Part shown: positions 1 through 64,000 of the stretch, in pieces | Layout: each line of letters starts with the position of its first letter | How positions within the stretch are numbered: the stretch's first letter is position 1 | Source of the DNA: Euzebya tangerina | GTDB lineage: Bacteria; Actinomycetota; Nitriliruptoria; Euzebyales; Euzebyaceae | Assembly: GCF_003074135.1 (NCBI RefSeq) | Contig: NZ_PPDK01000001.1 | Span: 2,604,001-2,668,000, forward strand | Reading direction: 5' to 3' | DNA: 64,000 nucleotides | Made by a program: the position numbers and the translations under genes | Notes under the pieces: model-generated | The model's database searches: none | What the model was told of the DNA's origin: nothing | Seen by the model: the letters and a program-made list of their open reading frames with translations, nothing else

Positions 1-39
1 GCCTCGACGGAGTCGGCGCCCGCCCGACTGGAGCCAGCC

Positions 40-918
40 GTGCCTGAGCACCTGGTGCCGTCCGCCGATCCGGTGACGGCATCGGATGACGCAGAGCTGC
101 GCCGACTCGGTGAGCGACTGTCGTTGCGGCGCTACCTCGCCGAGGTCTGGTCGTTCAGGGAGTTCGCAGCGATCGGACCCGTGGCACAGATGCGCGCCGA
201 GAGTTCCGAGACACGGCTCGGGACGGCATGGAATCTCATCAACCCGCTGCTGCTCGTCGCGGTGTACTACCTGATCTTCCAGGTGATCCTCGGCATCGAG
301 GAACGGCGTGGCGTGAGCAACTACCTGCCGTTCCTCACGGTCGGCATCCTCGCCTACAACTTCCTGCGGCGCAGCACGCAGAGCGGCTCGAAGTCCATCA
401 TCAAGGGTCGCAAGATGATGCAGTCGATCTACTTCCCTCGGGTCATCCTGCCGATGAGCGCAACGGTGACGCAACTGCTGTCCTACTTCTGGTCGATCGG
501 TGCGATGGTCATCCTGCTGCCCATCATGGGGGTCCGCCCAAGTCGAATGCTCCTGCTGTTCCCGGTGGCCCTGATCCTGCAGCTGGTGATGAACTTCGGA
601 CTCTCGTTCCTCGCGGCTCGGCTCACCTTTCACTTCAGGGACTTCGAGAACCTGCTCCCGTTCCTGCTGCGCGTGGGAACCTACATCTCCGGTGTGCTCA
701 TCCCGATCAATCCCGACATCATCAGCAACGATCTGCTGCGCGGCGCACTCCGCGTGCTGCCGACATCGGCGATCGTGGACGTCGTGCGCCAGACGCTGCT
801 CGACGACTACGCCTTCGACCCCGTTTCGTGGATCCTCGCCGGCGTCTGGTCGGTGGTGCTGATGACCGTCGGCTTCTGGTGGTTCACGCGCGCTGAGAAC
901 GAGTACGGCCGTGTCTGA
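40..918 (+). CDS. ABC-2 type polysaccharide export permease (Wzm/TagG-like)
   Basis: Inner-membrane permease that would move a lipid-linked polysaccharide across the cytoplasmic membrane together with the ATPase that follows it. The N-terminal half is cytoplasmic and ends in the family-typical stretch RLGTAWNLINPLL; about six hydrophobic segments follow from residue 70 to the end, as in ABC-2 exporters of O-antigen, teichoic acid and similar glycans. It overlaps the ATPase gene by 8 bp, so the two are almost certainly co-translated. The reading frame stays open to the left edge of the window, so the GTG at 40 is only the first start visible here and the true start may lie upstream. Family is clear; the exported substrate is not. 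Confidence 0.9.
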   Translation: MPEHLVPSADPVTASDDAELRRLGERLSLRRYLAEVWSFREFAAIGPVAQMRAESSETRLGTAWNLINPLLLVAVYYLIFQVILGIEERRGVSNYLPFLTVGILAYNFLRRSTQSGSKSIIKGRKMMQSIYFPRVILPMSATVTQLLSYFWSIGAMVILLPIMGVRPSRMLLLFPVALILQLVMNFGLSFLAARLTFHFRDFENLLPFLLRVGTYISGVLIPINPDIISNDLLRGALRVLPTSAIVDVVRQTLLDDYAFDPVSWILAGVWSVVLMTVGFWWFTRAENEYGRV

Positions 919-1801
919 ACCCACCGCCGCCGGTCCATTGGACGTGGACGCGCACCCAGTCGGTCCCCGCGACCTCAACGGCGATGCCGATCGCAGCCAC
1001 GGTCAGCGGCCGGCCGTCTCCGTCGAGCACGTCGACGTCCGGTACCAGGTCTATGCGGAGAAGCGTCGAAGTCTGCGGCGCCTGTTGGCCGGCGACGCGC
1101 GCCAACGGCAGCAGCGCGAGATCCACGCGGTGCGAGACGTCTCATTCATGGTGCAGTCGGGCGAGGCCATCGGCGTGCTCGGTCACAACGGCTCCGGCAA
1201 GTCGACACTCCTGCGTGCGATCGGCGGGCTGATGCCCGTCTCCGGCGGCGCGGTTCGGGTCCGGTCCTTGCCCGTGCTGCTCGGGGTGAAGGCCGCGCTC
1301 GAGGGCGATCTGTCAGCCCGGGCGAACGTGATCCTCGGGGGATTGGCTCTGCAGATACCGCGCAAGGTGCTGCAGGAGAACATGGACGACATCATCGAGT
1401 TCGCTGGGGTCGAGGAGCACGCGGACATTCCGCTGCGTGCCTTCTCTTCTGGAATGAAGGCCCGCTTGCAGTTCGCGATCTCCACCGTGGTCTCACCCGA
1501 GATACTGCTCATCGACGAGGCACTCTCGGTTGGGGATGCCGAGTTCAAGGCCAAGTCGGACGACCGAATCCGCGAGATGATGGCGGACGCGAGCACGGTC
1601 TTCCTGGTGTCGCACTCGCCGAAGAACATCACCGACATCTGTAGTCGTGCCATCTGGTTGGACCAGGGTCGGCTGATCGCCGACGGTCCGGCGGAAGACG
1701 TCGTCGAGGCGTACCAGGACCACGTGGAGGAACTCCGCAGACGCCGCCGCCAGCGCAAGCGGGCCCAGCAGAACAGCGCCCGCACACCGGTGTCAGGCTG
1801 A
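911..1801 (+). CDS. ABC transporter ATPase for polysaccharide export (Wzt/TagH-like)
   Basis: Nucleotide-binding subunit that powers the preceding permease. Walker A is GHNGSGKST, the signature loop is FSSGMKARLQFA and Walker B is ILLIDEAL, followed by the D-loop SVGD and the switch histidine in VSHSPKNI. The N-terminal extension of about 35 residues before the ATPase fold and the short basic C-terminus (RRRRRQRKRAQQ) lack the carbohydrate-binding C-terminal domain of classical Wzt, so this is closer to the short TagH/RfbE form. The GTG start lies inside the end of the permease gene. Its stop overlaps the stop of the glycosyltransferase gene that reads towards it. Confidence 0.93.
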   Translation: MSEPTAAGPLDVDAHPVGPRDLNGDADRSHGQRPAVSVEHVDVRYQVYAEKRRSLRRLLAGDARQRQQREIHAVRDVSFMVQSGEAIGVLGHNGSGKSTLLRAIGGLMPVSGGAVRVRSLPVLLGVKAALEGDLSARANVILGGLALQIPRKVLQENMDDIIEFAGVEEHADIPLRAFSSGMKARLQFAISTVVSPEILLIDEALSVGDAEFKAKSDDRIREMMADASTVFLVSHSPKNITDICSRAIWLDQGRLIADGPAEDVVEAYQDHVEELRRRRRQRKRAQQNSARTPVSG

Positions 1802-2851
1802 GTCCACGCGCATGACCTGCGCCAGCGTCGAGCGATTGCGGTCCCATCCCAGCTCGGGACGGAGTTCCAAGCAGGCGGCGACGCACTGCGCATGCCGCTC
1901 ATCGTCTCGGGCCAGCGTTCGGACCGCGGCAGCCAGGGCCTCAGGATCATCGACCGGAACCGCCAACCCGACACCGTGGTCCCGGACCAAGTCGCGTTGT
2001 TGCCCGAGATCTGTGACCACGACCGGGACGCCGGAGGCTATCGACTCGATGACCTTCAACGGGCTGGCCATCTCGGCCTCGGTCCGCTTCGGGCTGAGCG
2101 TCACCCGTGCGCGGCGGAGCAGCTCGGCTAGCTCGACCTGAGGCAGCGGCCCCAGCAGTCGGACGGACGGTGGGGCGTCGCTGCGGATCATCCGGGTGAG
2201 CGGGCCATCGCCGACGACGAGCAGATCGAGATCGTCCGGCCAGGCCGGGGAGCGGACGGCCCGGATGAGGACATCAAGGCCCTGCCACGTCGTCAGGGCG
2301 CCGAAGAAGAGGGCGTACTCGGGACGGTCATCACGCCCTTCGGCCGGTGCCGGCCTGAATATGGAGAGATCGGCCCCATTCGGCATGATCGTGGGCTTCA
2401 CTCCCACCTGCCGGTGGATGGCCTCGGCCATGACTCGGCTCACGACGATCACGTGGTCCGCCGTCCGCAGTTGATATGCGCTGCAAGCCGAGAGGAGACC
2501 GAGGAGTGGTCGCAGCCACCGGTGGACGGCCGCGAAGTCGGTCACCTCCCCGTTGACCTCCTCGACCCGATGGACGTCGCAGGCCGCGGCAACCAACGAG
2601 ATCGGCGCTCCCAGGGGGTGGTGGCGCACGTAGGCCGCGTCAACGGTGCGAAGCTGCCAGCAGGCGCTCACCAGGGTCACGACAATGCCGAGCAGTCGGG
2701 AGATCGGTCCGCGACTGGCCGGCGGCGCGACGGCCACGACCTCGAACCCGAGTGCCCGCAACTCCTTGCGGACCTCCATGACGTGAGTGCGGGAACCTTG
2801 ACCGGCGTCAAGTCCTTGGAGGGTGACGTGCAGGACGCGTGGCTGTTCCAT
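1793..2851 (-). CDS. Family 4 glycosyltransferase
   Basis: Predicted retaining GT-B glycosyltransferase that adds a sugar from an activated donor. The N-terminal Rossmann half starts MEQPRVLHVTLQGLDAG; the C-terminal donor domain holds PEYALFFGALTTWQGLD and the E-x7-E region EAEMASPLKVIESIASGVPV, typical of GT4 enzymes. I start at the ATG at 2851; in-frame codons further upstream encode a low-complexity stretch unlike the family. It is 29 bp downstream of the sulfotransferase gene on the same strand and convergent with the export ATPase, so it probably builds the exported glycan. Acceptor and sugar cannot be read from sequence. Confidence 0.9.
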   Translation of the reverse strand: MEQPRVLHVTLQGLDAGQGSRTHVMEVRKELRALGFEVVAVAPPASRGPISRLLGIVVTLVSACWQLRTVDAAYVRHHPLGAPISLVAAACDVHRVEEVNGEVTDFAAVHRWLRPLLGLLSACSAYQLRTADHVIVVSRVMAEAIHRQVGVKPTIMPNGADLSIFRPAPAEGRDDRPEYALFFGALTTWQGLDVLIRAVRSPAWPDDLDLLVVGDGPLTRMIRSDAPPSVRLLGPLPQVELAELLRRARVTLSPKRTEAEMASPLKVIESIASGVPVVVTDLGQQRDLVRDHGVGLAVPVDDPEALAAAVRTLARDDERHAQCVAACLELRPELGWDRNRSTLAQVMRVDSA

Positions 2852-2879
2852 CACCGGGGCTGGCGGCCGAGGGCAGGAC

Positions 2880-3626
2880 TCACCGAGGGCCGAGCCACGT
2901 TGACAGATCCCTCTCGATGAGCTCTTCCAGCCGCTCGACATCGTCTTGGTACAGAGCGCGCAACTCACGAGCCAGTCGCTGGCTCAGGCGTGGCATCTGA
3001 TCCCACCCTCGCCGCTGCTGCTTGCTCTTCAGACGCTTGTCGTTCGTCCGGAAGTCGAGCTGATCGGGCGGGACTGTGGAGGGAACCTCGAGGAAGCCCA
3101 AGACATCCTCGAATAGGGCCACCGGGTCGTCCGAGAGGTCATCGTGCAGCACGACCTTGATGTCGCAGAAGCGTTGTCGCCAGTGGTCCAGAGCGGCGCC
3201 GTATCGACCGAGCGTCACCATGCCGAAGTCGTCGGAGAGCTCGTCGATCTGTGGGGTGTAGCTCCGACGTCCTCGCATGATGTGGTGGGTGTAGGCGGAC
3301 AGATACCGCTCAACGGGATCACGCAAGATGATCAGGATTCGCGGGTCGCCCAAGATCGCCTGGACGTTCTCCGCGACATCGATGTGCGGCTTGGGAACGC
3401 GGAAGTAGTGCGGCGTGGATTCCAGGTAGTACTCGACACCATCGGTGGCGGGGAAGTGTTCCCGGTACTTCTCCTGCTCATCGACGTCATGGCAGGCGGG
3501 TCTGTTGAAGAACTCCAGCTCCTTGGGCTCGGATGCGTAGATGTGCGGCGAGAGCGAGAGCGCTTGATGCAGCCACGTGGTGCCGCACTTCTGGCCGCCG
3601 GCGATCAGGAGGTTAGGAAAGGGCAT
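2880..3626 (-). CDS. Sulfotransferase family protein
   Basis: Predicted cytoplasmic PAPS-dependent sulfotransferase. The 5'-phosphosulfate-binding loop is AGGQKCGTTWLHQAL near the N-terminus and the 3'-phosphate-binding region is ILIILRDPVERYLSAYTHH, both classical for the heparan N-sulfotransferase-like group. The ATG at 3626 (MPFPNLLIAGGQK) puts the loop at the usual distance from the N-terminus; a start at 3665 would add 13 unconserved residues. About 248 residues, somewhat short for the family but with both cofactor motifs. Placed between a glycosyltransferase and another sulfotransferase-containing protein, it likely sulfates the surface glycan. Confidence 0.9.
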   Translation of the reverse strand: MPFPNLLIAGGQKCGTTWLHQALSLSPHIYASEPKELEFFNRPACHDVDEQEKYREHFPATDGVEYYLESTPHYFRVPKPHIDVAENVQAILGDPRILIILRDPVERYLSAYTHHIMRGRRSYTPQIDELSDDFGMVTLGRYGAALDHWRQRFCDIKVVLHDDLSDDPVALFEDVLGFLEVPSTVPPDQLDFRTNDKRLKSKQQRRGWDQMPRLSQRLARELRALYQDDVERLEELIERDLSTWLGPR

Positions 3627-3686
3627 TGGTCGCAGGGAGGCCGGACGTGTGGGAGGTGACTTCAAGACCGTGCCGCCGGCATCGCA

Positions 3687-4139
3687 TCACAGTTGGTCCA
3701 TGATTCCGTGACGGACGGTCTGCGCCGGTGTCTCCGCCAGCGCAAGGATATCGACGCTCAGCAGTGGGAACCCGCTGGCGTGGTCCTCCGGCGAGTTGGT
3801 CAGGACGGCAACCTCGATCATCCCGCTGTCTGCAGCTGCCGCCAGGTCACTGGAGAGGTCCGTGATCGCCCGCGCGTCCAGCAGCATGCCGTGACCCAGG
3901 TGCAGCTGATGGCCCAGCCACATCATCAGCTCGCCGGTGACGAGGCCGGGAGTCGAGCTCTGCTCCTGCTGACGCTTGGCAAGTCGCACGTGCCGCAGGA
4001 AGCGCTCCATCCACTCGGAGTCAGGTTGAACGATCCCGACAGACGCCAGGGCCTCGGACAGGGGCTGCCAGGCCGGCGCCAGGTCCTCGGCCACCACCAG
4101 CAGGGCCGGTCCAGCAACGACCGTGGACGATGTCGTCAT
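3687..4139 (-). CDS. Hypothetical protein coupled to the sulfotransferase-glycosyltransferase fusion
   Basis: About 150 residues, not recognised. It has no signal peptide or membrane segment and looks like a soluble alpha/beta protein: a hydrophobic strand near residue 12 (GPALLVVAEDL), a helical middle with a basic stretch (RHVRLAKRQQEQ), and strand-like IEVAVLTN and LLSVDILAL. The ATG at 4139 overlaps the stop of the upstream 1094-residue gene by 4 bp (ATGA), so translation is coupled and the product probably works with that protein. A start at 4241 is open but would overlap that gene by about 100 bp. Function unknown. Confidence 0.7.
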   Translation of the reverse strand: MTTSSTVVAGPALLVVAEDLAPAWQPLSEALASVGIVQPDSEWMERFLRHVRLAKRQQEQSSTPGLVTGELMMWLGHQLHLGHGMLLDARAITDLSSDLAAAADSGMIEVAVLTNSPEDHASGFPLLSVDILALAETPAQTVRHGIMDQL

Positions 4140-7100
4140 CGGTCCGTCCGCTCGACGCAGTAGACCTGTCGACGTCCGTCGGTGAGGGAGGAGACGATGA
4201 CCCGGTCTCCGGCCCGGTTCGGAACAGGATGCAGATCGCACCGGTACAGCCCTCGGGAGGGGTTGTGGAAGGGGAATCTGGCCACCTGCACCGCCTTGCC
4301 TGAGGACAGGTCCAGTCGATGCAACGTCACGGTTTCCCGGTAGGGCTCGTCGTAGATGAACACGGACGGGTCCTCACTCAGGTGACGCAGGTGGACGTTG
4401 CGGTCGAAGTGCCCGTCTCCGAGAGACCGTGGCGTCTCGTCGGCAAGATCTCTCACCACTCGTACGTCCTTCGCCGCCGCATCCCAGTAGTAGAGCTCCT
4501 CCGCCGTCCACCACATCACGTGCGAGGTGGCGGTCGCCAGCAGATGTGGGGAGGCGTCCTCGCCCTCCACATCCATGGTGACGCTCACCCCCTGATGGTC
4601 GCTCCAGGGGCCATCAGGATGTCGCCACCGCAGCTTGCAGGTCAGCCGCCGGTCGTCGGGCGAGAGCTTCACGTGATTGAACCAGAAGTGGAAGCGCTCG
4701 GTCCGGAGCTCCTCGCTGAGTGTGGGGTCTCGACGGTGGAGTTGGGCGATGACCGCCTCGACGGCCTGGCTGATCGACAGGATCAGATGCTGCTCACCCG
4801 TCGAGAGATCCACACGCCAGACGCCGTCGTCGTCGGGTGCCCGCACCAGGTCGCGACGTCGCGCCGACGCGTAGCCGTAGCCGGGCCGGAGGCCGTCAAG
4901 TCGCTGCAGGTCGACCGAGGTGCCCCAGCGACCGTTGCGGGCCAGGGCGTAGATGGGTCTGGCGAGCCGCTTGCCCCTCGTCCCGTCCTGGAGGTCGATG
5001 ATCCGCGCCCCCAGCCCGTCGCCCTCCCGAACGTTGAAGATGACCTGATCGCGGCCCGGGATCCACTGGGCCATCGGCCCCTGCTGCCAACTCCACGCGG
5101 TCGTCTCCGCCAGTGGCTCGAAGCCGCCACGGTCGACGTCGACCACGCCGACCCGCACCCGATGCTCGGGCGTGATCTCGGTGCTGTGATGGGTCAACTC
5201 CATGGCGACCAGTCGAGACTCGTCCTGGTTGAGCACGGGGATGTCGTAGTAGCAGTGCATGTGACCGATGCCGATACCGGTGCCGGCGGTGAGTTGCCGA
5301 ACGGACCAACCCTCCCTGGCTGCAGCCCCGTCCCTGCGTTGCCGACGACCGTGGTTGAGGACCGGTCTGATCGCGCGACGGTAGGCCCGTAGGTCCTCGG
5401 CATGTGCGGCCCAGTCCGTCGGCGCGGGATCGACCCGGGGCTGGAAGAGGCCGGGCGGCACCTTCCACCCGTTGGACTCGAACTGCTCGTGAAGGGCCAG
5501 GGAGTACCGTGCCGCGCCGCGTGACTGGTCTCCCCGGGCGATCCGGTCTTCCAGGTCACGTCGGAACCCCGCATGCCACTTGAAGTGAGCGCTGTAGATC
5601 GGGAACGTGAACCGGAAGTGGCTGTCCCGGATGCGGGGGAAGTTGCGAAGGTGCGTTCCGTGCAAGGTGGCCAGGCGGTTGTTCAGCACGTGCGTCCACC
5701 GTCGACGGACCTGCTCGGAGAAGGCCTGATGTCGCAGCAGACGTCGAGGCGTGCACCCCTCCTGCTCGGCGATCTCCTGCAGCCACTCCTTGGTGAAGTC
5801 CAGGCTGACGCCGTGACCACCGGGGCTCGGCAGGACACACGCCGCGTGCAGGATGAGGTTGCACGTGCCAGCCCCCTCGGCGAGATCGACGTCCTGCGGC
5901 AATCGGGTCATCAGGTCGCCCTCCCGCGGGAACTGCTCGAACGGGCTGATGTGAGGCGTGAGCTCGGGCAGGGAGCCATCGGCGGTCAGCCGATCGATCA
6001 TCGGGCCCTGAACGCCCAGGAACCCGTTGTCGCGAAGGAACTCGACCACTGGTTCGATACCGTCGGGGAAGATGTTGAACTCGTCGACGTCGGCATTGAC
6101 GATCCAGCCGGCCAGGCCCACCATCGCTCGTTGCAGGTCTCGTCGGCGACGCCACATCTCGGCACTGTGGTACGGGCCCACCCACACGTGCTCCGCCGAG
6201 ACGCCCCGCTCAGCCAGGAGTTCGGTGGCACGGACCAGTCCCTCACTCTCCGCATCCGAGGTGTTGAGGATCACGTGCATGTTGGCGGGTTCGATCCCGA
6301 GCGACTGGTAGTGGTCGATGAACGGGCCGAGGAGTTCGGTGCTGTTGTCGACCCCGACGCAGCTGAGCAAGCTGACCTCTCGGTCCACGTCGCGAGGGCG
6401 TGGACGCTCGGTCCTCGCGTACGCGGCGAGGTGAGGCGACCGGGCGATCAGATCGTCGACAGTCCCAACCTGCGCCGCCGTCCACGCCACACGGTCGCTC
6501 GTCCTGTTGGCCCGCGGTTGGACCAGTTCGCTGACCTCGTCGACCAGGGCCTCGGAGGCGTCGAGGCCGAGTTCGTCGTAGATCCGTCGAACGGTGTCGG
6601 CAGGGTGGTTGATCAGCTCCTCGTGCGACACCACCAGCGTCTCGACCTCCCCGCTGAGCGTCGTCACGCCGTCGCTCAATCGACGGTAGTCGCTGATCAT
6701 CTCCTCCGACACCTGAGACGGCAGGTCACCGTGACGGTTGTCCCCTGTCTTGATGCGCAGTTGGTCATAGCGCCGGGACTTGCGCAACGTCATCGTCGCG
6801 ACGTTGTCGAAGGGGTCGCGCGTGACCACGACGAACACGATCCGGCGATCACCAACTCGACGGCGCAGCCGGTCCAGCAGCGACGGATCCTCCAAGACGT
6901 GCCGAACCGACCAGTCACCCTTCTTGTCACCGACCACTCGGAGTCGGCTGGCAGAACCTGTACCGGCGATCCGGTACCGGTACCCGTTCCACCACTGCCC
7001 GTTCTCGCGGAAGGCCTGCGCGTTGTCGTGAATGAGCGCGACGATCTCCGGCCAGCGAAGACCGTGGCGAACGAGCCCGAGCAGGTCGAGCTCATGGCTG

Positions 7101-7420
7101 ACACGGCCAGCTGGATGGGCATCGATGATTGCGCCAACCAGCGAGTGGCCCGACCGGGGGTAGCCGGCAAAGAGCACGACGGTATCGGCCTCCAGCATCG
7201 CCGGAACGTGGTGCAGGTTCTTCGCCGCGGTCCATCGCAGCTCCCGGAGGCTCACCGATCGGTGACGCCGCGACTCCTTCCCGTCGAAGACCGGCACCGA
7301 GTGGACCGTGTGGCCCGCCAGCATGATCGTCACCGTCGACGGGAGGTGCTCGGCGGAGAGTCTCTTCGCGGCTGACAGGCCCCGACGAAGCACTGAGTTG
7401 AGGGTGGAGACGATGGGCAC
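4136..7420 (-). CDS. Three-part fusion: sulfotransferase + GT2/GT92-like glycosyltransferase + propeller-like C-terminal region
   Basis: A 1094-residue protein with no signal peptide. Residues about 80-335 form a sulfotransferase-like domain: phosphosulfate loop FAGYPRSGHSLV (84-95) and 3'-phosphate motif VVTRDPFDN. Residues about 345-690 resemble the Glyco_tranf_2_4/GT92 group: LLSCVGVDNSTELLGPFIDH, a metal-binding WIVNADVDEFN (439-449) and a late HFKWHAG. Residues about 711-1094 contain repeating strand-turn units with WS, DL and DG turns, such as VRVGVVDVDRGGFEPL and GARIIDLQDGTRGKRL, recalling TolB/oligogalacturonate-lyase-like beta-propellers. The GTG at 7420 has an AAGG ribosome site 9 nt before it; an ATG at residue 33 is an alternative. 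Likely adds and sulfates a sugar. The propeller call is the weakest part. Confidence 0.82.
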   Translation of the reverse strand: MPIVSTLNSVLRRGLSAAKRLSAEHLPSTVTIMLAGHTVHSVPVFDGKESRRHRSVSLRELRWTAAKNLHHVPAMLEADTVVLFAGYPRSGHSLVGAIIDAHPAGRVSHELDLLGLVRHGLRWPEIVALIHDNAQAFRENGQWWNGYRYRIAGTGSASRLRVVGDKKGDWSVRHVLEDPSLLDRLRRRVGDRRIVFVVVTRDPFDNVATMTLRKSRRYDQLRIKTGDNRHGDLPSQVSEEMISDYRRLSDGVTTLSGEVETLVVSHEELINHPADTVRRIYDELGLDASEALVDEVSELVQPRANRTSDRVAWTAAQVGTVDDLIARSPHLAAYARTERPRPRDVDREVSLLSCVGVDNSTELLGPFIDHYQSLGIEPANMHVILNTSDAESEGLVRATELLAERGVSAEHVWVGPYHSAEMWRRRRDLQRAMVGLAGWIVNADVDEFNIFPDGIEPVVEFLRDNGFLGVQGPMIDRLTADGSLPELTPHISPFEQFPREGDLMTRLPQDVDLAEGAGTCNLILHAACVLPSPGGHGVSLDFTKEWLQEIAEQEGCTPRRLLRHQAFSEQVRRRWTHVLNNRLATLHGTHLRNFPRIRDSHFRFTFPIYSAHFKWHAGFRRDLEDRIARGDQSRGAARYSLALHEQFESNGWKVPPGLFQPRVDPAPTDWAAHAEDLRAYRRAIRPVLNHGRRQRRDGAAAREGWSVRQLTAGTGIGIGHMHCYYDIPVLNQDESRLVAMELTHHSTEITPEHRVRVGVVDVDRGGFEPLAETTAWSWQQGPMAQWIPGRDQVIFNVREGDGLGARIIDLQDGTRGKRLARPIYALARNGRWGTSVDLQRLDGLRPGYGYASARRRDLVRAPDDDGVWRVDLSTGEQHLILSISQAVEAVIAQLHRRDPTLSEELRTERFHFWFNHVKLSPDDRRLTCKLRWRHPDGPWSDHQGVSVTMDVEGEDASPHLLATATSHVMWWTAEELYYWDAAAKDVRVVRDLADETPRSLGDGHFDRNVHLRHLSEDPSVFIYDEPYRETVTLHRLDLSSGKAVQVARFPFHNPSRGLYRCDLHPVPNRAGDRVIVSSLTDGRRQVYCVERTDR

Positions 7421-7587
7421 GTGTCACGCCTTGCTACATACGGTCGTCGGATCGGTCACTGCACGCTACCGCGGTCGCGGAGGGGCGCGCGGAGACCTCC
7501 CACCCGACCGGACAAGCCATGGACGGGCTGCTGCGCGGTGTGCGGTGCTAGCGTCACCCGAGACCTGGTTGCTGAAAGGACCTCGTG

Positions 7588-8292
7588 ATGGCTCTCCCGC
7601 TACCTCCGCCGGAGATCCGGATGAACTCCGTGAATCAGCGCGACGACGACCGGTACCGCAGGGCCGCACGTCTTCTCGCATCGGCCCTCGGCGACGTCCT
7701 CGCGGTGGAGCGGTACTCCAAGAAGGTCCGTCGGCTCCCCGAGTGGACGGACATGAAGATCCTCGACCACGGATTCGGGACGGCACGACTCCTGTGTGGG
7801 CTCGAGCTTCTGGACCGTCTGCCGCACCGGTACTTCGGCCTCGACGTCCAACCGCAGCTGGTCGAGTGGGGACGGGCGGCGCTGCAGCCCACGGGATTCT
7901 GCGACTTCGAGCTCGTCGACATGCACAACCGGCGCTACAACCGGGACGGCACCCGTCAGCCCGTCGAGATCGTCCCCGACCGCTTCACCGGTGTTGACCT
8001 GATCGTCTCCCGCTCGATCTTCACGCACATGACCGCGCCGGACATCCGCCTGTGCCTGGGGGAGTTCCAACGGGCGCTTGCGCAGGGCGGACGCGTCTAC
8101 GTCACGGTCAACGTCAAGAACGGCGTCCCTGCTTGGGTCGACAACCCCGAGAAGCCGGATGCGCCGCCGCTGCTCAAGACGGAGTTGAACAAGAGCTACT
8201 TCGAGTACATGGTCGAAGATGCCGGCTTCCGGACCTCGGTGTTCGTCGAGAGCATCGAGAACCAGTGCGTCTACGTGTTGCGCAAGGAGTAG
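7588..8292 (+). CDS. Class I SAM-dependent methyltransferase
   Basis: About 234 residues. The SAM-binding motif I is MKILDHGFGTARLLCGLELL, followed by an acidic motif II in YFGLDVQPQLVEWG and a later strand VDLIVSRSIFTHM, all in the usual class I order. The ATG at 7588 follows AAAGGA at 7574-7579; a GTG one codon earlier (7585) is an alternative. It is divergent from the large fusion protein across a 167-bp gap, which holds a possible -10 box TAGCGT at 7549-7554. Position suggests modification of the surface glycan or a precursor, but the substrate is unknown. Confidence 0.83.
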   Translation: MALPLPPPEIRMNSVNQRDDDRYRRAARLLASALGDVLAVERYSKKVRRLPEWTDMKILDHGFGTARLLCGLELLDRLPHRYFGLDVQPQLVEWGRAALQPTGFCDFELVDMHNRRYNRDGTRQPVEIVPDRFTGVDLIVSRSIFTHMTAPDIRLCLGEFQRALAQGGRVYVTVNVKNGVPAWVDNPEKPDAPPLLKTELNKSYFEYMVEDAGFRTSVFVESIENQCVYVLRKE

Positions 8293-8346
8293 GCCGACCG
8301 AGCGAACGCCCACGCTGCCCCGGGGCGTGGCGGCCGGTTGCTCCGC

Positions 8347-8352
8347 TACCGT
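8347..8352 (+). promoter_or_regulatory. Putative -10 box of a leaderless galE promoter
   Basis: TACCGT lies 7 nt before the galE ATG, so transcription would begin at or next to the start codon. No ribosome-binding sequence precedes the ATG. Inferred from spacing only. Confidence 0.5.
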
Positions 8353-8359
8353 GGCACCC

Positions 8360-9295
8360 ATGAAGGTGCTCGTCGCCGGTGGAGCCGGCTACATCGGGTC
8401 AGTGACCGCCGTCCGCTTCGCTGAGGAGGGCCATGAGGTCGTGGTCCTGGACGATCTGCGCAACGGCCACGCCGACGCTGCCGGCGACCTGCCGCTCGTC
8501 GACCTGCCGATCAGCCGGGCCGGCGAGGTCCTCGATGAGACCTTCGACCTCGTCGTCCACCTGGCCGCCGATGCCCTGGTCGGCGAGTCCGTCGAGCAGC
8601 CGGAGAAGTACTGGGCCAACAACCTGGGGGAGGGGCTGGCACTCCTGGACGCGATGCGAGCTCACGGCGTCGGCAAGATCATCTTCTCCTCCACCTGCGC
8701 CACGTATGGCCAGCCGGAGACCCTCCCGATCACCGAGGACACCCCCACCCGGCCGGTCAACGCCTACGGGATGACCAAGCTGGCGTTCGATCACGCCCTC
8801 TCCAGCTACGCCGTCGCCCACGACCTGGCCGCGGTGAGCTTCCGCTACTTCAACGTGGTCGGTGCCTACGCCGGCCGGACGGAACGACACGAGGTCGAGA
8901 CCCACCTCGTCCCCAACCTCCTGAAGGGCGCCGCCGGTCAGACCTTCACCATCTTCGGGACCGACTTCCCGACGCCCGACGGCACCGCCATCCGCGACTA
9001 CGTCCACGTGGTGGACCTCGCCGACGCCCACCTCGCGGCGCTGGCTGTGCTCGAGCCCGGTGTCCACCACATCATCAACCTCGGCAGCGGCGGCGGCTAC
9101 AGCGTCCGTGAGGTGCTGGACGCCGTGCAGGAGGTCACCGGTCACACCATCGCGGTCGAAGAGGCGCCGCCCCGACCAGGTGACCCGGCCGAGCTGGTCG
9201 CCGACGCCAGCAAGGCCAAGACCCTCATCGGTTGGGAGCCGACCCGCTCACTCAAGCAGGCGATCGCCGACGCGTGGGAGGCGCGCGACGCCTGA
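8360..9295 (+). CDS. galE: UDP-glucose 4-epimerase
   Basis: Interconverts UDP-glucose and UDP-galactose using bound NAD. 311 residues with the Rossmann motif VAGGAGYIGS at residue 4, the catalytic Ser in FSSTCATYG and the YxxxK pair in NAYGMTKLAFD, then the C-terminal substrate segment with YVHVVDLADAHL. The ATG at 8360 places the glycine motif exactly where epimerases have it; in-frame codons upstream are not conserved. It links the polysaccharide genes to its left with the Leloir genes galK and galT near the right edge: it can supply UDP-galactose for glycan synthesis or close the galactose pathway. It ends 12 bp before the stop of the convergent nudC gene. Confidence 0.93.
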   Translation: MKVLVAGGAGYIGSVTAVRFAEEGHEVVVLDDLRNGHADAAGDLPLVDLPISRAGEVLDETFDLVVHLAADALVGESVEQPEKYWANNLGEGLALLDAMRAHGVGKIIFSSTCATYGQPETLPITEDTPTRPVNAYGMTKLAFDHALSSYAVAHDLAAVSFRYFNVVGAYAGRTERHEVETHLVPNLLKGAAGQTFTIFGTDFPTPDGTAIRDYVHVVDLADAHLAALAVLEPGVHHIINLGSGGGYSVREVLDAVQEVTGHTIAVEEAPPRPGDPAELVADASKAKTLIGWEPTRSLKQAIADAWEARDA

Positions 9296-9306
9296 TCAGG
9301 CCCCGC

Positions 9307-10098
9307 TCAACGGGCTCCATCCCAGCCCACGGTCGCGTCGGGGATCTCTCGGCCCATCCAGTCGCGGATCAACTGGTACGCCACCGACAGCGGTGGCGGC
9401 AGCGCGACGTCACCCGACGCGATCGCGCCGGCCAGGTCGTCCCGGCTGAACCAGGCTGCCTCGGCGATCTCTTCCTCCTCGAGCGTCAGGTCGGTTGTGA
9501 TCGCAGTCGCTGAGAACGCCAACATCAGCGAGGAGGGGAAGGGCCAGGCCTGGGACTTGAGGTAGGAGACATCGCCGAGCTTGACGCCGACCTCCTCAGC
9601 CACCTCACGACGGACAGCGGCTTCCAGCGGCTCGCCGGGATCGACGAACCCGGCCAGGATCGAGAACCGGCCGACCATCCACGATGGCTGCCGGGCCAGC
9701 AGCACACGATCGTCGACGTCGGTGACTCGCATGATCACGGCCGGCTCGATGCGCGGGAACTCCTGGTGGCCGTTCTCGCAGCGCAGCACGCGACCATCCC
9801 GGTCCGCCTCCAACGTCCGCCCACACCGGGGACAGAACCGCGTCCGCGCCCACCACTGGCCCAGGGCCACCGCCGGCAGCAGGGCGTGGGCGTCTCCACG
9901 CTCGAACAGCACACCTCGTGGGTGGGCGAAGTCCAGTTCAGTTCCGAGGTCCGCGGGTCCGGCGATTCCGACGGATCGAACCGACTCACCCGCGTCGGCA
10001 CTCGGCCCACGTCCGTTGCCATCCCACGAACCGTCGACCACGTGGACGTGACCGTCGGTGAGCCGGGTGAGGACAGTCCGGGACGCCGGGCTGCTCAC
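9307..10098 (-). CDS. nudC: NADH pyrophosphatase, Nudix family
   Basis: Hydrolyses NAD(H) to NMN(H) and AMP; some family members remove NAD caps from RNA. 263 residues. A zinc ribbon at 89-111 has C89, C92, C107 and then H111 where a fourth Cys is usual (CENGH). The Nudix box runs from G150 (AGFVDPGEPLEAAVRREV, then EEVG), with the NudC-specific SQAWPFPSS motif just after it at 182-190. The GTG start overlaps the stop of the receiver-domain gene by 4 bp (GTGA), so the two are translationally coupled. The H-for-C substitution is unusual and may still bind zinc. Confidence 0.92.
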   Translation of the reverse strand: MSSPASRTVLTRLTDGHVHVVDGSWDGNGRGPSADAGESVRSVGIAGPADLGTELDFAHPRGVLFERGDAHALLPAVALGQWWARTRFCPRCGRTLEADRDGRVLRCENGHQEFPRIEPAVIMRVTDVDDRVLLARQPSWMVGRFSILAGFVDPGEPLEAAVRREVAEEVGVKLGDVSYLKSQAWPFPSSLMLAFSATAITTDLTLEEEEIAEAAWFSRDDLAGAIASGDVALPPPLSVAYQLIRDWMGREIPDATVGWDGAR

Positions 10099-10490
10099 GA
10101 CACCCGCCTGGCTGCCTGCGCCTGCCAGCGGTCCGGGACCGATGCGAGGTCCTCCTTGTCGACGGCCTCGGCACCGAGCGGTTTCACCTGCGCCGCAACC
10201 TCGGGATCGATGTGGGCGGTCAGCATCAGCAGGGCGGTCTGCTGGTCGACCGCAGCAGCGGCCCGGAGCACGTCGACCCCGGAAACGGTGCCTGGCATGC
10301 GGTTGTCGCTCACGACGAGGGCGAAGGGTGGCGTCTCCGACGTGATGCGTGCGATCGCCTTCTCGCCATCGCCCACCTGCACCACCACGGCCCCGCTCGC
10401 TTCCAGGTGGTGGGCCAACAGGAATCGCATGGCCTCGTCGTCATCGACGACCAGGCAGCGTCGGCCTGCCGAGCTGGCGTCGGCCGTCAC
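10095..10490 (-). CDS. Single-domain response regulator (receiver domain only)
   Basis: 131 residues forming one CheY-like receiver with no output domain. The acidic cluster VVDDDEA is at 14-20, the likely phosphorylated aspartate is D62 in VVSDNRMPG, the conserved Thr is in LMLTAHI, and the late Lys is in AVDKEDL, a variant of the usual KP pair. It may act by protein-protein contact or as a phosphate relay. No histidine kinase is nearby. It is coupled to nudC by a GTGA overlap, an odd pairing with no obvious rationale. Confidence 0.88.
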   Translation of the reverse strand: MTADASSAGRRCLVVDDDEAMRFLLAHHLEASGAVVVQVGDGEKAIARITSETPPFALVVSDNRMPGTVSGVDVLRAAAAVDQQTALLMLTAHIDPEVAAQVKPLGAEAVDKEDLASVPDRWQAQAARRVS

Positions 10491-10605
10491 GGCGTGCGGC
10501 TACCCGTCGGGTCAGATGCGTGCATTCGCACGAGCAGTCTAGGGGAGGTGCCCATTCGGCCCATCGCGGCTCACCCAGCCGTGCTGTCCGCCCCGACGCG
10601 GTGAC

Positions 10606-10611
10606 TACACT
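10606..10611 (+). promoter_or_regulatory. Putative -10 box of a leaderless promoter
   Basis: TACACT lies 8 nt before the ATG at 10620, with no ribosome-binding site between. Inferred from spacing. Confidence 0.5.
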
Positions 10612-10619
10612 CAGCGCCC

Positions 10620-11099
10620 ATGTCGCCGATCAGGTCCCTCCGCACGCTGGTGCTCGCCCTCCTCCTGGTGGTCGTGTGCTTGGCCGGGGCGGCCTCCGCG
10701 GCGACCCAGATCTCGCTGACCGGCGACTCCGTGGAGCCCGATCCGGCCGCGGCTGTGGTGGGGGAGCCGGTCATGTTCAGCAACGACAGCGATGCTGCCA
10801 TTCGTCTGATCGATGATGAGGGGCGATGGGACTCTGGTGAGTTGCCGCCTGGCGGGACGTTCCAGATCACGTTCAACGAGGAGGGCGTGATCCGCTTCTC
10901 CAGCCAGGACGGCTCCCTGACCGGGTCGGTGGAGGTGACGGCCGCCGGTGACGACGACGGGGACCAGACCTCTGAGGCTGCCGTCGAGCAGCCGACGGCG
11001 CTGGCTGACACCGGCATCTCGGCAGCCCTGATCGCCGCTGGCGGCGTGGGTGCGCTGGTAATCGGGATCCTCCTGCTCGTGCGGACCCGCAAGCAGTAG
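10620..11099 (+). CDS. Secreted surface protein with possible class E sortase signal (LADTG)
   Basis: 159 residues. An N-terminal signal peptide (basic SPIRSLRT, then LVLALLLVVVCLAGAASA) is followed by a small all-beta domain with the segments GEPVMFSNDSDAAIRLIDDE and GGTFQITFNEEGVIRFSS, which recalls a cupredoxin-like fold but lacks the copper-binding Cys/His. The C-terminus reads LADTG, a hydrophobic stretch (ISAALIAAGGVGALVIGILLLV), then RTRKQ: the three-part layout of a cell-wall sorting signal, with LAxTG preferred by actinobacterial class E sortases. No sortase gene is in the window. If not sorted, it would be membrane-anchored by the same helix. Function unknown. Confidence 0.8.
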   Translation: MSPIRSLRTLVLALLLVVVCLAGAASAATQISLTGDSVEPDPAAAVVGEPVMFSNDSDAAIRLIDDEGRWDSGELPPGGTFQITFNEEGVIRFSSQDGSLTGSVEVTAAGDDDGDQTSEAAVEQPTALADTGISAALIAAGGVGALVIGILLLVRTRKQ

Positions 11100-11102
11100 A
11101 CG

Positions 11103-11108
11103 TACCGT
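11103..11108 (+). promoter_or_regulatory. Putative -10 box of a leaderless menB promoter
   Basis: TACCGT lies 7 nt before the menB ATG and just downstream of the stop of the preceding gene. Inferred from spacing. Confidence 0.45.
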
Positions 11109-11115
11109 CTGGGCC

Positions 11116-12021
11116 ATGACCCAGCTATCGCCCATCTTCGACCCCAACGCCTGGACCGAGGTCCCCGGGTTCGACCTCACCGACATCACCTACCACCGCG
11201 CCGTCGAGGCCGGCGTGGTCCGGATCGCCTTCGATCGGCCGGAGGTCCGCAACGCCTTCCGGCCGAACACGGTGGACGAGTTGTATCGGGTGCTCGACCA
11301 CGCCCGGATGTCCTCCGACGTGGGCTGTGTGCTGCTGACGGGCAACGGGCCGTCGGCGAAGGACGGGGGATGGGCGTTCTGCTCCGGCGGGGACCAGCGG
11401 ATCCGCGGCAAGGACGGGTACCGCTACGCCGAGGGTGAGACGGCGGACACCATCGACCCGGCCCGGTCGGGACGGCTGCACATCCTCGAGGTCCAGCGGC
11501 TGATCCGGACCATGCCGAAGGTCGTGATCTGTGTCGTCAACGGCTGGGCGGCGGGTGGGGGCCACTCCTTGCACGTCGTCTGCGACCTGACGTTGGCCAG
11601 TCGCGAGCACGCCCGGTTCAAGCAGACCGACGCCGACGTGGCCAGCTTCGACGGCGGCTTCGGCTCCGCCTACCTGGCCAAGCAGGTGGGGCAGAAGTTC
11701 GCGCGGGAGATCTTCTTCCTCGGGCAGGCGTACTCCGCGGAGGAGATGTTCGCCATGGGGGCGGTCAATCGGGTGGTGGATCACGAGGACCTCGAGCGGG
11801 TGGCCCTGGAGTGGGGTCGGACGATCTGTGGCAAGTCGCCGACGGCGCAACGGATGCTGAAGTTCGCCTTCAACCTGACCGACGACGGCCTCGTGGGTCA
11901 GCAGGTCTTCGCGGGGGAGGCGACCCGGCTGGCGTACGCCACCGAGGAGGCGGCCGAGGGCAGGGACTCCTTCCTCGAGAAGCGGGAGCCCGACTGGTCG
12001 GACTACCCGTACCACTACTAG
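11116..12021 (+). CDS. menB: 1,4-dihydroxy-2-naphthoyl-CoA synthase
   Basis: Ring-closing enzyme of menaquinone synthesis, converting o-succinylbenzoyl-CoA to 1,4-dihydroxy-2-naphthoyl-CoA. 301 residues of the crotonase fold. MenB features include RPEVRNAFRPNTVDEL near the N-terminus, the oxyanion segment WAFCSGGDQRIRG, the central GGGHSLHVVCDLTLAS, and the family-specific DVASFDGGFGSAYLAKQVG. The C-terminal EKREPDWSDYPYHY is also MenB-like. No other men gene is in the window. The ATG at 11116 follows only 16 bp after the surface-protein gene. Confidence 0.93.
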   Translation: MTQLSPIFDPNAWTEVPGFDLTDITYHRAVEAGVVRIAFDRPEVRNAFRPNTVDELYRVLDHARMSSDVGCVLLTGNGPSAKDGGWAFCSGGDQRIRGKDGYRYAEGETADTIDPARSGRLHILEVQRLIRTMPKVVICVVNGWAAGGGHSLHVVCDLTLASREHARFKQTDADVASFDGGFGSAYLAKQVGQKFAREIFFLGQAYSAEEMFAMGAVNRVVDHEDLERVALEWGRTICGKSPTAQRMLKFAFNLTDDGLVGQQVFAGEATRLAYATEEAAEGRDSFLEKREPDWSDYPYHY

Positions 12022-12100
12022 CTGGCGCGCTTCCCGCGGTCGGTGACTCCTAGCAGGTGCGCGGTGTACCGAGAGTCTGACGATCCGACCACAGACGGGT

Positions 12101-13612
12101 TCAGCAGGCGCAGGCGGCGGTGATCGCGTCCAGGACAGCCAGAGCCTCAGCCGAACCGAGGCGTGTGGGATCCCCTGCGGGCACCGCGCTGGCGTCCAGT
12201 GCCCCGATCGACTGCTTGGCCTGCAGGACCCGCGTGACTGCCTCGTCCAGACGCTCCTGGGTGATCCTCCCATCTTGCACGGCGGCCAGGACCGTGTTCC
12301 ACGCCAACGGGAGGTCGACCGGAAGCAGGATCATGTCGATCCCGGCGTTGATCGCATCGACGGCCAAGGTCCCGGAGTCCCCGAAGCCCTGCAGGGCTCC
12401 CATGTTCATGGCGTCGGTGACCACCAGGCGGTCGAAGCCCAGCTCCTCCCGAAGTGTCGAGATGATCGGCCCGGAGATCGTGGCCGGTACCCCGGTCGGG
12501 TCGATGGCTGGGACGGCCAGATGGCCGACCATGACGCTGACCGGGTCCAGCGACGCCGCCTCGGCAAAGGGTGGGAAGTCGACGCTGTCCAGCGTCGCGC
12601 GATCCTGATCGAGTGTCGGCAGCGAGTTGTGGCTGTCGACCTGGGTGTCGCCGTGACCCGGGAAGTGCTTGAGCGTCGGGAGGACCCCTGCGGCGGCCAG
12701 GCCCTCGGCGGTTGCGCGCACGAAGGGGAGGGTCCCCGTGGCCGTGGCACCGAAGGCGCGATCACCGATGACGGGATTGGCGGGGTCGACGTTGACGTCG
12801 GCCACCGGCGCGTAGACCCAGTTGACCCCGACGGCAAGCGCTTCGGAGCCCGTCACCGCTCCCGCCTGCCGTGCCAGGTCCGTGTCGCCGGTGCTCGCGA
12901 TGTCCCGGGCGGAGGGGAAGACGACGGCCGGCTCCCGCAGCCGGACCACCGGGCCGCCCTCCTGGTCGGTCCCGATCAACAGGCCGATGCCGCTATCGGC
13001 TGCGGCGGCCGACTGCAGCCCCGCTGACAGGGCTGCAGTCCGGGTGAGGTCGGCCACGTTGGAGGTGCCCGGGCCCTGGTCGTGGTCGAAGTAGGCGACC
13101 CCTCCAAGGTGATACCGCGCAACCACCTCAGCGGGGCTGGCGACGCCGTACAGGGCGAGGTTGGAGGTCTGGGCGCTCTGGCTTGGCTGGGTGGCATCGT
13201 CGCCGATGACGGGCACGGTGAACAGCTGCCCGACCTTCTGCTCCAGCGTCATCGCCTGCACGATCGCGGCGACGTCCTGGCTCGGATCGACCGGCTCTGC
13301 CGTGCCCGTGGCCGGAGCGTCGGGTGGTGTGGCCGGCCCCGTCTGACCGACCTCGTCGAGTGGGTCGCCGTCGGTTGGGTCGCCGTCGGTTGGGTCGCCG
13401 TCGGTCGGGTCGCCGTCGGTCGGGTCGCCGTTCGTCGGATCAGCCGAGTCCGGTGGTAGGGCCGTCGCCTGCGGGTCGATGTCCACCCACGCTTCGGTGC
13501 CGACTGAGACCAGGTCCTCGTCTGAGCTTTGCTCTCCACCTGCGCTACACGCCGCCGCAGGCAGTACGAGCACGACCAGGAGGGCAACGAGCCGGGGGAG
13601 GGGAGACGTCAC
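12101..13612 (-). CDS. Family 3 glycoside hydrolase lipoprotein (NagZ-like beta-N-acetylhexosaminidase)
   Basis: 503 residues, exported and lipid-anchored: signal peptide with lipobox LPAAAC, the Cys being about residue 22. A low-complexity linker with five GDPTD-type repeats (about residues 60-84) leads to a GH3 catalytic domain starting near ALTLEQKVGQLFTVPVI. Key motifs are LIGTDQEGGPVVRL, the general-acid loop KHFPGHGDTQVDSH typical of NagZ and its relatives, and the nucleophile Asp in VVTDAMNMGAL. The His/Asp pair in the KHFPGHGDT loop marks the NagZ branch, so peptidoglycan or chitin-type N-acetylglucosamine release on the cell surface is likely. GTG start. Convergent with menB. Confidence 0.9.
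   Translation of the reverse strand: MTSPLPRLVALLVVLVLPAAACSAGGEQSSDEDLVSVGTEAWVDIDPQATALPPDSADPTNGDPTDGDPTDGDPTDGDPTDGDPLDEVGQTGPATPPDAPATGTAEPVDPSQDVAAIVQAMTLEQKVGQLFTVPVIGDDATQPSQSAQTSNLALYGVASPAEVVARYHLGGVAYFDHDQGPGTSNVADLTRTAALSAGLQSAAAADSGIGLLIGTDQEGGPVVRLREPAVVFPSARDIASTGDTDLARQAGAVTGSEALAVGVNWVYAPVADVNVDPANPVIGDRAFGATATGTLPFVRATAEGLAAAGVLPTLKHFPGHGDTQVDSHNSLPTLDQDRATLDSVDFPPFAEAASLDPVSVMVGHLAVPAIDPTGVPATISGPIISTLREELGFDRLVVTDAMNMGALQGFGDSGTLAVDAINAGIDMILLPVDLPLAWNTVLAAVQDGRITQERLDEAVTRVLQAKQSIGALDASAVPAGDPTRLGSAEALAVLDAITAACAC
13362..13436 (-). repeat. Tandem 15-bp repeat in the GH3 lipoprotein linker
   Basis: Five units of the 15-mer GGGTCGCCGTCGGTY read on the plus strand, four nearly identical and the last diverged. 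On the coding strand they encode repeats of five residues (GDPTD) that form the spacer between the lipid anchor and the catalytic domain. Copy number can change by slippage without breaking the frame. Confidence 0.9.
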
Positions 13613-13771
13613 AGGTCCAGTATTGGTCGGTCGCCCGAGAGGTGCCTGGGAGGCGGTACCACTGGAGCAACATGGTGCAGATGGCCCTCACCGTCGAGGC
13701 CAGGTGCACCATGTCACACAGTGGCCGCACCCGAGTGGCCCCGCCGACTGGCCGCCGGAGAAGGGCCCACC

Positions 13772-13777
13772 TACCCT
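13772..13777 (+). promoter_or_regulatory. Putative -10 box of a leaderless alaS promoter
   Basis: TACCCT lies 8 nt before the alaS ATG, with no ribosome-binding site between. The rest of the 173-bp gap (13613-13785) shows no T-box or other leader that I can recognise. Confidence 0.45.
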
Positions 13778-13785
13778 CGACCCCT

Positions 13786-16497
13786 ATGCAGACCAGCCAG
13801 ATCCGCTCCTCGTTCCTCGAGTTCTTCCAGAGCCAGGACCACCGGCTGCTGCCGAGCGCGTCGTTGATCCCGCAGGACCCGACCCTGTTGCTCACCGTCG
13901 CCGGGATGGTCCCCTTCAAGCCGTACTTCCTCGGTGAGGCCGACCCGCCCGCCAAGCGGATCGCCACCGTCCAGAAGGTCGCCCGGACCGTCGACATCGA
14001 CAACGTCGGCCGGACGACCCGCCACCTCACGTTCTTCGAGATGCTGGGGAACTTCTCCTTCGGCGACTACTTCAAGCGCGAGGCCATCCGCTGGGCCTGG
14101 CAGCTCTCCACCACCCCGGCTGACGAGGGTGGCTGGGGGTTCGACCCCGACCGGCTGTGGGCCACCGTCTACACCGATGACGATGAGGCCGAGCAGCTGT
14201 GGCTGGACGAGACCGACATCCCCGCCAGCCGCATCCAACGGCGTGACGCCAACGACAACTACTGGTCCACCGGTGGCAGCGGCCCCTGCGGCCCGTGCAG
14301 CGAGATCTTCTACGACCGCGGTCCCGAGCACGGCCCCGACGGCGGCCCCATCGTCGACGAATCACGGTTCCTCGAGTTCTGGAACCTGGTTTTCATGCAG
14401 TTCGAGACCGCCGGCAACGGCGACCCCAAGCTCAAGGGGTCCGACGACATCGTCGGCACGCTCCCCGCCCAGAACGTCGATACCGGATCGGGCCTCGAGC
14501 GCGTCGCGATGCTGCTGCAGGATGTTCCGACCGTCTTCGACACCGATGTCTTCCGGCCGATGATCGACCGCGCCGTCGACCTCTCCGGGGTCGCCTACAC
14601 CGGGACGTTCTCCGCGGCCCACGTCGCCGACGAGGACCCGGATCCGGCCGACGACACCACCGACACCTGGCTGCGGGTGATCGGCGAGCACGCCCGCTCG
14701 ACCGCGTTCCTGATCTCCGACGGGGTCCTGCCCTCCAACGAGGGGCGCGGCTACATCCTGCGGCGCCTGATCCGACGGGCCGTCCTCAGCGCCCGCAAGC
14801 TCGGCACCGACCAGCGGATCATGACCCCGATGATGGAGTCGGTCATCGAGACGTTGGGCGACGCCTGGGGCGACCTGAAGACCCAGGGCAACCTGATCAC
14901 CAAGGTCGCGCAGGCGGAGGAGGACGCCTTCAGCCGGACGCTGTCGACGGGGCTGGTGATGCTTGACGAGGCCGTCCAGGCCACCACGGCCGGCGGCGGG
15001 ACGGCGCTCGACCCCGAGGCGGCCTTCACGCTCCACGACACCTACGGCTTCCCGGTCGACCTGACCGTCGAGATCGCCCGCGAGAAGGGCGTGACCCTGG
15101 ACCGTGATGCCTTCGCCGAGCACATGGAGGCCCAGCGGCAGCGCGCCCGCGCCGCCACCAAGAGCGACCGACAGGCCGCCTCGACCGACGTGTACAAAGA
15201 GGCTTTCCAGGCGGCCGGCACCACGACCTTCACGGGCTACAGCCGCGAGCGCGACGAGAGCTCGGTGGCCGCCCTGATCCACGACGGCGCGATCGCCGAG
15301 CGGGTGCAGGAGGGCCAGAACGTCCAGGTCGTGCTGCCGCGCACCCCGTTCTACGCCGAGGGGGGTGGCCAGTTGGGAGACCACGGCACCATCGCCACCC
15401 CGACCGGCCGGATCCAGGTCACCGACACCACCGCTCCGGCGGATGGCCTCATCGTCCACCACGGCACCGTCGTCGCCGGCGAGGTCGCGAGCGGGACGGA
15501 CGCCGAGCTGGTCGTGGACCATGCCCGACGTGCCTCGATCCGACGCGGCCACACCGCCACGCACATCCTCCACGCGACGCTGAAGGAGATGGTCGGGGAC
15601 CACGCTGCCCAGGCCGGTTCGGCCATCGACGCCGGGCACTTCCGCTTCGACTTCCCCCACTTCGAGTCGATCAGCCGGGACCAGCTCGGCGAGCTCGAGG
15701 GACTGGTCAACGACCGGATCGCCGACAATCCCGAGGTCGTGACCAGGGAGATGGACCAGCAGGCCGCCCGGGAAGCCGGAGCGACCGCGCTGTTCGGCGA
15801 GAAGTACGGCGACACCGTGCGCGTCGTCACCATCGAGGACTACTCGATGGAGCTGTGCGGCGGAACCCACGTCGGCTCGACCGGCGAGGTCGGCCTCTTC
15901 ACGGTGCTCTCAGAGGGGTCGATCGCCAACAACGTCCGCCGCATCGAGGCCGTGACCGGCCCGGAGGCCTTCGGGCACCTCGCCAAGGAGCGGCTGATCG
16001 CCGAGCAGGTCGCCCAGATCCTGAAGGTCCCGACGGCCGAGGCCCCTGCCCGGGTCGAGGAGCTGCTCGGCCGCGTCCGCGACATCGAGAAGCAACTCGC
16101 GCGAGCTCGCCAGGACGCGGTACTGGCTCAGGCCGATGTCCTGGCCGAGTCGGCGCGGGTCATCGGCGACGCCAAGGTGGTTGCAGGTGTGGTGGACGGT
16201 GCCGACCACGACGCCCTTCGCGCGCTGGCCCTGGACCTGCGCAACCGCATCGGGCGAGGTGCCGTGATCCTCGGCACCGCGAAGGCGGACGGCAAGGCCC
16301 AGATGCTGGCTGCGCTGTCCGCGGACCTGGTGGAGGCCGGCACGAACGCCGCAGACGTCCTGCGACCCGGCGCGACGGTGGTTGGTGGCGGCGCCGGCGG
16401 CAAGGGTGACGTGGCGCAGGCCGGTGGGAAGGACGGCGGGAAGATCGCCGAGGCCGTCAGGGTCGCAGCGGACGAAGCCGCCGCCCGACTGGCGTGA
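13786..16497 (+). CDS. alaS: Alanyl-tRNA synthetase
   Basis: Charges tRNA-Ala and edits mischarged Ser/Gly. 903 residues with the full domain order: class II catalytic core (motif 1 region near VARTVDIDNVGRTTRHLTFF, then EMLGNFSFGDYF), tRNA-recognition domain, editing domain with HTATHILHATLKE and the distal zinc ligands in CGGTHVGSTGE, and the C-Ala domain ending in the glycine-rich GGGAGGKGDVAQAGGK. The ATG at 13786 (MQTSQIRSSFLEFF) is the typical start. It overlaps ruvX by 4 bp and heads a conserved alaS-ruvX-mltG-aroE run. Confidence 0.97.
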   Translation: MQTSQIRSSFLEFFQSQDHRLLPSASLIPQDPTLLLTVAGMVPFKPYFLGEADPPAKRIATVQKVARTVDIDNVGRTTRHLTFFEMLGNFSFGDYFKREAIRWAWQLSTTPADEGGWGFDPDRLWATVYTDDDEAEQLWLDETDIPASRIQRRDANDNYWSTGGSGPCGPCSEIFYDRGPEHGPDGGPIVDESRFLEFWNLVFMQFETAGNGDPKLKGSDDIVGTLPAQNVDTGSGLERVAMLLQDVPTVFDTDVFRPMIDRAVDLSGVAYTGTFSAAHVADEDPDPADDTTDTWLRVIGEHARSTAFLISDGVLPSNEGRGYILRRLIRRAVLSARKLGTDQRIMTPMMESVIETLGDAWGDLKTQGNLITKVAQAEEDAFSRTLSTGLVMLDEAVQATTAGGGTALDPEAAFTLHDTYGFPVDLTVEIAREKGVTLDRDAFAEHMEAQRQRARAATKSDRQAASTDVYKEAFQAAGTTTFTGYSRERDESSVAALIHDGAIAERVQEGQNVQVVLPRTPFYAEGGGQLGDHGTIATPTGRIQVTDTTAPADGLIVHHGTVVAGEVASGTDAELVVDHARRASIRRGHTATHILHATLKEMVGDHAAQAGSAIDAGHFRFDFPHFESISRDQLGELEGLVNDRIADNPEVVTREMDQQAAREAGATALFGEKYGDTVRVVTIEDYSMELCGGTHVGSTGEVGLFTVLSEGSIANNVRRIEAVTGPEAFGHLAKERLIAEQVAQILKVPTAEAPARVEELLGRVRDIEKQLARARQDAVLAQADVLAESARVIGDAKVVAGVVDGADHDALRALALDLRNRIGRGAVILGTAKADGKAQMLAALSADLVEAGTNAADVLRPGATVVGGGAGGKGDVAQAGGKDGGKIAEAVRVAADEAAARLA

Positions 16498-17072
16498 CCG
16501 CTGCCGTGCCGGACAGAGCCGCAGCTGGGGAGATCCCGCCCGGCGAGGATGAGTCGAGTACCTCGCCAGCCGAGGCCGGCGACTCGACGCCCCGGCCCGG
16601 CCGGGTTCTCGGCATCGACCCTGGAACCGTCCGCCTTGGGATCGCCATCACCGACCCCGACCGGCTGGTGGCAACCCCCCACTCCACCATCCCGGCCGGC
16701 AGGGGTGCGGTGGCAGCCGTGGTCCACCTGATGCAGTACTGCGGCGCGACCGCGGTTGTCGTGGGACTGCCCAAGAGCCTGCGCGGAGGCGACACCGACT
16801 CCACCCGGATGGCGCGTAGGCTGGCCGCGGATCTCTCGGCCGCCGGCATCACCGTCCACCTCCACGACGAGCGACTCACCAGCGTGCAGGCCGACCGTGC
16901 CCTGCGCGTGCCAGGCGTCTCCGGTACCTCCAACAGAAAGAGCGGTTCCATCAACAAGAATCGAGCCCGCAAGAACCGTGCCGAGGGTGTGAAGGACCAG
17001 ATCGCGGCCAGCCTGCTGTTGCAAGCCTGGCTCGACACCGGTGCCGCAAGACGCCGGAGGCAGACGCCGTGA
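16494..17072 (+). CDS. ruvX: Putative pre-16S rRNA nuclease / Holliday-junction resolvase-like protein
   Basis: RNase H-like fold (YqgF family), 192 residues, with an unconserved N-terminal tail of about 35 residues. Conserved elements are VLGIDPGTVRLGIAITDPD with the first catalytic Asp, VVVGLPKSLRGGDTDST, and HDERLTSVQADRAL, then a late KDQIAASLLLQAWLD. Between the last two lies a basic insert, KSGSINKNRARKNR, longer than in enterobacterial proteins. The GTG start overlaps the alaS stop (GTGA), and the stop overlaps mltG in the same way, so all three are translationally coupled. Confidence 0.92.
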   Translation: MTAAVPDRAAAGEIPPGEDESSTSPAEAGDSTPRPGRVLGIDPGTVRLGIAITDPDRLVATPHSTIPAGRGAVAAVVHLMQYCGATAVVVGLPKSLRGGDTDSTRMARRLAADLSAAGITVHLHDERLTSVQADRALRVPGVSGTSNRKSGSINKNRARKNRAEGVKDQIAASLLLQAWLDTGAARRRRQTP

Positions 17073-18112
17073 GCAACTCTTCCAAGGTGTTCCTGATCGT
17101 CCTGATCGCCATGGTCGGCGGCGGGTTCTACGCCTTCAACCAGTGGAACGCCGGAGCCAGCAGCGGGAATGAGCTCGCCGCTGGCCCGGTCGACCTCACC
17201 ATCCCCGAGGGCACCGGCGCGCGGGCCGTCTCCCAGCTGCTGGAGGACAACGGAGTCATCACCTCCGCGGGTGCCTTCACGGCGTTCGCCGCCGCCGACG
17301 GCCGCGCCAATCAGATCCAAGCCGGCTTCTACACCCTGCAGCCGGGAACCTCGAACGAGGAGCTGCTCGACATCCTCGTGACCGGTCCTGCGGGCGCCGA
17401 GACCTTCACCGTCACGATCCCCGAAGGCCTGAGCGTCAGCGAGACGCTGGCCCGGATCGCCGAGGCCGAGGGGTCGCAGCTGACCGTCGAGGAGCTCCGC
17501 GCCGGGCTTGCGCTGGTGGCGCTGCCCGAGTGGGTGCCCGCCGACCGGGAGCTGCCCGAAGGGGGAGAGGCCTTCGAGGGACTGCTGTTCCCCGAGACCT
17601 ATGAGTTCACCGTCGAGCAGCCGGCAGAGGAGGTCCTGACCCGCCTGGTCCAGCAGACCGACACGGTCCTCAACCGAGTCGGCGCCGCCAGCCGCAACGA
17701 GCTGACCCTGTACGAGACCCTGGTGCTGGCCTCGCTGGTGGAGGACGAGGCCCGCGTGGCAGAGGAGCGGCCGGTCATCTCCTCAGTCATCCACAACCGC
17801 CTGGAGATCGGGCAGGCCCTGCAGATCGACGCCACCGTCGTGTACGGCATCGTCGCCGCAGGGCTCGAGCGGCCCGAGCGGCTGGTCAATGAGGACTACG
17901 AGTTCCAGAGCCCGTGGTCCACCTACGTCAACGCCGGCCTGCCGCCAACCCCGCTGTCCGGCGCCGGCGAGGCGTCGATCCAGGCGGCCGCCCAGCCCGC
18001 GGACACCCCCTTCTTCTACTACGTCGTGGAGAACCCCGAGACGGGCGAGCACCGCTTCTCCGAGACCCTGGAGCAGCACCAGGCCGCCATCGCTGAGATC
18101 CGCGGGTCCTAG
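17069..18112 (+). CDS. mltG: Endolytic murein transglycosylase
   Basis: Cleaves nascent glycan strands in peptidoglycan to terminate their elongation. 347 residues: a short cytoplasmic start, one membrane helix (FLIVLIAMVGGGFYAF), a LysM-like segment (LTIPEGTGARAVSQLLEDNG), then the YceG catalytic domain. The catalytic Glu is in LASLVEDEARV; LLFPETYEF and ALQIDATVVYG are family hallmarks, as is the late WSTYVNAGLPPTPLSGAG. GTG start overlapping ruvX. Confidence 0.94.
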   Translation: MSNSSKVFLIVLIAMVGGGFYAFNQWNAGASSGNELAAGPVDLTIPEGTGARAVSQLLEDNGVITSAGAFTAFAAADGRANQIQAGFYTLQPGTSNEELLDILVTGPAGAETFTVTIPEGLSVSETLARIAEAEGSQLTVEELRAGLALVALPEWVPADRELPEGGEAFEGLLFPETYEFTVEQPAEEVLTRLVQQTDTVLNRVGAASRNELTLYETLVLASLVEDEARVAEERPVISSVIHNRLEIGQALQIDATVVYGIVAAGLERPERLVNEDYEFQSPWSTYVNAGLPPTPLSGAGEASIQAAAQPADTPFFYYVVENPETGEHRFSETLEQHQAAIAEIRGS

Positions 18113-18211
18113 GGACCTGGCCGGCGGGCGGCGCCGCCAGCGACAGGCCACCCTCGGCCCGTCTCCCTCGCGGTCGCGCAGGGCCCCGCCGAGCCACGGC
18201 TCGATCCACAC

Positions 18212-18256
18212 ATGCGTGAGTTGCCCCGCCTGTTCCGGTACAAGTCACGCATGCGT
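18212..18256. repeat. 45-bp palindromic element, copy 1
   Basis: The outer arms ATGCGTGAGTTG (18212-18223) and CAAGTCACGCAT (18241-18252) are inverted repeats with one mismatch around a 17-nt loop; the element ends ATGCGT at 18256. A second element of identical length and similar sequence lies at 55401-55445. This copy fills the gap between mltG and aroE and contains the likely aroE start codon (18251). Confidence 0.75.
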
Positions 18257-19093
18257 AGCCCCACCGGCGATCCGACCGGACCTCCGTCAACCGACGCGGA
18301 GACCCGCCTGCTGGCCGTCCTTGGCCACCCGGTCCGGCACTCGTTGTCCCCGACGCTGCACTCCGCGGCGATCGCCGCCACCGACGTCAACGCCGTCTAC
18401 CTGGCTCTCGACGTGCCCCCCGACGAGCTCACCACCGCCCTCGACGGCCTGGTTGCGATCGGGTTCCTCGGCGCCAACCTGACGATCCCGCACAAGGCGG
18501 CCGCGCTGAGCTACGCCGACCGGGCCACGGCGGAGGCCGCGTTCGTCGGGGCGGCCAATACGCTGTTCTGGGACGACGATCAGCTCGTGGCGGACAACAC
18601 CGACACGGCTGGCCTCATCGATGTCCTCCGCCGCGACTGCGGCGTGGAGGAGGGCGATCACGTCACCATCGTCGGCGCCGGCGGTGCGGCCCGCGCGTGT
18701 GCCGTGGCGCTGGGTCGCCTGCGCGCCGCCGTCCACGTGCAGGCCCGCCGAGCGGCAGCGGCCGAGGACGTGGCCACGTTGGCCCGTGACGCCGGTGGCC
18801 AGGACCCGACCCACACCGATCCGCGCGTCGTCATCAACGCAACACCGCTGGGCCGTGATGGTGAGCGCCTGCCCGAGCGGTTCATGGGCCTCGGCGCGGG
18901 CCGTGTCGCCCTGGATCTGAACTACGGTCAGCCATCACCCTTCCTGGTCGAGGCAGAGCGGGCCGGCGGACGCGCTGTCGACGGGCTGGGGATGCTCCTG
19001 GGTCAGGCCGAGGCCGCCTTCGAGCGATGGACGGGTGTGCGGCCACCTGCCGGCGTCGTGGATCACGCTCTGACCACACGCCGAATCACTTAG
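18251..19093 (+). CDS. aroE: Shikimate dehydrogenase
   Basis: NADPH-dependent reduction of 3-dehydroshikimate to shikimate. About 280 residues: substrate domain with VLGHPVRHSLSPTLHSAA and the catalytic Lys in LTIPHKAAAL, the NTDTAGLID motif, and the cofactor-binding glycine loop VGAGGAARA followed by an Arg-rich segment (QARRAAAAED) fitting NADPH. I use the ATG at 18251, which sits inside a 45-bp palindromic element; the in-frame ATG at 18212 lies at the other end of that element and would add 13 residues. aroC, aroK and aroB are 18 kb downstream beyond the pilus locus, so the shikimate genes are split around it. Confidence 0.93.
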   Translation: MRSPTGDPTGPPSTDAETRLLAVLGHPVRHSLSPTLHSAAIAATDVNAVYLALDVPPDELTTALDGLVAIGFLGANLTIPHKAAALSYADRATAEAAFVGAANTLFWDDDQLVADNTDTAGLIDVLRRDCGVEEGDHVTIVGAGGAARACAVALGRLRAAVHVQARRAAAAEDVATLARDAGGQDPTHTDPRVVINATPLGRDGERLPERFMGLGAGRVALDLNYGQPSPFLVEAERAGGRAVDGLGMLLGQAEAAFERWTGVRPPAGVVDHALTTRRIT

Positions 19094-19134
19094 AGCTAAC
19101 TAGTTCAACAGAGTGTGACCTTGGGGTGGTGCTC

Positions 19135-19162
19135 TCAAGTTGTCCAGCCCGCCTGCCGATGA
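19135..19162 (+). promoter_or_regulatory. FliA/SigD/WhiG-type promoter, pilus operon head
   Basis: TCAAGTTG (19135-19142), 12 nt, then GCCGATGA (19155-19162). Fits TNAA-N16-GCCGATNN, the consensus layout of sigma-28-like factors and Streptomyces WhiG. It lies about 45 bp before the ATG of the DUF4388 gene. One of seven such matches in the pilus locus. Confidence 0.75.
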
Positions 19163-19207
19163 GGTCGAGAGAAACCTCCAGTTCCTCGATCATTGAAAGG
19201 CCGCCCG

Positions 19208-20539
19208 ATGCTCGCCGGATCACTCAACGAGTTCACCATGCTCGATGTGTTCTCGTTGCTGGCCACCACACGAAAGACCGGTGTTGTCAACCTCGCCGAC
19301 AACGGCAACACCGACCCTGGGGGCCCGGATGTGACGGGACGTGTCTGGGTGATTGGCGGCCAGATCTCCTTCGCGGTGGCCGAGGTCACGCAGGCGCCGT
19401 TGGTTGCACGACTGCTGCACAGCGGCGAGATCGAGGAGGACGCCATCCGCGACGTCGTCGGCGCCCACGCGCCTGACGCCACCACGACCGTCGCCGATGC
19501 GTTGACATCCCTCGGGCTTCCCGATGACCGCGTGCGCGAGGTCATCCGCGACCAGGTCGTCGACGCGCTGTTCGACATGTCCTTGTGGGAGGACGGCAAC
19601 TTCTCCTTCAGCGCCCGGGGCGATGACGACGCTGCCGCTGACTCCGGTCCGACCTTCCCCTCCGACGAGATCATGGACGCCGTCCAAGATCGTCTCCAGG
19701 AGTGGGTCACCATCAGTCGGGCCATCCCGGCCCACGACCTCGTACCCGGCCTGGTCACCCAAGCACCGACTGGCCCCACGGGTCAGGTCCTGGTCGACCC
19801 GCGCCAGTGGGAGGTGATGACCCTCATCGACGGGGCTCGGACGGTCGCCGACGTCATCTCCCTGACGGGACAGGGCGTGTTCACGGTCTGCAAGTTGCTG
19901 GCCGGCATGGTTGATGCGGGTCTGGTCTCCACCGCAGATCAGCGCGACGAGGGACCTGCCGTCGCCGCCACCTTCCAGCGACTGCTCGGTGCCGAGCAGA
20001 GCATCCTGGGCGCTCCCGCCGCTTCTTTGGCTCCCGCCGCCCCGGCCGCCCCGGTTGCAGAAGCAGCCCCCGGCGCCCCTGCGATTGCAGCACCCCCGGC
20101 CGCCGCCGCACCGGCTGCCGAACCCGCTCCTGAGCTCCCAACACCACAGCAGGGCGTCCCGACGCCCGGCGCCGAGGCCCCCGCGTGGGATGAGGCTGAG
20201 CCGAGCACGGAGTCGGAGGCCGCAGTGCCGACCCCCGACGCGCCGACGTGGACGGACACGACCGCACCAGGCCAGCCCGTGGCGCCCGAACTGGTCGCCG
20301 AATCGTCCGATGACTCCGTCCAGGCTGGCGAGCCCGGTGACTGGAGTCCGGCGGACATGCCACCGGCAGATGACCTGCCCGTGGACGGACCGGAGGCTGA
20401 TCTCCCGCCCCGGACGCCCTCGCCGGCAGCGGCGGAGGACGACGAGCACGACGAGGAGACTGACGCCTCCACCACCACCGCCGTCAAGGTCAACGACGAC
20501 CTCCTCTCCCGCCTGATCGGTGGTGTGAGCCGTGGCTGA
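19208..20539 (+). CDS. DUF4388 domain protein with long Ala/Pro-rich tail
   Basis: 443 residues. The first about 110 residues match the DUF4388 (PATAN-like) pattern: MLAGSLNEFTMLDVFSLLAT, a GRVWVIGGQISFAVAE strand pair, then a helical LVARLLHSGEIEEDAIRDVV; a winged-helix-like segment lies near 200-240 (VMTLIDGARTVADVISLT). From about residue 265 the protein is low-complexity Ala/Pro/Glu with acidic blocks, ending in a short helix (VNDDLLSRLIGGVSRG). GAAAGG at 19195-19200 is spaced correctly for the ATG at 19208. It overlaps the GTPase gene by 8 bp. DUF4388 proteins occur beside gliding and pilus GTPase systems, so it is a plausible partner of the next gene; inferred. Confidence 0.85.
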   Translation: MLAGSLNEFTMLDVFSLLATTRKTGVVNLADNGNTDPGGPDVTGRVWVIGGQISFAVAEVTQAPLVARLLHSGEIEEDAIRDVVGAHAPDATTTVADALTSLGLPDDRVREVIRDQVVDALFDMSLWEDGNFSFSARGDDDAAADSGPTFPSDEIMDAVQDRLQEWVTISRAIPAHDLVPGLVTQAPTGPTGQVLVDPRQWEVMTLIDGARTVADVISLTGQGVFTVCKLLAGMVDAGLVSTADQRDEGPAVAATFQRLLGAEQSILGAPAASLAPAAPAAPVAEAAPGAPAIAAPPAAAAPAAEPAPELPTPQQGVPTPGAEAPAWDEAEPSTESEAAVPTPDAPTWTDTTAPGQPVAPELVAESSDDSVQAGEPGDWSPADMPPADDLPVDGPEADLPPRTPSPAAAEDDEHDEETDASTTTAVKVNDDLLSRLIGGVSRG

Positions 20540-21107
20540 CGACGAATCTGCCGAGGACCCGATGGGAGCCGTCAAGGTTGTCGTCACCGGCCCCTGGGGG
20601 GTCGGCAAGACCCGACTCCTGACCGAGCTGTCCGAGAAGCCGCTGAAGGGCACCAGGCGCCGAATCGAGGATCCTCGATCCGGAGACGAGATCGTGGTGT
20701 GCGTGGACTTCGGCAACCTGAAGGTCGACGGCGACCTCCAGCTATTGCTGTTCGGTGTCTCGAACGCCATCGCCTACGACGAGATCTTCCGGATGCTGGA
20801 GGACGACGTCCTGGGCTCGATCATCCTGGTCGACGACACCATGCCTGCATCGCATCACGAAGCCGTCGACATCGTCGAGTACTTCGACCGCCGTGGTGAC
20901 GTTCCCTACATCATCGTCACCAACCGGCCGCCCGAGGGCCGCCCCGAGATGGCAGCACGCCGAGTCCGGCACTCCTTGCGTCTGGACGACGACGTCCGGG
21001 TGCTCTCCGGCGATGTCAGCGACGCCGAGTTCGCCAGGACGACCTTGATCCAACTCTTCGAGGCTGTTCGTGAGACGATACAACTCGACCCCGTCCCGAC
21101 AAGGTAG
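20532..21107 (+). CDS. MglA/CvnD-like small GTPase with degenerate G3/G4 motifs
   Basis: 191 residues of the Ras-like fold. The P-loop is GPWGVGKT (20-27). Where Ras-like proteins have a DxxGQ switch II the sequence reads LFGVSN (73-78), and the NKxD base-recognition motif is replaced by TNRP (130-133), so nucleotide specificity and hydrolysis may be changed. The surrounding VLGSIILVDDT and the segment before TNRP match the actinobacterial conservon protein CvnD and the bacterial polarity switch MglA. It overlaps the DUF4388 gene and precedes pilB by 13 bp. In Myxococcus, MglA sets the active pole for pili; a similar role here is inference. No MglB/roadblock protein is evident nearby. Confidence 0.85.
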   Translation: MADDESAEDPMGAVKVVVTGPWGVGKTRLLTELSEKPLKGTRRRIEDPRSGDEIVVCVDFGNLKVDGDLQLLLFGVSNAIAYDEIFRMLEDDVLGSIILVDDTMPASHHEAVDIVEYFDRRGDVPYIIVTNRPPEGRPEMAARRVRHSLRLDDDVRVLSGDVSDAEFARTTLIQLFEAVRETIQLDPVPTR

Positions 21108-21120
21108 TCAGTAGATCCAC

Positions 21121-22806
21121 GTGGCCAGAACCCGAAATCTGTCTGATGTGCTTCTCGAAGAGGAGCTCATCTCGGCTGACGACCTCGAAAAGGCGCGCCA
21201 TGAGGCGCAGCGCCGAGGACGCTCCCTCGGTCGTGTGCTGATCGACCTCGGCATGTTCACCGAGGCCGGACTGGTCAAGGCGCTGGCCATCCACCTGGGC
21301 CTCGAGTTCGTCGAGCTCGAGGGCGTGGACATCGACCACGTCGCCGCCTCCAAGATCCCCGAGCACATCGCCCGCCGCTACTGCGTGTTCCCCTTCGGCT
21401 ACACCGATGACGGGGACCTCAAGGTTGCGATGGCCGACCCCTCCAACGTCATTGCCCTGGACGACATCCGGACCATCTGTGATGCCGAGATCCAGCCCGT
21501 CGTCGCCAGCCGAGCCGACATCACCGCGCAGCTGGACAAGTTCGGCGGCATGGGCGGGGATTCCATGGACGCACTCGCCGGCGACCTCCAGCTCCAGGAG
21601 GACGACGACCTGGAGGACCTGGACGATGCGGGCATCGACGACGCTCCCATCGTCAAGTTCGTCAACGCGCTGATCTCCCAGGCCGTGGGCGACCGCGCCT
21701 CCGATATCCACATCGAGCCGACCGAGACCGAGGTGCGCGTCCGCTACCGCATCGACGGTGTGCTCCACGAGATCACCTCGCAGACCCGGAAGATCCATGC
21801 AGGTGTGGTCTCCCGTCTGAAGATCATGGCCGACCTCGACATCGCCGAACGGCGCATCCCGCAGGACGGTCGGATCTCATTGATGCTGGGCAAGAAGAAG
21901 ATCGACCTGCGTGTCTCGACCCTCCCCACGGTGTATGGGGAGAAGGTCGTGATGAGGATCCTGGACAAGTCCTCGATCATGCTGGACCTGACCGACCTCG
22001 GGTTCACCGACCACAACTACGAGATGTTCTCGGCGTCGTTCAGGAAGCCGTACGGCCTGATCCTGGTCACCGGACCCACTGGTTCCGGGAAGTCCACGTC
22101 GCTGTACGCCACCCTGAACAAGATCTCCAAGCCCGAGATCAACATCGTCACCACGGAGGACCCGGTCGAGTACCGGCTGCCAGGCATCTCACAGGTGCAG
22201 GTCAACAAGAAAGCCGGTCTGACCTTCGAGGCGGCCCTTCGATCGATTCTCCGTCAGGACCCCGACGTGATCCTGGTCGGTGAGATGCGTGACCACGAAA
22301 CGGCCCAGATCGGGTTGGAGGCCGCCCTGACCGGTCACCTCGTGCTCTCCACGCTCCACACCAACGACGCCCCCTCCGCCGTGACCCGTCTGACCGAGAT
22401 GGGCATCGACCCGTTCCTCGTCTCCTCAGCCGCCGACTGCGTGCTGGCACAGCGTCTGGCCCGGCGCCTGTGCAGCAAGTGCAAGACGGAGTACCGCGCC
22501 GAACTCGCCGAGCTGCAGGCCGCCGGCTTGCCCGTCACCGAGGACGACCTCGACCGCTTCCCGCCGCTCATGCGGGCCGTCGGCTGCGCCCACTGCGGCG
22601 GCACCGGCTACCGCGGCCGCCTGGCCATCCACGAGGTCATGCAGGTCTCCGAGGAGATCGAGCGGCTGATCGTGACCGGGGCCTCAACCGACGAGATCGC
22701 CAAGACGGCGCAGGCCCAGGGCATGCGCACCCTCCGCGAGGACGGCCTGCACAAGGTCGTGCAGGGCATCACGACGCTCGAGGAGATCGGCCGCGTCGTC
22801 GTCTGA
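21121..22806 (+). CDS. pilB: Type IV pilus extension ATPase
   Basis: Hexameric cytoplasmic ATPase that drives pilin polymerisation. 561 residues. The N-terminal domain (1-150) is of the MshEN/T2SSE_N type, with RSLGRVLIDLGMFTEAGLVK fitting the c-di-GMP-binding repeat. The catalytic part has Walker A GPTGSGKST (318-326), the Asp box EDPVEYRL, Walker B VILVGEMRD and the His box LSTLHTNDA. A tetracysteine zinc site follows: C-SK-C and C-AH-C in CSKCKTEY and CAHCGGTGYRG. GTG start, co-transcribed with the GTPase gene. Confidence 0.96.
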   Translation: MARTRNLSDVLLEEELISADDLEKARHEAQRRGRSLGRVLIDLGMFTEAGLVKALAIHLGLEFVELEGVDIDHVAASKIPEHIARRYCVFPFGYTDDGDLKVAMADPSNVIALDDIRTICDAEIQPVVASRADITAQLDKFGGMGGDSMDALAGDLQLQEDDDLEDLDDAGIDDAPIVKFVNALISQAVGDRASDIHIEPTETEVRVRYRIDGVLHEITSQTRKIHAGVVSRLKIMADLDIAERRIPQDGRISLMLGKKKIDLRVSTLPTVYGEKVVMRILDKSSIMLDLTDLGFTDHNYEMFSASFRKPYGLILVTGPTGSGKSTSLYATLNKISKPEINIVTTEDPVEYRLPGISQVQVNKKAGLTFEAALRSILRQDPDVILVGEMRDHETAQIGLEAALTGHLVLSTLHTNDAPSAVTRLTEMGIDPFLVSSAADCVLAQRLARRLCSKCKTEYRAELAELQAAGLPVTEDDLDRFPPLMRAVGCAHCGGTGYRGRLAIHEVMQVSEEIERLIVTGASTDEIAKTAQAQGMRTLREDGLHKVVQGITTLEEIGRVVV

Positions 22807-22819
22807 CGGCGAGGCTGGC

Positions 22820-22841
22820 ACCCTGGACGCCCTGCCAGGGT
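22820..22841 (+). terminator. Possible weak terminator after pilB
   Basis: ACCCTGG and CCAGGGT form a 7-bp stem around an 8-nt loop, 14 bp after the pilB stop. There is no T-run, so termination would be inefficient; it may only be a stabilising hairpin. Confidence 0.35.
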
Positions 22842-22885
22842 CCACCCATGGGGTCGAACCCGGTCAGCATCTTGGCTGAGGTTGC

Positions 22886-22913
22886 TCAAGTCGCCCAGGT
22901 CGTGCGCCGATGA
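22886..22913 (+). promoter_or_regulatory. FliA/SigD/WhiG-type promoter upstream of pilT
   Basis: TCAAGTCG (22886-22893), 12 nt, then GCCGATGA (22906-22913). Same layout as the other pilus-locus promoters. Predicted leader before the pilT ATG is about 80 nt. Confidence 0.75.
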
Positions 22914-22926
22914 TGTACCCACCGCC

Positions 22927-22984
22927 GCTCGTGCCCGCACGAGCTTCCTCGTGACACCACCGGGTGTCACCCCAATCGTGTCAC
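22927..22984 (+). promoter_or_regulatory. Structured pilT leader with two hairpins and a competing strand
   Basis: GCTCGTG/CACGAGC form a perfect stem at 22927-22944. A second perfect 8-bp stem is GTGACACC/GGTGTCAC at 22951-22970. GTGTCAC occurs again at 22978-22984, just before the ribosome site, and could replace the 3' arm of the second stem. This layout allows two exclusive folds. No known riboswitch family is recognised. Confidence 0.5.
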
Positions 22985-22998
22985 CAACTGGGAGCACC

Positions 22999-24870
22999 AT
23001 GAGCCAGTTACAGCAACCGTCCGCCCCTCCAGCGCCTGCAGCGCCGTCGACCCCCAGCCTGGGCGACATCCTGATCGAACAGGGTGTCCTCAGCCCGGAG
23101 CGGCTGCAGCAGGCCCAGGCCGTGCAATCGATGAACAACACCAGCCTGGGCAAGACGCTGGTCGAGATGCAGATGGCCAGCGAGGAGCAGATCGTCTCCG
23201 CCGTCGCCGTCCAGATCGGCGTCCCCTTCGCCGAGGTTCGGCCCGGCACCGTCGACCCGACCGCGGCGTCCCTGCTGCCGCGCGATGTCGCCCGTGAACT
23301 GGTTGCACTGCCGGTGCGCTTCACCGACGACAACTCCTCACTGCTCGTTGCGCTGGCCGATCCGGGCAACTCGGGGGCGCTGGAGCAGATCAGTGCCATC
23401 ACGAGCATGCCGACCGCTCCGGCCCTGGCCGTGCGCGCCAACCTGATGCAAGCCATCGAGCACCTGGCCGACGCGTCAGCCGAGGGAACGGTCAGCCTGC
23501 CCGTCACCGGCGGCGGCACGGACGACCCGAGTGCGGGCTCGGCCACGCCCGACAACGTCACGTCGCTGCCCGAGCGCCGTCCCGGCGCAGGCGGGAGTGA
23601 CGAGGAGCCGAACACCGGCCTGATGACCCGAGACCGTGCTCTGCTCGACGAGTTGGTGGCCGAGGCGGGCGCCAACGATGAGCCGGCCCTGCCCGCCGGT
23701 CGCATGGAGCCCCTGCCGACGCAGGAGCGCGCCCCGGCAGCGATGCCCTCGCGCCCGCAGCCCGTGACCGACGGTGGCGACCCGAAGCTGGCCTACGAGG
23801 TCGAGTCGGAGTTCGACATGGACGCCGCGCTGCTGGAGCTGATCGAGCGCGGCGGCTCCGACCTCCACCTGACTGTCGGCATCCCCCCGGCGATCCGCGT
23901 CAACGGTGAGCTGGAGCACCTCAAGCAGCAGCCGTTGGAGGGGGAGGGGCTGCGCAACGCCCTGTACGGCCTGATGACGCAGAAGCAGCGCGAAGCCTTC
24001 GAGAACGAGCTCGAGCTGGACATGTCCTACACGCTGCCCGGCCACAGCCGGTTCCGTGTGAACATCTTCCAGCAGCGGGAGTCCATCGGCGCCGTCATGC
24101 GTGTCATCCCCTTCGAGATCCTCCCGCTGGAGGACCTCGGGGTCCCCGCCCAGGTCTCCAACTTCGCCTTCGCCCCTCGCGGCATGGTGCTGGTCACCGG
24201 ACCGACCGGCTCCGGCAAGTCGACCACGCTCGCGTCGGTCATCGACATCATCAACCGCGAGCGCGCCAGCCACATTATGACCGTCGAGGACCCGATCGAG
24301 TTCCTCCACACCCACAAGAAGTCCGTGGTCAACCAGCGTGAGCTGGGCCAGGACACCCACAGCTTCAACAACGCTCTGAAGCACGTCCTGCGTCAGGACC
24401 CCGACGTCATCCTCGTCGGTGAGCTCCGTGACCTCGAGACCATCCAGTTGGCGATCACCGCGGCGGAGACCGGTCACCTGGTGTTCGGGACCCTACACAC
24501 CCAGGACGCGCCCCAGACGATCGACCGCATCATCGACGTGTTCCCGCCCCACCAGCAGGAGCAGATCCGGGTCATGCTGGCCACGGCGCTCAACGGTGTC
24601 GTGACCCAGCAGCTGCTGAAGAAGGCCGATGGCTCCGGTCGTGTGGTCGCCACCGAGATCATGGTCGCCACCTCGGCCATCAAGAACCTGATCCGGGAGG
24701 GGAAGACCCACCAGATGTACTCCTCGATCCAGGCCGGGAAGCAACACGGCATGATCGCGATGGACCAGTCGCTGGCCGACCTCGTCAACAAGGGGAAGGT
24801 CACCTACAACCACGCCCTGGAGCGTTGTGCCAACGTGAACGACTTCAACCGCCTCTGCGGTCGGGGCTAG
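22999..24870 (+). CDS. pilT: Type IV pilus retraction ATPase with N-terminal MshEN-like domain
   Basis: 623 residues, against about 350 for ordinary PilT. Residues about 15-160 are an added MshEN/T2SSE_N-like domain with two repeat-like segments, SLGDILIEQGVLSPERLQQA and SLGKTLVEMQMASEEQIVSA. A low-complexity linker runs to about 265. The PilT core follows: SDLHLTVGIPPAIRVNGEL, Walker A GPTGSGKST (401-409), the Asp box VEDPIEFLH, Walker B VILVGELRD, the PilT-type GTLHTQDAPQTIDRIIDVFP, and the late GMIAMDQSLADL. The ATG at 22999 has GGAG just before it. PilT depolymerises pili; the extra domain suggests direct c-di-GMP control of retraction, by analogy with MshE. Confidence 0.95.
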   Translation: MSQLQQPSAPPAPAAPSTPSLGDILIEQGVLSPERLQQAQAVQSMNNTSLGKTLVEMQMASEEQIVSAVAVQIGVPFAEVRPGTVDPTAASLLPRDVARELVALPVRFTDDNSSLLVALADPGNSGALEQISAITSMPTAPALAVRANLMQAIEHLADASAEGTVSLPVTGGGTDDPSAGSATPDNVTSLPERRPGAGGSDEEPNTGLMTRDRALLDELVAEAGANDEPALPAGRMEPLPTQERAPAAMPSRPQPVTDGGDPKLAYEVESEFDMDAALLELIERGGSDLHLTVGIPPAIRVNGELEHLKQQPLEGEGLRNALYGLMTQKQREAFENELELDMSYTLPGHSRFRVNIFQQRESIGAVMRVIPFEILPLEDLGVPAQVSNFAFAPRGMVLVTGPTGSGKSTTLASVIDIINRERASHIMTVEDPIEFLHTHKKSVVNQRELGQDTHSFNNALKHVLRQDPDVILVGELRDLETIQLAITAAETGHLVFGTLHTQDAPQTIDRIIDVFPPHQQEQIRVMLATALNGVVTQQLLKKADGSGRVVATEIMVATSAIKNLIREGKTHQMYSSIQAGKQHGMIAMDQSLADLVNKGKVTYNHALERCANVNDFNRLCGRG

Positions 24871-24889
24871 CCCCTGACCGAGATCGCCC

Positions 24890-24917
24890 TCAAGTTCTAT
24901 CTGTGAAAGGCCGATAC
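24890..24917 (+). promoter_or_regulatory. FliA/SigD/WhiG-type promoter, minor-pilin operon
   Basis: TCAAGTTC (24890-24897), 12 nt, then GCCGATAC (24910-24917). The -10 ends only 8 nt before the ATG at 24926, so the transcript would be leaderless. Confidence 0.8.
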
Positions 24918-24925
24918 CGAGAGTG

Positions 24926-26722
24926 ATGAACGCTCTACTTCGCGCCGTTCGGCGCCGTCTTGTCAGTGAGGATCATGGGATTTCGATCATCGAGGTCCTC
25001 GTCGCCGTGACGATCCTGGCTGTGACGATGGCGGCCACCGCGTCGAGCGTGATCCGAGCTCTCCAGGTCTCCGACGACAGTCGCAAGTCGGTCATCGCGG
25101 CCAACATCGCACAGTTCGAACTCGAACGACTGCGCGCGATCCCGTTTGTCGACTGGGTCGTCTCAGGCACCGGTTCGACGATCGCGGCGTACACCGACGC
25201 TCGGACCGGCCCCAACGGCATCGAGTACGAGGTGTACACCGAGCCCCGTTGGGTCTCTGCCGGGTCCGACACCGACTCGTGCACCCAGCGTGCCCTCGGC
25301 AACACCGAGGACGAGGACTACGTGCGGGTCCGCCAGGTCGTCAGCTTCCCGAACGACCCGGAACTGACGCCGATCGAGAACATCACGATCGTCACGCCGC
25401 GTCTGGACTTCTACGACCCCAACACCGGCAACCTGATCATCCGGGTGGAGGACCGGGACGGTGGGCCGTCGCCCGGCCACCAGGTCGAGGTGCAGGGCCC
25501 GAGTGGGTTGCGGCTGGGTACCGTGGACACCGACGGCTGCGTCTTCTTCCCATACCTGCCTGCGGGAACCGGTGGCACGAACTACCAGGTCCGCATCGAC
25601 AGTCCAGAGTTCGTCGAGCTCGAGACGCGCGTTCAGGCCATCGACGAGACGGTCAACGTCGCGCCGCAGACCACGACACCGCTCTCCTTCACCTATGACG
25701 AGGGCGCCTCATTCGACCTGCGTCCGATACCACAGCTGCCCGAGCCGGCTGGCTGCACCTACGTCGTCAGCACGCGCGGTCCGCAGCCGTACCTGATGTC
25801 GGGCTCGAACACCGCCGGCATCGACGATCCTTCCGGACTCGCCGTCGACCCCGAGAACGGTGGCGCGCCCGACGCGCAGGTGATCCAGTGCCAGGACGGG
25901 AGCAACCCGTCAGCTGGGCCCGGAACGCCGAATCCCGTCATCCGCCCCTTCTTCGAGCCGCGGATCCCCCACAACCTGGGCTACACCGTCAACTCGACTG
26001 GTCTGCTGTTCCCCAGTGAAGGGGTTGTCACCTACCCACGCCGGGACAACACTGCTGTCCCCGACACGGTTTCATCCCCGGGATACGAGGTCTGTGGGGC
26101 TTTCGACGGCAGCGATGCGTGCCTTCAGCGCTCCTTGTTCCCCTATCGCGCGGGAGCTGACGCGTTCGCGGGGCGTTGCGTGATGGCCGACCCGACCACG
26201 GTCGGCGGCGCTCGCTCCACGCTCATCACCGATCCCCTGACCGTGGCCAGCGTCGACGTCCCGATGGTCCCAATCGCGATCCGCACGATCCGGCATGAGA
26301 GTGACGGGTCCGTGACCTACAACTTCGGGACCCGCGACGTCTACGCCGACATGCAGGACGATGCCGACTGCCCAGGGGGCGACCGCCTCTACCTCGGGCG
26401 CTCGGACGCCAACGGGTACTTGCAGGCCATGCTGCCCTACGGCGAGTGGGTCCTGCACTGGGACAACGCTGGAAACGGCGCCATGCGGGCCGGCTCGACT
26501 CCACTGAACTGTGACGCGGTCCAGGCCGCTGAGAACGGTGGCAGCAACAACTTGTACTTCATCGTCGCCAATCTCCTGCTCAGCCCCACATCGCTTGATT
26601 ACCTCGACAGCGCGTGCATCGAGATCCGCGCCGACGGTACCGGCCCGCAGAACGTCACCACCGGCGACCCGCTGATGCCGTATCACATCGACGTGCGGCG
26701 AGGTGATCGCGTTGTTCCGTAA
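24926..26722 (+). CDS. Large type IV prepilin-like protein (PilV-like) with Ig/Cna-like domain
   Basis: 598 residues. After a short basic leader the class III cleavage site is EDHG|ISIIEVLVAV, followed by the hydrophobic helix with the conserved Glu at +5. The exported part is unusually large. Around 170-260 a beta-rich segment (NLIIRVEDRDGGPSPGHQVE, then DTDGCVFFPYLPAG) resembles carboxypeptidase-regulatory/Cna-B-like domains. Further beta-rich regions rich in Cys, Pro and Asp run to the C-terminus. The hydrophobic start lets it enter the fibre, and the size suggests a tip or adhesive subunit (inference). A GTG one codon upstream is an alternative start. It overlaps the next prepilin gene by 20 bp. 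Confidence 0.87.
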   Translation: MNALLRAVRRRLVSEDHGISIIEVLVAVTILAVTMAATASSVIRALQVSDDSRKSVIAANIAQFELERLRAIPFVDWVVSGTGSTIAAYTDARTGPNGIEYEVYTEPRWVSAGSDTDSCTQRALGNTEDEDYVRVRQVVSFPNDPELTPIENITIVTPRLDFYDPNTGNLIIRVEDRDGGPSPGHQVEVQGPSGLRLGTVDTDGCVFFPYLPAGTGGTNYQVRIDSPEFVELETRVQAIDETVNVAPQTTTPLSFTYDEGASFDLRPIPQLPEPAGCTYVVSTRGPQPYLMSGSNTAGIDDPSGLAVDPENGGAPDAQVIQCQDGSNPSAGPGTPNPVIRPFFEPRIPHNLGYTVNSTGLLFPSEGVVTYPRRDNTAVPDTVSSPGYEVCGAFDGSDACLQRSLFPYRAGADAFAGRCVMADPTTVGGARSTLITDPLTVASVDVPMVPIAIRTIRHESDGSVTYNFGTRDVYADMQDDADCPGGDRLYLGRSDANGYLQAMLPYGEWVLHWDNAGNGAMRAGSTPLNCDAVQAAENGGSNNLYFIVANLLLSPTSLDYLDSACIEIRADGTGPQNVTTGDPLMPYHIDVRRGDRVVP

Positions 26723-27554
26723 GCTCCGCGATCGCCTCCGGCTGGCTGAGGATGCTCAGGCCGGCTTCACGCTGCCCGAGCTCTTGGTCTCCATCACCCT
26801 GCTGACCATCGTCTCCGCGGCCATCGTCTCGTCGACGGTGGCCATCCAGCGCACCCTGGGTGGGGCTCAGGCCACCATGCGCGACCTGGCCACCACCGAC
26901 ATCGCACTGGACCGAGTGGGCCAGCTGATCCGAGGCGCTGTCGGTCCGGACGGCACCGTGTCGGAGTCGAACTCCGCACTCATCGCCGCGGCACCCGACG
27001 ACATCACCTTCCTGTCGACGACGGGCCGTACGGCGGTCACCTTGCCCGACGGCTCCTACGCCAACCGCCACCCGATGCAAGTCCGACTCTTCGTCCGAAC
27101 CGACGCAGACGGGGCGTTCGAGCTGGTCGAGCAGATCTGGGATCCAATCAACGACAACGTGGACGATGGCCCCTTCGTCCTCCCCGCGAACCCCCGTGAG
27201 CGGGTCATCCTCCGTGACCTGATCGATGTCGACACCGACACGGCGTTCGTCGACGTGTTCCGCTTCTGGAGCCACTACGAGGACGTCCTCTCGCCCGACC
27301 CGAGCCAGCGCTGCGGCCGCGTGATCAACGAAGGGACCACCCTGAGCGCGGTCGAGCGCACCACGATCGACAGCGTGTCGTTCCGGCTGGTCTCGGCCGA
27401 GCCGAACAACTACGACGGCAGCATCGATGCCGACCTCCAGGGCTTCGCCCGCTTCGCAGGCTCCACCGATCTGGGTGTCTCCTCCTCCTTCGTCAGCGCG
27501 GCCTGCCTCGACGACCCCAACTTCCGCAACGGCTTCGACCAGGTCTTCCCATGA
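26703..27554 (+). CDS. Minor prepilin (PilW-like)
   Basis: 283 residues. Prepilin peptidase site AQAG|FTLPELLVSITLL with Glu at +5 of the mature protein, then the N-terminal helix. The remainder is a beta-rich domain with VFRFWSHYEDVL and several Asp-rich turns, resembling PilW/PulJ-type minor pseudopilins. GTG start inside the end of the previous gene; its stop overlaps the next start (ATGA). Probably part of the initiation complex that primes pilus assembly. Confidence 0.85.
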   Translation: MIALFRKLRDRLRLAEDAQAGFTLPELLVSITLLTIVSAAIVSSTVAIQRTLGGAQATMRDLATTDIALDRVGQLIRGAVGPDGTVSESNSALIAAAPDDITFLSTTGRTAVTLPDGSYANRHPMQVRLFVRTDADGAFELVEQIWDPINDNVDDGPFVLPANPRERVILRDLIDVDTDTAFVDVFRFWSHYEDVLSPDPSQRCGRVINEGTTLSAVERTTIDSVSFRLVSAEPNNYDGSIDADLQGFARFAGSTDLGVSSSFVSAACLDDPNFRNGFDQVFP

Positions 27555-29272
27555 TGAACCGGCCAACCTCCCGCACCTCGCTCCGATCCGCCTTCCGTTC
27601 TGAGGAGGGCTCGGCGCTCATCGTCATCCTCGCCGTCAGCGTCCTGTTGTCGCTCCTGGTCGGGGTCGCCTTCTCCGTGGCCCGCCAGTCGATCGCGGTG
27701 GCAGACGAGACCGAGGAGTACAACGCCGCCCTCGCTGCCGCAGAGGCGGGGTTGGACGACTACCTGTTCCGGCTCAACTCCATCGATGCGTACTGGCAGT
27801 ACCCGGCAGCCGGAACGCCGCCGGACAACAACCAGGCCTTCGACAACTTCGTGCCGATCCCGGGTGGTGAGACCGACACCAACCAAGAGGACATCGGCAT
27901 GTTCACCTACACGGTGGACGCCTCGCAGCTGACCGCGACCGGTGTCATCTGGCTGACCGCGACCGGCTGTGCTCCCGGGCCCTGCGACATCAACACCGGC
28001 CCGACCGATGCACAGGAGTTCCGAACCCTGCAGTCCTCGTTCTCGCTGGAGAGCTTCCTCGACTACGTGTACTTCACCGACTTCGAGAGCTCGCCTCCGG
28101 TGATCTACCCGGGCCTGTTCGGCATCTCCGAGACCCAGGCACGCACCGACTGCAGCCGGCACCGCTGGGCCACACCCGGCCCAGCCGGTTACTGCACCGA
28201 CATCCGCTTCACCAGTGGCGACGTCATCAACGGTCCGTTCCACACCAACGACCGCTTCATCGTGGACGGCAACCCCCGGTGGCTGGAAGAGGCGACGACG
28301 TCCGACCCGGTCGACCCCCACTACGATCTCCGCGCCGGGACACCCCAGTTCGACGGCGGCGAGCCGACGCCACGCTCACCCCTCAACTTCCCCTCCACCA
28401 ACAGCGCGATCCGCTTCGACGCGGACCACATCTCCAACCCATCTGCCGAGGGTTGCCTGTTCACCGGTCCTACTGAGATCGTCATCTCCGGCGGGAACCT
28501 GCTCGTGCGCAGCCCCCTGACGCAGGACTCCGGTCCAGGCTGTGGGCTGTGGCCGGCCGGCAACAACGTCCGGACCATCCCCATCCCGCCCAACGGGGTC
28601 GTGTACGTCCAGGACCAGCCACCGTCTGGTCCGAACGGCGGCAACTGCACCACCGGCAACAGCAACGCGCTGGGCTACCCCTGGGGTGGCGATGACAGCG
28701 AGTACCCCTGCGGCGCTGGCGACGCCTTCGTGGAAGGCACCCTGGACGGTCGCCTGACGATCGCGGCGGAGAAGGACGTCTACATCACCTGGCACACCGA
28801 GTACGCGGGTGGCAACGACATGCTCGGCCTGGTGGCCAACGACCTCGTGCAGGTCTACCACCCGACCGACTACTACGGCTGCACGAACTGCGGCAACAGC
28901 AACCGGCGGGACTACTACGCCAATCTCAACGCAGGCCCGCGCCACCCCGGCAGCCTCTTCCGCAACCCGCGGATCGACGCCGCTCTCCTGAGCGTGCAGA
29001 ACTCCTTCATGGTCCAGAACTACAACCACGGACACATCCGCGGCACGACCCAGTGTGCCGGCGATCTGGGTGACCTCACCATCAATGGCGCGATCGCCCA
29101 GCGCTTCCGTGGGCCCGTCGGTACCGGGTCGGCCTTCTCGACCTGCACCGGGTACCTCAAGGACTACAACTACGACCAACGCCTCCGCTTCATCAACCCG
29201 CCGAGCTTCATCGACCCCGTGGACGCGGTGTGGCGCATCTCGCGCTACTCCGAGGTCCTCGCCAACTCCTAG
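27551..29272 (+). CDS. PilX-like pilus assembly protein, large
   Basis: 573 residues. The N-terminus has EEGSALIVILAVSVLLSLLV followed by FSVARQSIAVADETEEYN and AALAAAEAGLDDYLFRLN, the PilX_N pattern of a non-classical prepilin-like membrane segment followed by the AxxAAEAG helix. The rest is a large exported region rich in Asn, Gly, Tyr and paired Cys (GPGCGLWPAGNN, TNCGNSN), with no motif I can name. Co-translated with the PilW-like gene through a 4-bp overlap and 26 bp before pilC. Minor pilin or tip protein is the best reading. Confidence 0.82.
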   Translation: MMNRPTSRTSLRSAFRSEEGSALIVILAVSVLLSLLVGVAFSVARQSIAVADETEEYNAALAAAEAGLDDYLFRLNSIDAYWQYPAAGTPPDNNQAFDNFVPIPGGETDTNQEDIGMFTYTVDASQLTATGVIWLTATGCAPGPCDINTGPTDAQEFRTLQSSFSLESFLDYVYFTDFESSPPVIYPGLFGISETQARTDCSRHRWATPGPAGYCTDIRFTSGDVINGPFHTNDRFIVDGNPRWLEEATTSDPVDPHYDLRAGTPQFDGGEPTPRSPLNFPSTNSAIRFDADHISNPSAEGCLFTGPTEIVISGGNLLVRSPLTQDSGPGCGLWPAGNNVRTIPIPPNGVVYVQDQPPSGPNGGNCTTGNSNALGYPWGGDDSEYPCGAGDAFVEGTLDGRLTIAAEKDVYITWHTEYAGGNDMLGLVANDLVQVYHPTDYYGCTNCGNSNRRDYYANLNAGPRHPGSLFRNPRIDAALLSVQNSFMVQNYNHGHIRGTTQCAGDLGDLTINGAIAQRFRGPVGTGSAFSTCTGYLKDYNYDQRLRFINPPSFIDPVDAVWRISRYSEVLANS

Positions 29273-29298
29273 GCTCTCGCCAACTGCAAGGAACCGCC

Positions 29299-30528
29299 AT
29301 GGCTGATTCACTGACATTTGAGTACACGGTCCGCGACAAGACGGGCCAGACCAAGACCGGCACCATGACCGGTGCCACCGCCAAGGCGGTCTCCGATCGT
29401 CTGCGCGAGTCCGGATACGCCCCGCTCTCCGTCACCGAGCAGAAGGAGTCGCTCGGCCAGAAGGAGCTGTCGATCCCCGGGTTCGGTGGCAAGAAGGTCG
29501 GCCTCAAGGACCTGGCCATCTTCGCCCGCCAGTTCGCCACCATGATCAACTCGGGGCTCTCGTTGATTCGGGCCCTGAACATCCTGGCGCAGCAGACCGA
29601 GAACCCGACGCTCGCCGACATCATCAGCGAAGTGCGGTCCGAGGTCGAGCAGGGCCGACCGCTGTCCAGTGCGATGGCCGACCACGAGGCCTTCCCCAAG
29701 CTGTTCATCGCCATGGTGAAGGCGGGCGAGACCGCGGGTCTGCTGGACTCGGTCCTGATCCGCGTCGCCAACACGCTCGAGGCCGACCTGGCACTGCGCC
29801 GGAAGATCAAGTCGGCGATGACCTACCCCGTGATCGTGCTGATCATGGCCGTCGGGCTGTCCTCGGCGATGATCATCTTCATCGTTCCGACCTTCGAGGG
29901 TCTGTTCACCTCACTGGGTGGGGAACTGCCGTTGCCGACCCAGGTCCTGGTGACGCTCTCGGAGCTGATGCGCGGCTTCTGGTACATCCTCCTGCTCCTC
30001 CCCATCGTGGCGTGGAAGAGCTTCGAGTACGCCCGGAAGCAGCCCAAGGTCCGCTTCTTCCTGGACCAGTGGAAGTTGAAGGTCCCCGTCTTCGGATCGC
30101 TGTTCCACAAGGTCGCCCTCTCCCGCTTCACGCGGAACCTGGGCTCGCTGCTGAAGGCCGGTGTGCCGATCCTGCAGGCGCTCGAGATCTCCTCCGACAC
30201 CGTCAACAACGGCGTGATGTCAAACGCGATCGACGACGTGATCTTGGCGGTCAAGGAGGGTGAGTCGATGGCGACCCCCCTGTCCAAGCATGAGGTGTTC
30301 CCGCCCATGACCGTCCAGATGATCTCGGTCGGGGAGGAGACCGGTGCGATCGATGAGATGCTCGAGAAGATCTCTGACTTCTACGACCAGGAGGTCGAGG
30401 CCACCACGGAGCAGCTGACCGCGCTGCTCGAGCCCGTGATGATCGCCGTCCTCGGTGGGATCGTCGGCGGTATGGTCATCGCCCTGTACATGCCGATGTT
30501 CAAGATCTTCGATCTGGTCAACCAGTAG
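29299..30528 (+). CDS. pilC: Type IV pilus inner-membrane platform protein
   Basis: 409 residues, polytopic. It has the duplicated GspF/PilC domain: FARQFATMINSGLSLIRALN in the first repeat and FTRNLGSLLKAGVPILQALE in the second, with three membrane helices (two in the middle, around 175-195 and 225-245, and one at the C-terminus, MIAVLGGIVGGMVIALYMPM). PilC transmits rotation from PilB/PilT to the growing pilin fibre. The ATG at 29299 follows AAGGA at 29289-29293. Last gene of the minor-pilin operon, followed by a strong hairpin. Confidence 0.95.
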   Translation: MADSLTFEYTVRDKTGQTKTGTMTGATAKAVSDRLRESGYAPLSVTEQKESLGQKELSIPGFGGKKVGLKDLAIFARQFATMINSGLSLIRALNILAQQTENPTLADIISEVRSEVEQGRPLSSAMADHEAFPKLFIAMVKAGETAGLLDSVLIRVANTLEADLALRRKIKSAMTYPVIVLIMAVGLSSAMIIFIVPTFEGLFTSLGGELPLPTQVLVTLSELMRGFWYILLLLPIVAWKSFEYARKQPKVRFFLDQWKLKVPVFGSLFHKVALSRFTRNLGSLLKAGVPILQALEISSDTVNNGVMSNAIDDVILAVKEGESMATPLSKHEVFPPMTVQMISVGEETGAIDEMLEKISDFYDQEVEATTEQLTALLEPVMIAVLGGIVGGMVIALYMPMFKIFDLVNQ

Positions 30529-30542
30529 CACCGACCCATTCC

Positions 30543-30576
30543 GAAGCGGCACCGGCCTTGTGGCTGGTGCCGCTTC
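30543..30576 (+). terminator. Strong hairpin terminator between pilC and vapC
   Basis: GAAGCGGCACCGGCC and GGCTGGTGCCGCTTC form a near-perfect 15-bp stem with a TTGT loop, 15 bp after the pilC stop. The following bases are not T-rich. The hairpin is symmetrical and can serve both converging transcripts. Confidence 0.7.
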
Positions 30577-30592
30577 TGCGTTCGGGGGACTG

Positions 30593-31021
30593 TCAGACCG
30601 GTGCGAAGAACCGGAGCTTCGGGTAGCGAGCAAACCCGCGGTCCTCAGTTGCTATCCGCGCCCCGTGTGACAGGGCGAGTGCCGCCAAGAAGGCGTCCGG
30701 GACTTTGTTGGCTGCGATGAGGGGATCAGCCTCAGCCAGCCGCTGCATGGTCTGCCACACGATCGGGCCGGCGGGTAACCATGTGGCGCGGGGCGCCGTG
30801 ATCAGCTGGTGAACGAACTGGAGGGCTTGGTCGGTCGGGGCGGGGGAGTCGAAGACCCTCCCATTCGTGACGACGCGCACAAGACCGGCCAGGACCGTGT
30901 CGACCAAGGCCAGTTGCTCGGAGCCCAAGACGACAGCGTTGAGCCAGTCGGCGTACTGCTCGTGGTTCGGCGACTCAGCCTTGAAGGCGTAGACGAGCAC
31001 GTTGACGTCGGGCAGGATCAC
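30593..31021 (-). CDS. VapC-like PIN-domain ribonuclease toxin
   Basis: 142 residues. PIN-domain signature residues are ILPDVNVLVYAFK (first catalytic Asp), the mid-protein acidic residue near LVDTVLAGLVRVV, and the late NKVPDAFLAALAL and ATEDRGFARYP. Family members cut tRNA or rRNA and are neutralised by the cognate VapB. The GTG start overlaps the antitoxin stop by 4 bp (GTGA), the standard VapBC arrangement. It is inserted between pilC and the pilA riboswitch on the opposite strand. Confidence 0.9.
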   Translation of the reverse strand: MILPDVNVLVYAFKAESPNHEQYADWLNAVVLGSEQLALVDTVLAGLVRVVTNGRVFDSPAPTDQALQFVHQLITAPRATWLPAGPIVWQTMQRLAEADPLIAANKVPDAFLAALALSHGARIATEDRGFARYPKLRFFAPV

Positions 31022-31260
31022 GTGTCGTCGCCGTCGAGGGCCTCCCACAAGGCCTCTCGGTCCGACAGGTTGATCAACGGCCGTGTGTCGGGGTCCCCGT
31101 GTGTCGGCAGTCGCTCTCGGGTGGCGGGCTGCTGTGCGGCCTTGTCGAGCAACTCTCGCAGAGCCTCCTCGACCACGCTGGTGAACGTTCGTCCTTGGGA
31201 CGCAGCGTGCCGTCTGGCGGCATCCGCCAACGACTGGGGCAGCTTGATGGTCGTGCGCAT
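31018..31260 (-). CDS. VapB-like ribbon-helix-helix antitoxin
   Basis: 80 residues. The N-terminus MRTTIKLPQSLADAARRHAA is a ribbon-helix-helix DNA-binding fold, followed by a helix (VVEEALRELLDKA) and a C-terminal tail (RPLINLSDREALWEALDGDD) that would wrap the toxin. The ATG at 31260 is 7 nt downstream of a TATGCT box, pointing to a leaderless transcript; an ATG at 31272 is possible but inside that box. Expected to repress its own promoter together with VapC. Confidence 0.88.
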   Translation of the reverse strand: MRTTIKLPQSLADAARRHAASQGRTFTSVVEEALRELLDKAAQQPATRERLPTHGDPDTRPLINLSDREALWEALDGDDT

Positions 31261-31273
31261 ATGCCTGAGCATA
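31257..31273 (-). promoter_or_regulatory. vapBC promoter -10 with palindromic operator
   Basis: The -10 box TATGCT is at 31268-31273 on the minus strand. It overlaps two inverted repeats: GCATATGC (31257-31264), spanning the start codon, and ATGC-N4-GCAT (31261-31272). This fits an autoregulatory operator for the antitoxin; inferred from position. Confidence 0.5.
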
Positions 31274-31314
31274 CGCTTGCACCAATCCGTCCCTGGATTT
31301 TCCCGACAAAGTTC

Positions 31315-31342
31315 TAAAGGTCGCCCCTCGCACCGCCGATTC
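31315..31342 (+). promoter_or_regulatory. FliA/SigD/WhiG-type promoter of the riboswitch-pilA transcript
   Basis: TAAAGGTC (31315-31322), 12 nt, then GCCGATTC (31335-31342): TAAA-N16-GCCGAT, an exact match to the WhiG-type layout. Transcription would begin near 31349, just ahead of the riboswitch. Confidence 0.8.
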
Positions 31343-31370
31343 CCATGGTGTCCGCACAAAGTGGACAGGT

Positions 31371-31470
31371 GTGCAGAACAAGGCAAACCGGCTGAGAGGT
31401 CGGGACGCAAAGCCACGGGACCGCAAGCCACATACATCATCGGCAGGTCAGCCGAGCTACCTCGCATACG
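31371..31470 (+). ncRNA. Cyclic di-GMP-I (GEMM-I) riboswitch
   Basis: The conserved core is all present in order: AGGCAAACC, a P2 hairpin closed by a GAGA tetraloop, GGGACGCAAAGCC, a variable P3 arm, then GGCAGGTCAGCCGAGCTACC. These are the hallmark joining segments and the tetraloop-receptor half of the c-di-GMP-I aptamer. It lies in the 5' leader of pilA, 75-80 nt before the start codon. No clear terminator or ribosome-site-blocking hairpin is visible between aptamer and gene, so whether c-di-GMP turns expression on or off cannot be read. Confidence 0.93.
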
Positions 31471-31544
31471 AGCGGCAGTCGTCGTCAGTGTCGGGGCAAC
31501 CCACTCGCACCACTCCCATATATCGCACTCATAGGAGAGACGAA

Positions 31545-31982
31545 ATGACCAAGAAGATCCGCGAGCGCCTCGACGGCGCAGAAGACGGCTTCACCCTGAT
31601 CGAGCTGCTCGTCGTTGTCATCATCATCGGCATCCTGGCAGCCATCGCCATCCCGACCTTCCTGAACCAGCGTCAGAACGGCTGGACCGCTGCTGCTGAG
31701 TCCGACGTCCGCAACGCGGCCCTCGAGGTCGAGTCCGCTGCCGTTGCCAACAACGGGAACTTCCCGGCCGACCAGGCGGCCTTCGACGCCCTGGCCGTTG
31801 AGTCGTCTGAGAACGTGACCCTGCGTTACGTCGCTGACAACACCGCTGGCGCCCAGGCGTTCTGCATCGAGGCTGGTCACTCCCAGCTTGGTGCTGCCAC
31901 TGACGACCACGCTGTCTACGACTCCGACAACGGCGGCGTTCAGAACCTGACCGCCGCTGGTGCCACCACCAGCTGCAACTAG
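31545..31982 (+). CDS. pilA: Major type IV pilin
   Basis: 145 residues. Leader of 15 residues ending EDG, then FTLIELLVVVIIIGILAAIA, the canonical N-methylated N-terminus with Glu at +5. The short globular domain has two cysteines (AFCIEAG and TSCN at the end) that would enclose a D-region loop, and a YDSDNGGVQN turn. AGGAGAG at 31533-31539 precedes the ATG. It is a single-gene unit bounded by a riboswitch and a strong terminator, which suits a highly expressed structural subunit. Its C-terminal region resembles that of the next pilin. Confidence 0.95.
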   Translation: MTKKIRERLDGAEDGFTLIELLVVVIIIGILAAIAIPTFLNQRQNGWTAAAESDVRNAALEVESAAVANNGNFPADQAAFDALAVESSENVTLRYVADNTAGAQAFCIEAGHSQLGAATDDHAVYDSDNGGVQNLTAAGATTSCN

Positions 31983-31994
31983 CTAAAGAGCCTC

Positions 31995-32035
31995 GTCGGC
32001 CCGCCCCATGCTTGGGGCGGGCCGACTCGTATTTT
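31995..32035 (+). terminator. Rho-independent terminator after pilA
   Basis: GTCGGCCCGCCCCA and TGGGGCGGGCCGAC form a perfect 14-bp stem (31995-32026) followed by TCGTATTTT. It separates pilA from the second pilin gene. Confidence 0.92.
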
Positions 32036-32127
32036 CCGGCAGGGTTCCTCTGACAGAGCATGGCAGCACCCGCAGGAAGACGCAGGCCCGCCCTTCACCG
32101 TCGCGACTGGGGCGCCCAAGTTCCCTC

Positions 32128-32155
32128 TAAAGGCTGGTCTGGCACACGTCGATGC
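32128..32155 (+). promoter_or_regulatory. FliA/SigD/WhiG-type promoter of the second pilin
   Basis: TAAAGGCT (32128-32135), 12 nt, then GTCGATGC (32148-32155). The -10 ends 7 nt before the ATG at 32163, so the transcript is predicted to be leaderless, as for the PilV-like gene. Confidence 0.72.
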
Positions 32156-32162
32156 CTAGAGC

Positions 32163-32531
32163 ATGCGACGCAACAAGGTAGACGACGGCTTCACACTCGT
32201 GGAGTTGCTCGTTACGGTCGTCGTCATGGGCATCTTGACCGCGATCGCGATCCCGGCCTACCTGAACCAGCGCGACAGCGCCTACACGGCGCAAATGACA
32301 TCCGACCTCCGCAATGCGGCCATCCGGATGGAGCAGGGTTACCACATGGACGGAGGCCTCTACAGTGCTGACTCGCTTGTCGGCTTCCGTCCGACGCGAG
32401 GTGTGATCACGGTCAGCGAAATCGCTGCCGATCAGTCCTCCTTCTGCCTCACGGCGTCCATTGCTGGTTGGGGGAGCCGGTCCTACGACTCTGACAACGG
32501 GGGCCTCCAGGATCGCGGCGTTGGCTGCTAA
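32163..32531 (+). CDS. Second type IV pilin (PilA-like)
   Basis: 122 residues. Ten-residue leader ending DDG, then FTLVELLVTVVVMGILTAIA, a normal pilin N-terminus. Two cysteines (SSFCLTAS and the terminal GVGC) and a YDSDNGGLQDRG turn mirror the major pilin, so the two are probably paralogues. It has its own promoter and no riboswitch or ribosome-binding site, unlike pilA. It could be a minor or alternative fibre subunit. Confidence 0.92.
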   Translation: MRRNKVDDGFTLVELLVTVVVMGILTAIAIPAYLNQRDSAYTAQMTSDLRNAAIRMEQGYHMDGGLYSADSLVGFRPTRGVITVSEIAADQSSFCLTASIAGWGSRSYDSDNGGLQDRGVGC

Positions 32532-32616
32532 CCAGGCGTCCCCTCGCTCGCCCCGAGGTTGAGCCGGCTCGCCACGTCAGCCGAGAAGCTCCGCCCCCCA
32601 CACCAGGGCTCGTGCC

Positions 32617-32643
32617 TAAAGGCTCGCGGGTACCGGCCGATGG
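32617..32643 (+). promoter_or_regulatory. FliA/SigD/WhiG-type promoter match
   Basis: TAAAGGCT (32617-32624), 11 nt, then GCCGATGG (32636-32643). Spacer is one base shorter than in the other six. About 218 bp before the HTH gene. Confidence 0.6.
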
Positions 32644-32739
32644 AGGTAGGGCCCCGGCGCTGTTGTCGGTGTTGCTGGTGTGGCTAAAGTAAATTGTCGT
32701 GGCTCTTGACACGCACTGTTAGTTGTGTGGCACTATGGG

Positions 32740-32767
32740 TCCAGTGTTGAGCCCGTAGGGCCGATAC
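32740..32767 (+). promoter_or_regulatory. FliA/SigD/WhiG-type promoter ahead of the HTH-pilM genes
   Basis: TCCAGTGT (32740-32747), 12 nt, then GCCGATAC (32760-32767). The -10 equals that of the minor-pilin promoter; the -35 is the weakest of the set. Leader of about 87 nt. Confidence 0.6.
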
Positions 32768-32827
32768 ACGACCAGTATGGGCAAGCGGCTGGCAGGCCGG
32801 TCCCAGTCTGACAACTACATCACCGGG

Positions 32828-32848
32828 GAGATCACTACGTGTGGTCTC
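32828..32848 (+). promoter_or_regulatory. Hairpin abutting the HTH ribosome-binding site
   Basis: GAGATCAC and GTGGTCTC pair as an 8-bp RNA stem with one U-G pair and a TACGT loop, immediately followed by GGAGGAG. It could limit ribosome access to the HTH gene. Confidence 0.45.
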
Positions 32849-32860
32849 GGAGGAGTACCC

Positions 32861-33076
32861 ATGGCACCCATCGACATCGACCGTCTCTGGACGGTCGCAG
32901 AGGTAGCTGACCACATGCGAGTGAGTAACATGACCGTCTACCGGCTGATCAAGGCCGGCGACATCCCTGCTATTCGCGTGGGCAAGAACTACCGGATCCG
33001 CGGCAAGGAACTGGCCGACTACATAGACGCCTCCTTCCAGCAGGTCGCCGACGAAGCCCGCGCACAGGGTCAATAG
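32861..33076 (+). CDS. Small excisionase/MerR-type helix-turn-helix protein
   Basis: 71 residues, essentially one DNA-binding domain: LWTVAEVADHMRVSNMTVYR is the helix-turn-helix and AGDIPAIRVGKNYRIRGKEL the wing. This is the excisionase-family form found as free-standing regulators in actinobacteria (BldC and small mycobacterial proteins are similar). GGAGGA at 32849-32854 sets the ATG at 32861. It sits between the pilin genes and pilM, 21 bp before the latter, so it may regulate the pilus genes. No integrase or phage gene is near, so a true excisionase role is unlikely. Confidence 0.85.
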   Translation: MAPIDIDRLWTVAEVADHMRVSNMTVYRLIKAGDIPAIRVGKNYRIRGKELADYIDASFQQVADEARAQGQ

Positions 33077-33097
33077 CAGAGCGAAACGAATCACATC

Positions 33098-34138
33098 ATG
33101 GCTTCCGCAATAGGTCTCGACATCGGCTCCAGCGCCGTCCGCGCTGTGCAGTTGTCCGGTGGGCGCGGCCAGTCAACCGTCGACCGGCTTGGGCAGGTCC
33201 TGCTGCCGCCCGGCGCCGTTCGTGACGGCGAGATCGTGGAGGCCGGACCCGTCGTCGAGGCTCTCCAGATCCTGTGGAAGCAGTACAAATTCAAGGGCAA
33301 GCGCGTCGCAATCGGCGTCGCGAACCAGCAGGTGGTGGTCCGGCAGGTGGAGTTGCCGGCCATGGATGAAGACGAGCTGCGTGAGTCGCTGCCGTTCCAG
33401 GTCCAGGACTACATCCCGATCCCGGTCGAGCAGGCCGAACTCGACTTCGAAGTGTTAGACGAATTCCAGAACAGCGACGGCCAGCCGATGCTGCGGATCC
33501 TGCTCGTGGCCGCCGCCACCGAGATGGTGCAGAGCATCCTCGATGTGCTGAAGCAGGCCAAGCTGTCACCGACGGTCCTCGATCTCGACGCCTTCGCCCT
33601 GCTGCGCGCCGTCAACGAGCAGTCCGGCCTCACCGCGGACCCAGGTGTCGGCGAGATGGTCGTCAACGTCGGCTCCACCGTCACCAACATCGTCGTCCAC
33701 AGCGGCGGCGTCCCTCGGTTCGTCCGCATCCTCCTCATGGGTGGCAACAACATCACCGAGTCGTTGATGAACGCGACCGGCGCCTCGTGGCAGGACGCCG
33801 AGGCCATGAAGGCCAACCCGAACATGCCGCCCGGTCAGGAGAGCCAGATCGTCACCGAGCGCAGTGAGCGCTTCATCTCCGAGATCCGCGGCTCCCTGGA
33901 CTACTACCGAGCACAGACAGATGCCGTGCAGGTCCAGCGCGTCGTCCTCACCGGTGGGGGCGCGCTGCTTCCCGGTCTGGCGGCTCGGCTCGCACAGGCC
34001 GTCCGCATGCCTGTTGATCGAGGACACCCCATGTCAACCTTGAAGGTCGGCAAGCTGCCGCTCAATCCGGAGCAGCTGGCCGAGGCGGAACCCTTCCTCG
34101 CCGTGGCCGTGGGACTTGCAATGGGAGCCCTCGAATGA
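33098..34138 (+). CDS. pilM: Type IV pilus assembly protein PilM
   Basis: 346-residue actin-like ATPase of the cytoplasmic face. Features: AIGLDIGSSAVRAVQLSGGR (phosphate 1 loop), VVVRQVELPAMDEDELRESL and the PFQVQDYIPIPVEQAELDFE segment, NVGSTVTNIVVHSGG (phosphate 2) and VVLTGGGALLPGLAARLA (adenosine loop). PilM binds the cytoplasmic tail of PilN and couples the motor to the alignment complex. Its stop overlaps pilN by 4 bp. Confidence 0.95.
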   Translation: MASAIGLDIGSSAVRAVQLSGGRGQSTVDRLGQVLLPPGAVRDGEIVEAGPVVEALQILWKQYKFKGKRVAIGVANQQVVVRQVELPAMDEDELRESLPFQVQDYIPIPVEQAELDFEVLDEFQNSDGQPMLRILLVAAATEMVQSILDVLKQAKLSPTVLDLDAFALLRAVNEQSGLTADPGVGEMVVNVGSTVTNIVVHSGGVPRFVRILLMGGNNITESLMNATGASWQDAEAMKANPNMPPGQESQIVTERSERFISEIRGSLDYYRAQTDAVQVQRVVLTGGGALLPGLAARLAQAVRMPVDRGHPMSTLKVGKLPLNPEQLAEAEPFLAVAVGLAMGALE

Positions 34139-34776
34139 GCGTGCGTGTCAATCTGCTGCCCCGCAGCATCAAGCAGCGAGAACGCGCCCGTCGGGCGAAC
34201 GCACTGCTGGCGCTCCTGGTGCTCGCGTTCATTGCGTTGCTCGTGCTGGCCTACTTCGCCAAGCGATCTGCCGTGCAGGACGCCGCCGATGTTCGTGACG
34301 CCGCGCAGATGGAGGTCAACGACGTCCAAGCGCAGGTCGACGCCTTGGGCGCGTTCCAAGGCCTGGCTGACGAGTTGGCTGCAGGTAACGCCTCATTGAT
34401 GACCGCGATGGACGGTGAGATTGCCGTGGCCAGGCTGATGAACGATGTTGCCCTGTCGCTGCCCAGCACCTCCTCGCTCGTAGAGATGACAGTGCAACGG
34501 ACGCAAACGCCTGCACAAGAGGGAGCGATCACGCTGGGATCCAGCGTGGCCAACATGCAGGTATTGGGGTACTCCATCGAACGGTACGCACCTGGCGTCG
34601 AGGGTGTGCTGTTGCAGTTCGACCAAGTCAACGGCTTGGTCACGACGTACCTCAACACGGCGCAAGACGGCGACATCGGCGATGTCGGGGTAACCGAGTT
34701 CGACGCCACGGGCCTGCTGACCGATGCGATCTACACCCAACGCTACGCCGACGGTCTGCCTGAGGTGTCGCAGTGA
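34135..34776 (+). CDS. pilN: Type IV pilus assembly protein PilN
   Basis: 213 residues. The N-terminus MSVRVNLLPRSIKQRERAR carries the PilM-binding INLLP-type motif, followed by one membrane helix (about 23-43) and an extracytoplasmic coiled coil (DAAQMEVNDVQAQVDAL) with a small ferredoxin-like domain. Coupled by ATGA to pilM and GTGA to pilO. Confidence 0.92.
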   Translation: MSVRVNLLPRSIKQRERARRANALLALLVLAFIALLVLAYFAKRSAVQDAADVRDAAQMEVNDVQAQVDALGAFQGLADELAAGNASLMTAMDGEIAVARLMNDVALSLPSTSSLVEMTVQRTQTPAQEGAITLGSSVANMQVLGYSIERYAPGVEGVLLQFDQVNGLVTTYLNTAQDGDIGDVGVTEFDATGLLTDAIYTQRYADGLPEVSQ

Positions 34777-35480
34777 ACGCCCGCAACATCGGTGTGACCG
34801 TGCTGGTGATCGTGTTGCTCGGCGTGCTCTTCTTCTTCTTCGTGTGGAGCCCGTTGTCCGACCAACAGGCAGCACTGGAAGAGGAAACCACCGCGCTGGA
34901 ACAGCAGGAACAGCAACTCCGCAACCAACTGGCCCAACTGGAGATGATCCAGGACAATGAGCTGCAGATCAGGGCTGACCTCAACCGACTGCGCAGCTTG
35001 ATTCCGCCAGGAGATCCAGCCCAACCGTCCTTTGTTCGCTCCGCCCAGTTGGCAGCGGACGCCAGCGGGACCAACATACTCTCGCTCACGTTCGGCCAAC
35101 CTCAGCCCGTCGAGGGTGCAGTGGCCAACAACGAGGGGCTGGTCCTGGCTCAGATCGGCGTAAATGCCGATGTCGAGGGCGGGTACTTCCAGACAGTTGA
35201 CCTGTTCCGAAGGTTCGAGATCGAAGTGGCGCGGGCGGTTCAGATCGACTCCTTGGCCGTAGCGGAGGCCGAGGAAGGCTTTCCGGCCCTAACGACCAGC
35301 GTCACCGGACGCGTCTTCGCCCTCCTTGAGACGGCCGTGATCGAGTCTGTACCAGACCCCAACGCCACCCCAGCCGAAGGCGAGACGCCCGAAGGCGAGC
35401 CGACCGAGGGTGCCGATGCCGAAGCTGGCGCGGAGGGCGCCGACGGCACGACCGACGGCGAGGAGGTGCAGGCGCAGTGA
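34773..35480 (+). CDS. pilO: Type IV pilus assembly protein PilO
   Basis: 235 residues. One membrane helix near the N-terminus (VTVLVIVLLGVLFFFFVW), a coiled coil rich in Gln/Glu (LEEETTALEQQEQQLRNQLA), and a PilO-like globular domain with GYFQTVDLFRRFE. The last about 45 residues are an acidic Glu/Ala/Gly tail not seen in proteobacterial PilO. It should form the heterodimer with PilN. Confidence 0.9.
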   Translation: MNARNIGVTVLVIVLLGVLFFFFVWSPLSDQQAALEEETTALEQQEQQLRNQLAQLEMIQDNELQIRADLNRLRSLIPPGDPAQPSFVRSAQLAADASGTNILSLTFGQPQPVEGAVANNEGLVLAQIGVNADVEGGYFQTVDLFRRFEIEVARAVQIDSLAVAEAEEGFPALTTSVTGRVFALLETAVIESVPDPNATPAEGETPEGEPTEGADAEAGAEGADGTTDGEEVQAQ

Positions 35481-36376
35481 GCACTGAAGAGAACCCGCAG
35501 CAGGTCAGCCGTGGCCTTCTAGTCGTCCTCGGTGTTGTTGTCGGCCTGGCCGCCCTCTACGCCTTGTACACCTTTGTCATCGCGCCCCTTCTCGAGGATG
35601 ACGGCGCAGACCCGGACGTGACCCAGACAGACCCTGCTGACACCCCAGGGACGGCCGATCCCGGCACCTCAGACTCTCCGACCGACACTGCTGGTGCCCC
35701 GACCACCGATGGGACGGATGCCGACGGTGCGCCGGCGGACGGCGAGGGGCCGCTCCTCGAGCAGGACGTGGTGCCGGAGACCTTTGAGATCTTCACCGCA
35801 CGTGATCCCTTCCAGCAGTTGGTCGTCGAGGCCGACGCCGGGACAGGCGCGACGACAACAACCACGGACGGTGCCACCGTCCCAACCGGCACCACGGGTG
35901 GTACCGCGACCGCCGGCAGCGACGCGGACACGTCGCCTGACGAGTCTGACGGCACAGGGACGACCGGCGGCACCACGGGTGGAACGACCGGCGGCACCAC
36001 TGGCGGCACGACCGGCGGCACCACAGGTGGGACGACCGGAGGAACCACTGGTGGAACAACCGGTGGCGGGACCACGGGCGACGGCACGACAGGGGGAACA
36101 ACCGGCGATGACATGACCCAGGGCGACTCCTCGGGTCAGGACGCCCCGTCGGCCGCCAACGTCGGCTCCACCACCATCCGCATCGACGACGTCTTCACCG
36201 ACGACGACGGCGAGCCCGCCCTGATGGTGTCGGTCAACGGGACCGTCTTCACGGCGGGGGAGGGTGACGTCTTCGCCGAGCGCTTCGAGGTCCTCGACAT
36301 CGACGGCGTCTGCGCCACCATGCTCTTCGGTGACTCGCGGTTCACGCTCTGCGAGGGCGAGTCGATCGTCAAGTAG
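35477..36376 (+). CDS. PilP-like pilus protein with Thr/Gly repeat
   Basis: 299 residues. One membrane helix (LLVVLGVVVGLAALYALYTF) near the start without a lipobox, then an Asp/Thr-rich region, a conserved-looking FEIFTARDPFQQLV, a Thr/Gly repeat of about 50 residues, and a small C-terminal domain (STTIRIDDVFTDDDGEPALM, then VLDIDGVCATMLFGDSRFTL) resembling the beta-domain of PilP/GspC-type proteins. PilP normally joins PilNO to the secretin; no secretin is expected in a monoderm cell, so the long repeat may instead span the cell wall (inference). Co-translated with pilO. Confidence 0.78.
   Translation: MSTEENPQQVSRGLLVVLGVVVGLAALYALYTFVIAPLLEDDGADPDVTQTDPADTPGTADPGTSDSPTDTAGAPTTDGTDADGAPADGEGPLLEQDVVPETFEIFTARDPFQQLVVEADAGTGATTTTTDGATVPTGTTGGTATAGSDADTSPDESDGTGTTGGTTGGTTGGTTGGTTGGTTGGTTGGTTGGTTGGGTTGDGTTGGTTGDDMTQGDSSGQDAPSAANVGSTTIRIDDVFTDDDGEPALMVSVNGTVFTAGEGDVFAERFEVLDIDGVCATMLFGDSRFTLCEGESIVK
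35951..36108 (+). repeat. Thr/Gly-coding repeat in the PilP-like gene
   Basis: About a dozen 12-bp units of the form GGNACNACNGGN encode GTTG repeats. Third positions vary freely between units, so the protein sequence is kept while the DNA diverges, which suggests selection on the repeat peptide. Confidence 0.88.
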
Positions 36377-36428
36377 GCGCGAGCATCACCTGGCGCCGGG
36401 CCCGGGCACGCCGAGACCACGAGAGCCC

Positions 36429-36445
36429 GGCCGATATCATCGGCC
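36429..36445. promoter_or_regulatory. Perfect palindrome over the aroC promoter
   Basis: GGCCGAT-ATC-ATCGGCC is a perfect 7-bp inverted repeat. It contains a possible -10 box TATCAT (36435-36440), 11 nt before the aroC ATG. A repressor operator is plausible; there is no T-run to make it a terminator. Confidence 0.45.
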
Positions 36446-36451
36446 ACCTCC

Positions 36452-37729
36452 ATGCCCCTGCGATACCTGACCGCCGGTGAGTCCCACGGTCCCGCCTTGG
36501 TCGGGATCATCGAAGGCCTCCCCGCGGGAATCCCGATCGACCCGACCGGCCTCACCGACGAGTTGGCCCGTCGACGACTGGGCTACGGTCGCTCGCCGCG
36601 CATGAACTTCGAGGTCGATCGGACCGAGATCATGGCCGGGGTCCGCCACGGCCTGACGCTCGGCTCACCTGTCGGCCTGGTGATCCACAACACCGAGTGG
36701 CCGAAGTGGACCGAGGCCATGAGCGTGGAGCGCCCAGAGGACGCCGAGGCCCTGCAGGACACCGGCCGCGGCGCCAGCCTGACCCGCCCCCGGCCCGGCC
36801 ACGCCGACCTCGTCGGCATGCAGAAGTACGACTTCGACGACGCGCGCAACGTCCTGGAACGCGCCTCCGCCCGGGAGACCGCCACCCGGGTAGCTCTGGG
36901 GTGGTTCGCCAGGCAACTGCTGGCTCAGCTGGACATCCACGTCCTGTCCCACGTCGTGGCCATCGGGAATGTCGCCGCCTCGTCCGACCACCCAACACCT
37001 GAGCCCGGCAACCAACCCGCGATCGATGCCGATCCGGTCCGCTGCCTGGACCCGGAACTCAGCCAGGCCATGCAAGCCCGGATCGACCGAGCCAAGGAGG
37101 AACGGGACACCCTCGGCGGAGTCATCGAGGTCGTGGTCCACGGCCTGCCACCGGGTCTCGGCTCGCACGTCCACTGGGATCGCAAGCTGGACACCCGGAT
37201 CGCTGCCGCTCTCATGTCGATCCAGGCCTTCAAGGGCGTCGGGATCGGCGACGGGTTCGGCACCGCAACCGTCCCCGGGTCCCGCGCCCACGACGAGATC
37301 ATGCCAGCCGACGGAGAGCACACCTACCGGCGCAAGACCCATCGCTCCGGCGGCTTGGAGGGTGGCATGACCACCGGCGAGCTGCTGCGGGTCACTGCGG
37401 CCATGAAACCCCTCTCCTCGCTCATGCAACCGTTGGCGACGATCGACACCGCCACCGGCGAGTCCGCGACGGCGATCACCCAGCGCTCCGACGTCTGCGC
37501 CGTTCCGCGTGCCGGTGTGGTGTGCGAAGCCGTCGTCGCCCTGACGGTTGCGGACGCCCTGCTGGAGAAGACCGGTGGCGACTCACTCGACGAGGTCAGA
37601 CGAAATCTGGATGCCTACACGACCTCGGTCGATCGATCTCGCGGGCCGAGGTCTGCGAGCTTCCAAGGTGACCCCGTCGAGGGCAGCACCTACCTGACCC
37701 CCGAAGGTGACAGCAACACGTGTCGGTGA
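36452..37729 (+). CDS. aroC: Chorismate synthase
   Basis: Converts EPSP to chorismate using reduced FMN. 425 residues; the family signatures are GESHGPALVGIIEGLPAG, RRLGYGRSPRMNFEVDR (the R/G-rich FMN-phosphate region), a central RETATRVALGWFARQLL, and the late RSDVCAVPRAGVVCEAVVAL. Slightly longer than average because of a C-terminal tail of about 35 residues. First of a tight aroC-aroK-aroB-pepQ run; overlaps aroK by 10 bp. Confidence 0.96.
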   Translation: MPLRYLTAGESHGPALVGIIEGLPAGIPIDPTGLTDELARRRLGYGRSPRMNFEVDRTEIMAGVRHGLTLGSPVGLVIHNTEWPKWTEAMSVERPEDAEALQDTGRGASLTRPRPGHADLVGMQKYDFDDARNVLERASARETATRVALGWFARQLLAQLDIHVLSHVVAIGNVAASSDHPTPEPGNQPAIDADPVRCLDPELSQAMQARIDRAKEERDTLGGVIEVVVHGLPPGLGSHVHWDRKLDTRIAAALMSIQAFKGVGIGDGFGTATVPGSRAHDEIMPADGEHTYRRKTHRSGGLEGGMTTGELLRVTAAMKPLSSLMQPLATIDTATGESATAITQRSDVCAVPRAGVVCEAVVALTVADALLEKTGGDSLDEVRRNLDAYTTSVDRSRGPRSASFQGDPVEGSTYLTPEGDSNTCR

Positions 37730-38295
37730 ACAGCCCGGGCCGCAACATCGTGCTGATCGGGATGATGGGGTCCGGGAAGACGACCGTCGGCCGGCATGTG
37801 GCCAAGGCTCTAGGACGCCCGTTCGTCGACACCGACGATGTGGTCGAGGGGGAGTTGGGCAAGCCCATCTCGCAGATCTTCGACGACCAGGGCGAACGGG
37901 TGTTCCGAGCTGCCGAGACCGAGGCCGTCCGGCGGGTCGCGGCCATCCACGGACAGGTCGTCGCCGTCGGAGGAGGAGCCGTCCTCGATCCCGTCAACGT
38001 CACCCACCTCAGCAGCACCGGCGACCTGGTCTGGCTGGATGCGCCGGTCCACGTGCTCATGGCGAACCTCACGAGCAAGGGGGAGGTGGAGGCCCGGCCG
38101 CTTCTCGCGACAACCGGCCCCGATCGAATGCACGCTCGTCTTGCCGCGATGCGCGAGGAGCGCCTGGAGGCCTACCACCGTGCCGCCACCGCTGCGCTGG
38201 CAACCGACGACCGGGCCCCCGAGGTCCTGGCCGACGAGATCATCCGGTGGGCCGCGGGGCAACCGGGCCTGCTGGCCCGGGAGGAGCGACCATGA
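37720..38295 (+). CDS. aroK: Shikimate kinase
   Basis: Phosphorylates shikimate at O3. 191 residues with P-loop GMMGSGKTTVG (14-24), the shikimate-binding VDTDDVVEGELG, the Arg-containing ERVFRAAETEAVRR, the GGGAV loop, and RPLLATT in the lid region. GTG start within aroC; stop overlaps aroB (ATGA). Confidence 0.95.
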   Translation: MSVNSPGRNIVLIGMMGSGKTTVGRHVAKALGRPFVDTDDVVEGELGKPISQIFDDQGERVFRAAETEAVRRVAAIHGQVVAVGGGAVLDPVNVTHLSSTGDLVWLDAPVHVLMANLTSKGEVEARPLLATTGPDRMHARLAAMREERLEAYHRAATAALATDDRAPEVLADEIIRWAAGQPGLLAREERP

Positions 38296-39374
38296 CGACG
38301 GCCATCCCCGTCCACCTCGGAGCGCGGAGCTACGACATCCACGTCGGTGCCGGCATCCTGGACCAGTTGGACGAGTTGGTGCCCTGGCCGACGCACGCAC
38401 GAACCGCGGTCGTGATCACCAATGGCGTGGTGGCCGACCACTACGGGGGCCGGGTTGCCGCGGCCATCGAACGAGCTGGCCTCGTCGTCCGCAGCATCCG
38501 CGTCCCCGACGGCGAGCAGGCCAAGTCAACCGACACGTTGGCGCAGATCTGGCAGCGCATGGCCGGCGTCCCGCTTCTGCGTGACGATGTCGTGATCGCT
38601 CTTGGTGGCGGCGTGGTCGGGGACCTGGCCGGGTTCGCCGCCGCCACGTGGAACCGCGGGGTTGCGCTGGTGCAGGTTCCCACGACACTGCTGGCGCAGG
38701 TCGACTCCGCCATCGGCGGCAAGACCGGGATCAACCTGGCGCAGGGCAAGAACCTGGTCGGGGCCTTCCACCAGCCGCTCGCTGTGATCTCCGACGTCGA
38801 GGTGCTCGCCACCCTGCCCAGTCGAGAGCGTCGCGCGGGCCTGGGCGAGGTCGCCAAGTACGGCTTCATCGCGGATCCGGTCGTGCTCGATCTGCTGGAG
38901 GACCGGCCGGGATCGGCCACCGCGGGCGACCCCGCCGTACTCGCCGAGATCGTCCGGCGTGGCTCGACGGTCAAGGCCGAGGTGGTCAGCGAAGACGAGT
39001 TCGAGTCGGGCCGACGGGCGCTGCTCAACTATGGCCACACCATCGGCCACGCCATCGAGTCACTCACCGCCTACGACACCTATCGCCACGGCGAGGCGGT
39101 CGGACTGGGCATGGTTGCGGCCGCCCAGTTGGGTGAGCGGCTCGGGATAAGCGAGCCCGGCCTGGCCGACCGCACCATCTCGGTCCTCGACGGCTTGGGC
39201 CTGCCCACCCGCGGTCTACGGCTGGACCCGCGGGACGTGTGGCAGGTCATGGCCCGGGACAAGAAGGCCCGGGACGGCGTCCGGTTCATCATCTCCGAGC
39301 GGCCGGGCAAGGCCATCGTGATCGACGAGCCCCGCCGCAGCCTGGTCGACGACATCATCCGGGGGCTCGCATGA
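38292..39374 (+). CDS. aroB: 3-dehydroquinate synthase
   Basis: NAD- and metal-dependent cyclisation of DAHP. 360 residues. NAD-binding GGGVVGDLAGFAAATWNRG, the QVPTTLLAQVDSAIGGKTG block, and metal ligands in EVAKYGFI, NYGHTIGHAIE and YRHGEAVGLGM. The ATG at 38292 overlaps aroK by 4 bp and gives the standard N-terminus (MTTAIPVHLGARSYDIHVG). Stop overlaps the next gene by 4 bp. Confidence 0.96.
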   Translation: MTTAIPVHLGARSYDIHVGAGILDQLDELVPWPTHARTAVVITNGVVADHYGGRVAAAIERAGLVVRSIRVPDGEQAKSTDTLAQIWQRMAGVPLLRDDVVIALGGGVVGDLAGFAAATWNRGVALVQVPTTLLAQVDSAIGGKTGINLAQGKNLVGAFHQPLAVISDVEVLATLPSRERRAGLGEVAKYGFIADPVVLDLLEDRPGSATAGDPAVLAEIVRRGSTVKAEVVSEDEFESGRRALLNYGHTIGHAIESLTAYDTYRHGEAVGLGMVAAAQLGERLGISEPGLADRTISVLDGLGLPTRGLRLDPRDVWQVMARDKKARDGVRFIISERPGKAIVIDEPRRSLVDDIIRGLA

Positions 39375-40441
39375 GGACCGACCACGCCGACCGGACCCGA
39401 CGCCTCCAGGCCGCCATGGTGGAGGAGGAGGTACCGGCCCTCCTCGTCACCAACCTGATCAACGTGCGCTGGCTGACCGGGTTCACCGGTACCGCCGGCC
39501 GGGCGTACGTCACCGCGACTGGTCCAGCACTCCTCGTCGTCGACGACCGCTACACCGAACGAGCGCAGGACGAGGCGCCCGCGGCTGAGCTCGTGACCGA
39601 CCGCACCGCCGGCTGGCTGTTGGAGCGGCACGACCCAACCACACCCCTTGGCGTCGAGGCCGACCACATGACCTGGGCCGACGTCACCCGCCTCGGCGAC
39701 CTCGAGGACGGACCTGAACCACAGGCAACCACCAAGCTGATCTCCACGCTTCGACAGGTCAAGGACGAGGCCGAGATCAGTCTCATCCAACAAGCCTGCG
39801 AACTGACCGCACGCGCGTTCGAGGACGCGCTCAGCTGGCTCGAACCGGGTCTGACCGAACGACAGATCGCCCGGCGCCTGATCGACACGCTGATCGAACT
39901 TGGGGCCGAGGGCTCCGCGTTCGCCCCGATCGTCGCGGCGGGGCCCAACGGCTCCCGTCCACATCACGACCCCTCCGACCGCGCCGTGCGCGCCGGCGAG
40001 CTCATCACGATGGACTTCGGCGCCAAGGTCGACGGGTACCACGCGGACATGACGCGCACCGTGGCCCTGGGGCCGCCCAGGTCAGAACTCGCCGGCATCC
40101 ACCAGCTGGTGCGTGACGCGCAAGCCCAAGCTGCCGATGCCGCCCTCGACGGCGTCGAGACCTCGGACGTCGACGGGGTGTGCCGCACCATCATCGACGA
40201 CGCCGGTCACGGTGACCACTTCGCACACGGCACCGGCCACGGCGTCGGCCTCCAGATACATGAGGATCCCTTCTTGGGCCGGGAGACGACCGGTACACTC
40301 CGGCGGGGAATGACCATCACGGTCGAGCCCGGCGTGTACCTGCCGGGAGCCGGCGGGGTCCGGATCGAAGACGTCGTCCTCGTCACGGACAGCGGCCCCG
40401 AACGTCTCACCACTGCCAACCGAGAGCTGATCACCCTCTGA
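39371..40441 (+). CDS. pepQ: M24 family Xaa-Pro aminopeptidase
   Basis: 356-residue metallopeptidase that removes N-terminal residues before proline, or a proline dipeptidase; sequence cannot separate these. Creatinase-type N-domain with NVRWLTGFTGTAGRAYV, then the pita-bread domain with metal ligands in TMDFGAKVDGYHADMTRTV, HGTGHGVGLQIHEDPF, and TVEPGVYLPGAGGVRIEDVV. Position between aroB and efp is a common actinobacterial and firmicute arrangement. Gene symbol assigned by context. Confidence 0.92.
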   Translation: MRTDHADRTRRLQAAMVEEEVPALLVTNLINVRWLTGFTGTAGRAYVTATGPALLVVDDRYTERAQDEAPAAELVTDRTAGWLLERHDPTTPLGVEADHMTWADVTRLGDLEDGPEPQATTKLISTLRQVKDEAEISLIQQACELTARAFEDALSWLEPGLTERQIARRLIDTLIELGAEGSAFAPIVAAGPNGSRPHHDPSDRAVRAGELITMDFGAKVDGYHADMTRTVALGPPRSELAGIHQLVRDAQAQAADAALDGVETSDVDGVCRTIIDDAGHGDHFAHGTGHGVGLQIHEDPFLGRETTGTLRRGMTITVEPGVYLPGAGGVRIEDVVLVTDSGPERLTTANRELITL

Positions 40442-40477
40442 CGGGCTGATCGCTGCCATCAACACGAAGAGTCCACC

Positions 40478-41035
40478 ATGGTTTCAACCAACAACCTGAA
40501 GAACGGCATGACCGTCAAGATCGACGGCAAGCTGTGGAAGATCGACTACTTCCAGCACGTCAAGCCCGGCAAGGGCGGCGCGTTCGTCCGCACCAAGATC
40601 AAGAGCGTCCCCGACGGCAAGACCGTCGAGCGGACCTTCCGCGCTGGCGAGGAGCTGGAACAGGCCGTCGTCACCCGGACCGAGCTGCAGTACCTGTACC
40701 AGGACGGGGAGCAGTACGTCTTCATGGACACCGACACCTACGAGCAGACCTTCGTCCCTCCGGACGTGGTCGGTGAGGCGATGCTGTGGACCAAGGAGTC
40801 CGACATCATCGAGCTCACCTTCCACGAGGGGGAGGTCATCGACTTCCAGCTGCCCGCGAACGTCGAGCTCGAGATCACCCAGACCGAGCCGGGGATGGCC
40901 GGCAACACCGTCAGCGGCGCGACCAAGCCAGCGACCCTGGAGACCGGGGCAGAGGTGCAGGTCCCCCTGTTCCTCAACATCGGGGAGACCATCAAGGTCG
41001 ACACCCGAAGCGGCGAGTACATCTCCCGCGCGTGA
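40478..41035 (+). CDS. efp: Translation elongation factor P
   Basis: Relieves ribosome stalling at polyproline. 185 residues, three domains: KOW-like domain with loop KPGKGGAF (tip Lys), OB domains with YLYQDGEQYVFMDTDTYEQ and the C-terminal FLNIGETIKVDTRSGEYISR signature. Start at ATG 40478 after GAAGAG-like bases. Overlaps nusB by 4 bp. Confidence 0.97.
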   Translation: MVSTNNLKNGMTVKIDGKLWKIDYFQHVKPGKGGAFVRTKIKSVPDGKTVERTFRAGEELEQAVVTRTELQYLYQDGEQYVFMDTDTYEQTFVPPDVVGEAMLWTKESDIIELTFHEGEVIDFQLPANVELEITQTEPGMAGNTVSGATKPATLETGAEVQVPLFLNIGETIKVDTRSGEYISRA

Positions 41036-41553
41036 TCGACCCCGATCCAGCGGAGGACCTTGCCACATCCTCGGGTGAGGTCGAAGATCAACCGGTCGTC
41101 GAGGAAGAGCCAGACATGTCGGGGACCTCTCCACCCGTCTGGGTGGAGACGAACGACCGAGCCCTGCCCCGCCGCGACGCCCGCGCGGCGGCCCTCGAGG
41201 TGCTGTTCGCTGCCGACGTCCGTGACCGTTCGGCAGAGGCGCTGCTGGGTGACGACGGCAGCTTCGTGGACGACTTCACCCGGTACCTCGTGGAGGTCGT
41301 CGTCCACTACCGGGCCCAGATCGACGCGCTGATCGAGGAGTGGGCCGACGGCTGGACCCTGGACCGCATGCCGGTGGTGGACCGAAACGTACTGCGGCTG
41401 GGCATGGCCGAGATGCTCCACATCGAGGAGGTCCCCGCCAAGGTCGCCATCGACGAGGCCGTCGAGTTGGCCAAGTCGCTGTCGACGGACTCCTCACCCC
41501 GCTTCGTCAACGGCGTCCTGGCTGCTGTGGCACGGGACCGCTCGCTGGTCTAG
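41032..41553 (+). CDS. nusB: Transcription antitermination factor NusB
   Basis: Helical RNA-binding protein that acts with NusE on rRNA antitermination. The NusB domain runs from LPRRDARAAALEVLFAAD to the C-terminus, including DRMPVVDRNVLRLGMAEML and VAIDEAVELAKSL followed by FVNGVL. I give the GTG at 41032, which overlaps the efp stop (GTGA) and yields 173 residues; the ATG at 41116 would give a standard-length 145-residue protein, and the extra N-terminal 28 residues are acidic and unconserved-looking. Either start may be used. Confidence 0.93.
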   Translation: MIDPDPAEDLATSSGEVEDQPVVEEEPDMSGTSPPVWVETNDRALPRRDARAAALEVLFAADVRDRSAEALLGDDGSFVDDFTRYLVEVVVHYRAQIDALIEEWADGWTLDRMPVVDRNVLRLGMAEMLHIEEVPAKVAIDEAVELAKSLSTDSSPRFVNGVLAAVARDRSLV

Positions 41554-41562
41554 CAAGCTCAG

Positions 41563-41907
41563 TCACACCGGCGGGTCCGGGTTCTCCAGACGGTCCAGTC
41601 GGCGGTCGACCTGCTCGAAGCGGCGATCCATAGACCGAGAGAGGTCGCGGATGGAGTTCAGGATCGCCGTCTCCATGGTCAATGTTCGTTGGCGGAACTC
41701 GTGCTGTAAGTCGCGCATGTTCCCTTCGAGGGACTCCATGCGACCCTCGAGACCGCCGAAGCGCTTGTCAAATCTGTCGAACTCGCCCATCGCGCTCGAC
41801 CGGAACTCCAGCATCATCCGCTTGAAGTCCTCGTCATCCGTCTTGTCGCTCATGGGAGGCAACTGTACGCCACGTCTGCGACGTCCCAGCTGGATATCCA
41901 CAGCCAT
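41563..41907 (-). CDS. Small coiled-coil hypothetical protein
   Basis: Up to 114 residues. From SDKTDDEDFKRMMLEFRSS onward it is almost entirely heptad-patterned helix (RFDKRFGGLEGRMESLEGNM, then RFEQVDRRLDRLE), so an oligomeric coiled coil is likely. The ATG at 41907 abuts the stop of the upstream gene (TGATG), suggesting reinitiation; the ATG at 41853 starts right before the coiled coil and gives 96 residues. Neither has a clear ribosome site. Function unknown. Confidence 0.65.
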   Translation of the reverse strand: MAVDIQLGRRRRGVQLPPMSDKTDDEDFKRMMLEFRSSAMGEFDRFDKRFGGLEGRMESLEGNMRDLQHEFRQRTLTMETAILNSIRDLSRSMDRRFEQVDRRLDRLENPDPPV

Positions 41908-42971
41908 CAGCGGCGCACGACGGTCAGCCGGTTGCTGCGCTCGGAGACCGTCATGTAGCTGATCCCGTCGGCCAGGTAGGCGATCGCCTCGCCCTGCGGC
42001 TCGAACGGCGCCGGCGGCTCCTCAACGCGCCACTGTGCGATGGTCGACAGATCTGCTGCAGCCTCCTGAGATGGGGCGATCAACTCCACGACACTGTCGT
42101 ACGTTCTCAGCAGCAGGCGCGTCCCGTCCGGGCTGCGATCGGCCGCCGTGGCGTGCAGCCCGACCTGTGAGGTGAGCAGGCCCAGGGTCGGGCGGGGCAA
42201 CTCCATCTCCGCCACGCGCGCCAGCACACCGTCAGCGAAGGAGTCCGACTGGTAGACGCCCACGACTCCCTCCTCCTTCGACAGCACGACCGGCCGGCCG
42301 AGGTCGTCGACCACCAGCGCCTCGGCATCCCGCGCCCCGTCCGCGTAGGTGTACGTCGCGGTCGCCACCTCCACCTGCGAGGTCGTAGTCGGATCCGGCT
42401 CCGGGAAGCGGTGGATCCGGATGCTCGGCCACGTCCCGCCAAGGTTGTCGCCGATGTCACCGACGAACAGACAGGGGGAGGGGTCCTCGGGCCCGCACGG
42501 TCCGGCGGCGATGTCCTCGGTGTCCCGTCCGACGACGCCGGCCATGGTGACACGGCCGAGGGTCTCGCCGCCGGAGGAGATGGCCACCACTGACGTCGTC
42601 TCGGGCCCGTCGTCGACCAACCAGTAGATGCTCGGATCCCGTCGGCTGACGACGATGCCGCTGGCCTCTGGCGCGATCGACCCGTCGAACCGGGTCTCCC
42701 GGTCGATCACCGGGTCGCCGGCTGGTCCATCGGTCGAAGCGGCGTCCTCCGTCTCGACCGGCGACGGCTCTTCGGTCCCAGCCGGTGCCGTCCCTGGACC
42801 TCCGGCAGCCCCCGTGCCAACTGGCGCAGGCGACGAGGCCGGGATGGCCGTCGCAAGCGGGTCGACATCTGCCGATCCCTCACCGGTGACGGATGAGCAG
42901 CCGGCCGTGATGACGCCGCACAGCAGCATGACCGCTGCCAGCTGAAGGGCCCGCCGGTTCGGGGATCTCAC
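41907..42971 (-). CDS. Lipoprotein with propeller-like repeats, hypothetical
   Basis: 354 residues. Signal peptide and lipobox: QLAAVMLLCGVITAGC, the Cys about residue 24. A Pro/Thr/Ala-rich spacer to about 85 precedes a beta-rich domain with PEASGIVVSRRDPSIYWLVD, FVGDIGDNLGGTWPSIRIHR, DGARDAEALVVDDLGRPVVL and PQGEAIAYL. The pattern recalls phytase-like/SdiA-regulated propellers, but I cannot assign an activity. GTG start coupled (GTGA) to the DUF1330 gene upstream. Confidence 0.78.
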   Translation of the reverse strand: MRSPNRRALQLAAVMLLCGVITAGCSSVTGEGSADVDPLATAIPASSPAPVGTGAAGGPGTAPAGTEEPSPVETEDAASTDGPAGDPVIDRETRFDGSIAPEASGIVVSRRDPSIYWLVDDGPETTSVVAISSGGETLGRVTMAGVVGRDTEDIAAGPCGPEDPSPCLFVGDIGDNLGGTWPSIRIHRFPEPDPTTTSQVEVATATYTYADGARDAEALVVDDLGRPVVLSKEEGVVGVYQSDSFADGVLARVAEMELPRPTLGLLTSQVGLHATAADRSPDGTRLLLRTYDSVVELIAPSQEAAADLSTIAQWRVEEPPAPFEPQGEAIAYLADGISYMTVSERSNRLTVVRR

Positions 42972-43390
42972 TCCCTCGGCAGGTCCGCAGTGCGCAGCGG
43001 AATGAGTCGTGAGTCCGACAGAGCTGCCGTCCGATGCCCGACACCGGCCAGGTACGGCTTGTTCGTGGCGAAGTCCAGGAAGGCCTGGGCGCTTCGGTGC
43101 TGCACCAGGAGGACCTCGTCCCAGCGCTCCTCCGGCGGCCCGATGATGGGCGCCCGTCCATAGCCCATGTACGTCACCGACGCGCCTGCCTCGACCAGGA
43201 ACGGCTGGGTGTGCGCCGCGTACCGTGCGTACGCCTCGGCGCCACTGATCGGATGTTTTGGCGCCAACCCCGGTGACCGGCTGTAGTCCGCCACCTCGCG
43301 AAACCGCAGCAGGTTCAGCATGACGATCGGCCCCTCGGGGTTGGTCGCGAGCCACGTCCTGACCGCATCGGGATCGGGTTCGATGAACAT
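42968..43390 (-). CDS. DUF1330-like dimeric alpha/beta-barrel protein
   Basis: 140 residues, soluble. VMLNLLRFREVADY, GAEAYARYAAHTQPFLVEAG and RWDEVLLVQHRSAQAFLDFA fit the DUF1330/EthD-like ferredoxin-fold pattern. The ATG at 43390 is 7 nt from a TACGCT -10 box on the minus strand, indicating a leaderless transcript. No specific role known; its coupling to a surface lipoprotein is unexplained. Confidence 0.82.
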   Translation of the reverse strand: MFIEPDPDAVRTWLATNPEGPIVMLNLLRFREVADYSRSPGLAPKHPISGAEAYARYAAHTQPFLVEAGASVTYMGYGRAPIIGPPEERWDEVLLVQHRSAQAFLDFATNKPYLAGVGHRTAALSDSRLIPLRTADLPRE

Positions 43391-43397
43391 GCCCGCC

Positions 43398-43407
43398 AGC
43401 GTAGGGT
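43398..43407. promoter_or_regulatory. Overlapping divergent -10 boxes
   Basis: Minus-strand TACGCT occupies 43398-43403 and plus-strand TAGGGT occupies 43402-43407, sharing two bases. Each is 7-8 nt from the start codon of the gene it faces (DUF1330 at 43390; DUF952 at 43416). RNA polymerase should not be able to open both at once. Confidence 0.6.
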
Positions 43408-43415
43408 CTGGTGAC

Positions 43416-43805
43416 GTGACACCGCCCGAGGCCGCCAGCGACCGTGCCGAGCCTGGTGATGTCTTGCTCTTCCACGTCGTGGTCGAAGCGGAGTGGGCCC
43501 GAGCCACTGATCAGTACACGCCGGAGTCCCTGGCCACGGAAGGCTTCATCCACTTCTCGACCCGTCGGCAGATCGCTGCAACCCTCAACCGGTTCTACGC
43601 CGGACGGGCTGGTCTGACGCTTCTGGCGGTGCCGTCGTCAGCCGTCGAGGAGTTCCTCCGGTGGGAGCGAGCCGTGGACGTCGACGACGTGTTTCCGCAC
43701 GTGTACGGGCCGCTCCGCAAGGACGTGGTCGTCACCGTGGTCCCGGTTCACCCCGACGATGACGGCGTCTTCCGGGAGCCACTCGTGGTGGACGACATCG
43801 GCTGA
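43416..43805 (+). CDS. DUF952 family protein
   Basis: 129 residues, soluble. The family motifs are present: LLFHVVVEAEWARA, LATEGFIHFSTRRQIAAT, FPHVYGPLRKDVVV and VPVHPDDDGVF. Some relatives are annotated as glutathione S-transferase-like, but no activity is established. I use the GTG at 43416 because TAGGGT lies 8 nt before it; earlier in-frame codons would overlap the divergent gene. Confidence 0.85.
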   Translation: MTPPEAASDRAEPGDVLLFHVVVEAEWARATDQYTPESLATEGFIHFSTRRQIAATLNRFYAGRAGLTLLAVPSSAVEEFLRWERAVDVDDVFPHVYGPLRKDVVVTVVPVHPDDDGVFREPLVVDDIG

Positions 43806-43811
43806 CGCCAT

Positions 43812-43825
43812 CGAACGTGTGTTTG
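43812..43825. promoter_or_regulatory. Putative LexA/SOS box
   Basis: CGAACGTGTGTTTG fits the Gram-positive/actinobacterial SOS box CGAAC-N4-GTTYG. It lies just upstream of the -10 box of the helicase gene, where a bound repressor would block initiation. Confidence 0.72.
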
Positions 43826-43828
43826 GTC

Positions 43829-43834
43829 TAGGAT
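43829..43834 (+). promoter_or_regulatory. Putative -10 box of the helicase gene
   Basis: TAGGAT lies 7 nt before the ATG at 43842; no ribosome site is present, so a leaderless transcript is likely. Confidence 0.55.
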
Positions 43835-43841
43835 CGGACAC

Positions 43842-45965
43842 ATGTTCGATCATCCGGAGGGTCCGTTCGCCCATCTCAACAGTGCCCAGTTGGAGGCGGC
43901 CACCCACGCGGGTGGCCCGTTGCTGGTGCTGGCTGGCGCGGGGACCGGCAAGACCACCACCCTGGCTGCTCGCGTGGCCTGGCTGGTGTCCAGGGGCGTC
44001 GACCCTGAGCGGATCCTGCTGCTCACGTTCACACGGCGGGCAGCGGGCGAGATGCGGTCCCGGGCGGCACGGATGGTCGCCGAGGCCGGGGCGGCCGAGG
44101 GCAGCGGCGGTGCGGCTGCGCCGGGCTCCGCCACCCGGGTCGTCGGCGGGACCTTCCACGCGGTCGCGAACCATCTGCTGCGACGCTACGCCGATCGCAT
44201 CGGCCTGTCGCCGGACTTCGGTCTGCTCGACGCGACCGACGCCGAGGATCTGCTGGACCTGGTCCGCGACGACATGCAGGTGGCCACGGGGACCAGCCGG
44301 TTCCCGCGCAAGGGCACGCTGGCGGCGATCTACGGGCGGGTCATCAACGCGCGTGTGCCGCTGGAGGCGACCCTCGACCAGCACTTCGGGTGGTGCCGGG
44401 AGCACCTCGAGGGCATCGGTCGGGTCTTCACGGAGTACCGCAGCCGCAAGCGCCGGCAGAACGTGCTCGACTACGACGACCTGCTGCTGTACTGGAAGGT
44501 GATGGCCGAGGCGACGGCGGACGACGGCGGTCCGGGCCTGGGTGCGGAGCTCGGGGCGGCCTTCGACCATGTCCTGGTCGACGAGTACCAGGACACCAAC
44601 GCGCTCCAAGCCGAGATCGTCCGGGCCCTTCGGGCTGACAACCCCAACGTCACGGTCGTCGGTGATGACGCCCAGGCGATCTACGGCTTCCGCTCAGCCG
44701 ACGTGGACAACATCCTGGGGTTCCCCGACGACTTCCCCGGAACAACCGTCGTCCGGTTGGAGCGCAGCTACCGCTCGACCCAACCGATCCTCGATACGAC
44801 CAATGCCCTGGTGGCTGAGATGCCCCAGGTCCGGGACCGACCGACATTCGGCAAGGTGCTGTTCACCGACAGGCTGGAGGGAACCCGGCCCGGGCTGCAC
44901 ACCTGCCATGACGAGGAGGACCAGTCAGCCCGGGTCTGTGAGGCGGTGCTGGCCAAGCGGGAGGAGGGCGTGGCCCTGATGCACCAGGCCGTGCTGTTCA
45001 GGACCGGCCATCACTCCGCGCACCTGGAGCTCGAGCTCGCGCGGCGCAACATCCCGTTCGTGAAGTTCGGTGGCCTCAAGTTCCTGGAGTCGGCTCACGT
45101 GAAGGACCTCGTCGCCCTCCTGCGTCTGCTGGACAACGCAATGGACGAGCTGGCCTGGTTCCGGGTCCTGCAACGACTGGATGGCGTCGGCCCGGGACGG
45201 GCGCGGACGATCATGGGCGCGATGGCCTCTGCTGGTCCCGAGCACGCCGTGGCGGTGCTGGCAGGAGACCCTGGCTCGGTGGGAGAGCCGGCCGCGCTCG
45301 ACGCGCTTCCTGCACCCGCCCGTGCTGCTGTGGCCGAGCTGGGGCGGGCTCTGCTCGAGGCGACCGCGATCGCCAACGTCGGGGCGCAGATCGAGCGCCT
45401 GCGGCAGTGGTACGAGCCCGTGCTCAGCCGGGCCTTCGACGACCATCAGGCCCGGTCGGCTGACCTGGTCCAGCTCGAGGCGCTGGCCGCGGAGGCGCCA
45501 TCACGAACGGCCTTCCTCGACGACCTCATCCTGGACCCGCCCGCATCCACCGGCGACCTGGCAGGACCACCACACCTGGACGAGGACTACCTCATCCTCT
45601 CGACGATCCACTCCGCCAAGGGCCTGGAGTGGGAGACCGTCCACCTCCTCCACGCTGCTGACGGCATGATCCCCTCTGACATGTCGACGGGGAGCCCCGA
45701 AGAGATCGAGGAGGAACGGCGTCTGCTGTACGTCGCCCTCACCCGTGCGAAGAGCGAGCTGGACGTCTACGTACCCCTCCGCTACTACCATCAGCGCTTC
45801 GGCGGAGGCGACCGCCACAGCTACGGCCAGGTCTCCCGATTCCTGCAGGGGCCAGTACGGGACACCATGGAGCGGATCGGCCCGGTTGCGCGCGAGCGGA
45901 ACGTGCCCGTCCTGGCAGGGGGTGCGACCGCGAAGGTGGATGCCCTGCTCGACGACCTCTGGTGA
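43842..45965 (+). CDS. UvrD/Rep-type superfamily I DNA helicase
   Basis: 707 residues, 3'-5' helicase. Motifs in order: Q motif and Walker A LNSAQLEAA...GAGTGKTTTL, motif Ia LLLTFTRRAA, motif II VDEYQDTN, motif III GDDAQAIYGFR, motif IV RLERSYRST, motif V STIHSAKGLEW and motif VI EERRLLYVALTRAK. Closest in layout to the UvrD-like helicases of actinobacteria. The putative SOS box directly over its promoter suggests induction by DNA damage. It is not AddA or RecB: the nuclease domain is missing. Confidence 0.94.
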   Translation: MFDHPEGPFAHLNSAQLEAATHAGGPLLVLAGAGTGKTTTLAARVAWLVSRGVDPERILLLTFTRRAAGEMRSRAARMVAEAGAAEGSGGAAAPGSATRVVGGTFHAVANHLLRRYADRIGLSPDFGLLDATDAEDLLDLVRDDMQVATGTSRFPRKGTLAAIYGRVINARVPLEATLDQHFGWCREHLEGIGRVFTEYRSRKRRQNVLDYDDLLLYWKVMAEATADDGGPGLGAELGAAFDHVLVDEYQDTNALQAEIVRALRADNPNVTVVGDDAQAIYGFRSADVDNILGFPDDFPGTTVVRLERSYRSTQPILDTTNALVAEMPQVRDRPTFGKVLFTDRLEGTRPGLHTCHDEEDQSARVCEAVLAKREEGVALMHQAVLFRTGHHSAHLELELARRNIPFVKFGGLKFLESAHVKDLVALLRLLDNAMDELAWFRVLQRLDGVGPGRARTIMGAMASAGPEHAVAVLAGDPGSVGEPAALDALPAPARAAVAELGRALLEATAIANVGAQIERLRQWYEPVLSRAFDDHQARSADLVQLEALAAEAPSRTAFLDDLILDPPASTGDLAGPPHLDEDYLILSTIHSAKGLEWETVHLLHAADGMIPSDMSTGSPEEIEEERRLLYVALTRAKSELDVYVPLRYYHQRFGGGDRHSYGQVSRFLQGPVRDTMERIGPVARERNVPVLAGGATAKVDALLDDLW

Positions 45966-46019
45966 CTGCGGAGCCTGACCCTTCGGGAACCCGACCGCCG
46001 TCCTCGGCGTCCCACGGTC

Positions 46020-46053
46020 ATGCGGACTGAAGGAGCATGCGGACTGATGAGGA
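46020..46053 (+). repeat. Direct duplication at a start codon
   Basis: ATGCGGACTGA occurs at 46020-46030 and again at 46037-46047, a 17-bp period. The first copy supplies AAGGAG, which is spaced as ribosome-binding site for the second copy's ATG. The two ATGs are in different frames. Confidence 0.7.
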
Positions 46054-47233
46054 GCCGAAGTTGAGGCCAACGGCCTTCTGGTCGGGTGTGCTGCGATCGG
46101 TGATCGTCGTGACCGGTGTCCTTGCCCTCCTGAGCGGGTGCGCCGACCAGAGGACCACAGACGTCGGCGTTCAAGACGCCGAGGATGCGCGTGAGGCACC
46201 GCCCGTCACGCGGCCGGCTACCGGAGATGACCTCGCGCCGGTCTGCGACGAACTGCAGCAGTACCGGCCGGAACCCGCCGCGATGCGGACGGCCGAGCCA
46301 GTGGGTCCTGAGGATGGGGTTCCGACACCCGGACCCGAGTTGTGGGACTTGACCTTCGAGGGCGGTCGCGAGGAGGTCCTCGCCTGGGCTCGCGAGCGCG
46401 CCCCGGACACCTACGCCGGCATGTGGTTGGACGACTCGGCCACCGGTCCGCTGGTTGTGGCGTTCGCTGAGGATGTCGAGGCGATCCAGCAGGATCTGGT
46501 CGAGCGCTTCGACGGCCCCGTGTCCGCCGTGCAGGTCCCACACCGGGCGGCCGACCTGGCCGAGGTCGAACGGCAGTTCCGCGGCCAGGTCACACCGCCT
46601 GCCAACCCACCGGAGCCCAGCACGATTCTGTCGGTGAGCAGACGCGATCAGTACAACCGGGTGTTCGTGGGGCTGCTCGGTGACGACACCGACCTCAGAC
46701 GCCAGTGGGCGGCCGACTTCGGGGACCGCATCTGTGTGGAGATCACGCCGATCCCGTCCGCCGAGACCGCTGACGCCCAGCCGTGGTCGCTCGAGCCCGA
46801 CGCCGACATCACGCCTACCACCACCTCGTTCGTCGCTCTGTTGGCGGAGCAGGGCTGTCACGGATCTGAACCGACCCCACCGGAGCGGATCGTGCCACCG
46901 GAGGTCCAGGTCACAGACGACGCGGTCATCGTGACGATCGCCGTCATCCCGCCGATCGGTGGGCAGGACTGCCCCGGTGTGCCGCCCGCTCCGGTGCTGG
47001 TCGAACTCCCCGAGCCGTTGGGAGACCGAGAACTGCTGGATGGCTACACCGACCCGGCGTCACCCCCGGCGGAGCCTGAGATCACACCAGCACCACCGAC
47101 TGGCCCGCAGCCGATCGGCACGGTCACGCCGTCCGCCATTCCCCAGGGCACACCCACCGAGGTCATCCCGCCGGGACCGCAGCCGACCGGCACCGTCACG
47201 CCCGCCCCACTGCCGGCACCCGTGGCCTCCTGA
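46037..47233 (+). CDS. Hypothetical lipoprotein
   Basis: 398 residues. Signal peptide with lipobox LLSGC (Cys about residue 36). The mature part has a folded-looking core (LWDLTFEGGREEVLAWARER, ISVSR-like VSRRDQYNRVFVGLLGDDTD) and an acidic, Pro/Thr-rich C-terminal 80 residues with repeated GPQPTGTVTP/GPQPIGTVTP units, likely cell-wall-spanning or disordered. No domain recognised. Its start lies inside a 17-bp duplication. Confidence 0.75.
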   Translation: MRTDEEPKLRPTAFWSGVLRSVIVVTGVLALLSGCADQRTTDVGVQDAEDAREAPPVTRPATGDDLAPVCDELQQYRPEPAAMRTAEPVGPEDGVPTPGPELWDLTFEGGREEVLAWARERAPDTYAGMWLDDSATGPLVVAFAEDVEAIQQDLVERFDGPVSAVQVPHRAADLAEVERQFRGQVTPPANPPEPSTILSVSRRDQYNRVFVGLLGDDTDLRRQWAADFGDRICVEITPIPSAETADAQPWSLEPDADITPTTTSFVALLAEQGCHGSEPTPPERIVPPEVQVTDDAVIVTIAVIPPIGGQDCPGVPPAPVLVELPEPLGDRELLDGYTDPASPPAEPEITPAPPTGPQPIGTVTPSAIPQGTPTEVIPPGPQPTGTVTPAPLPAPVAS

Positions 47234-47254
47234 CCCCGAGGATCCTGGCTGGTC

Positions 47255-47743
47255 TCAGCGACGTTGCCGGATGTAGTCCCGGCGCGTCTCGGCCAGCGAC
47301 ACATCCTGGGCCGTCGCCGGGTGGAGGATCAGGTACGTCAGCACCCCGTTGACCAGCCCGACGAGGAGGGTCCGACCCACTCCCGCCGTCCAGTTGCCGG
47401 CCAGGGCAGCCTCGCCAGCAAGCAGCAAGGCCACGACGCCGTACAGCCCCGTCATGAAGGCGGCGACGGAGGCGGCACCGTCCCGGAGCAGCAGCAGCCT
47501 CACGCCCGCCCACAGATAGGGGACCGTCAGCGCCGCCAAGAAGACCGCGACCTGCCGGCCGCGCGCTTCGGCCTCGGAGAGGCTCGAGAACTGCACCAGG
47601 ATGTCCTCCACCGGCCCGGTGCCCCACATCCAGGCCCGCTGCAGGTAGAGGGCGGCGACCAGCACCATCCCGCCGCCGCCGAGCTTCAGCGGCAGCGAAC
47701 GTGACTGGTCACGCAATCCCTCGGGAAGCTCCACCCTGGCCAT
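47255..47743 (-). CDS. Small polytopic membrane protein
   Basis: 162 residues with about four hydrophobic segments (GGGGMVLVAALYLQRAWMW, VFLAALTVPYLWAGVRLLLL, AFMTGLYGVVALLLAG, LLVGLVNGVLTYLIL). Amphipathic basic ends suggest both termini are cytoplasmic. Not recognised. It lies 56 bp downstream... on the minus strand after typA (16 bp gap between its start and the typA stop), so it is probably co-transcribed with typA. Confidence 0.75.
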   Translation of the reverse strand: MARVELPEGLRDQSRSLPLKLGGGGMVLVAALYLQRAWMWGTGPVEDILVQFSSLSEAEARGRQVAVFLAALTVPYLWAGVRLLLLRDGAASVAAFMTGLYGVVALLLAGEAALAGNWTAGVGRTLLVGLVNGVLTYLILHPATAQDVSLAETRRDYIRQRR

Positions 47744-47758
47744 GTCATAAGGGTGACA

Positions 47759-49687
<1,929 letters not shown>

Positions 49688-49732
49688 GCAGCAGAGTGTG
49701 CCTGTCTGCTGTGGCGCTGCCTCTGCCTCGGC

Positions 49733-49738
49733 TAGCAT
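49733..49738 (+). promoter_or_regulatory. Putative -10 box of a leaderless promoter
   Basis: TAGCAT lies 8 nt before the ATG at 49747 in the 59-bp gap shared with divergent typA. Confidence 0.45.
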
Positions 49739-49746
49739 CCTCGGCC

Positions 49747-50532
49747 ATGTCCCAGAGCTATCAACTCGCCGACAAGGTGGCGGTGGTCACCGGGGCGTCC
49801 AGCGGCATCGGCGCTGCGACGGCTCGCCGCCTGGCCGAGCGAGGCATGACCGTCGTCGCGGCCGCGCGCCGCGTCGACCGGCTGGACCGGTTGGCTTCCG
49901 AGCAGGCCCGCATCCACGCCCGCCAGGTGGACGTGACCGATACGGAGTCGGTCGATGCACTGGCAGCTGACGTGCGCGAGCAGTTCGGCGCATGTCACGT
50001 CCTGGTCAACAATGCCGGGATCGGCGGAGGACCGTTCCGGAGCCGTGCCGACCTCGATGACGCCATGGGCACCATCGACGTCAACGTCTTCGGTGTCATG
50101 CGCTGCACCGCAGCCTTCGCCGACCTGCTCGAGGCCGGCGCGCCGTCCCGCGTCATCAACGTCGGGTCGGTCGCCGGGAAGCTGGGACTGGGGCCGGCGG
50201 CCTACGCGGCCAGCAAGTTCGCTGTCGTCGGCTTCAGCGAGGCCCTGTCCTTCTCATGGGCGGAGCGGGGGATCACCGTCTGCCAGTTGAACCCCGGCTT
50301 CATCGCCACCGAGGGGTTCCCGCAGGAGCAGGTCAAGCGGACACCGATACGCGGTCTGGTCGGCAAACCTACTGACGTCGCGGCGGCCATCGAAGAGGCC
50401 ATCGTCACGGGAACGACCGAACGCACGGTTCCGCGGTTCTACCGGCCGTTCGTGGTGCTGCGACACACCGCCACGCCCCTGTATCGGGCGATTGCCAGGA
50501 AGCTGCCTCGGGCTACCGGTACTCGCGACTAG
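49747..50532 (+). CDS. Short-chain dehydrogenase/reductase
   Basis: 261 residues, classical SDR. Cofactor loop VTGASSGIGAATARRL, the following Arg-containing AAARRVDRL suggesting NADP, NNAGIGGG, catalytic Ser in NVGSVAGKLG and YAASK. C-terminal basic tail (RAIARKLPRATG) may contact membrane. Substrate unknown. Its stop overlaps the stop of the aminotransferase gene on the other strand. Confidence 0.92.
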   Translation: MSQSYQLADKVAVVTGASSGIGAATARRLAERGMTVVAAARRVDRLDRLASEQARIHARQVDVTDTESVDALAADVREQFGACHVLVNNAGIGGGPFRSRADLDDAMGTIDVNVFGVMRCTAAFADLLEAGAPSRVINVGSVAGKLGLGPAAYAASKFAVVGFSEALSFSWAERGITVCQLNPGFIATEGFPQEQVKRTPIRGLVGKPTDVAAAIEEAIVTGTTERTVPRFYRPFVVLRHTATPLYRAIARKLPRATGTRD

Positions 50533-51602
50533 CGACCGGAGCCAGAGGTCTGTCGTGGTCCGGGCAGGTTGGAGAGCAGGTCGACCACTCGGTCCACGTC
50601 GTCCTCGGTGTTGTAGAGGTGGAAGGAGAGGCGGGTCCGGCCGCCCCGGCCGGCGCAGGCGACGCCCGCCGACTGGAGGGCGTCCACCGCACCGGGTCGG
50701 TCGAGCGAGATGATGGCTGAGTTGGAGGGCTCGCTGCCCAGCGCCTCGAGGGTCTGGTTGGCGAGCCCCAGGTTGTGGGCGTTGATCGTCGCGACACCGA
50801 CGTCTGCCAGCAGGTCCAGCGCCGGAACGGCACCGACCCAGCAGAGCCACGCCGGCGAGAGGTCGAAGCGCCGCCCATCCTCCGCCAGTCGCAGTGGCGG
50901 ACCGTAGATCGAGTCCCACACGTCCTCGCCGGCGTACCAGCCAGCCGCAACCGGCGTGACCCGGTCGGCGATGGCCGGGTCCACGGTCATGAACCCGCTG
51001 CCGCGTGGACAGCACAACCACTTGTACGCGCCGGCGACGGTGATGGAGAACCGGTCGGCCCCAAGCGGCAGCCAGGACGCCGCCTGGGTTGCATCGACGA
51101 AGGTCAGCACCTCGTGGGCGTCAGCCGCTCCGGCCAGGGCGTCGAGGTCGGTCACGCGTCCGTCGGCGGACTGCGCGGCACTTACCGCCACCATCGTGGT
51201 GGTGTCGTCGATCCGGTCGACGATCGACTCCAGCGGGACCGTCACCACGTGGACGCCATGCGACTCCAGCTGGAGGAACGGGAACAGCACGGAGGTGAAG
51301 TCCTCCTCCGCCAGCAGCACGGTGTCGCCCGGCCGGAGGGCCGTCGCGGCGACTCCGGCGGCAACCGACGCCTGGGAGATGATCCCAACCCGCTCAGCAG
51401 ACGTCTGGGCCAGGCGCGCGAACGCACGACGGGCCTGATGCACCACCTCGTCGTAGCCGACGGGATCCAGTCGTCCAGCGGCCCAGTCCGCCATGTCCCG
51501 CTTCATGGCGTCCAGCGACGCCGTCGGCGGGATGCCGACCGTTGCGCTGTTCAGGTAGTAGCCGTCAGGTCTGAAGAGGGACTGAGCCTCCGCTACATCC
51601 AT
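50529..51602 (-). CDS. Class V PLP-dependent aminotransferase (cysteine desulfurase/epimerase-like)
   Basis: 357 residues, fold type I. The Schiff-base Lys is in VAGAYKWLCCPRGSGFM; the preceding FVDATQAASWLPL holds the Asp that contacts the pyridine ring. It begins YYLNSATVGIPPTASLDAMK and ends with a small C-domain (RTRLSFHLYNTEDDVDRVVD). Similar proteins are called isopenicillin-N-epimerase-like, kynureninase-like or SufS-like; none can be chosen from sequence. The usual catalytic-Cys loop of SufS is not evident. GGAG precedes the ATG at 51602. Confidence 0.85.
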   Translation of the reverse strand: MDVAEAQSLFRPDGYYLNSATVGIPPTASLDAMKRDMADWAAGRLDPVGYDEVVHQARRAFARLAQTSAERVGIISQASVAAGVAATALRPGDTVLLAEEDFTSVLFPFLQLESHGVHVVTVPLESIVDRIDDTTTMVAVSAAQSADGRVTDLDALAGAADAHEVLTFVDATQAASWLPLGADRFSITVAGAYKWLCCPRGSGFMTVDPAIADRVTPVAAGWYAGEDVWDSIYGPPLRLAEDGRRFDLSPAWLCWVGAVPALDLLADVGVATINAHNLGLANQTLEALGSEPSNSAIISLDRPGAVDALQSAGVACAGRGGRTRLSFHLYNTEDDVDRVVDLLSNLPGPRQTSGSGR

Positions 51603-51679
51603 GAGAGCTCCATGGCCTCGGACGGTAGCCAGGCGTGCCAGACCAATGGGCCGTCCACCCGGCTTTGGATCGCCGTCGA

Positions 51680-52753
51680 CTATCGGGTTGCGCCCAGCTT
51701 CGTGTAGCCCGGCTTGATCACGTCGTTGATGATGGCCAGCCGTTCGTCGAAGGGCCAGAACGCGCTCTTCATCGCGTTGATCGTCACCCACCGCAGGTCC
51801 TCGAGTGTCCAATCGAACGTGTCGGCCATCGCCTGGAACTCCGAGCTCATGCTCACCCCTGACATCAGGCGGTTGTCGGTGTTGACGGTCACGCGGAACT
51901 TGAGACGCTTCAGCAGGTCGATCGGATGCTCGGCCATCGACGGGGCCGCGCCCGTGTGGACGTTGGAGGTGGGGCACATCTCGAGGGGGATCCGTCGGTC
52001 TCGGACGAAGGCGGCCAGCCGACCGAGTTCCGCCCGCCCGTCGGACGTGACGATGATGTCATCGACGATCCGGACGCCGTGGCCCAGGCGTTCGGCATTG
52101 CAGAAGGACAACGCTTCCCAGATGGACTTCAGCCCGAAGGCCTCGCCGGCGTGAATGGTGATATGGGAGTTCTCCCGCTGGATCAGTTGGAAGGCGTCCA
52201 GGTGGCGCGTCGGCGGGAACCCGGCCTCGGCACCCGCGATGTCGAAGCCGACGACGCCCTGGTCGCGGTGGCGCATGGCGAGCTCGGCGATCTCGAGTGA
52301 GTGCGCGGCGTGGCGCATCGCCGTCACCAGCGTGCCGATGACGATGGGGAAGTCGCCCATGCCGCGGTCGAAGCCTGCGAGGACCGCCTCGACGACCTGG
52401 TCCAGGTCGAGGCCGTGGTCGAGGTGGAGTTCCGGTGCGAAGCGCACCTCGGCGTACACCACGCCGTCAGCCGCCAGGTCCTCCGCCGCCTCGTACGCCA
52501 CCCGCTCCAGAGCCTCATGGGTCTGCATCACGCCCGAGGTGTGGCTGAACGCCTCCAGGTACAGCGGCAGCGACTTGCGGTCTGCGCCCGAGGTGAAGAA
52601 CGACGTCAGCTCATCCGGATCGGTGCTCGGCAGCTCGGCGTAGCCGAGGTCGTCGGCCAACTCGATGACCGTCGTCGGGCGCAACCCGCCGTCGAGGTGG
52701 TCGTGCAGAAGGACCTTCGGAGCGGCTCGTATGATGTCGGCGTCGATTGGCAT
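51680..52753 (-). CDS. add: Adenosine deaminase
   Basis: 357 residues of the amidohydrolase TIM barrel. Metal ligands in LLHDHLDGG (the standard protein has HxH), substrate-binding region [22 protein letters not shown] with the third His and catalytic Glu, ERLGHGVRI, and VNTDNR where the metal-binding Asp sits; most relatives read TDDP here. Releases ammonia from adenosine to give inosine. Divergent from the hydrolase gene across 41 bp. Confidence 0.92.
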
Positions 52754-52794
52754 GGGCCGATGATGCCCGAACTTCGAACAAAGCCCCACGACAG

Positions 52795-53715
52795 ATGACC
52801 CTTGACCCAGCCACCGCACAGTTCATCCGAGATGCCGAGGCTGTCGGCCGGACCCCCTACCAGGACCTGCCCACCGCGGCCGACGCCCGGCAGCAGTTCA
52901 GAACCGTGGCCTTGGAACGGCGTGGCGGCGGCCCGGCCCCCGGGCCGGAGTGCTCGACCGAGATGGTCAGCCGCGACGGCTTGTGGTGCCGGATCTACCG
53001 TCCACTGGGCCGCTCGGTGCATGCGGGACCCATGCCCCTGGTGGTCTTCTTCCACGGCGGCGGCTGGGTGATCGGCGATCTGGACACCCACGATGCGCAC
53101 GCCCGGGCCCTCACTGCGCTGCCCGCGGTGGTGGTCAGCGTCGAGTACCGGTTGGCGCCGGAGAGCCCGTACCCCGCGGCGCACGAGGACTGCTGGGACT
53201 GGTTGCTGTGGGCGGCCAGCGGGATGGGCGAGTGGAGCAACACCAACCGCCTGGTGGTGGCCGGGGACTCTGCGGGTGGGCTGCTGGCCGCATCGATGGC
53301 CGAGCGCTGTCGGGATCGGACTGACGGCCCCGACCTGGCCGCCCAGTGCCTCATCTATCCGGCGATGAACGTCGCGATGGACACGCCCTCGCACGCGGCG
53401 AACGGCTCCGGCTATCAGCTGACAGCCGAGCTGATGCGGTGGTTCTACGACCAGTACCAGCCGGGGGAGGGGTTCAGCCCGACGGAGTCCGACGACCTGT
53501 CCGGGTTGGCCCCAGCGGTCATCGCCACGGCCGGCTACGACCCGCTGGCAGACGACGGGATCAACTACGGCAACGCCCTCCGAGCCGCAGGCGTGACGAC
53601 GACGAACGTGCACTTCGACGGGTTGATCCACGGCTTCTTCGGGATGGGCGGGACCTCACCGGCGGCGCAGGCGGCCGTCGAGGCGACGGTGGGGGCGCTG
53701 CGCGGCCTGCTCTAA
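52795..53715 (+). CDS. Alpha/beta hydrolase, HSL/carboxylesterase family
   Basis: 306 residues. Oxyanion-hole motif HGGGW, nucleophile elbow GDSAGG with catalytic Ser, [13 protein letters not shown], late Asp in YDPLADDG and catalytic His in [10 protein letters not shown]: the hormone-sensitive-lipase-like (Est/LipR) family. Likely hydrolyses short acyl esters. Cytoplasmic; no signal peptide. Its stop overlaps the stop of the convergent acyl-CoA ligase gene. Confidence 0.93.
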
Positions 53716-55328
53716 CCCTGGATGCGCCGCTCGGCGTCGCCCCACTCCTGCTCGCGCAATTCGAACTTCTGGACCTTCCCGGTCGAGGTCTTCGGCAGCT
53801 GCGTGATCACCTCGACGGCGTCCGGCACCTTGTACCCCGCCAGCAGTTCGCGGACGTGGCCCTTGATCTCCTCGGTGTCCACCGTCTGCCCGGCCTTGGT
53901 CACCACGAACGCCTTCGGCCGCTCACCCCACTTCTCATCGGGGATGCCGATGACGGCCGCCTCGAGCACGCCGTCGTGCTTGAGGATCGCGCGCTCGACC
54001 TCGATGGTCGAGATGTTCTCGCCCCCGCTGACGATGATGTCCTTGGCCCGGTCGCGCAGGTCGATCGTGCCGTCGGGGTGCCATACGCCGAGGTCGCCGG
54101 AGTGAAACCAGCCGCCCCGAAAGGCGTTCTCGGTGGCCTCGGGATCGTCCAGATATCCAGCCATGACGTTGTTGCCGCGCATGACCACCTCACCGACGGT
54201 CGCCCCGTCCTTCGCGACGTCGTTCATGTCCTCGTCCACCACCCGGATCGGGTCGGCCATGATCATTGCCACGCCCTGACGTGACTTCCGGTCGGCCAGG
54301 TCGTCGTGGTCCAGGCCTTCCCACGACCGCATCGGTTCGCAGACGGTGTGCGGCCCGTAGGTCTCGGTCAACCCGTAGACGTGGACCACCTTCGCGCCGA
54401 TGGCCTCCATCTGGCTGATGATCGTGGGGCTGGGCGGCGCCCCGGCCGTGGTCGCGATCAGGCCACCCTCGATGGGTCCGGCCGCCGGGTCGTTGACCAT
54501 CGTGGTCAGGACCGTCGGTGCCGCGTTCAGGTGGGTGACGCCCTCCGCCTGGATGAGGTTCCAGATGGCCTCACCGGTCACCGCCCGCAGACAGACGTGT
54601 CGGCCGCTGATCGCCGTCACCCCCCACGTGGTGCACCAGCCATTGCAGTGGAACATCGGCAAGGTCCACAGGTAGACCGACTCGGGGGAGTGGCCAGAGG
54701 TGATGATCTCACCCAGCGCGTTCAGGTAGGCCGAGCGGTGGGTGTACTGCACACCCTTGGGCGACCCTGTGGTCCCGGAGGTGTAGTTGATCGAGATCGG
54801 CGCCGTCTCGTCCTCGACCGTCCACGGCAGGTCCGCTCCATCCGACCCACCGGAGAGGAACTCCTCCCAGGTCGCCGCGCCCTCTATCGGCGTGCCCAGC
54901 GACCCGTCTGCGGGGTCCGGGATGGCCACGATGGTCTCGACCGTGTCGAACTCGCCCGCCACCTTCGCCACTCCGGCTGACAGCGAGGCGTCGACCAGCA
55001 GCACCTTGACCTTGGCGTGGTCGCAGATGTAGGCGATCTCCGGTGGCGCCAACCTGGTGTTGATGGCCACGAGGACCGCACCGGCCAGCGGGACCGCGAA
55101 GTGGGCCGAGAGCACCGGCAGGCTGTTCGGCGCCAGGATCGCGACACGTTCGCCCGGCTGGACGCCGGCGGCCATGATCGCCCGCGCGAACGTCTGGGTG
55201 TAGGAGCCGAGTTCGCCGTAGGTCAGCCGCTGGTCGCCGTCGACCACCCCGATCTTGTCGGGATGCACCATCGCGGCGCGCTCGAGGAATGCCAGGGGGG
55301 TCAGTTCGGTGCGGTTCACGGCGTTCAT
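53712..55328 (-). CDS. Fatty-acyl-CoA synthetase/ligase (AMP-forming)
   Basis: 538 residues. Adenylate-forming signature YTSGTTGSPKGV, then VYGLTETYGPHTV, the HSGDLGVWHPDGTIDLRDRA hinge and the C-domain motif SGGENISTIEVE with catalytic Lys in LPKTSTGKVQKFEL. Activates a fatty or aromatic acid as AMP then CoA ester; close to the medium/long-chain group. Start at ATG 55328, with an AAGGAT -10-like box 7 nt away. Confidence 0.93.
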   Translation of the reverse strand: MNAVNRTELTPLAFLERAAMVHPDKIGVVDGDQRLTYGELGSYTQTFARAIMAAGVQPGERVAILAPNSLPVLSAHFAVPLAGAVLVAINTRLAPPEIAYICDHAKVKVLLVDASLSAGVAKVAGEFDTVETIVAIPDPADGSLGTPIEGAATWEEFLSGGSDGADLPWTVEDETAPISINYTSGTTGSPKGVQYTHRSAYLNALGEIITSGHSPESVYLWTLPMFHCNGWCTTWGVTAISGRHVCLRAVTGEAIWNLIQAEGVTHLNAAPTVLTTMVNDPAAGPIEGGLIATTAGAPPSPTIISQMEAIGAKVVHVYGLTETYGPHTVCEPMRSWEGLDHDDLADRKSRQGVAMIMADPIRVVDEDMNDVAKDGATVGEVVMRGNNVMAGYLDDPEATENAFRGGWFHSGDLGVWHPDGTIDLRDRAKDIIVSGGENISTIEVERAILKHDGVLEAAVIGIPDEKWGERPKAFVVTKAGQTVDTEEIKGHVRELLAGYKVPDAVEVITQLPKTSTGKVQKFELREQEWGDAERRIQG

Positions 55329-55400
55329 GGCCGTGATCCTTACGGATGGGTCGGGCGAAGGCAACGGTGCCCGCAGCCCACCCGTCGTTTGCGGGCACGC

Positions 55401-55445
55401 ATGCGCGACTTTGCCCACTCTGCGGGGGTCAACTCACGCATGCGT
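55401..55445. repeat. 45-bp palindromic element, copy 2
   Basis: Begins ATGCGCGACTTTGCCC and ends AACTCACGCATGCGT, with arms that pair imperfectly. It matches the element at 18212-18256 in length, ends and centre-GC layout. It lies in the 162-bp gap (55329-55490) between the acyl-CoA ligase and azlD genes; nothing else is visible there. Confidence 0.75.
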
Positions 55446-55490
55446 CGACGCATTCGCACCGGCTCGGACCGATGCCCGGCTCCCGCCGCA

Positions 55491-55820
55491 TCACGTCCAC
55501 CCCACCTGCTGTAACCCGACCAGAAGACCCAGGCCTACGGTGAGGGTCAGGACGACGTGCCGGGTCTTCCACATCACCAGCAGCGCCACACCGGCGGCCA
55601 CGACCCTCGGGTTCAGCAGGTCCAACGCGCCGTCCGGCCCGGCTCGCAGGACCGCGGGAGCCACCAGGGCCGCCAGTGCCGCCGCGGGGATCATTCGGAG
55701 TGCCTCACGGACTTGCGGGGAGACCTGGTCGGCCCGGTCGGCCAGGCCGAGGAAGGAGAACCGCAGCAGAAACGTGATCACCCCACCTGCGATGGTGATG
55801 ATCCAGATCGAGGTCGTCAC
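55491..55820 (-). CDS. azlD: AzlD-type branched-chain amino-acid export subunit
   Basis: 109 residues with four hydrophobic segments: IWIITIAGGVITFLLRF, MIPAAALAALVAPAVL, VVAAGVALLVMW and VVLTLTVGLGLLVGLQQVG. The FLLRFSFLGL and the proline-containing second helix are typical of AzlD, the small partner of AzlC in valine/azaleucine export. GTG start overlaps azlC by 4 bp. Confidence 0.88.
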   Translation of the reverse strand: MTTSIWIITIAGGVITFLLRFSFLGLADRADQVSPQVREALRMIPAAALAALVAPAVLRAGPDGALDLLNPRVVAAGVALLVMWKTRHVVLTLTVGLGLLVGLQQVGWT

Positions 55821-56473
55821 CCGGTTTCACCCCCGGCGCGCCGCGACGCCAGGTACCCCACCGTGATGCCGGTGCCGGCGGCCGCCAGCAGTCCGAGGTT
55901 CGCCGGCAGATCCGCTGCCGCCACCGCCACCACGCCGCTGCTGAGTGCCGCCGACAGGGTCGCCCGGTCGACGATGGCCGGAACCATCAGGGCGATGAAC
56001 ACCAGGGGGAAGGCGAACGCCAGCGGCACCGAGTCCGGGATGATCGCACCAGCCACGGCGCCGACGAGGGTGGAGACCTGCCAGGCACTCCACAGGGACA
56101 GCGCGCCGCCCAGGTAGAAAGCCAGTCGAGGTCGATAGGAAGGCTGGGCGTCCAGTTTCGTGATCGTCACGACGTAGGCCTGGTCGGTCAGGAAGTAGCT
56201 CATCAGGACCCGCCGCCACAGCGGCTCACCGTCGAATCGCACCGCGAGACTGGCCGAGTACATCACGAAGCGGGTGTTGATGATCGCGATCGTGCCGATC
56301 ACGACCAGCGGGCCGGCGTCGCCAGCAAGAAGATCGAGCGCCGCGAGTTGGGCGGCGCCGGCGAAGATGATCGCCGAGAAGGCCCCGGCCCCCCACGCCG
56401 GCATGCCGACCTCGACCGAGGCGATACCCGCGATCAGGCCGAACGGGATCATGCCCAGGATGATCGGAGCCAT
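55817..56473 (-). CDS. azlC: AzlC-type branched-chain amino-acid exporter
   Basis: 218 residues, polytopic. Conserved regions: GMIPFGLIAGIASVEVGMPA, FAGAAQLAALDLL, NTRFVMYSASLAVRF, YFLTDQAYVVT, and the C-terminal SGVVAVAAADLPANLGLLAA. The in-frame codons before the ATG at 56473 encode AARRAALDGVTS, which looks like the normal AzlC N-terminus, but no ATG/GTG/TTG lies in frame before the upstream gene ends at 56533; the true start may therefore be non-standard. With AzlD it should export branched-chain amino acids. Confidence 0.88.
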   Translation of the reverse strand: MAPIILGMIPFGLIAGIASVEVGMPAWGAGAFSAIIFAGAAQLAALDLLAGDAGPLVVIGTIAIINTRFVMYSASLAVRFDGEPLWRRVLMSYFLTDQAYVVTITKLDAQPSYRPRLAFYLGGALSLWSAWQVSTLVGAVAGAIIPDSVPLAFAFPLVFIALMVPAIVDRATLSAALSSGVVAVAAADLPANLGLLAAAGTGITVGYLASRRAGGETG

Positions 56474-56532
56474 CGATGTGACCCCATCGAGCGCCGCACG
56501 GCGGGCGGCGGCCGAGGCGGCCGCCGGCTGGC

Positions 56533-56988
56533 CTACAGCGACTGCTGCACCTGCTTCCGCAGGTCCTCGTCGAACCGGCGCTCCACGACCGACAGTCGCT
56601 CAGCCTGCTCGATCTCGTCGTCCACAGACCTGGTCCACCGGACCGCCGCATCCAAGCCCTTGTCGCGAGCGGCAGCCTCCAGGTCGGTGAGCTCCGTCCA
56701 GCGCCCCACGTTGGCCAGCATGGCCAGCCGCTCCATCTGGTCCTCCACACCCTCGACCCCGTCCAGATAGGCCGACAGCAGGACACCGACCCCGTCGTCG
56801 ACGTCCTCGACGACGAGTTGCGCCAACTCCATGACGTGGTTGATCTCCCGGTGCTCGTGGAAGATCACCGCGAGCTCGGCCGACCGCTCCGCCCGCTCCG
56901 GACCGGGATCGGTCTTGGTCCGCAGGCGCTTGAGTTCCCTCCGGCGCTCGGTGCGTTCGCGTTCGGGGTTCGGAAGCTTGTAGGCCAT
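56533..56988 (-). CDS. Hypothetical helical protein
   Basis: 151 residues, soluble and almost wholly helical, with a very basic N-terminus (KLPNPERERTERRRELKRLR) and acidic middle (LAQLVVEDVDDGVGVLL). No domain recognised. The start ATG at 56988 has a TACGCT box 10 nt upstream. Lies just ahead of azlC on the same strand and may be co-transcribed with it. Function unknown. Confidence 0.7.
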   Translation of the reverse strand: MAYKLPNPERERTERRRELKRLRTKTDPGPERAERSAELAVIFHEHREINHVMELAQLVVEDVDDGVGVLLSAYLDGVEGVEDQMERLAMLANVGRWTELTDLEAAARDKGLDAAVRWTRSVDDEIEQAERLSVVERRFDEDLRKQVQQSL

Positions 56989-57024
56989 GTGAGGTCGCAG
57001 CGTACCGTCCGGACCGGCGGGACC

Positions 57025-57030
57025 TACAGT
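57025..57030 (+). promoter_or_regulatory. Putative -10 box of a leaderless promoter
   Basis: TACAGT lies 9 nt before the ATG at 57040. Confidence 0.45.
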
Positions 57031-57039
57031 TGGCCGTCG

Positions 57040-58857
57040 ATGCCCCGTGGATCACTTCGCTGTCGAGTCAGGACGGTCGCGGCCACCATGCTCCTGGTGC
57101 TGATGTCGGCCGGATGCACGGCACCCGGGGCGTCGGCCTGCGTGACGGACGATGACGGGCACTCCGTGGTCCAGCAGTGGATCGAGGTCACCCTGCAGGC
57201 GGTCCGAGACGACTTCCCCGCGCCGACGGTGCACGCGCGGAACCTGTACCACCTCTCCGCAGCCATGTGGGATGCGTGGGCCGCCTTCGATCAAGATGCG
57301 ACGGGTGTGATCGCGAGCATCGACGTCGAGGGCGAGGAGGAGGATCAGGCGCTCGCCATCTCCCACGCTGCCGACAAGATCGCCCGGGACCGGTACGAGG
57401 GCAGCGTCGGGGGTGCCGACGCAATCGAGCGCTTTGACGAGTTGGCGGCCGCCACCTGTGTCGATGCCGACCCGGCACCGGGCTCGCCGGGAGCCCTCGG
57501 GATCGAGGTGGCAGATGCCGTCCTGACTGCCTTCGCCGACGACGGGTCCAACGCCGAGGACGGCTACCGGGGAGACTTCACGCCACGCAACCCGCCCCTG
57601 CTGGTCAGCGAGCCGGGCACGACCCTGCCGGAGCCGAACCACTGGCAGCCGCTCGAGTTCGAGCAGATGGTCACCCAGAACGGCATCCCCCTCGAAACCA
57701 CCGTGCAGGAGTTCGTGGGTCCGCACTGGGGCTCGGTCACCGCCTTCGCGCTACCCGACAGTCCGGACGGTGTCCCCATCGAGGCACCGCCGCCTCCACC
57801 GTTCGGGACTGACGCGTTCACCGATGGGATCCTCGACGTCATCCGGGCCAGCAGCCGTCTGGACCCAGCCGACGGGGAGCTGATCGACGTGAGTCCGGGC
57901 GCGCTCGGCAACGCCACCCTCGGCACCGATGACGGCCACGGTCACGCCGAGAACCCGGTGACCGGGCAGCCGTACGAGCGGCAGGAGGTGCCACGGGCCG
58001 ACTACCTGCGGGTGATCGCTGAGATCTGGGCCGACGGACCGACCAGTGAGACACCGCCCGGTCACTGGAACTCGATCGCCTTCCAGACCACGGCAGCCGT
58101 GGAGGAGGACCGCCACGTCGAGGGTCGCGGCGAGGCCGTCAGCCAACTCGAGTGGGACGTGAAGCTGGCCCTCGCACTCAACGGCGCCCTCCACGACGCT
58201 GCCGTCGCGGCGTGGGGCATCAAGGCGGACACCGACTACGTCCGCCCCGTCTCGGCGATCCGGCACATGGCGGGTCTCGGCCAGTCGAGCGATCCCAGCG
58301 GGGCCGCCTACCACCCGGATGGCCTGCCGCTGGAGGAGGGGTTGATCGAGGTCATCACGGCCGAGTCGAGCGCCCCAGGCGAACGGCACGAGCTCTTGGC
58401 TGACCACGCCCGTGAGATTGCCATCTTCGCCTGGCAGCGGCTTCCCAACTTCTTCGCCGACGGCCTGACCACCGTGCGGTGGATCCGCGGCGTCGAGTGG
58501 CTGCCGTACCAGATGGCGACGTTCGTCACTCCGGCCTTCGCCGGTTACGTGAGCGGTCACTCGACGTTCAGCCGGGCCGCGGCCGAGGTCCTCGAGGCCT
58601 TCACCGGTGATGCCTTCTTCCCCGGCGGGGTCCTCGAGTTGGCGGTGGCGGAGGAGTCGCTGATCTTCGAGGACGGCCCTGCCAGGCCCTTCACCCTGCA
58701 GTGGGCCACCTACGCCGATGCAGCCGATGAGGCTGGCCGATCACGCATTGCCGGCGGGATCCACGTCCCCGCCGACGACTACCAGGGACGCATCGTCGGC
58801 GCCGAGGTGGGTCAACTGGCCTGGGCCAGGGCGCAGGAGCTCTTCGGCGGGTCGTAG
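57040..58857 (+). CDS. Vanadium-haloperoxidase-like (PAP2 superfamily) lipoprotein
   Basis: 605 residues. Signal peptide and lipobox LLVLMSAGC (Cys near residue 25). The C-terminal half has all elements of the vanadate/phosphate pocket: K395 and R402-P403 in IKADTDYVRP, SGH at 505-507 (YVSGHSTFSR), and S568-R569 ... H575 ... D579 in GRSRIAGGIHVPADD. These match the K-x6-RP, SGH and SR-x5-H-x3-D pattern. Family members oxidise halides with peroxide or dephosphorylate lipids or sugars; substrate is uncertain. Extracellular, lipid-anchored. Confidence 0.9.
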   Translation: MPRGSLRCRVRTVAATMLLVLMSAGCTAPGASACVTDDDGHSVVQQWIEVTLQAVRDDFPAPTVHARNLYHLSAAMWDAWAAFDQDATGVIASIDVEGEEEDQALAISHAADKIARDRYEGSVGGADAIERFDELAAATCVDADPAPGSPGALGIEVADAVLTAFADDGSNAEDGYRGDFTPRNPPLLVSEPGTTLPEPNHWQPLEFEQMVTQNGIPLETTVQEFVGPHWGSVTAFALPDSPDGVPIEAPPPPPFGTDAFTDGILDVIRASSRLDPADGELIDVSPGALGNATLGTDDGHGHAENPVTGQPYERQEVPRADYLRVIAEIWADGPTSETPPGHWNSIAFQTTAAVEEDRHVEGRGEAVSQLEWDVKLALALNGALHDAAVAAWGIKADTDYVRPVSAIRHMAGLGQSSDPSGAAYHPDGLPLEEGLIEVITAESSAPGERHELLADHAREIAIFAWQRLPNFFADGLTTVRWIRGVEWLPYQMATFVTPAFAGYVSGHSTFSRAAAEVLEAFTGDAFFPGGVLELAVAEESLIFEDGPARPFTLQWATYADAADEAGRSRIAGGIHVPADDYQGRIVGAEVGQLAWARAQELFGGS

Positions 58858-58916
58858 GCGGTACACCGGCGCAGGTCGTACCGGATGATCCGGGTCAACC
58901 TCCACATGTGTAGGAC

Positions 58917-60269
58917 CTAGGTGGGGATGAACGGGGCCGTCGGCACCTCCGACAGCAGCCGACGGGTTGTCGCCAGACCCCACTCGTCCAGGTCTGCCAG
59001 TCGGTCGCTGGACGCCCGTAGGCCGCCGAAAGCCCCGATGTGGGCTGCCCAGTCGTGCCGCCGCTCGATGGCGGGACGCGCGATGATGCAGTCCGGGTCG
59101 TTGCTCCAGAAGCGCGCGTGCATGTACGCCCTGGCCCGCCCGGTCACCATCGCCGCGTGAATCGACGGCTGAGACATGTCATCGCCGTTCGGCAGGTGGT
59201 GTGGCTCGGTGTCCGGTGAGACGCGCATGGCGTCGACCAGCCCGATCGAGGGCAGCTGCGGCGCGCCACATCCCAGCAGATATCGGTCAGCCCCGATCAC
59301 GTCCCGGATGAGCTGGACGCCCTGGCGGTAGGCGGCGATGCCGTCGACGTCCTCGTGACGAACCCCCTCCACCGCCGCCGCGTAGACGAAGTCGATCTTG
59401 TGATAGCTCAAGCCGATCTGGTTGAACCACTCGAACACCTCCGTCAACCACTCCTGCGACGACGGGTGGGTCGTGTCGAGGGCGTGGATCTGCTGGTCCC
59501 AGTGATGTCCGACGACCAGCGGCCGACCAGCGGCGTCCTTCACCAGACGCTCCGGATGCTCGCGGAAGGCCACTGATCGCGCACCCACGAAGAACGGCGC
59601 GGTCCAGACACCGGACCGGAAGCCCTCGTCGTGGATCCGAGCGAAGGCTCCGGGGACGGAGGCGAACCGGTCCGACGGCGTCAACCAGTCACCGATCTCG
59701 GCTTGGTACCCGTCGTCGATCTGGATGACGTCGATCGGCAGGTCGAGGTCCTTCACCGCCTTGACGTTCTCGTCGATGTCGGACTCGGCCACCTGCGTGA
59801 AGTAGTGGTACCAGCTACACCACACCGTCGGGGCGGCGGGCACGTCGCCGACCCTGGCCTCGTTCGCCACCCTGTCTGCCCAGCGGGCCAACGCGCCGTC
59901 GACGCCGTCGGGCCCGTGGTCGACGGTCACGTCCACCGGAGCGTCGGCGCTGACCACCACCCGGTCCTCCCGGAGCTCTGCCCGGATCTCGGGAACGACG
60001 TTGCGGGGGTCGCGACCTGCGATCACCGTCACCGGCCCGAACACGTGGTGCTGGACGGCCATGACACCGTGACTGCGGAACACACCCGGGTCCATCTCCC
60101 GATCACCGCGGTAGCACAGCCGGTGGAGGTTCTCGGTCGTGGCCCGAGGCGGCCGCTGATCAACCCGGTAGCTGTCGGAGGGCGACCACGATTGCCAGCC
60201 CTGCTCGGCGACGAGCGCCTGCGTCGGGTCGACGTCGACGTCGACAACATCGTGGAAGGAGTGGTGCAT
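58917..60269 (-). CDS. Alpha-galactosidase-like glycoside hydrolase, family 36/melibiase type
   Basis: 450 residues, no signal peptide, so cytoplasmic. TIM-barrel features include GWQSWSPSDSYRV near the start, PTVWCSWYHYFT, IDVIQIDDGYQAEIG, the nucleophile Asp in SYHKIDFVYAAAVEG, and the acid/base region around PNGDDMSQPSIHAAM. Short for GH36 because the N-terminal beta-sandwich is trimmed. It would release galactose from raffinose- or melibiose-type sugars, feeding galK 30 bp upstream. Start at ATG 60269. Confidence 0.88.
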   Translation of the reverse strand: MHHSFHDVVDVDVDPTQALVAEQGWQSWSPSDSYRVDQRPPRATTENLHRLCYRGDREMDPGVFRSHGVMAVQHHVFGPVTVIAGRDPRNVVPEIRAELREDRVVVSADAPVDVTVDHGPDGVDGALARWADRVANEARVGDVPAAPTVWCSWYHYFTQVAESDIDENVKAVKDLDLPIDVIQIDDGYQAEIGDWLTPSDRFASVPGAFARIHDEGFRSGVWTAPFFVGARSVAFREHPERLVKDAAGRPLVVGHHWDQQIHALDTTHPSSQEWLTEVFEWFNQIGLSYHKIDFVYAAAVEGVRHEDVDGIAAYRQGVQLIRDVIGADRYLLGCGAPQLPSIGLVDAMRVSPDTEPHHLPNGDDMSQPSIHAAMVTGRARAYMHARFWSNDPDCIIARPAIERRHDWAAHIGAFGGLRASSDRLADLDEWGLATTRRLLSEVPTAPFIPT

Positions 60270-60298
60270 GCGGAGGCAACCTCTTCGAGCAGTTCGGT

Positions 60299-61456
<1,158 letters not shown>

Positions 61457-61486
61457 CGCGCCGACCCGTTCACGTCCCCAGCCCGC

Positions 61487-62563
61487 TCACGTCGCCAGTT
61501 CCCGCAGTCGCTCCGCAGCCGCCTCAGGTGCGACGTCGTTGATGAAGGCCCCCATGGCGGACTCCGACCCCGCCAGGTACTTGAGCTTGTCCGCGGATCG
61601 TCGAATCGAGACGAGCTCGAGGTGAAGGTACCCCAGGTCGCGATCCCGACGGACCGGAGCCTGCACCCACCCGGCGATGTAGGGCAGCGGCGCGTCGTAC
61701 ATGCGGTCCAGTCGGCCCAGGATATCGAGGTAGATGACGGCCAGGTCATCACGCTCGACGTCGGTCAGGCCGGTGAAGTCGGCCACCCGGCGGTTGGGGT
61801 AGAGGTGCACCTCCACCGGCCACCGGGCGGCATGCGGGACGAAGGCGGTGAAGCACTCGCTGGTCGCGATGATCCGGCGTCCATCGGCCAGCTCCCCCGC
61901 CAGGATGTCGGCGAAGAGGTTCCGGCCGGTCCGGTGGTGATGCTCGCGTGCTTGCCGCATGTGAGCCGCCATCCTCGGCGGGATGAACGGGTAGGCGTAG
62001 ATCTGGCCGTGGGGGTGGGAGAGGGTGACGCCGATCTCCTCGCCGCGGTTCTCGAACGGGAACACGTGCTCGACGGTCTCTATCTGACTGAGGTCTGCGG
62101 TGCGGTCGGCCCAGGCGTCGATGACCAGTCGCGCGCTGGCCGGGGACAGTTCGCCGAAGGAGGTGTCGTGGTCGTCGGTGAAGCACACCACCTCGCAGCG
62201 GCCGTTGCCGGGCAGCACGGCGTAGGGACCGTCTGGTGCGGTCTCCGCCGCCTCGGCCCCCTCCACGAATGACGGGAAGCGGTTCTCGAACACGACCACG
62301 TCGTACGGCTCCGGGATCTCGGTGGGCGACCCGGGCGCGCTGGCGCACAGCGGGCAACTGGCTCGCGACGGCTTGAACGTCCGCGACTGGCGATGGGCGG
62401 TGATGGCCACCCAGTCGCCGGTGCTGATGTCCAGACGACGTTCGATGCTGCTGGCCACGTCAGGGAGATCTCGCTCGTCCACGGCGGTCCGGGTCTGGGA
62501 CTCGTCACGGTCGAAGTAGAACAACTCCCTGCCATCGGCCATGACGGCTTGGGTGCGCTTCAT
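61487..62563 (-). CDS. galT: Galactose-1-phosphate uridylyltransferase
   Basis: 358 residues. Zinc Cys pair in RASCPLCASAPG, active-site HPHGQIYAYPFIP with nucleophilic His, preceded by FENRGEEIGVTLS, and the second-domain ligands in WPVEVHLYPNRRVADF. Transfers UMP from UDP-glucose to galactose-1-phosphate; galE at 8360 would regenerate UDP-glucose. No clear ribosome site precedes ATG 62563. Confidence 0.95.
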   Translation of the reverse strand: MKRTQAVMADGRELFYFDRDESQTRTAVDERDLPDVASSIERRLDISTGDWVAITAHRQSRTFKPSRASCPLCASAPGSPTEIPEPYDVVVFENRFPSFVEGAEAAETAPDGPYAVLPGNGRCEVVCFTDDHDTSFGELSPASARLVIDAWADRTADLSQIETVEHVFPFENRGEEIGVTLSHPHGQIYAYPFIPPRMAAHMRQAREHHHRTGRNLFADILAGELADGRRIIATSECFTAFVPHAARWPVEVHLYPNRRVADFTGLTDVERDDLAVIYLDILGRLDRMYDAPLPYIAGWVQAPVRRDRDLGYLHLELVSIRRSADKLKYLAGSESAMGAFINDVAPEAAAERLRELAT

Positions 62564-62585
62564 GGATGTTGTGGTGTTGGAGGGG

Positions 62586-63743
<1,158 letters not shown>

Positions 63744-63747
63744 GGGT

Positions 63748-63963
63748 TTACTCGCCCTCCAGTGGACGTAGGAACGGAATGACGTAGGGGTAGGTCATGA
63801 GGAAGCCACGCTTGGCGCGCGACGCGGCGGAGAGGGCAAGGCTCACCCACGCGATGGTCAGGACCGCGACGGCCAGACCGAAGACGGGGAAGAGCATGAG
63901 CAGAAACGGTGTGGTCCCGGCCAACGACAGGCCGGCGAAGATGACGAGGTAGGCCACGCTCAT
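63748..63963 (-). CDS. Partial membrane protein at the window edge
   Basis: The visible part has two membrane helices (VAYLVIFAGLSLAG and VFGLAVAVLTIAWVSLAL) and a short C-terminal tail. The frame remains open to the window end and the codons before ATG 63963 encode a basic, Ala-rich stretch (RHRKRAAAAAAT), so the gene probably starts beyond the window. Not recognised. It ends 4 bp before the sugar ATPase start. Confidence 0.6.
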   Translation of the reverse strand: MSVAYLVIFAGLSLAGTTPFLLMLFPVFGLAVAVLTIAWVSLALSAASRAKRGFLMTYPYVIPFLRPLEGE

Positions 63964-64000
63964 CGTGGCTGCCGCAGCCGCTGCCCGCTTGCGGTGCCTG

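Follow-up and report, generated by a model that had tools for sequence, protein, structure and literature searches.

An N-terminal MshEN domain on the PilT-family ATPase of Euzebya tangerina and its relatives in the Actinomycetota

The 64,000-nucleotide stretch of the Euzebya tangerina genome that we analyzed (contig NZ_PPDK01000001.1, positions 2,604,001 to 2,668,000; hereafter the window) contains adjacent pilB and pilT genes, followed on the same strand by pilC, a pilin gene preceded by a c-di-GMP riboswitch, and pilM (Table 1). PilB scored 659 bits with TIGR02538, slightly below the cut-off of 675.65, and its N-terminal domain matched PilF, PilB and MshE structures in phmmer searches. A small P-loop protein encoded upstream of pilB had no significant match in the PDB.

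Table 1. Features of the pil locus, in window coordinates
Feature	Positions	Strand	Evidence or remarks
pilB, extension ATPase, 561 aa	21121..22806	+	PF00437 E 5.3e-144
MshEN domain of PilB, residues 1-145	21121..21555	+	PF05157 E 1.5e-18; NF053729 41.2 bits; phmmer
PilB ligand motif I, NLSDVLLEEELISADDLEKARHEA	21136..21207	+	Degenerate: Gly3>Ser, Gly10>Glu, position 21>Arg, Gln24>Ala (Ala29)
PilB ligand motif II, SLGRVLIDLGMFTEAGLVKALAIH	21223..21294	+	Position 1 Ser, Gln24>His (His58)
pilT, retraction ATPase with N-terminal MshEN, 623 aa	22999..24870	+	TIGR01420 488.8 bits; nearest PDB structures are PilTs
MshEN domain of PilT, residues 20-162	23056..23484	+	Profiles, phmmer, AlphaFold, structural matches
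PilT ligand motif I, SLGDILIEQGVLSPERLQQAQAVQ	23056..23127	+	Position 1 Ser, position 21 Gln for Leu, Gln24 kept (Gln43)
PilT ligand motif II, SLGKTLVEMQMASEEQIVSAVAVQ	23143..23214	+	Position 1 Ser, Gly10>Gln, Gln24 kept (Gln72)
Disordered linker, MshEN to PilT core, residues 161-258 (~98 residues)	23479..23772	+	pLDDT <50
PilT motor core, residues 274-619	23818..24855	+	Profile matches, full-length model, PDB search
AIKNLIRE, PilT-type C-terminal retraction motif, residues 560-567	24676..24699	+	Sequence
pilC, platform protein	29230..30528	+	PF00482 E 3.7e-68
c-di-GMP-I-GGC riboswitch aptamer, ahead of pilin gene	31373..31465	+	RF03167 62.6 bits
Pilin gene (pilA-like), downstream of riboswitch	31545..31982	+	PF07963 N_methyl E 6.6e-07
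pilM, expected docking partner of MshEN/N1 domains	33098..34138	+	PF11104 E 3.7e-60, weak T2SSL match

Judged by its core match and C-terminal motif, the window PilT is a genuine member of the PilT/PilU family of retraction ATPases. The TIGR01420 (pilT_fam) match spans residues 274-612 and lies well above the curated cut-off of 319.1 bits, whereas the window PilB scored only 174 bits with the same profile, and the solved structures nearest to the motor core in a PDB search were PilTs (5zfq, 1.5e-121). The AIKNLIRE sequence, which we take to be the counterpart of the AIRNLIRE retraction motif of the PilT literature, includes a segment (L564-E567) that was unchanging across 24 homologues. The gene begins with an ATG preceded by a GGGAG sequence; with this sequence before the start and the N-terminal domain kept in homologues, chance or a start-codon artefact was rejected as the source of the fused protein.

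By profile cut-offs and by fold, the N-terminal domain of this PilT is an MshEN domain. Pfam MshEN (PF05157) matched residues 74-160 (E 1.8e-13, 50.7 bits, cut-off 23.1), and NCBIfam NF053729 (c-di-GMP_motif) matched residues 21-72 at 50.6 bits, above its cut-off of 38. A phmmer search of residues 1-200 against the PDB retrieved Thermus PilF (4.5e-40) and Vibrio cholerae MshE (5htl, 4.1e-13). AlphaFold modelled residues 1-170 with a mean pLDDT of 93, the best structural matches being MshE (Z 15.4) and the GSPII-B domain of PilF, both c-di-GMP-bound, and the low pLDDT of residues 161-258 in the full-length model indicated a linker. The original prediction of a 623-residue PilT with an extra N-terminal MshEN domain and linker was therefore upheld by Pfam, NF053729, phmmer and AlphaFold alike, including by the profile search and structure prediction that it had proposed as checks. 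Structural comparison also matched the C-subdomain to EpsE/GspE complexed with EpsL/GspL.

The fused PilT was widespread among relatives, so that an oddity of the window could be rejected. We gathered 49 non-redundant examples, all of which, where they could be placed, belonged to the Actinomycetota; the fused gene adjoins pilB in most members of the class with this pilT, and the fusion was found in other classes too. Loci from many phyla comprised 15 with fused and 63 with plain PilT. Among the best 80 contig loci none had a fused PilT beyond the Actinomycetota, and independent fusions across many phyla were rejected on this basis. In a tree of MshEN domains, a branch with support of 99 separated the 49 borne by PilT from 110 of PilB, while on the PilT-core tree the fusion label required seven changes, all within one starred Actinomycetota clade. 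This single clade, apart from the PilB domains, suggests one early fusion in a lineage of the Actinomycetota, probably with a PilB/MshE-type ATPase as donor, followed by losses in several branches. Two PilTs (L029 and L099) retained only the C-subdomain, and another (L057) only the N-subdomain, the latter counting against docking through the C-subdomain. The domain is nevertheless whole across nearly all class members that carry this PilT, and C-subdomain residues including A118 and P122 do not vary, which argues for selection.

We compared the ligand motifs with the pattern of c-di-GMP-binding MshEN domains, RLG..[LVI][LVI]..G[LVI][LVI]....L...L..Q occurring twice, and with its relaxed form (PMC5013675). 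Against the relaxed 24-residue pattern, PilB had mismatches S3, E10, R21 and A24 in motif I and S1 and H24 in motif II. The MshEN domain of PilB, originally described as normal, is thus normal in fold (by PF05157 and NF053729) but not in its ligand residues, both Gln24, which bind phosphate, and a critical Gly3 having been lost. The outcome for the ligand contacts of PilT was also mixed: Leu2, Gly3 and Gln24 were retained in both motifs, so that PilT, and not PilB, has Gln at position 24 of each, but the mismatches S1 and Q21 (motif I) and S1 and Q10 (motif II) remained, with Ser at position 1 where Arg, Lys or Leu is expected. The paired Gly3 and Gln24, like the NF053729 score, count against a docking explanation for the domain.

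How severe these substitutions are can be gauged from characterized domains. Binding was abolished by R9A in MshE (PMC4624772), by substitution of MshE Gly11, at position 3 (PMC5013675), and by loss of both glutamines in PilF, whereas Lys, Leu and Pro are tolerated at position 1 of Thermus PilF (PMC11731258). On a 14-point count of key residues, calibrated on three Thermus domains only, the window PilT scored 8 and PilB 7, compared with 8 for the non-binder GSPII-A and 14 and 13 for the binders GSPII-B and GSPII-C (affinities from PMC11731258). The relaxed pattern was matched by none of the sequences in the tested sample and is perhaps too strict for Actinomycetota; similarly, position 1 is Gln or Ser even in well-conserved PilBs of the phylum, and the rule for this position may differ here. 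Based on these residues, the c-di-GMP pocket appears degenerate in both window motors, which would probably bind the ligand weakly or not at all.

Both Gly3 and both Gln24 were present in 6 of the 49 PilTs, compared with 52 of the 110 PilBs, and the paired key-residue score was lower in PilT (7.3 vs 8.9, Wilcoxon p 3e-5). Complete PilT sites were distributed randomly on the tree (6 changes vs a shuffled mean of 5.7). In PilB, the contact columns showed stronger conservation than other N-subdomain positions (entropy 0.81 vs 1.56), a contrast that was much smaller in PilT (1.42 vs 1.74). Even within the genus the complete site was not kept, the position-24 pair being Arg/Gln in G001 and Gln/Thr in G002 and G003. 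Nearly complete sites (12/14) were seen in two sister-family PilTs (L059 and L084), an observation that also counts against the docking explanation. A reciprocal hand-over of sensing from PilB to PilT was rejected, as 41 genome pairs gave a Fisher p of 1.0 and the scores correlated positively (rho 0.42).

The pilA riboswitch of the original prediction proved real. It exceeded the gathering scores of both covariance models (59 for RF03167; 57 vs 35 for RF01051), was the sole RF01051 match in the genome, and lies about 80 bases ahead of the likely pilin start codon; at least 15 genomes of the class have a riboswitch in the pil locus, close to pilT. The window genome, 98% complete, also had 40 GGDEF matches and no PilZ match, which implies that other kinds of receptor are needed and makes an adaptor of the Xanthomonas citri PilZ/FimX type unlikely. 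Taken together, it is at pilin synthesis, through the riboswitch, that c-di-GMP would act most securely across the class.

We propose that the MshEN (GSPII, N1) domain sits on a true retraction motor by a long flexible tether and that its retained job is most likely to recruit and dock PilT at the inner-membrane platform used by PilB, on the PilM side, where PilB and PilT might compete or exchange through their like domains. The docking role is suggested by the likeness of the C-subdomain to that of EpsE/GspE bound to EpsL/GspL, by the two PilTs that keep just this subdomain, and by the presence of pilM. In T4P systems, PilM corresponds to the cytoplasmic domain of GspL. As a whole, this explanation, with a tethered domain of single origin, a docking role and c-di-GMP acting mainly on pilin level, seems to us evenly poised between right and wrong.

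A rather unlikely alternative is that the PilT domain, by binding c-di-GMP, switches or tunes retraction, the PilB site having decayed, so that the signal would set pilin synthesis and retraction and leave extension aside. It draws on the Leu2, Gly3 and Gln24 residues of both PilT motifs, the NF053729 match, the tolerance at position 1 in PilF (PMC11731258), the nearly full sites of L059 and L084, and the many GGDEF matches without PilZ. The scarce and scattered complete sites, which vary within the genus, speak against it, as do the effect of R9A in MshE (PMC4624772) and the lack of the reciprocity between PilB and PilT that a hand-over predicts. That c-di-GMP gates retraction directly through this domain, whether in the window species or just in sister lineages such as L059 and L084, is a tentative possibility.

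Joint control of pilin synthesis, extension and retraction, as originally predicted, stands for the pilin level but appears weak for the motors (8/14 and 7/14). The riboswitch, pilB and pilT do lie within about 10 kb, and the riboswitch has been kept close to pilT within the class; however, motif I of PilB is missing its Gly3 and Gln24 and motif II its Gln24, changes of the kind that eliminated binding in MshE (PMC5013675) and PilF (PMC11731258), and we consider such control highly improbable. That the domain was lost or truncated several times on the tree would suit a structural leftover or a hexamer-stabilizing module, tolerated without a specific partner and repeatedly lost, but the domain's nearly class-wide retention and invariant C-subdomain residues point to selection and make this reading improbable.

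Several known systems resemble MshEN-PilT in part. Its N-terminal domain shares a fold, across some 138 residues (5htl, Z 15.4), with MshEN of V. cholerae MshE and the GSPII-A/B/C domains of Thermus thermophilus PilF, all having a two-motif helical bundle and C-subdomain at the N-terminus of a T4P ATPase; those domains are on extension ATPases, however, whereas that of the window is on a retraction ATPase, has Ser at position 1 of each motif and has lost other contacts. The N1 domain of X. citri PilB complexed with PilZ (7lkm, Z 14.3 to the PilT domain) illustrates use of the MshEN fold for protein docking, and Xanthomonas PilB is listed as a c-di-GMP non-binder (PMC10333796); that N1 sits on PilB, while the window genome has no recognisable PilZ protein. 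The N1 domains of EpsE/GspE with EpsL/GspL (2bh1, 4pht) matched the C-subdomain (Z 6.7-7.0), but these are type II secretion ATPases, and the corresponding partner of the window PilT is a candidate only. The PilTs of Geobacter (5zfq) and Aquifex (2ewv) resemble the window PilT throughout the motor core (E 1.5e-121 to 3.6e-106), including the AIKNLIRE motif, yet known PilTs have 356-390 aa and no N1, about 260 residues fewer than the window PilT.

Absence of N1/MshEN has been given as a trait of retraction ATPases that separates them from extension motors (PMC11656802, PMC4624772), a description of size rather than a curated criterion, from which the window PilT departs, and a 2015 study thought direct control of PilT by c-di-GMP unlikely because PilT lacked the domain. 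We found no description of PilT fused to MshEN, GSPII or T2SSE_N in the open-access literature searched. As published texts divide the two motors by this domain, MshEN-PilT appears to be a new variant, and a widespread group of such proteins breaks the rule by which reviews tell the motors apart. With one domain on two opposing motors, and a ligand site intact or eroded depending on species, docking and sensing may be separable in what amounts to a natural experiment.

Profile matches and structure prediction agreed that PilT (623 aa) has an MshEN-like domain at its N-terminus, confirming what the original prediction had read from the sequence. Residues 20–162 matched MshEN above the curated cut-offs in both Pfam and NCBIfam, and this region aligned with the MshE and PilF structures. 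The model of the domain (pLDDT 93) had as its top structural matches MshE and PilF GSPII-B, both with bound c-di-GMP. Residues 274–612 matched TIGR01420 (488.8 bits), with PilT retraction ATPases as the closest solved structures, and residues 161–258 were disordered in the full-length model. By its core the protein belongs to the PilT family; the domain it carries is of a known family, in a new place. No published description of MshEN on PilT was found in the open-access literature searched.

The MshEN-PilT gene adjoins pilB in nearly all class members having this PilT, and the N-terminal MshEN occurs on PilT in further families of the phylum; the other PilTs of the phylum are mostly in open frames of 350–400 aa. 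Several genomes, including that of E. tangerina, carry a second, standard PilT elsewhere. The one in E. tangerina (373 aa, 43% identical) falls in a different PilT group. A scan of 84,980 species genomes by one peptide pattern, which rare fusions outside Actinomycetota could escape, gave 15 fused PilTs among the best 80 loci, every one assigned or assignable to Actinomycetota, and 63 plain PilT frames, including those of Bacillota, Gemmatimonadota, Planctomycetota, Rokubacteria, Elusimicrobia and others. In the PilT-core tree (n = 136) the MshEN label required seven changes, always within one 85-row Actinomycetota clade (support 96), and in the MshEN-domain tree (n = 159) a single branch (support 99) separated 49/49 PilT domains from the rest; both trees were quick searches, and the PilT-domain grouping may derive partly from shared divergence. 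The simplest reading of these trees is a single fusion followed by losses (e.g., in the Cellulomonas group). Half domains were also observed, with the C-subdomain only in L029 (G018) and L099 (G094), and the N-subdomain only in L057 (G086). Three Actinomycetota PilTs (L090, L091 and L092, from G175, G202 and G219) have an N-terminal response-regulator receiver domain replacing MshEN (PF00072, E 5.8e-16 in L090), and are predicted to be another retraction motor bearing a signalling domain.

Features of the type IV pilus locus, in order, and related loci elsewhere
Feature	Position	Remarks
DUF4388 protein	19193-20539	PF14332, E 3.9e-15
Small P-loop protein	20532-21107	Weak resemblance to Ras-like GTPases; overlaps DUF4388 gene
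pilB	21121-22806	Directly downstream of this pair
pilT	22999-24870	
Prepilin-like genes, then pilC		
PIN-domain protein (PF01850, E 2e-13) and VapB/RHH-type antitoxin-like protein	30593-31467, minus strand	Within the pilus locus, between pilC and the pilin gene, on the opposite strand
c-di-GMP-I riboswitch, then pilin gene		
pilM, gene in pilN position, pilO		
Second PilT (L183)	G000:C1:910140-911162	Far from pil locus
Third MshEN ATPase (L002, L184)	G000:C3:241028-241294	PilB/GspE-like, about 700 aa
Class riboswitch examples	G016:C21:4344; G024:C55:192206; G010:C1:57482	

A PDB search with the small P-loop protein gave no significant match, and a Pfam search gave none for the product in the pilN position. 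The DUF4388/P-loop pair may form a polarity module akin to MglA/CvnD.

The riboswitch is the sole c-di-GMP-I match in the E. tangerina genome; its Rfam match is to the GGC variant, which others class among the c-di-GMP riboswitches (PMC12452182). In at least 15 class members a c-di-GMP-I riboswitch shares a contig with pilT, within about 11 kb of it and often 1.3–1.6 kb downstream. Searches of the E. tangerina genome gave 40 matches to GGDEF and none to PilZ, so its c-di-GMP receptors must be of other kinds. Together, these data make control of pilin synthesis by c-di-GMP, via the predicted riboswitch, well supported at the sequence level.

Among the homologues, both Gly3 and both Gln24 residues were present in 6/49 PilTs versus 52/110 PilBs. 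Conservation at the contact columns clearly exceeded that of the surrounding columns in PilB, and did so much less in PilT, where the six complete sites were placed randomly on the tree. The PilT domain is therefore retained for some purpose, but a complete ligand site is not what PilT keeps. In the type II system, the MshEN-fold C-subdomain sits in the GspE-GspL contact, and PilM is the counterpart of GspL. We favor docking of PilT through MshEN, whereby the retraction motor would be recruited to the platform via a domain of the kind PilB uses, because a structural search matched the PilT C-subdomain to GspE-GspL contact structures, the invariant PilT columns are largely within it, some PilTs keep it alone, and pilM is in the same locus. 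However, L057, with its N-subdomain only, speaks against docking by the C-subdomain.

MshEN domains bind c-di-GMP through the motif (R/K/L)LGxx[LVI][LVI]xxG[LVI][LVI]xxxxLxxxLxxQ, which occurs twice (PMC5013675, PMC11731258). In MshE, substitution of Gly11 (position 3) abolished binding and a change in Leu58 (position 21) made it tenfold weaker (PMC5013675); the R9A variant also failed to bind (PMC4624772). In PilF, changing one glutamine caused a 77- to 158-fold loss and changing both abolished binding; GSPII-A, in which one position 24 is His and motif II is poor, is a non-binder, and GSPII-C binds despite Pro at one position 1 (PMC11731258). The E. tangerina PilT keeps Gly3 and Gln24 in both motifs, and deviates by Ser at position 1 of each, by Gln at position 21 of motif I and by Gln at position 10 of motif II. 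In PilB, motif I carries the deviations S3, E10, R21 and A24, and motif II carries S1 and H24. The proposal that c-di-GMP sets pilin synthesis, extension and retraction together is thus well supported by sequence for pilin synthesis; for the motors, whose sites are degenerate (PilT 8/14 and PilB 7/14, at seven key positions per motif), such control is not well supported. Individual species, E. tangerina included, may have a PilT that binds c-di-GMP weakly, and by residue count the best candidates for binding would be the PilTs L059 and L084 (12/14). With the Thermus motifs taken from the sequence alignment to the PilF structure, the E. tangerina PilT scored level with the non-binder GSPII-A (8), and below GSPII-C (13) and GSPII-B (14).
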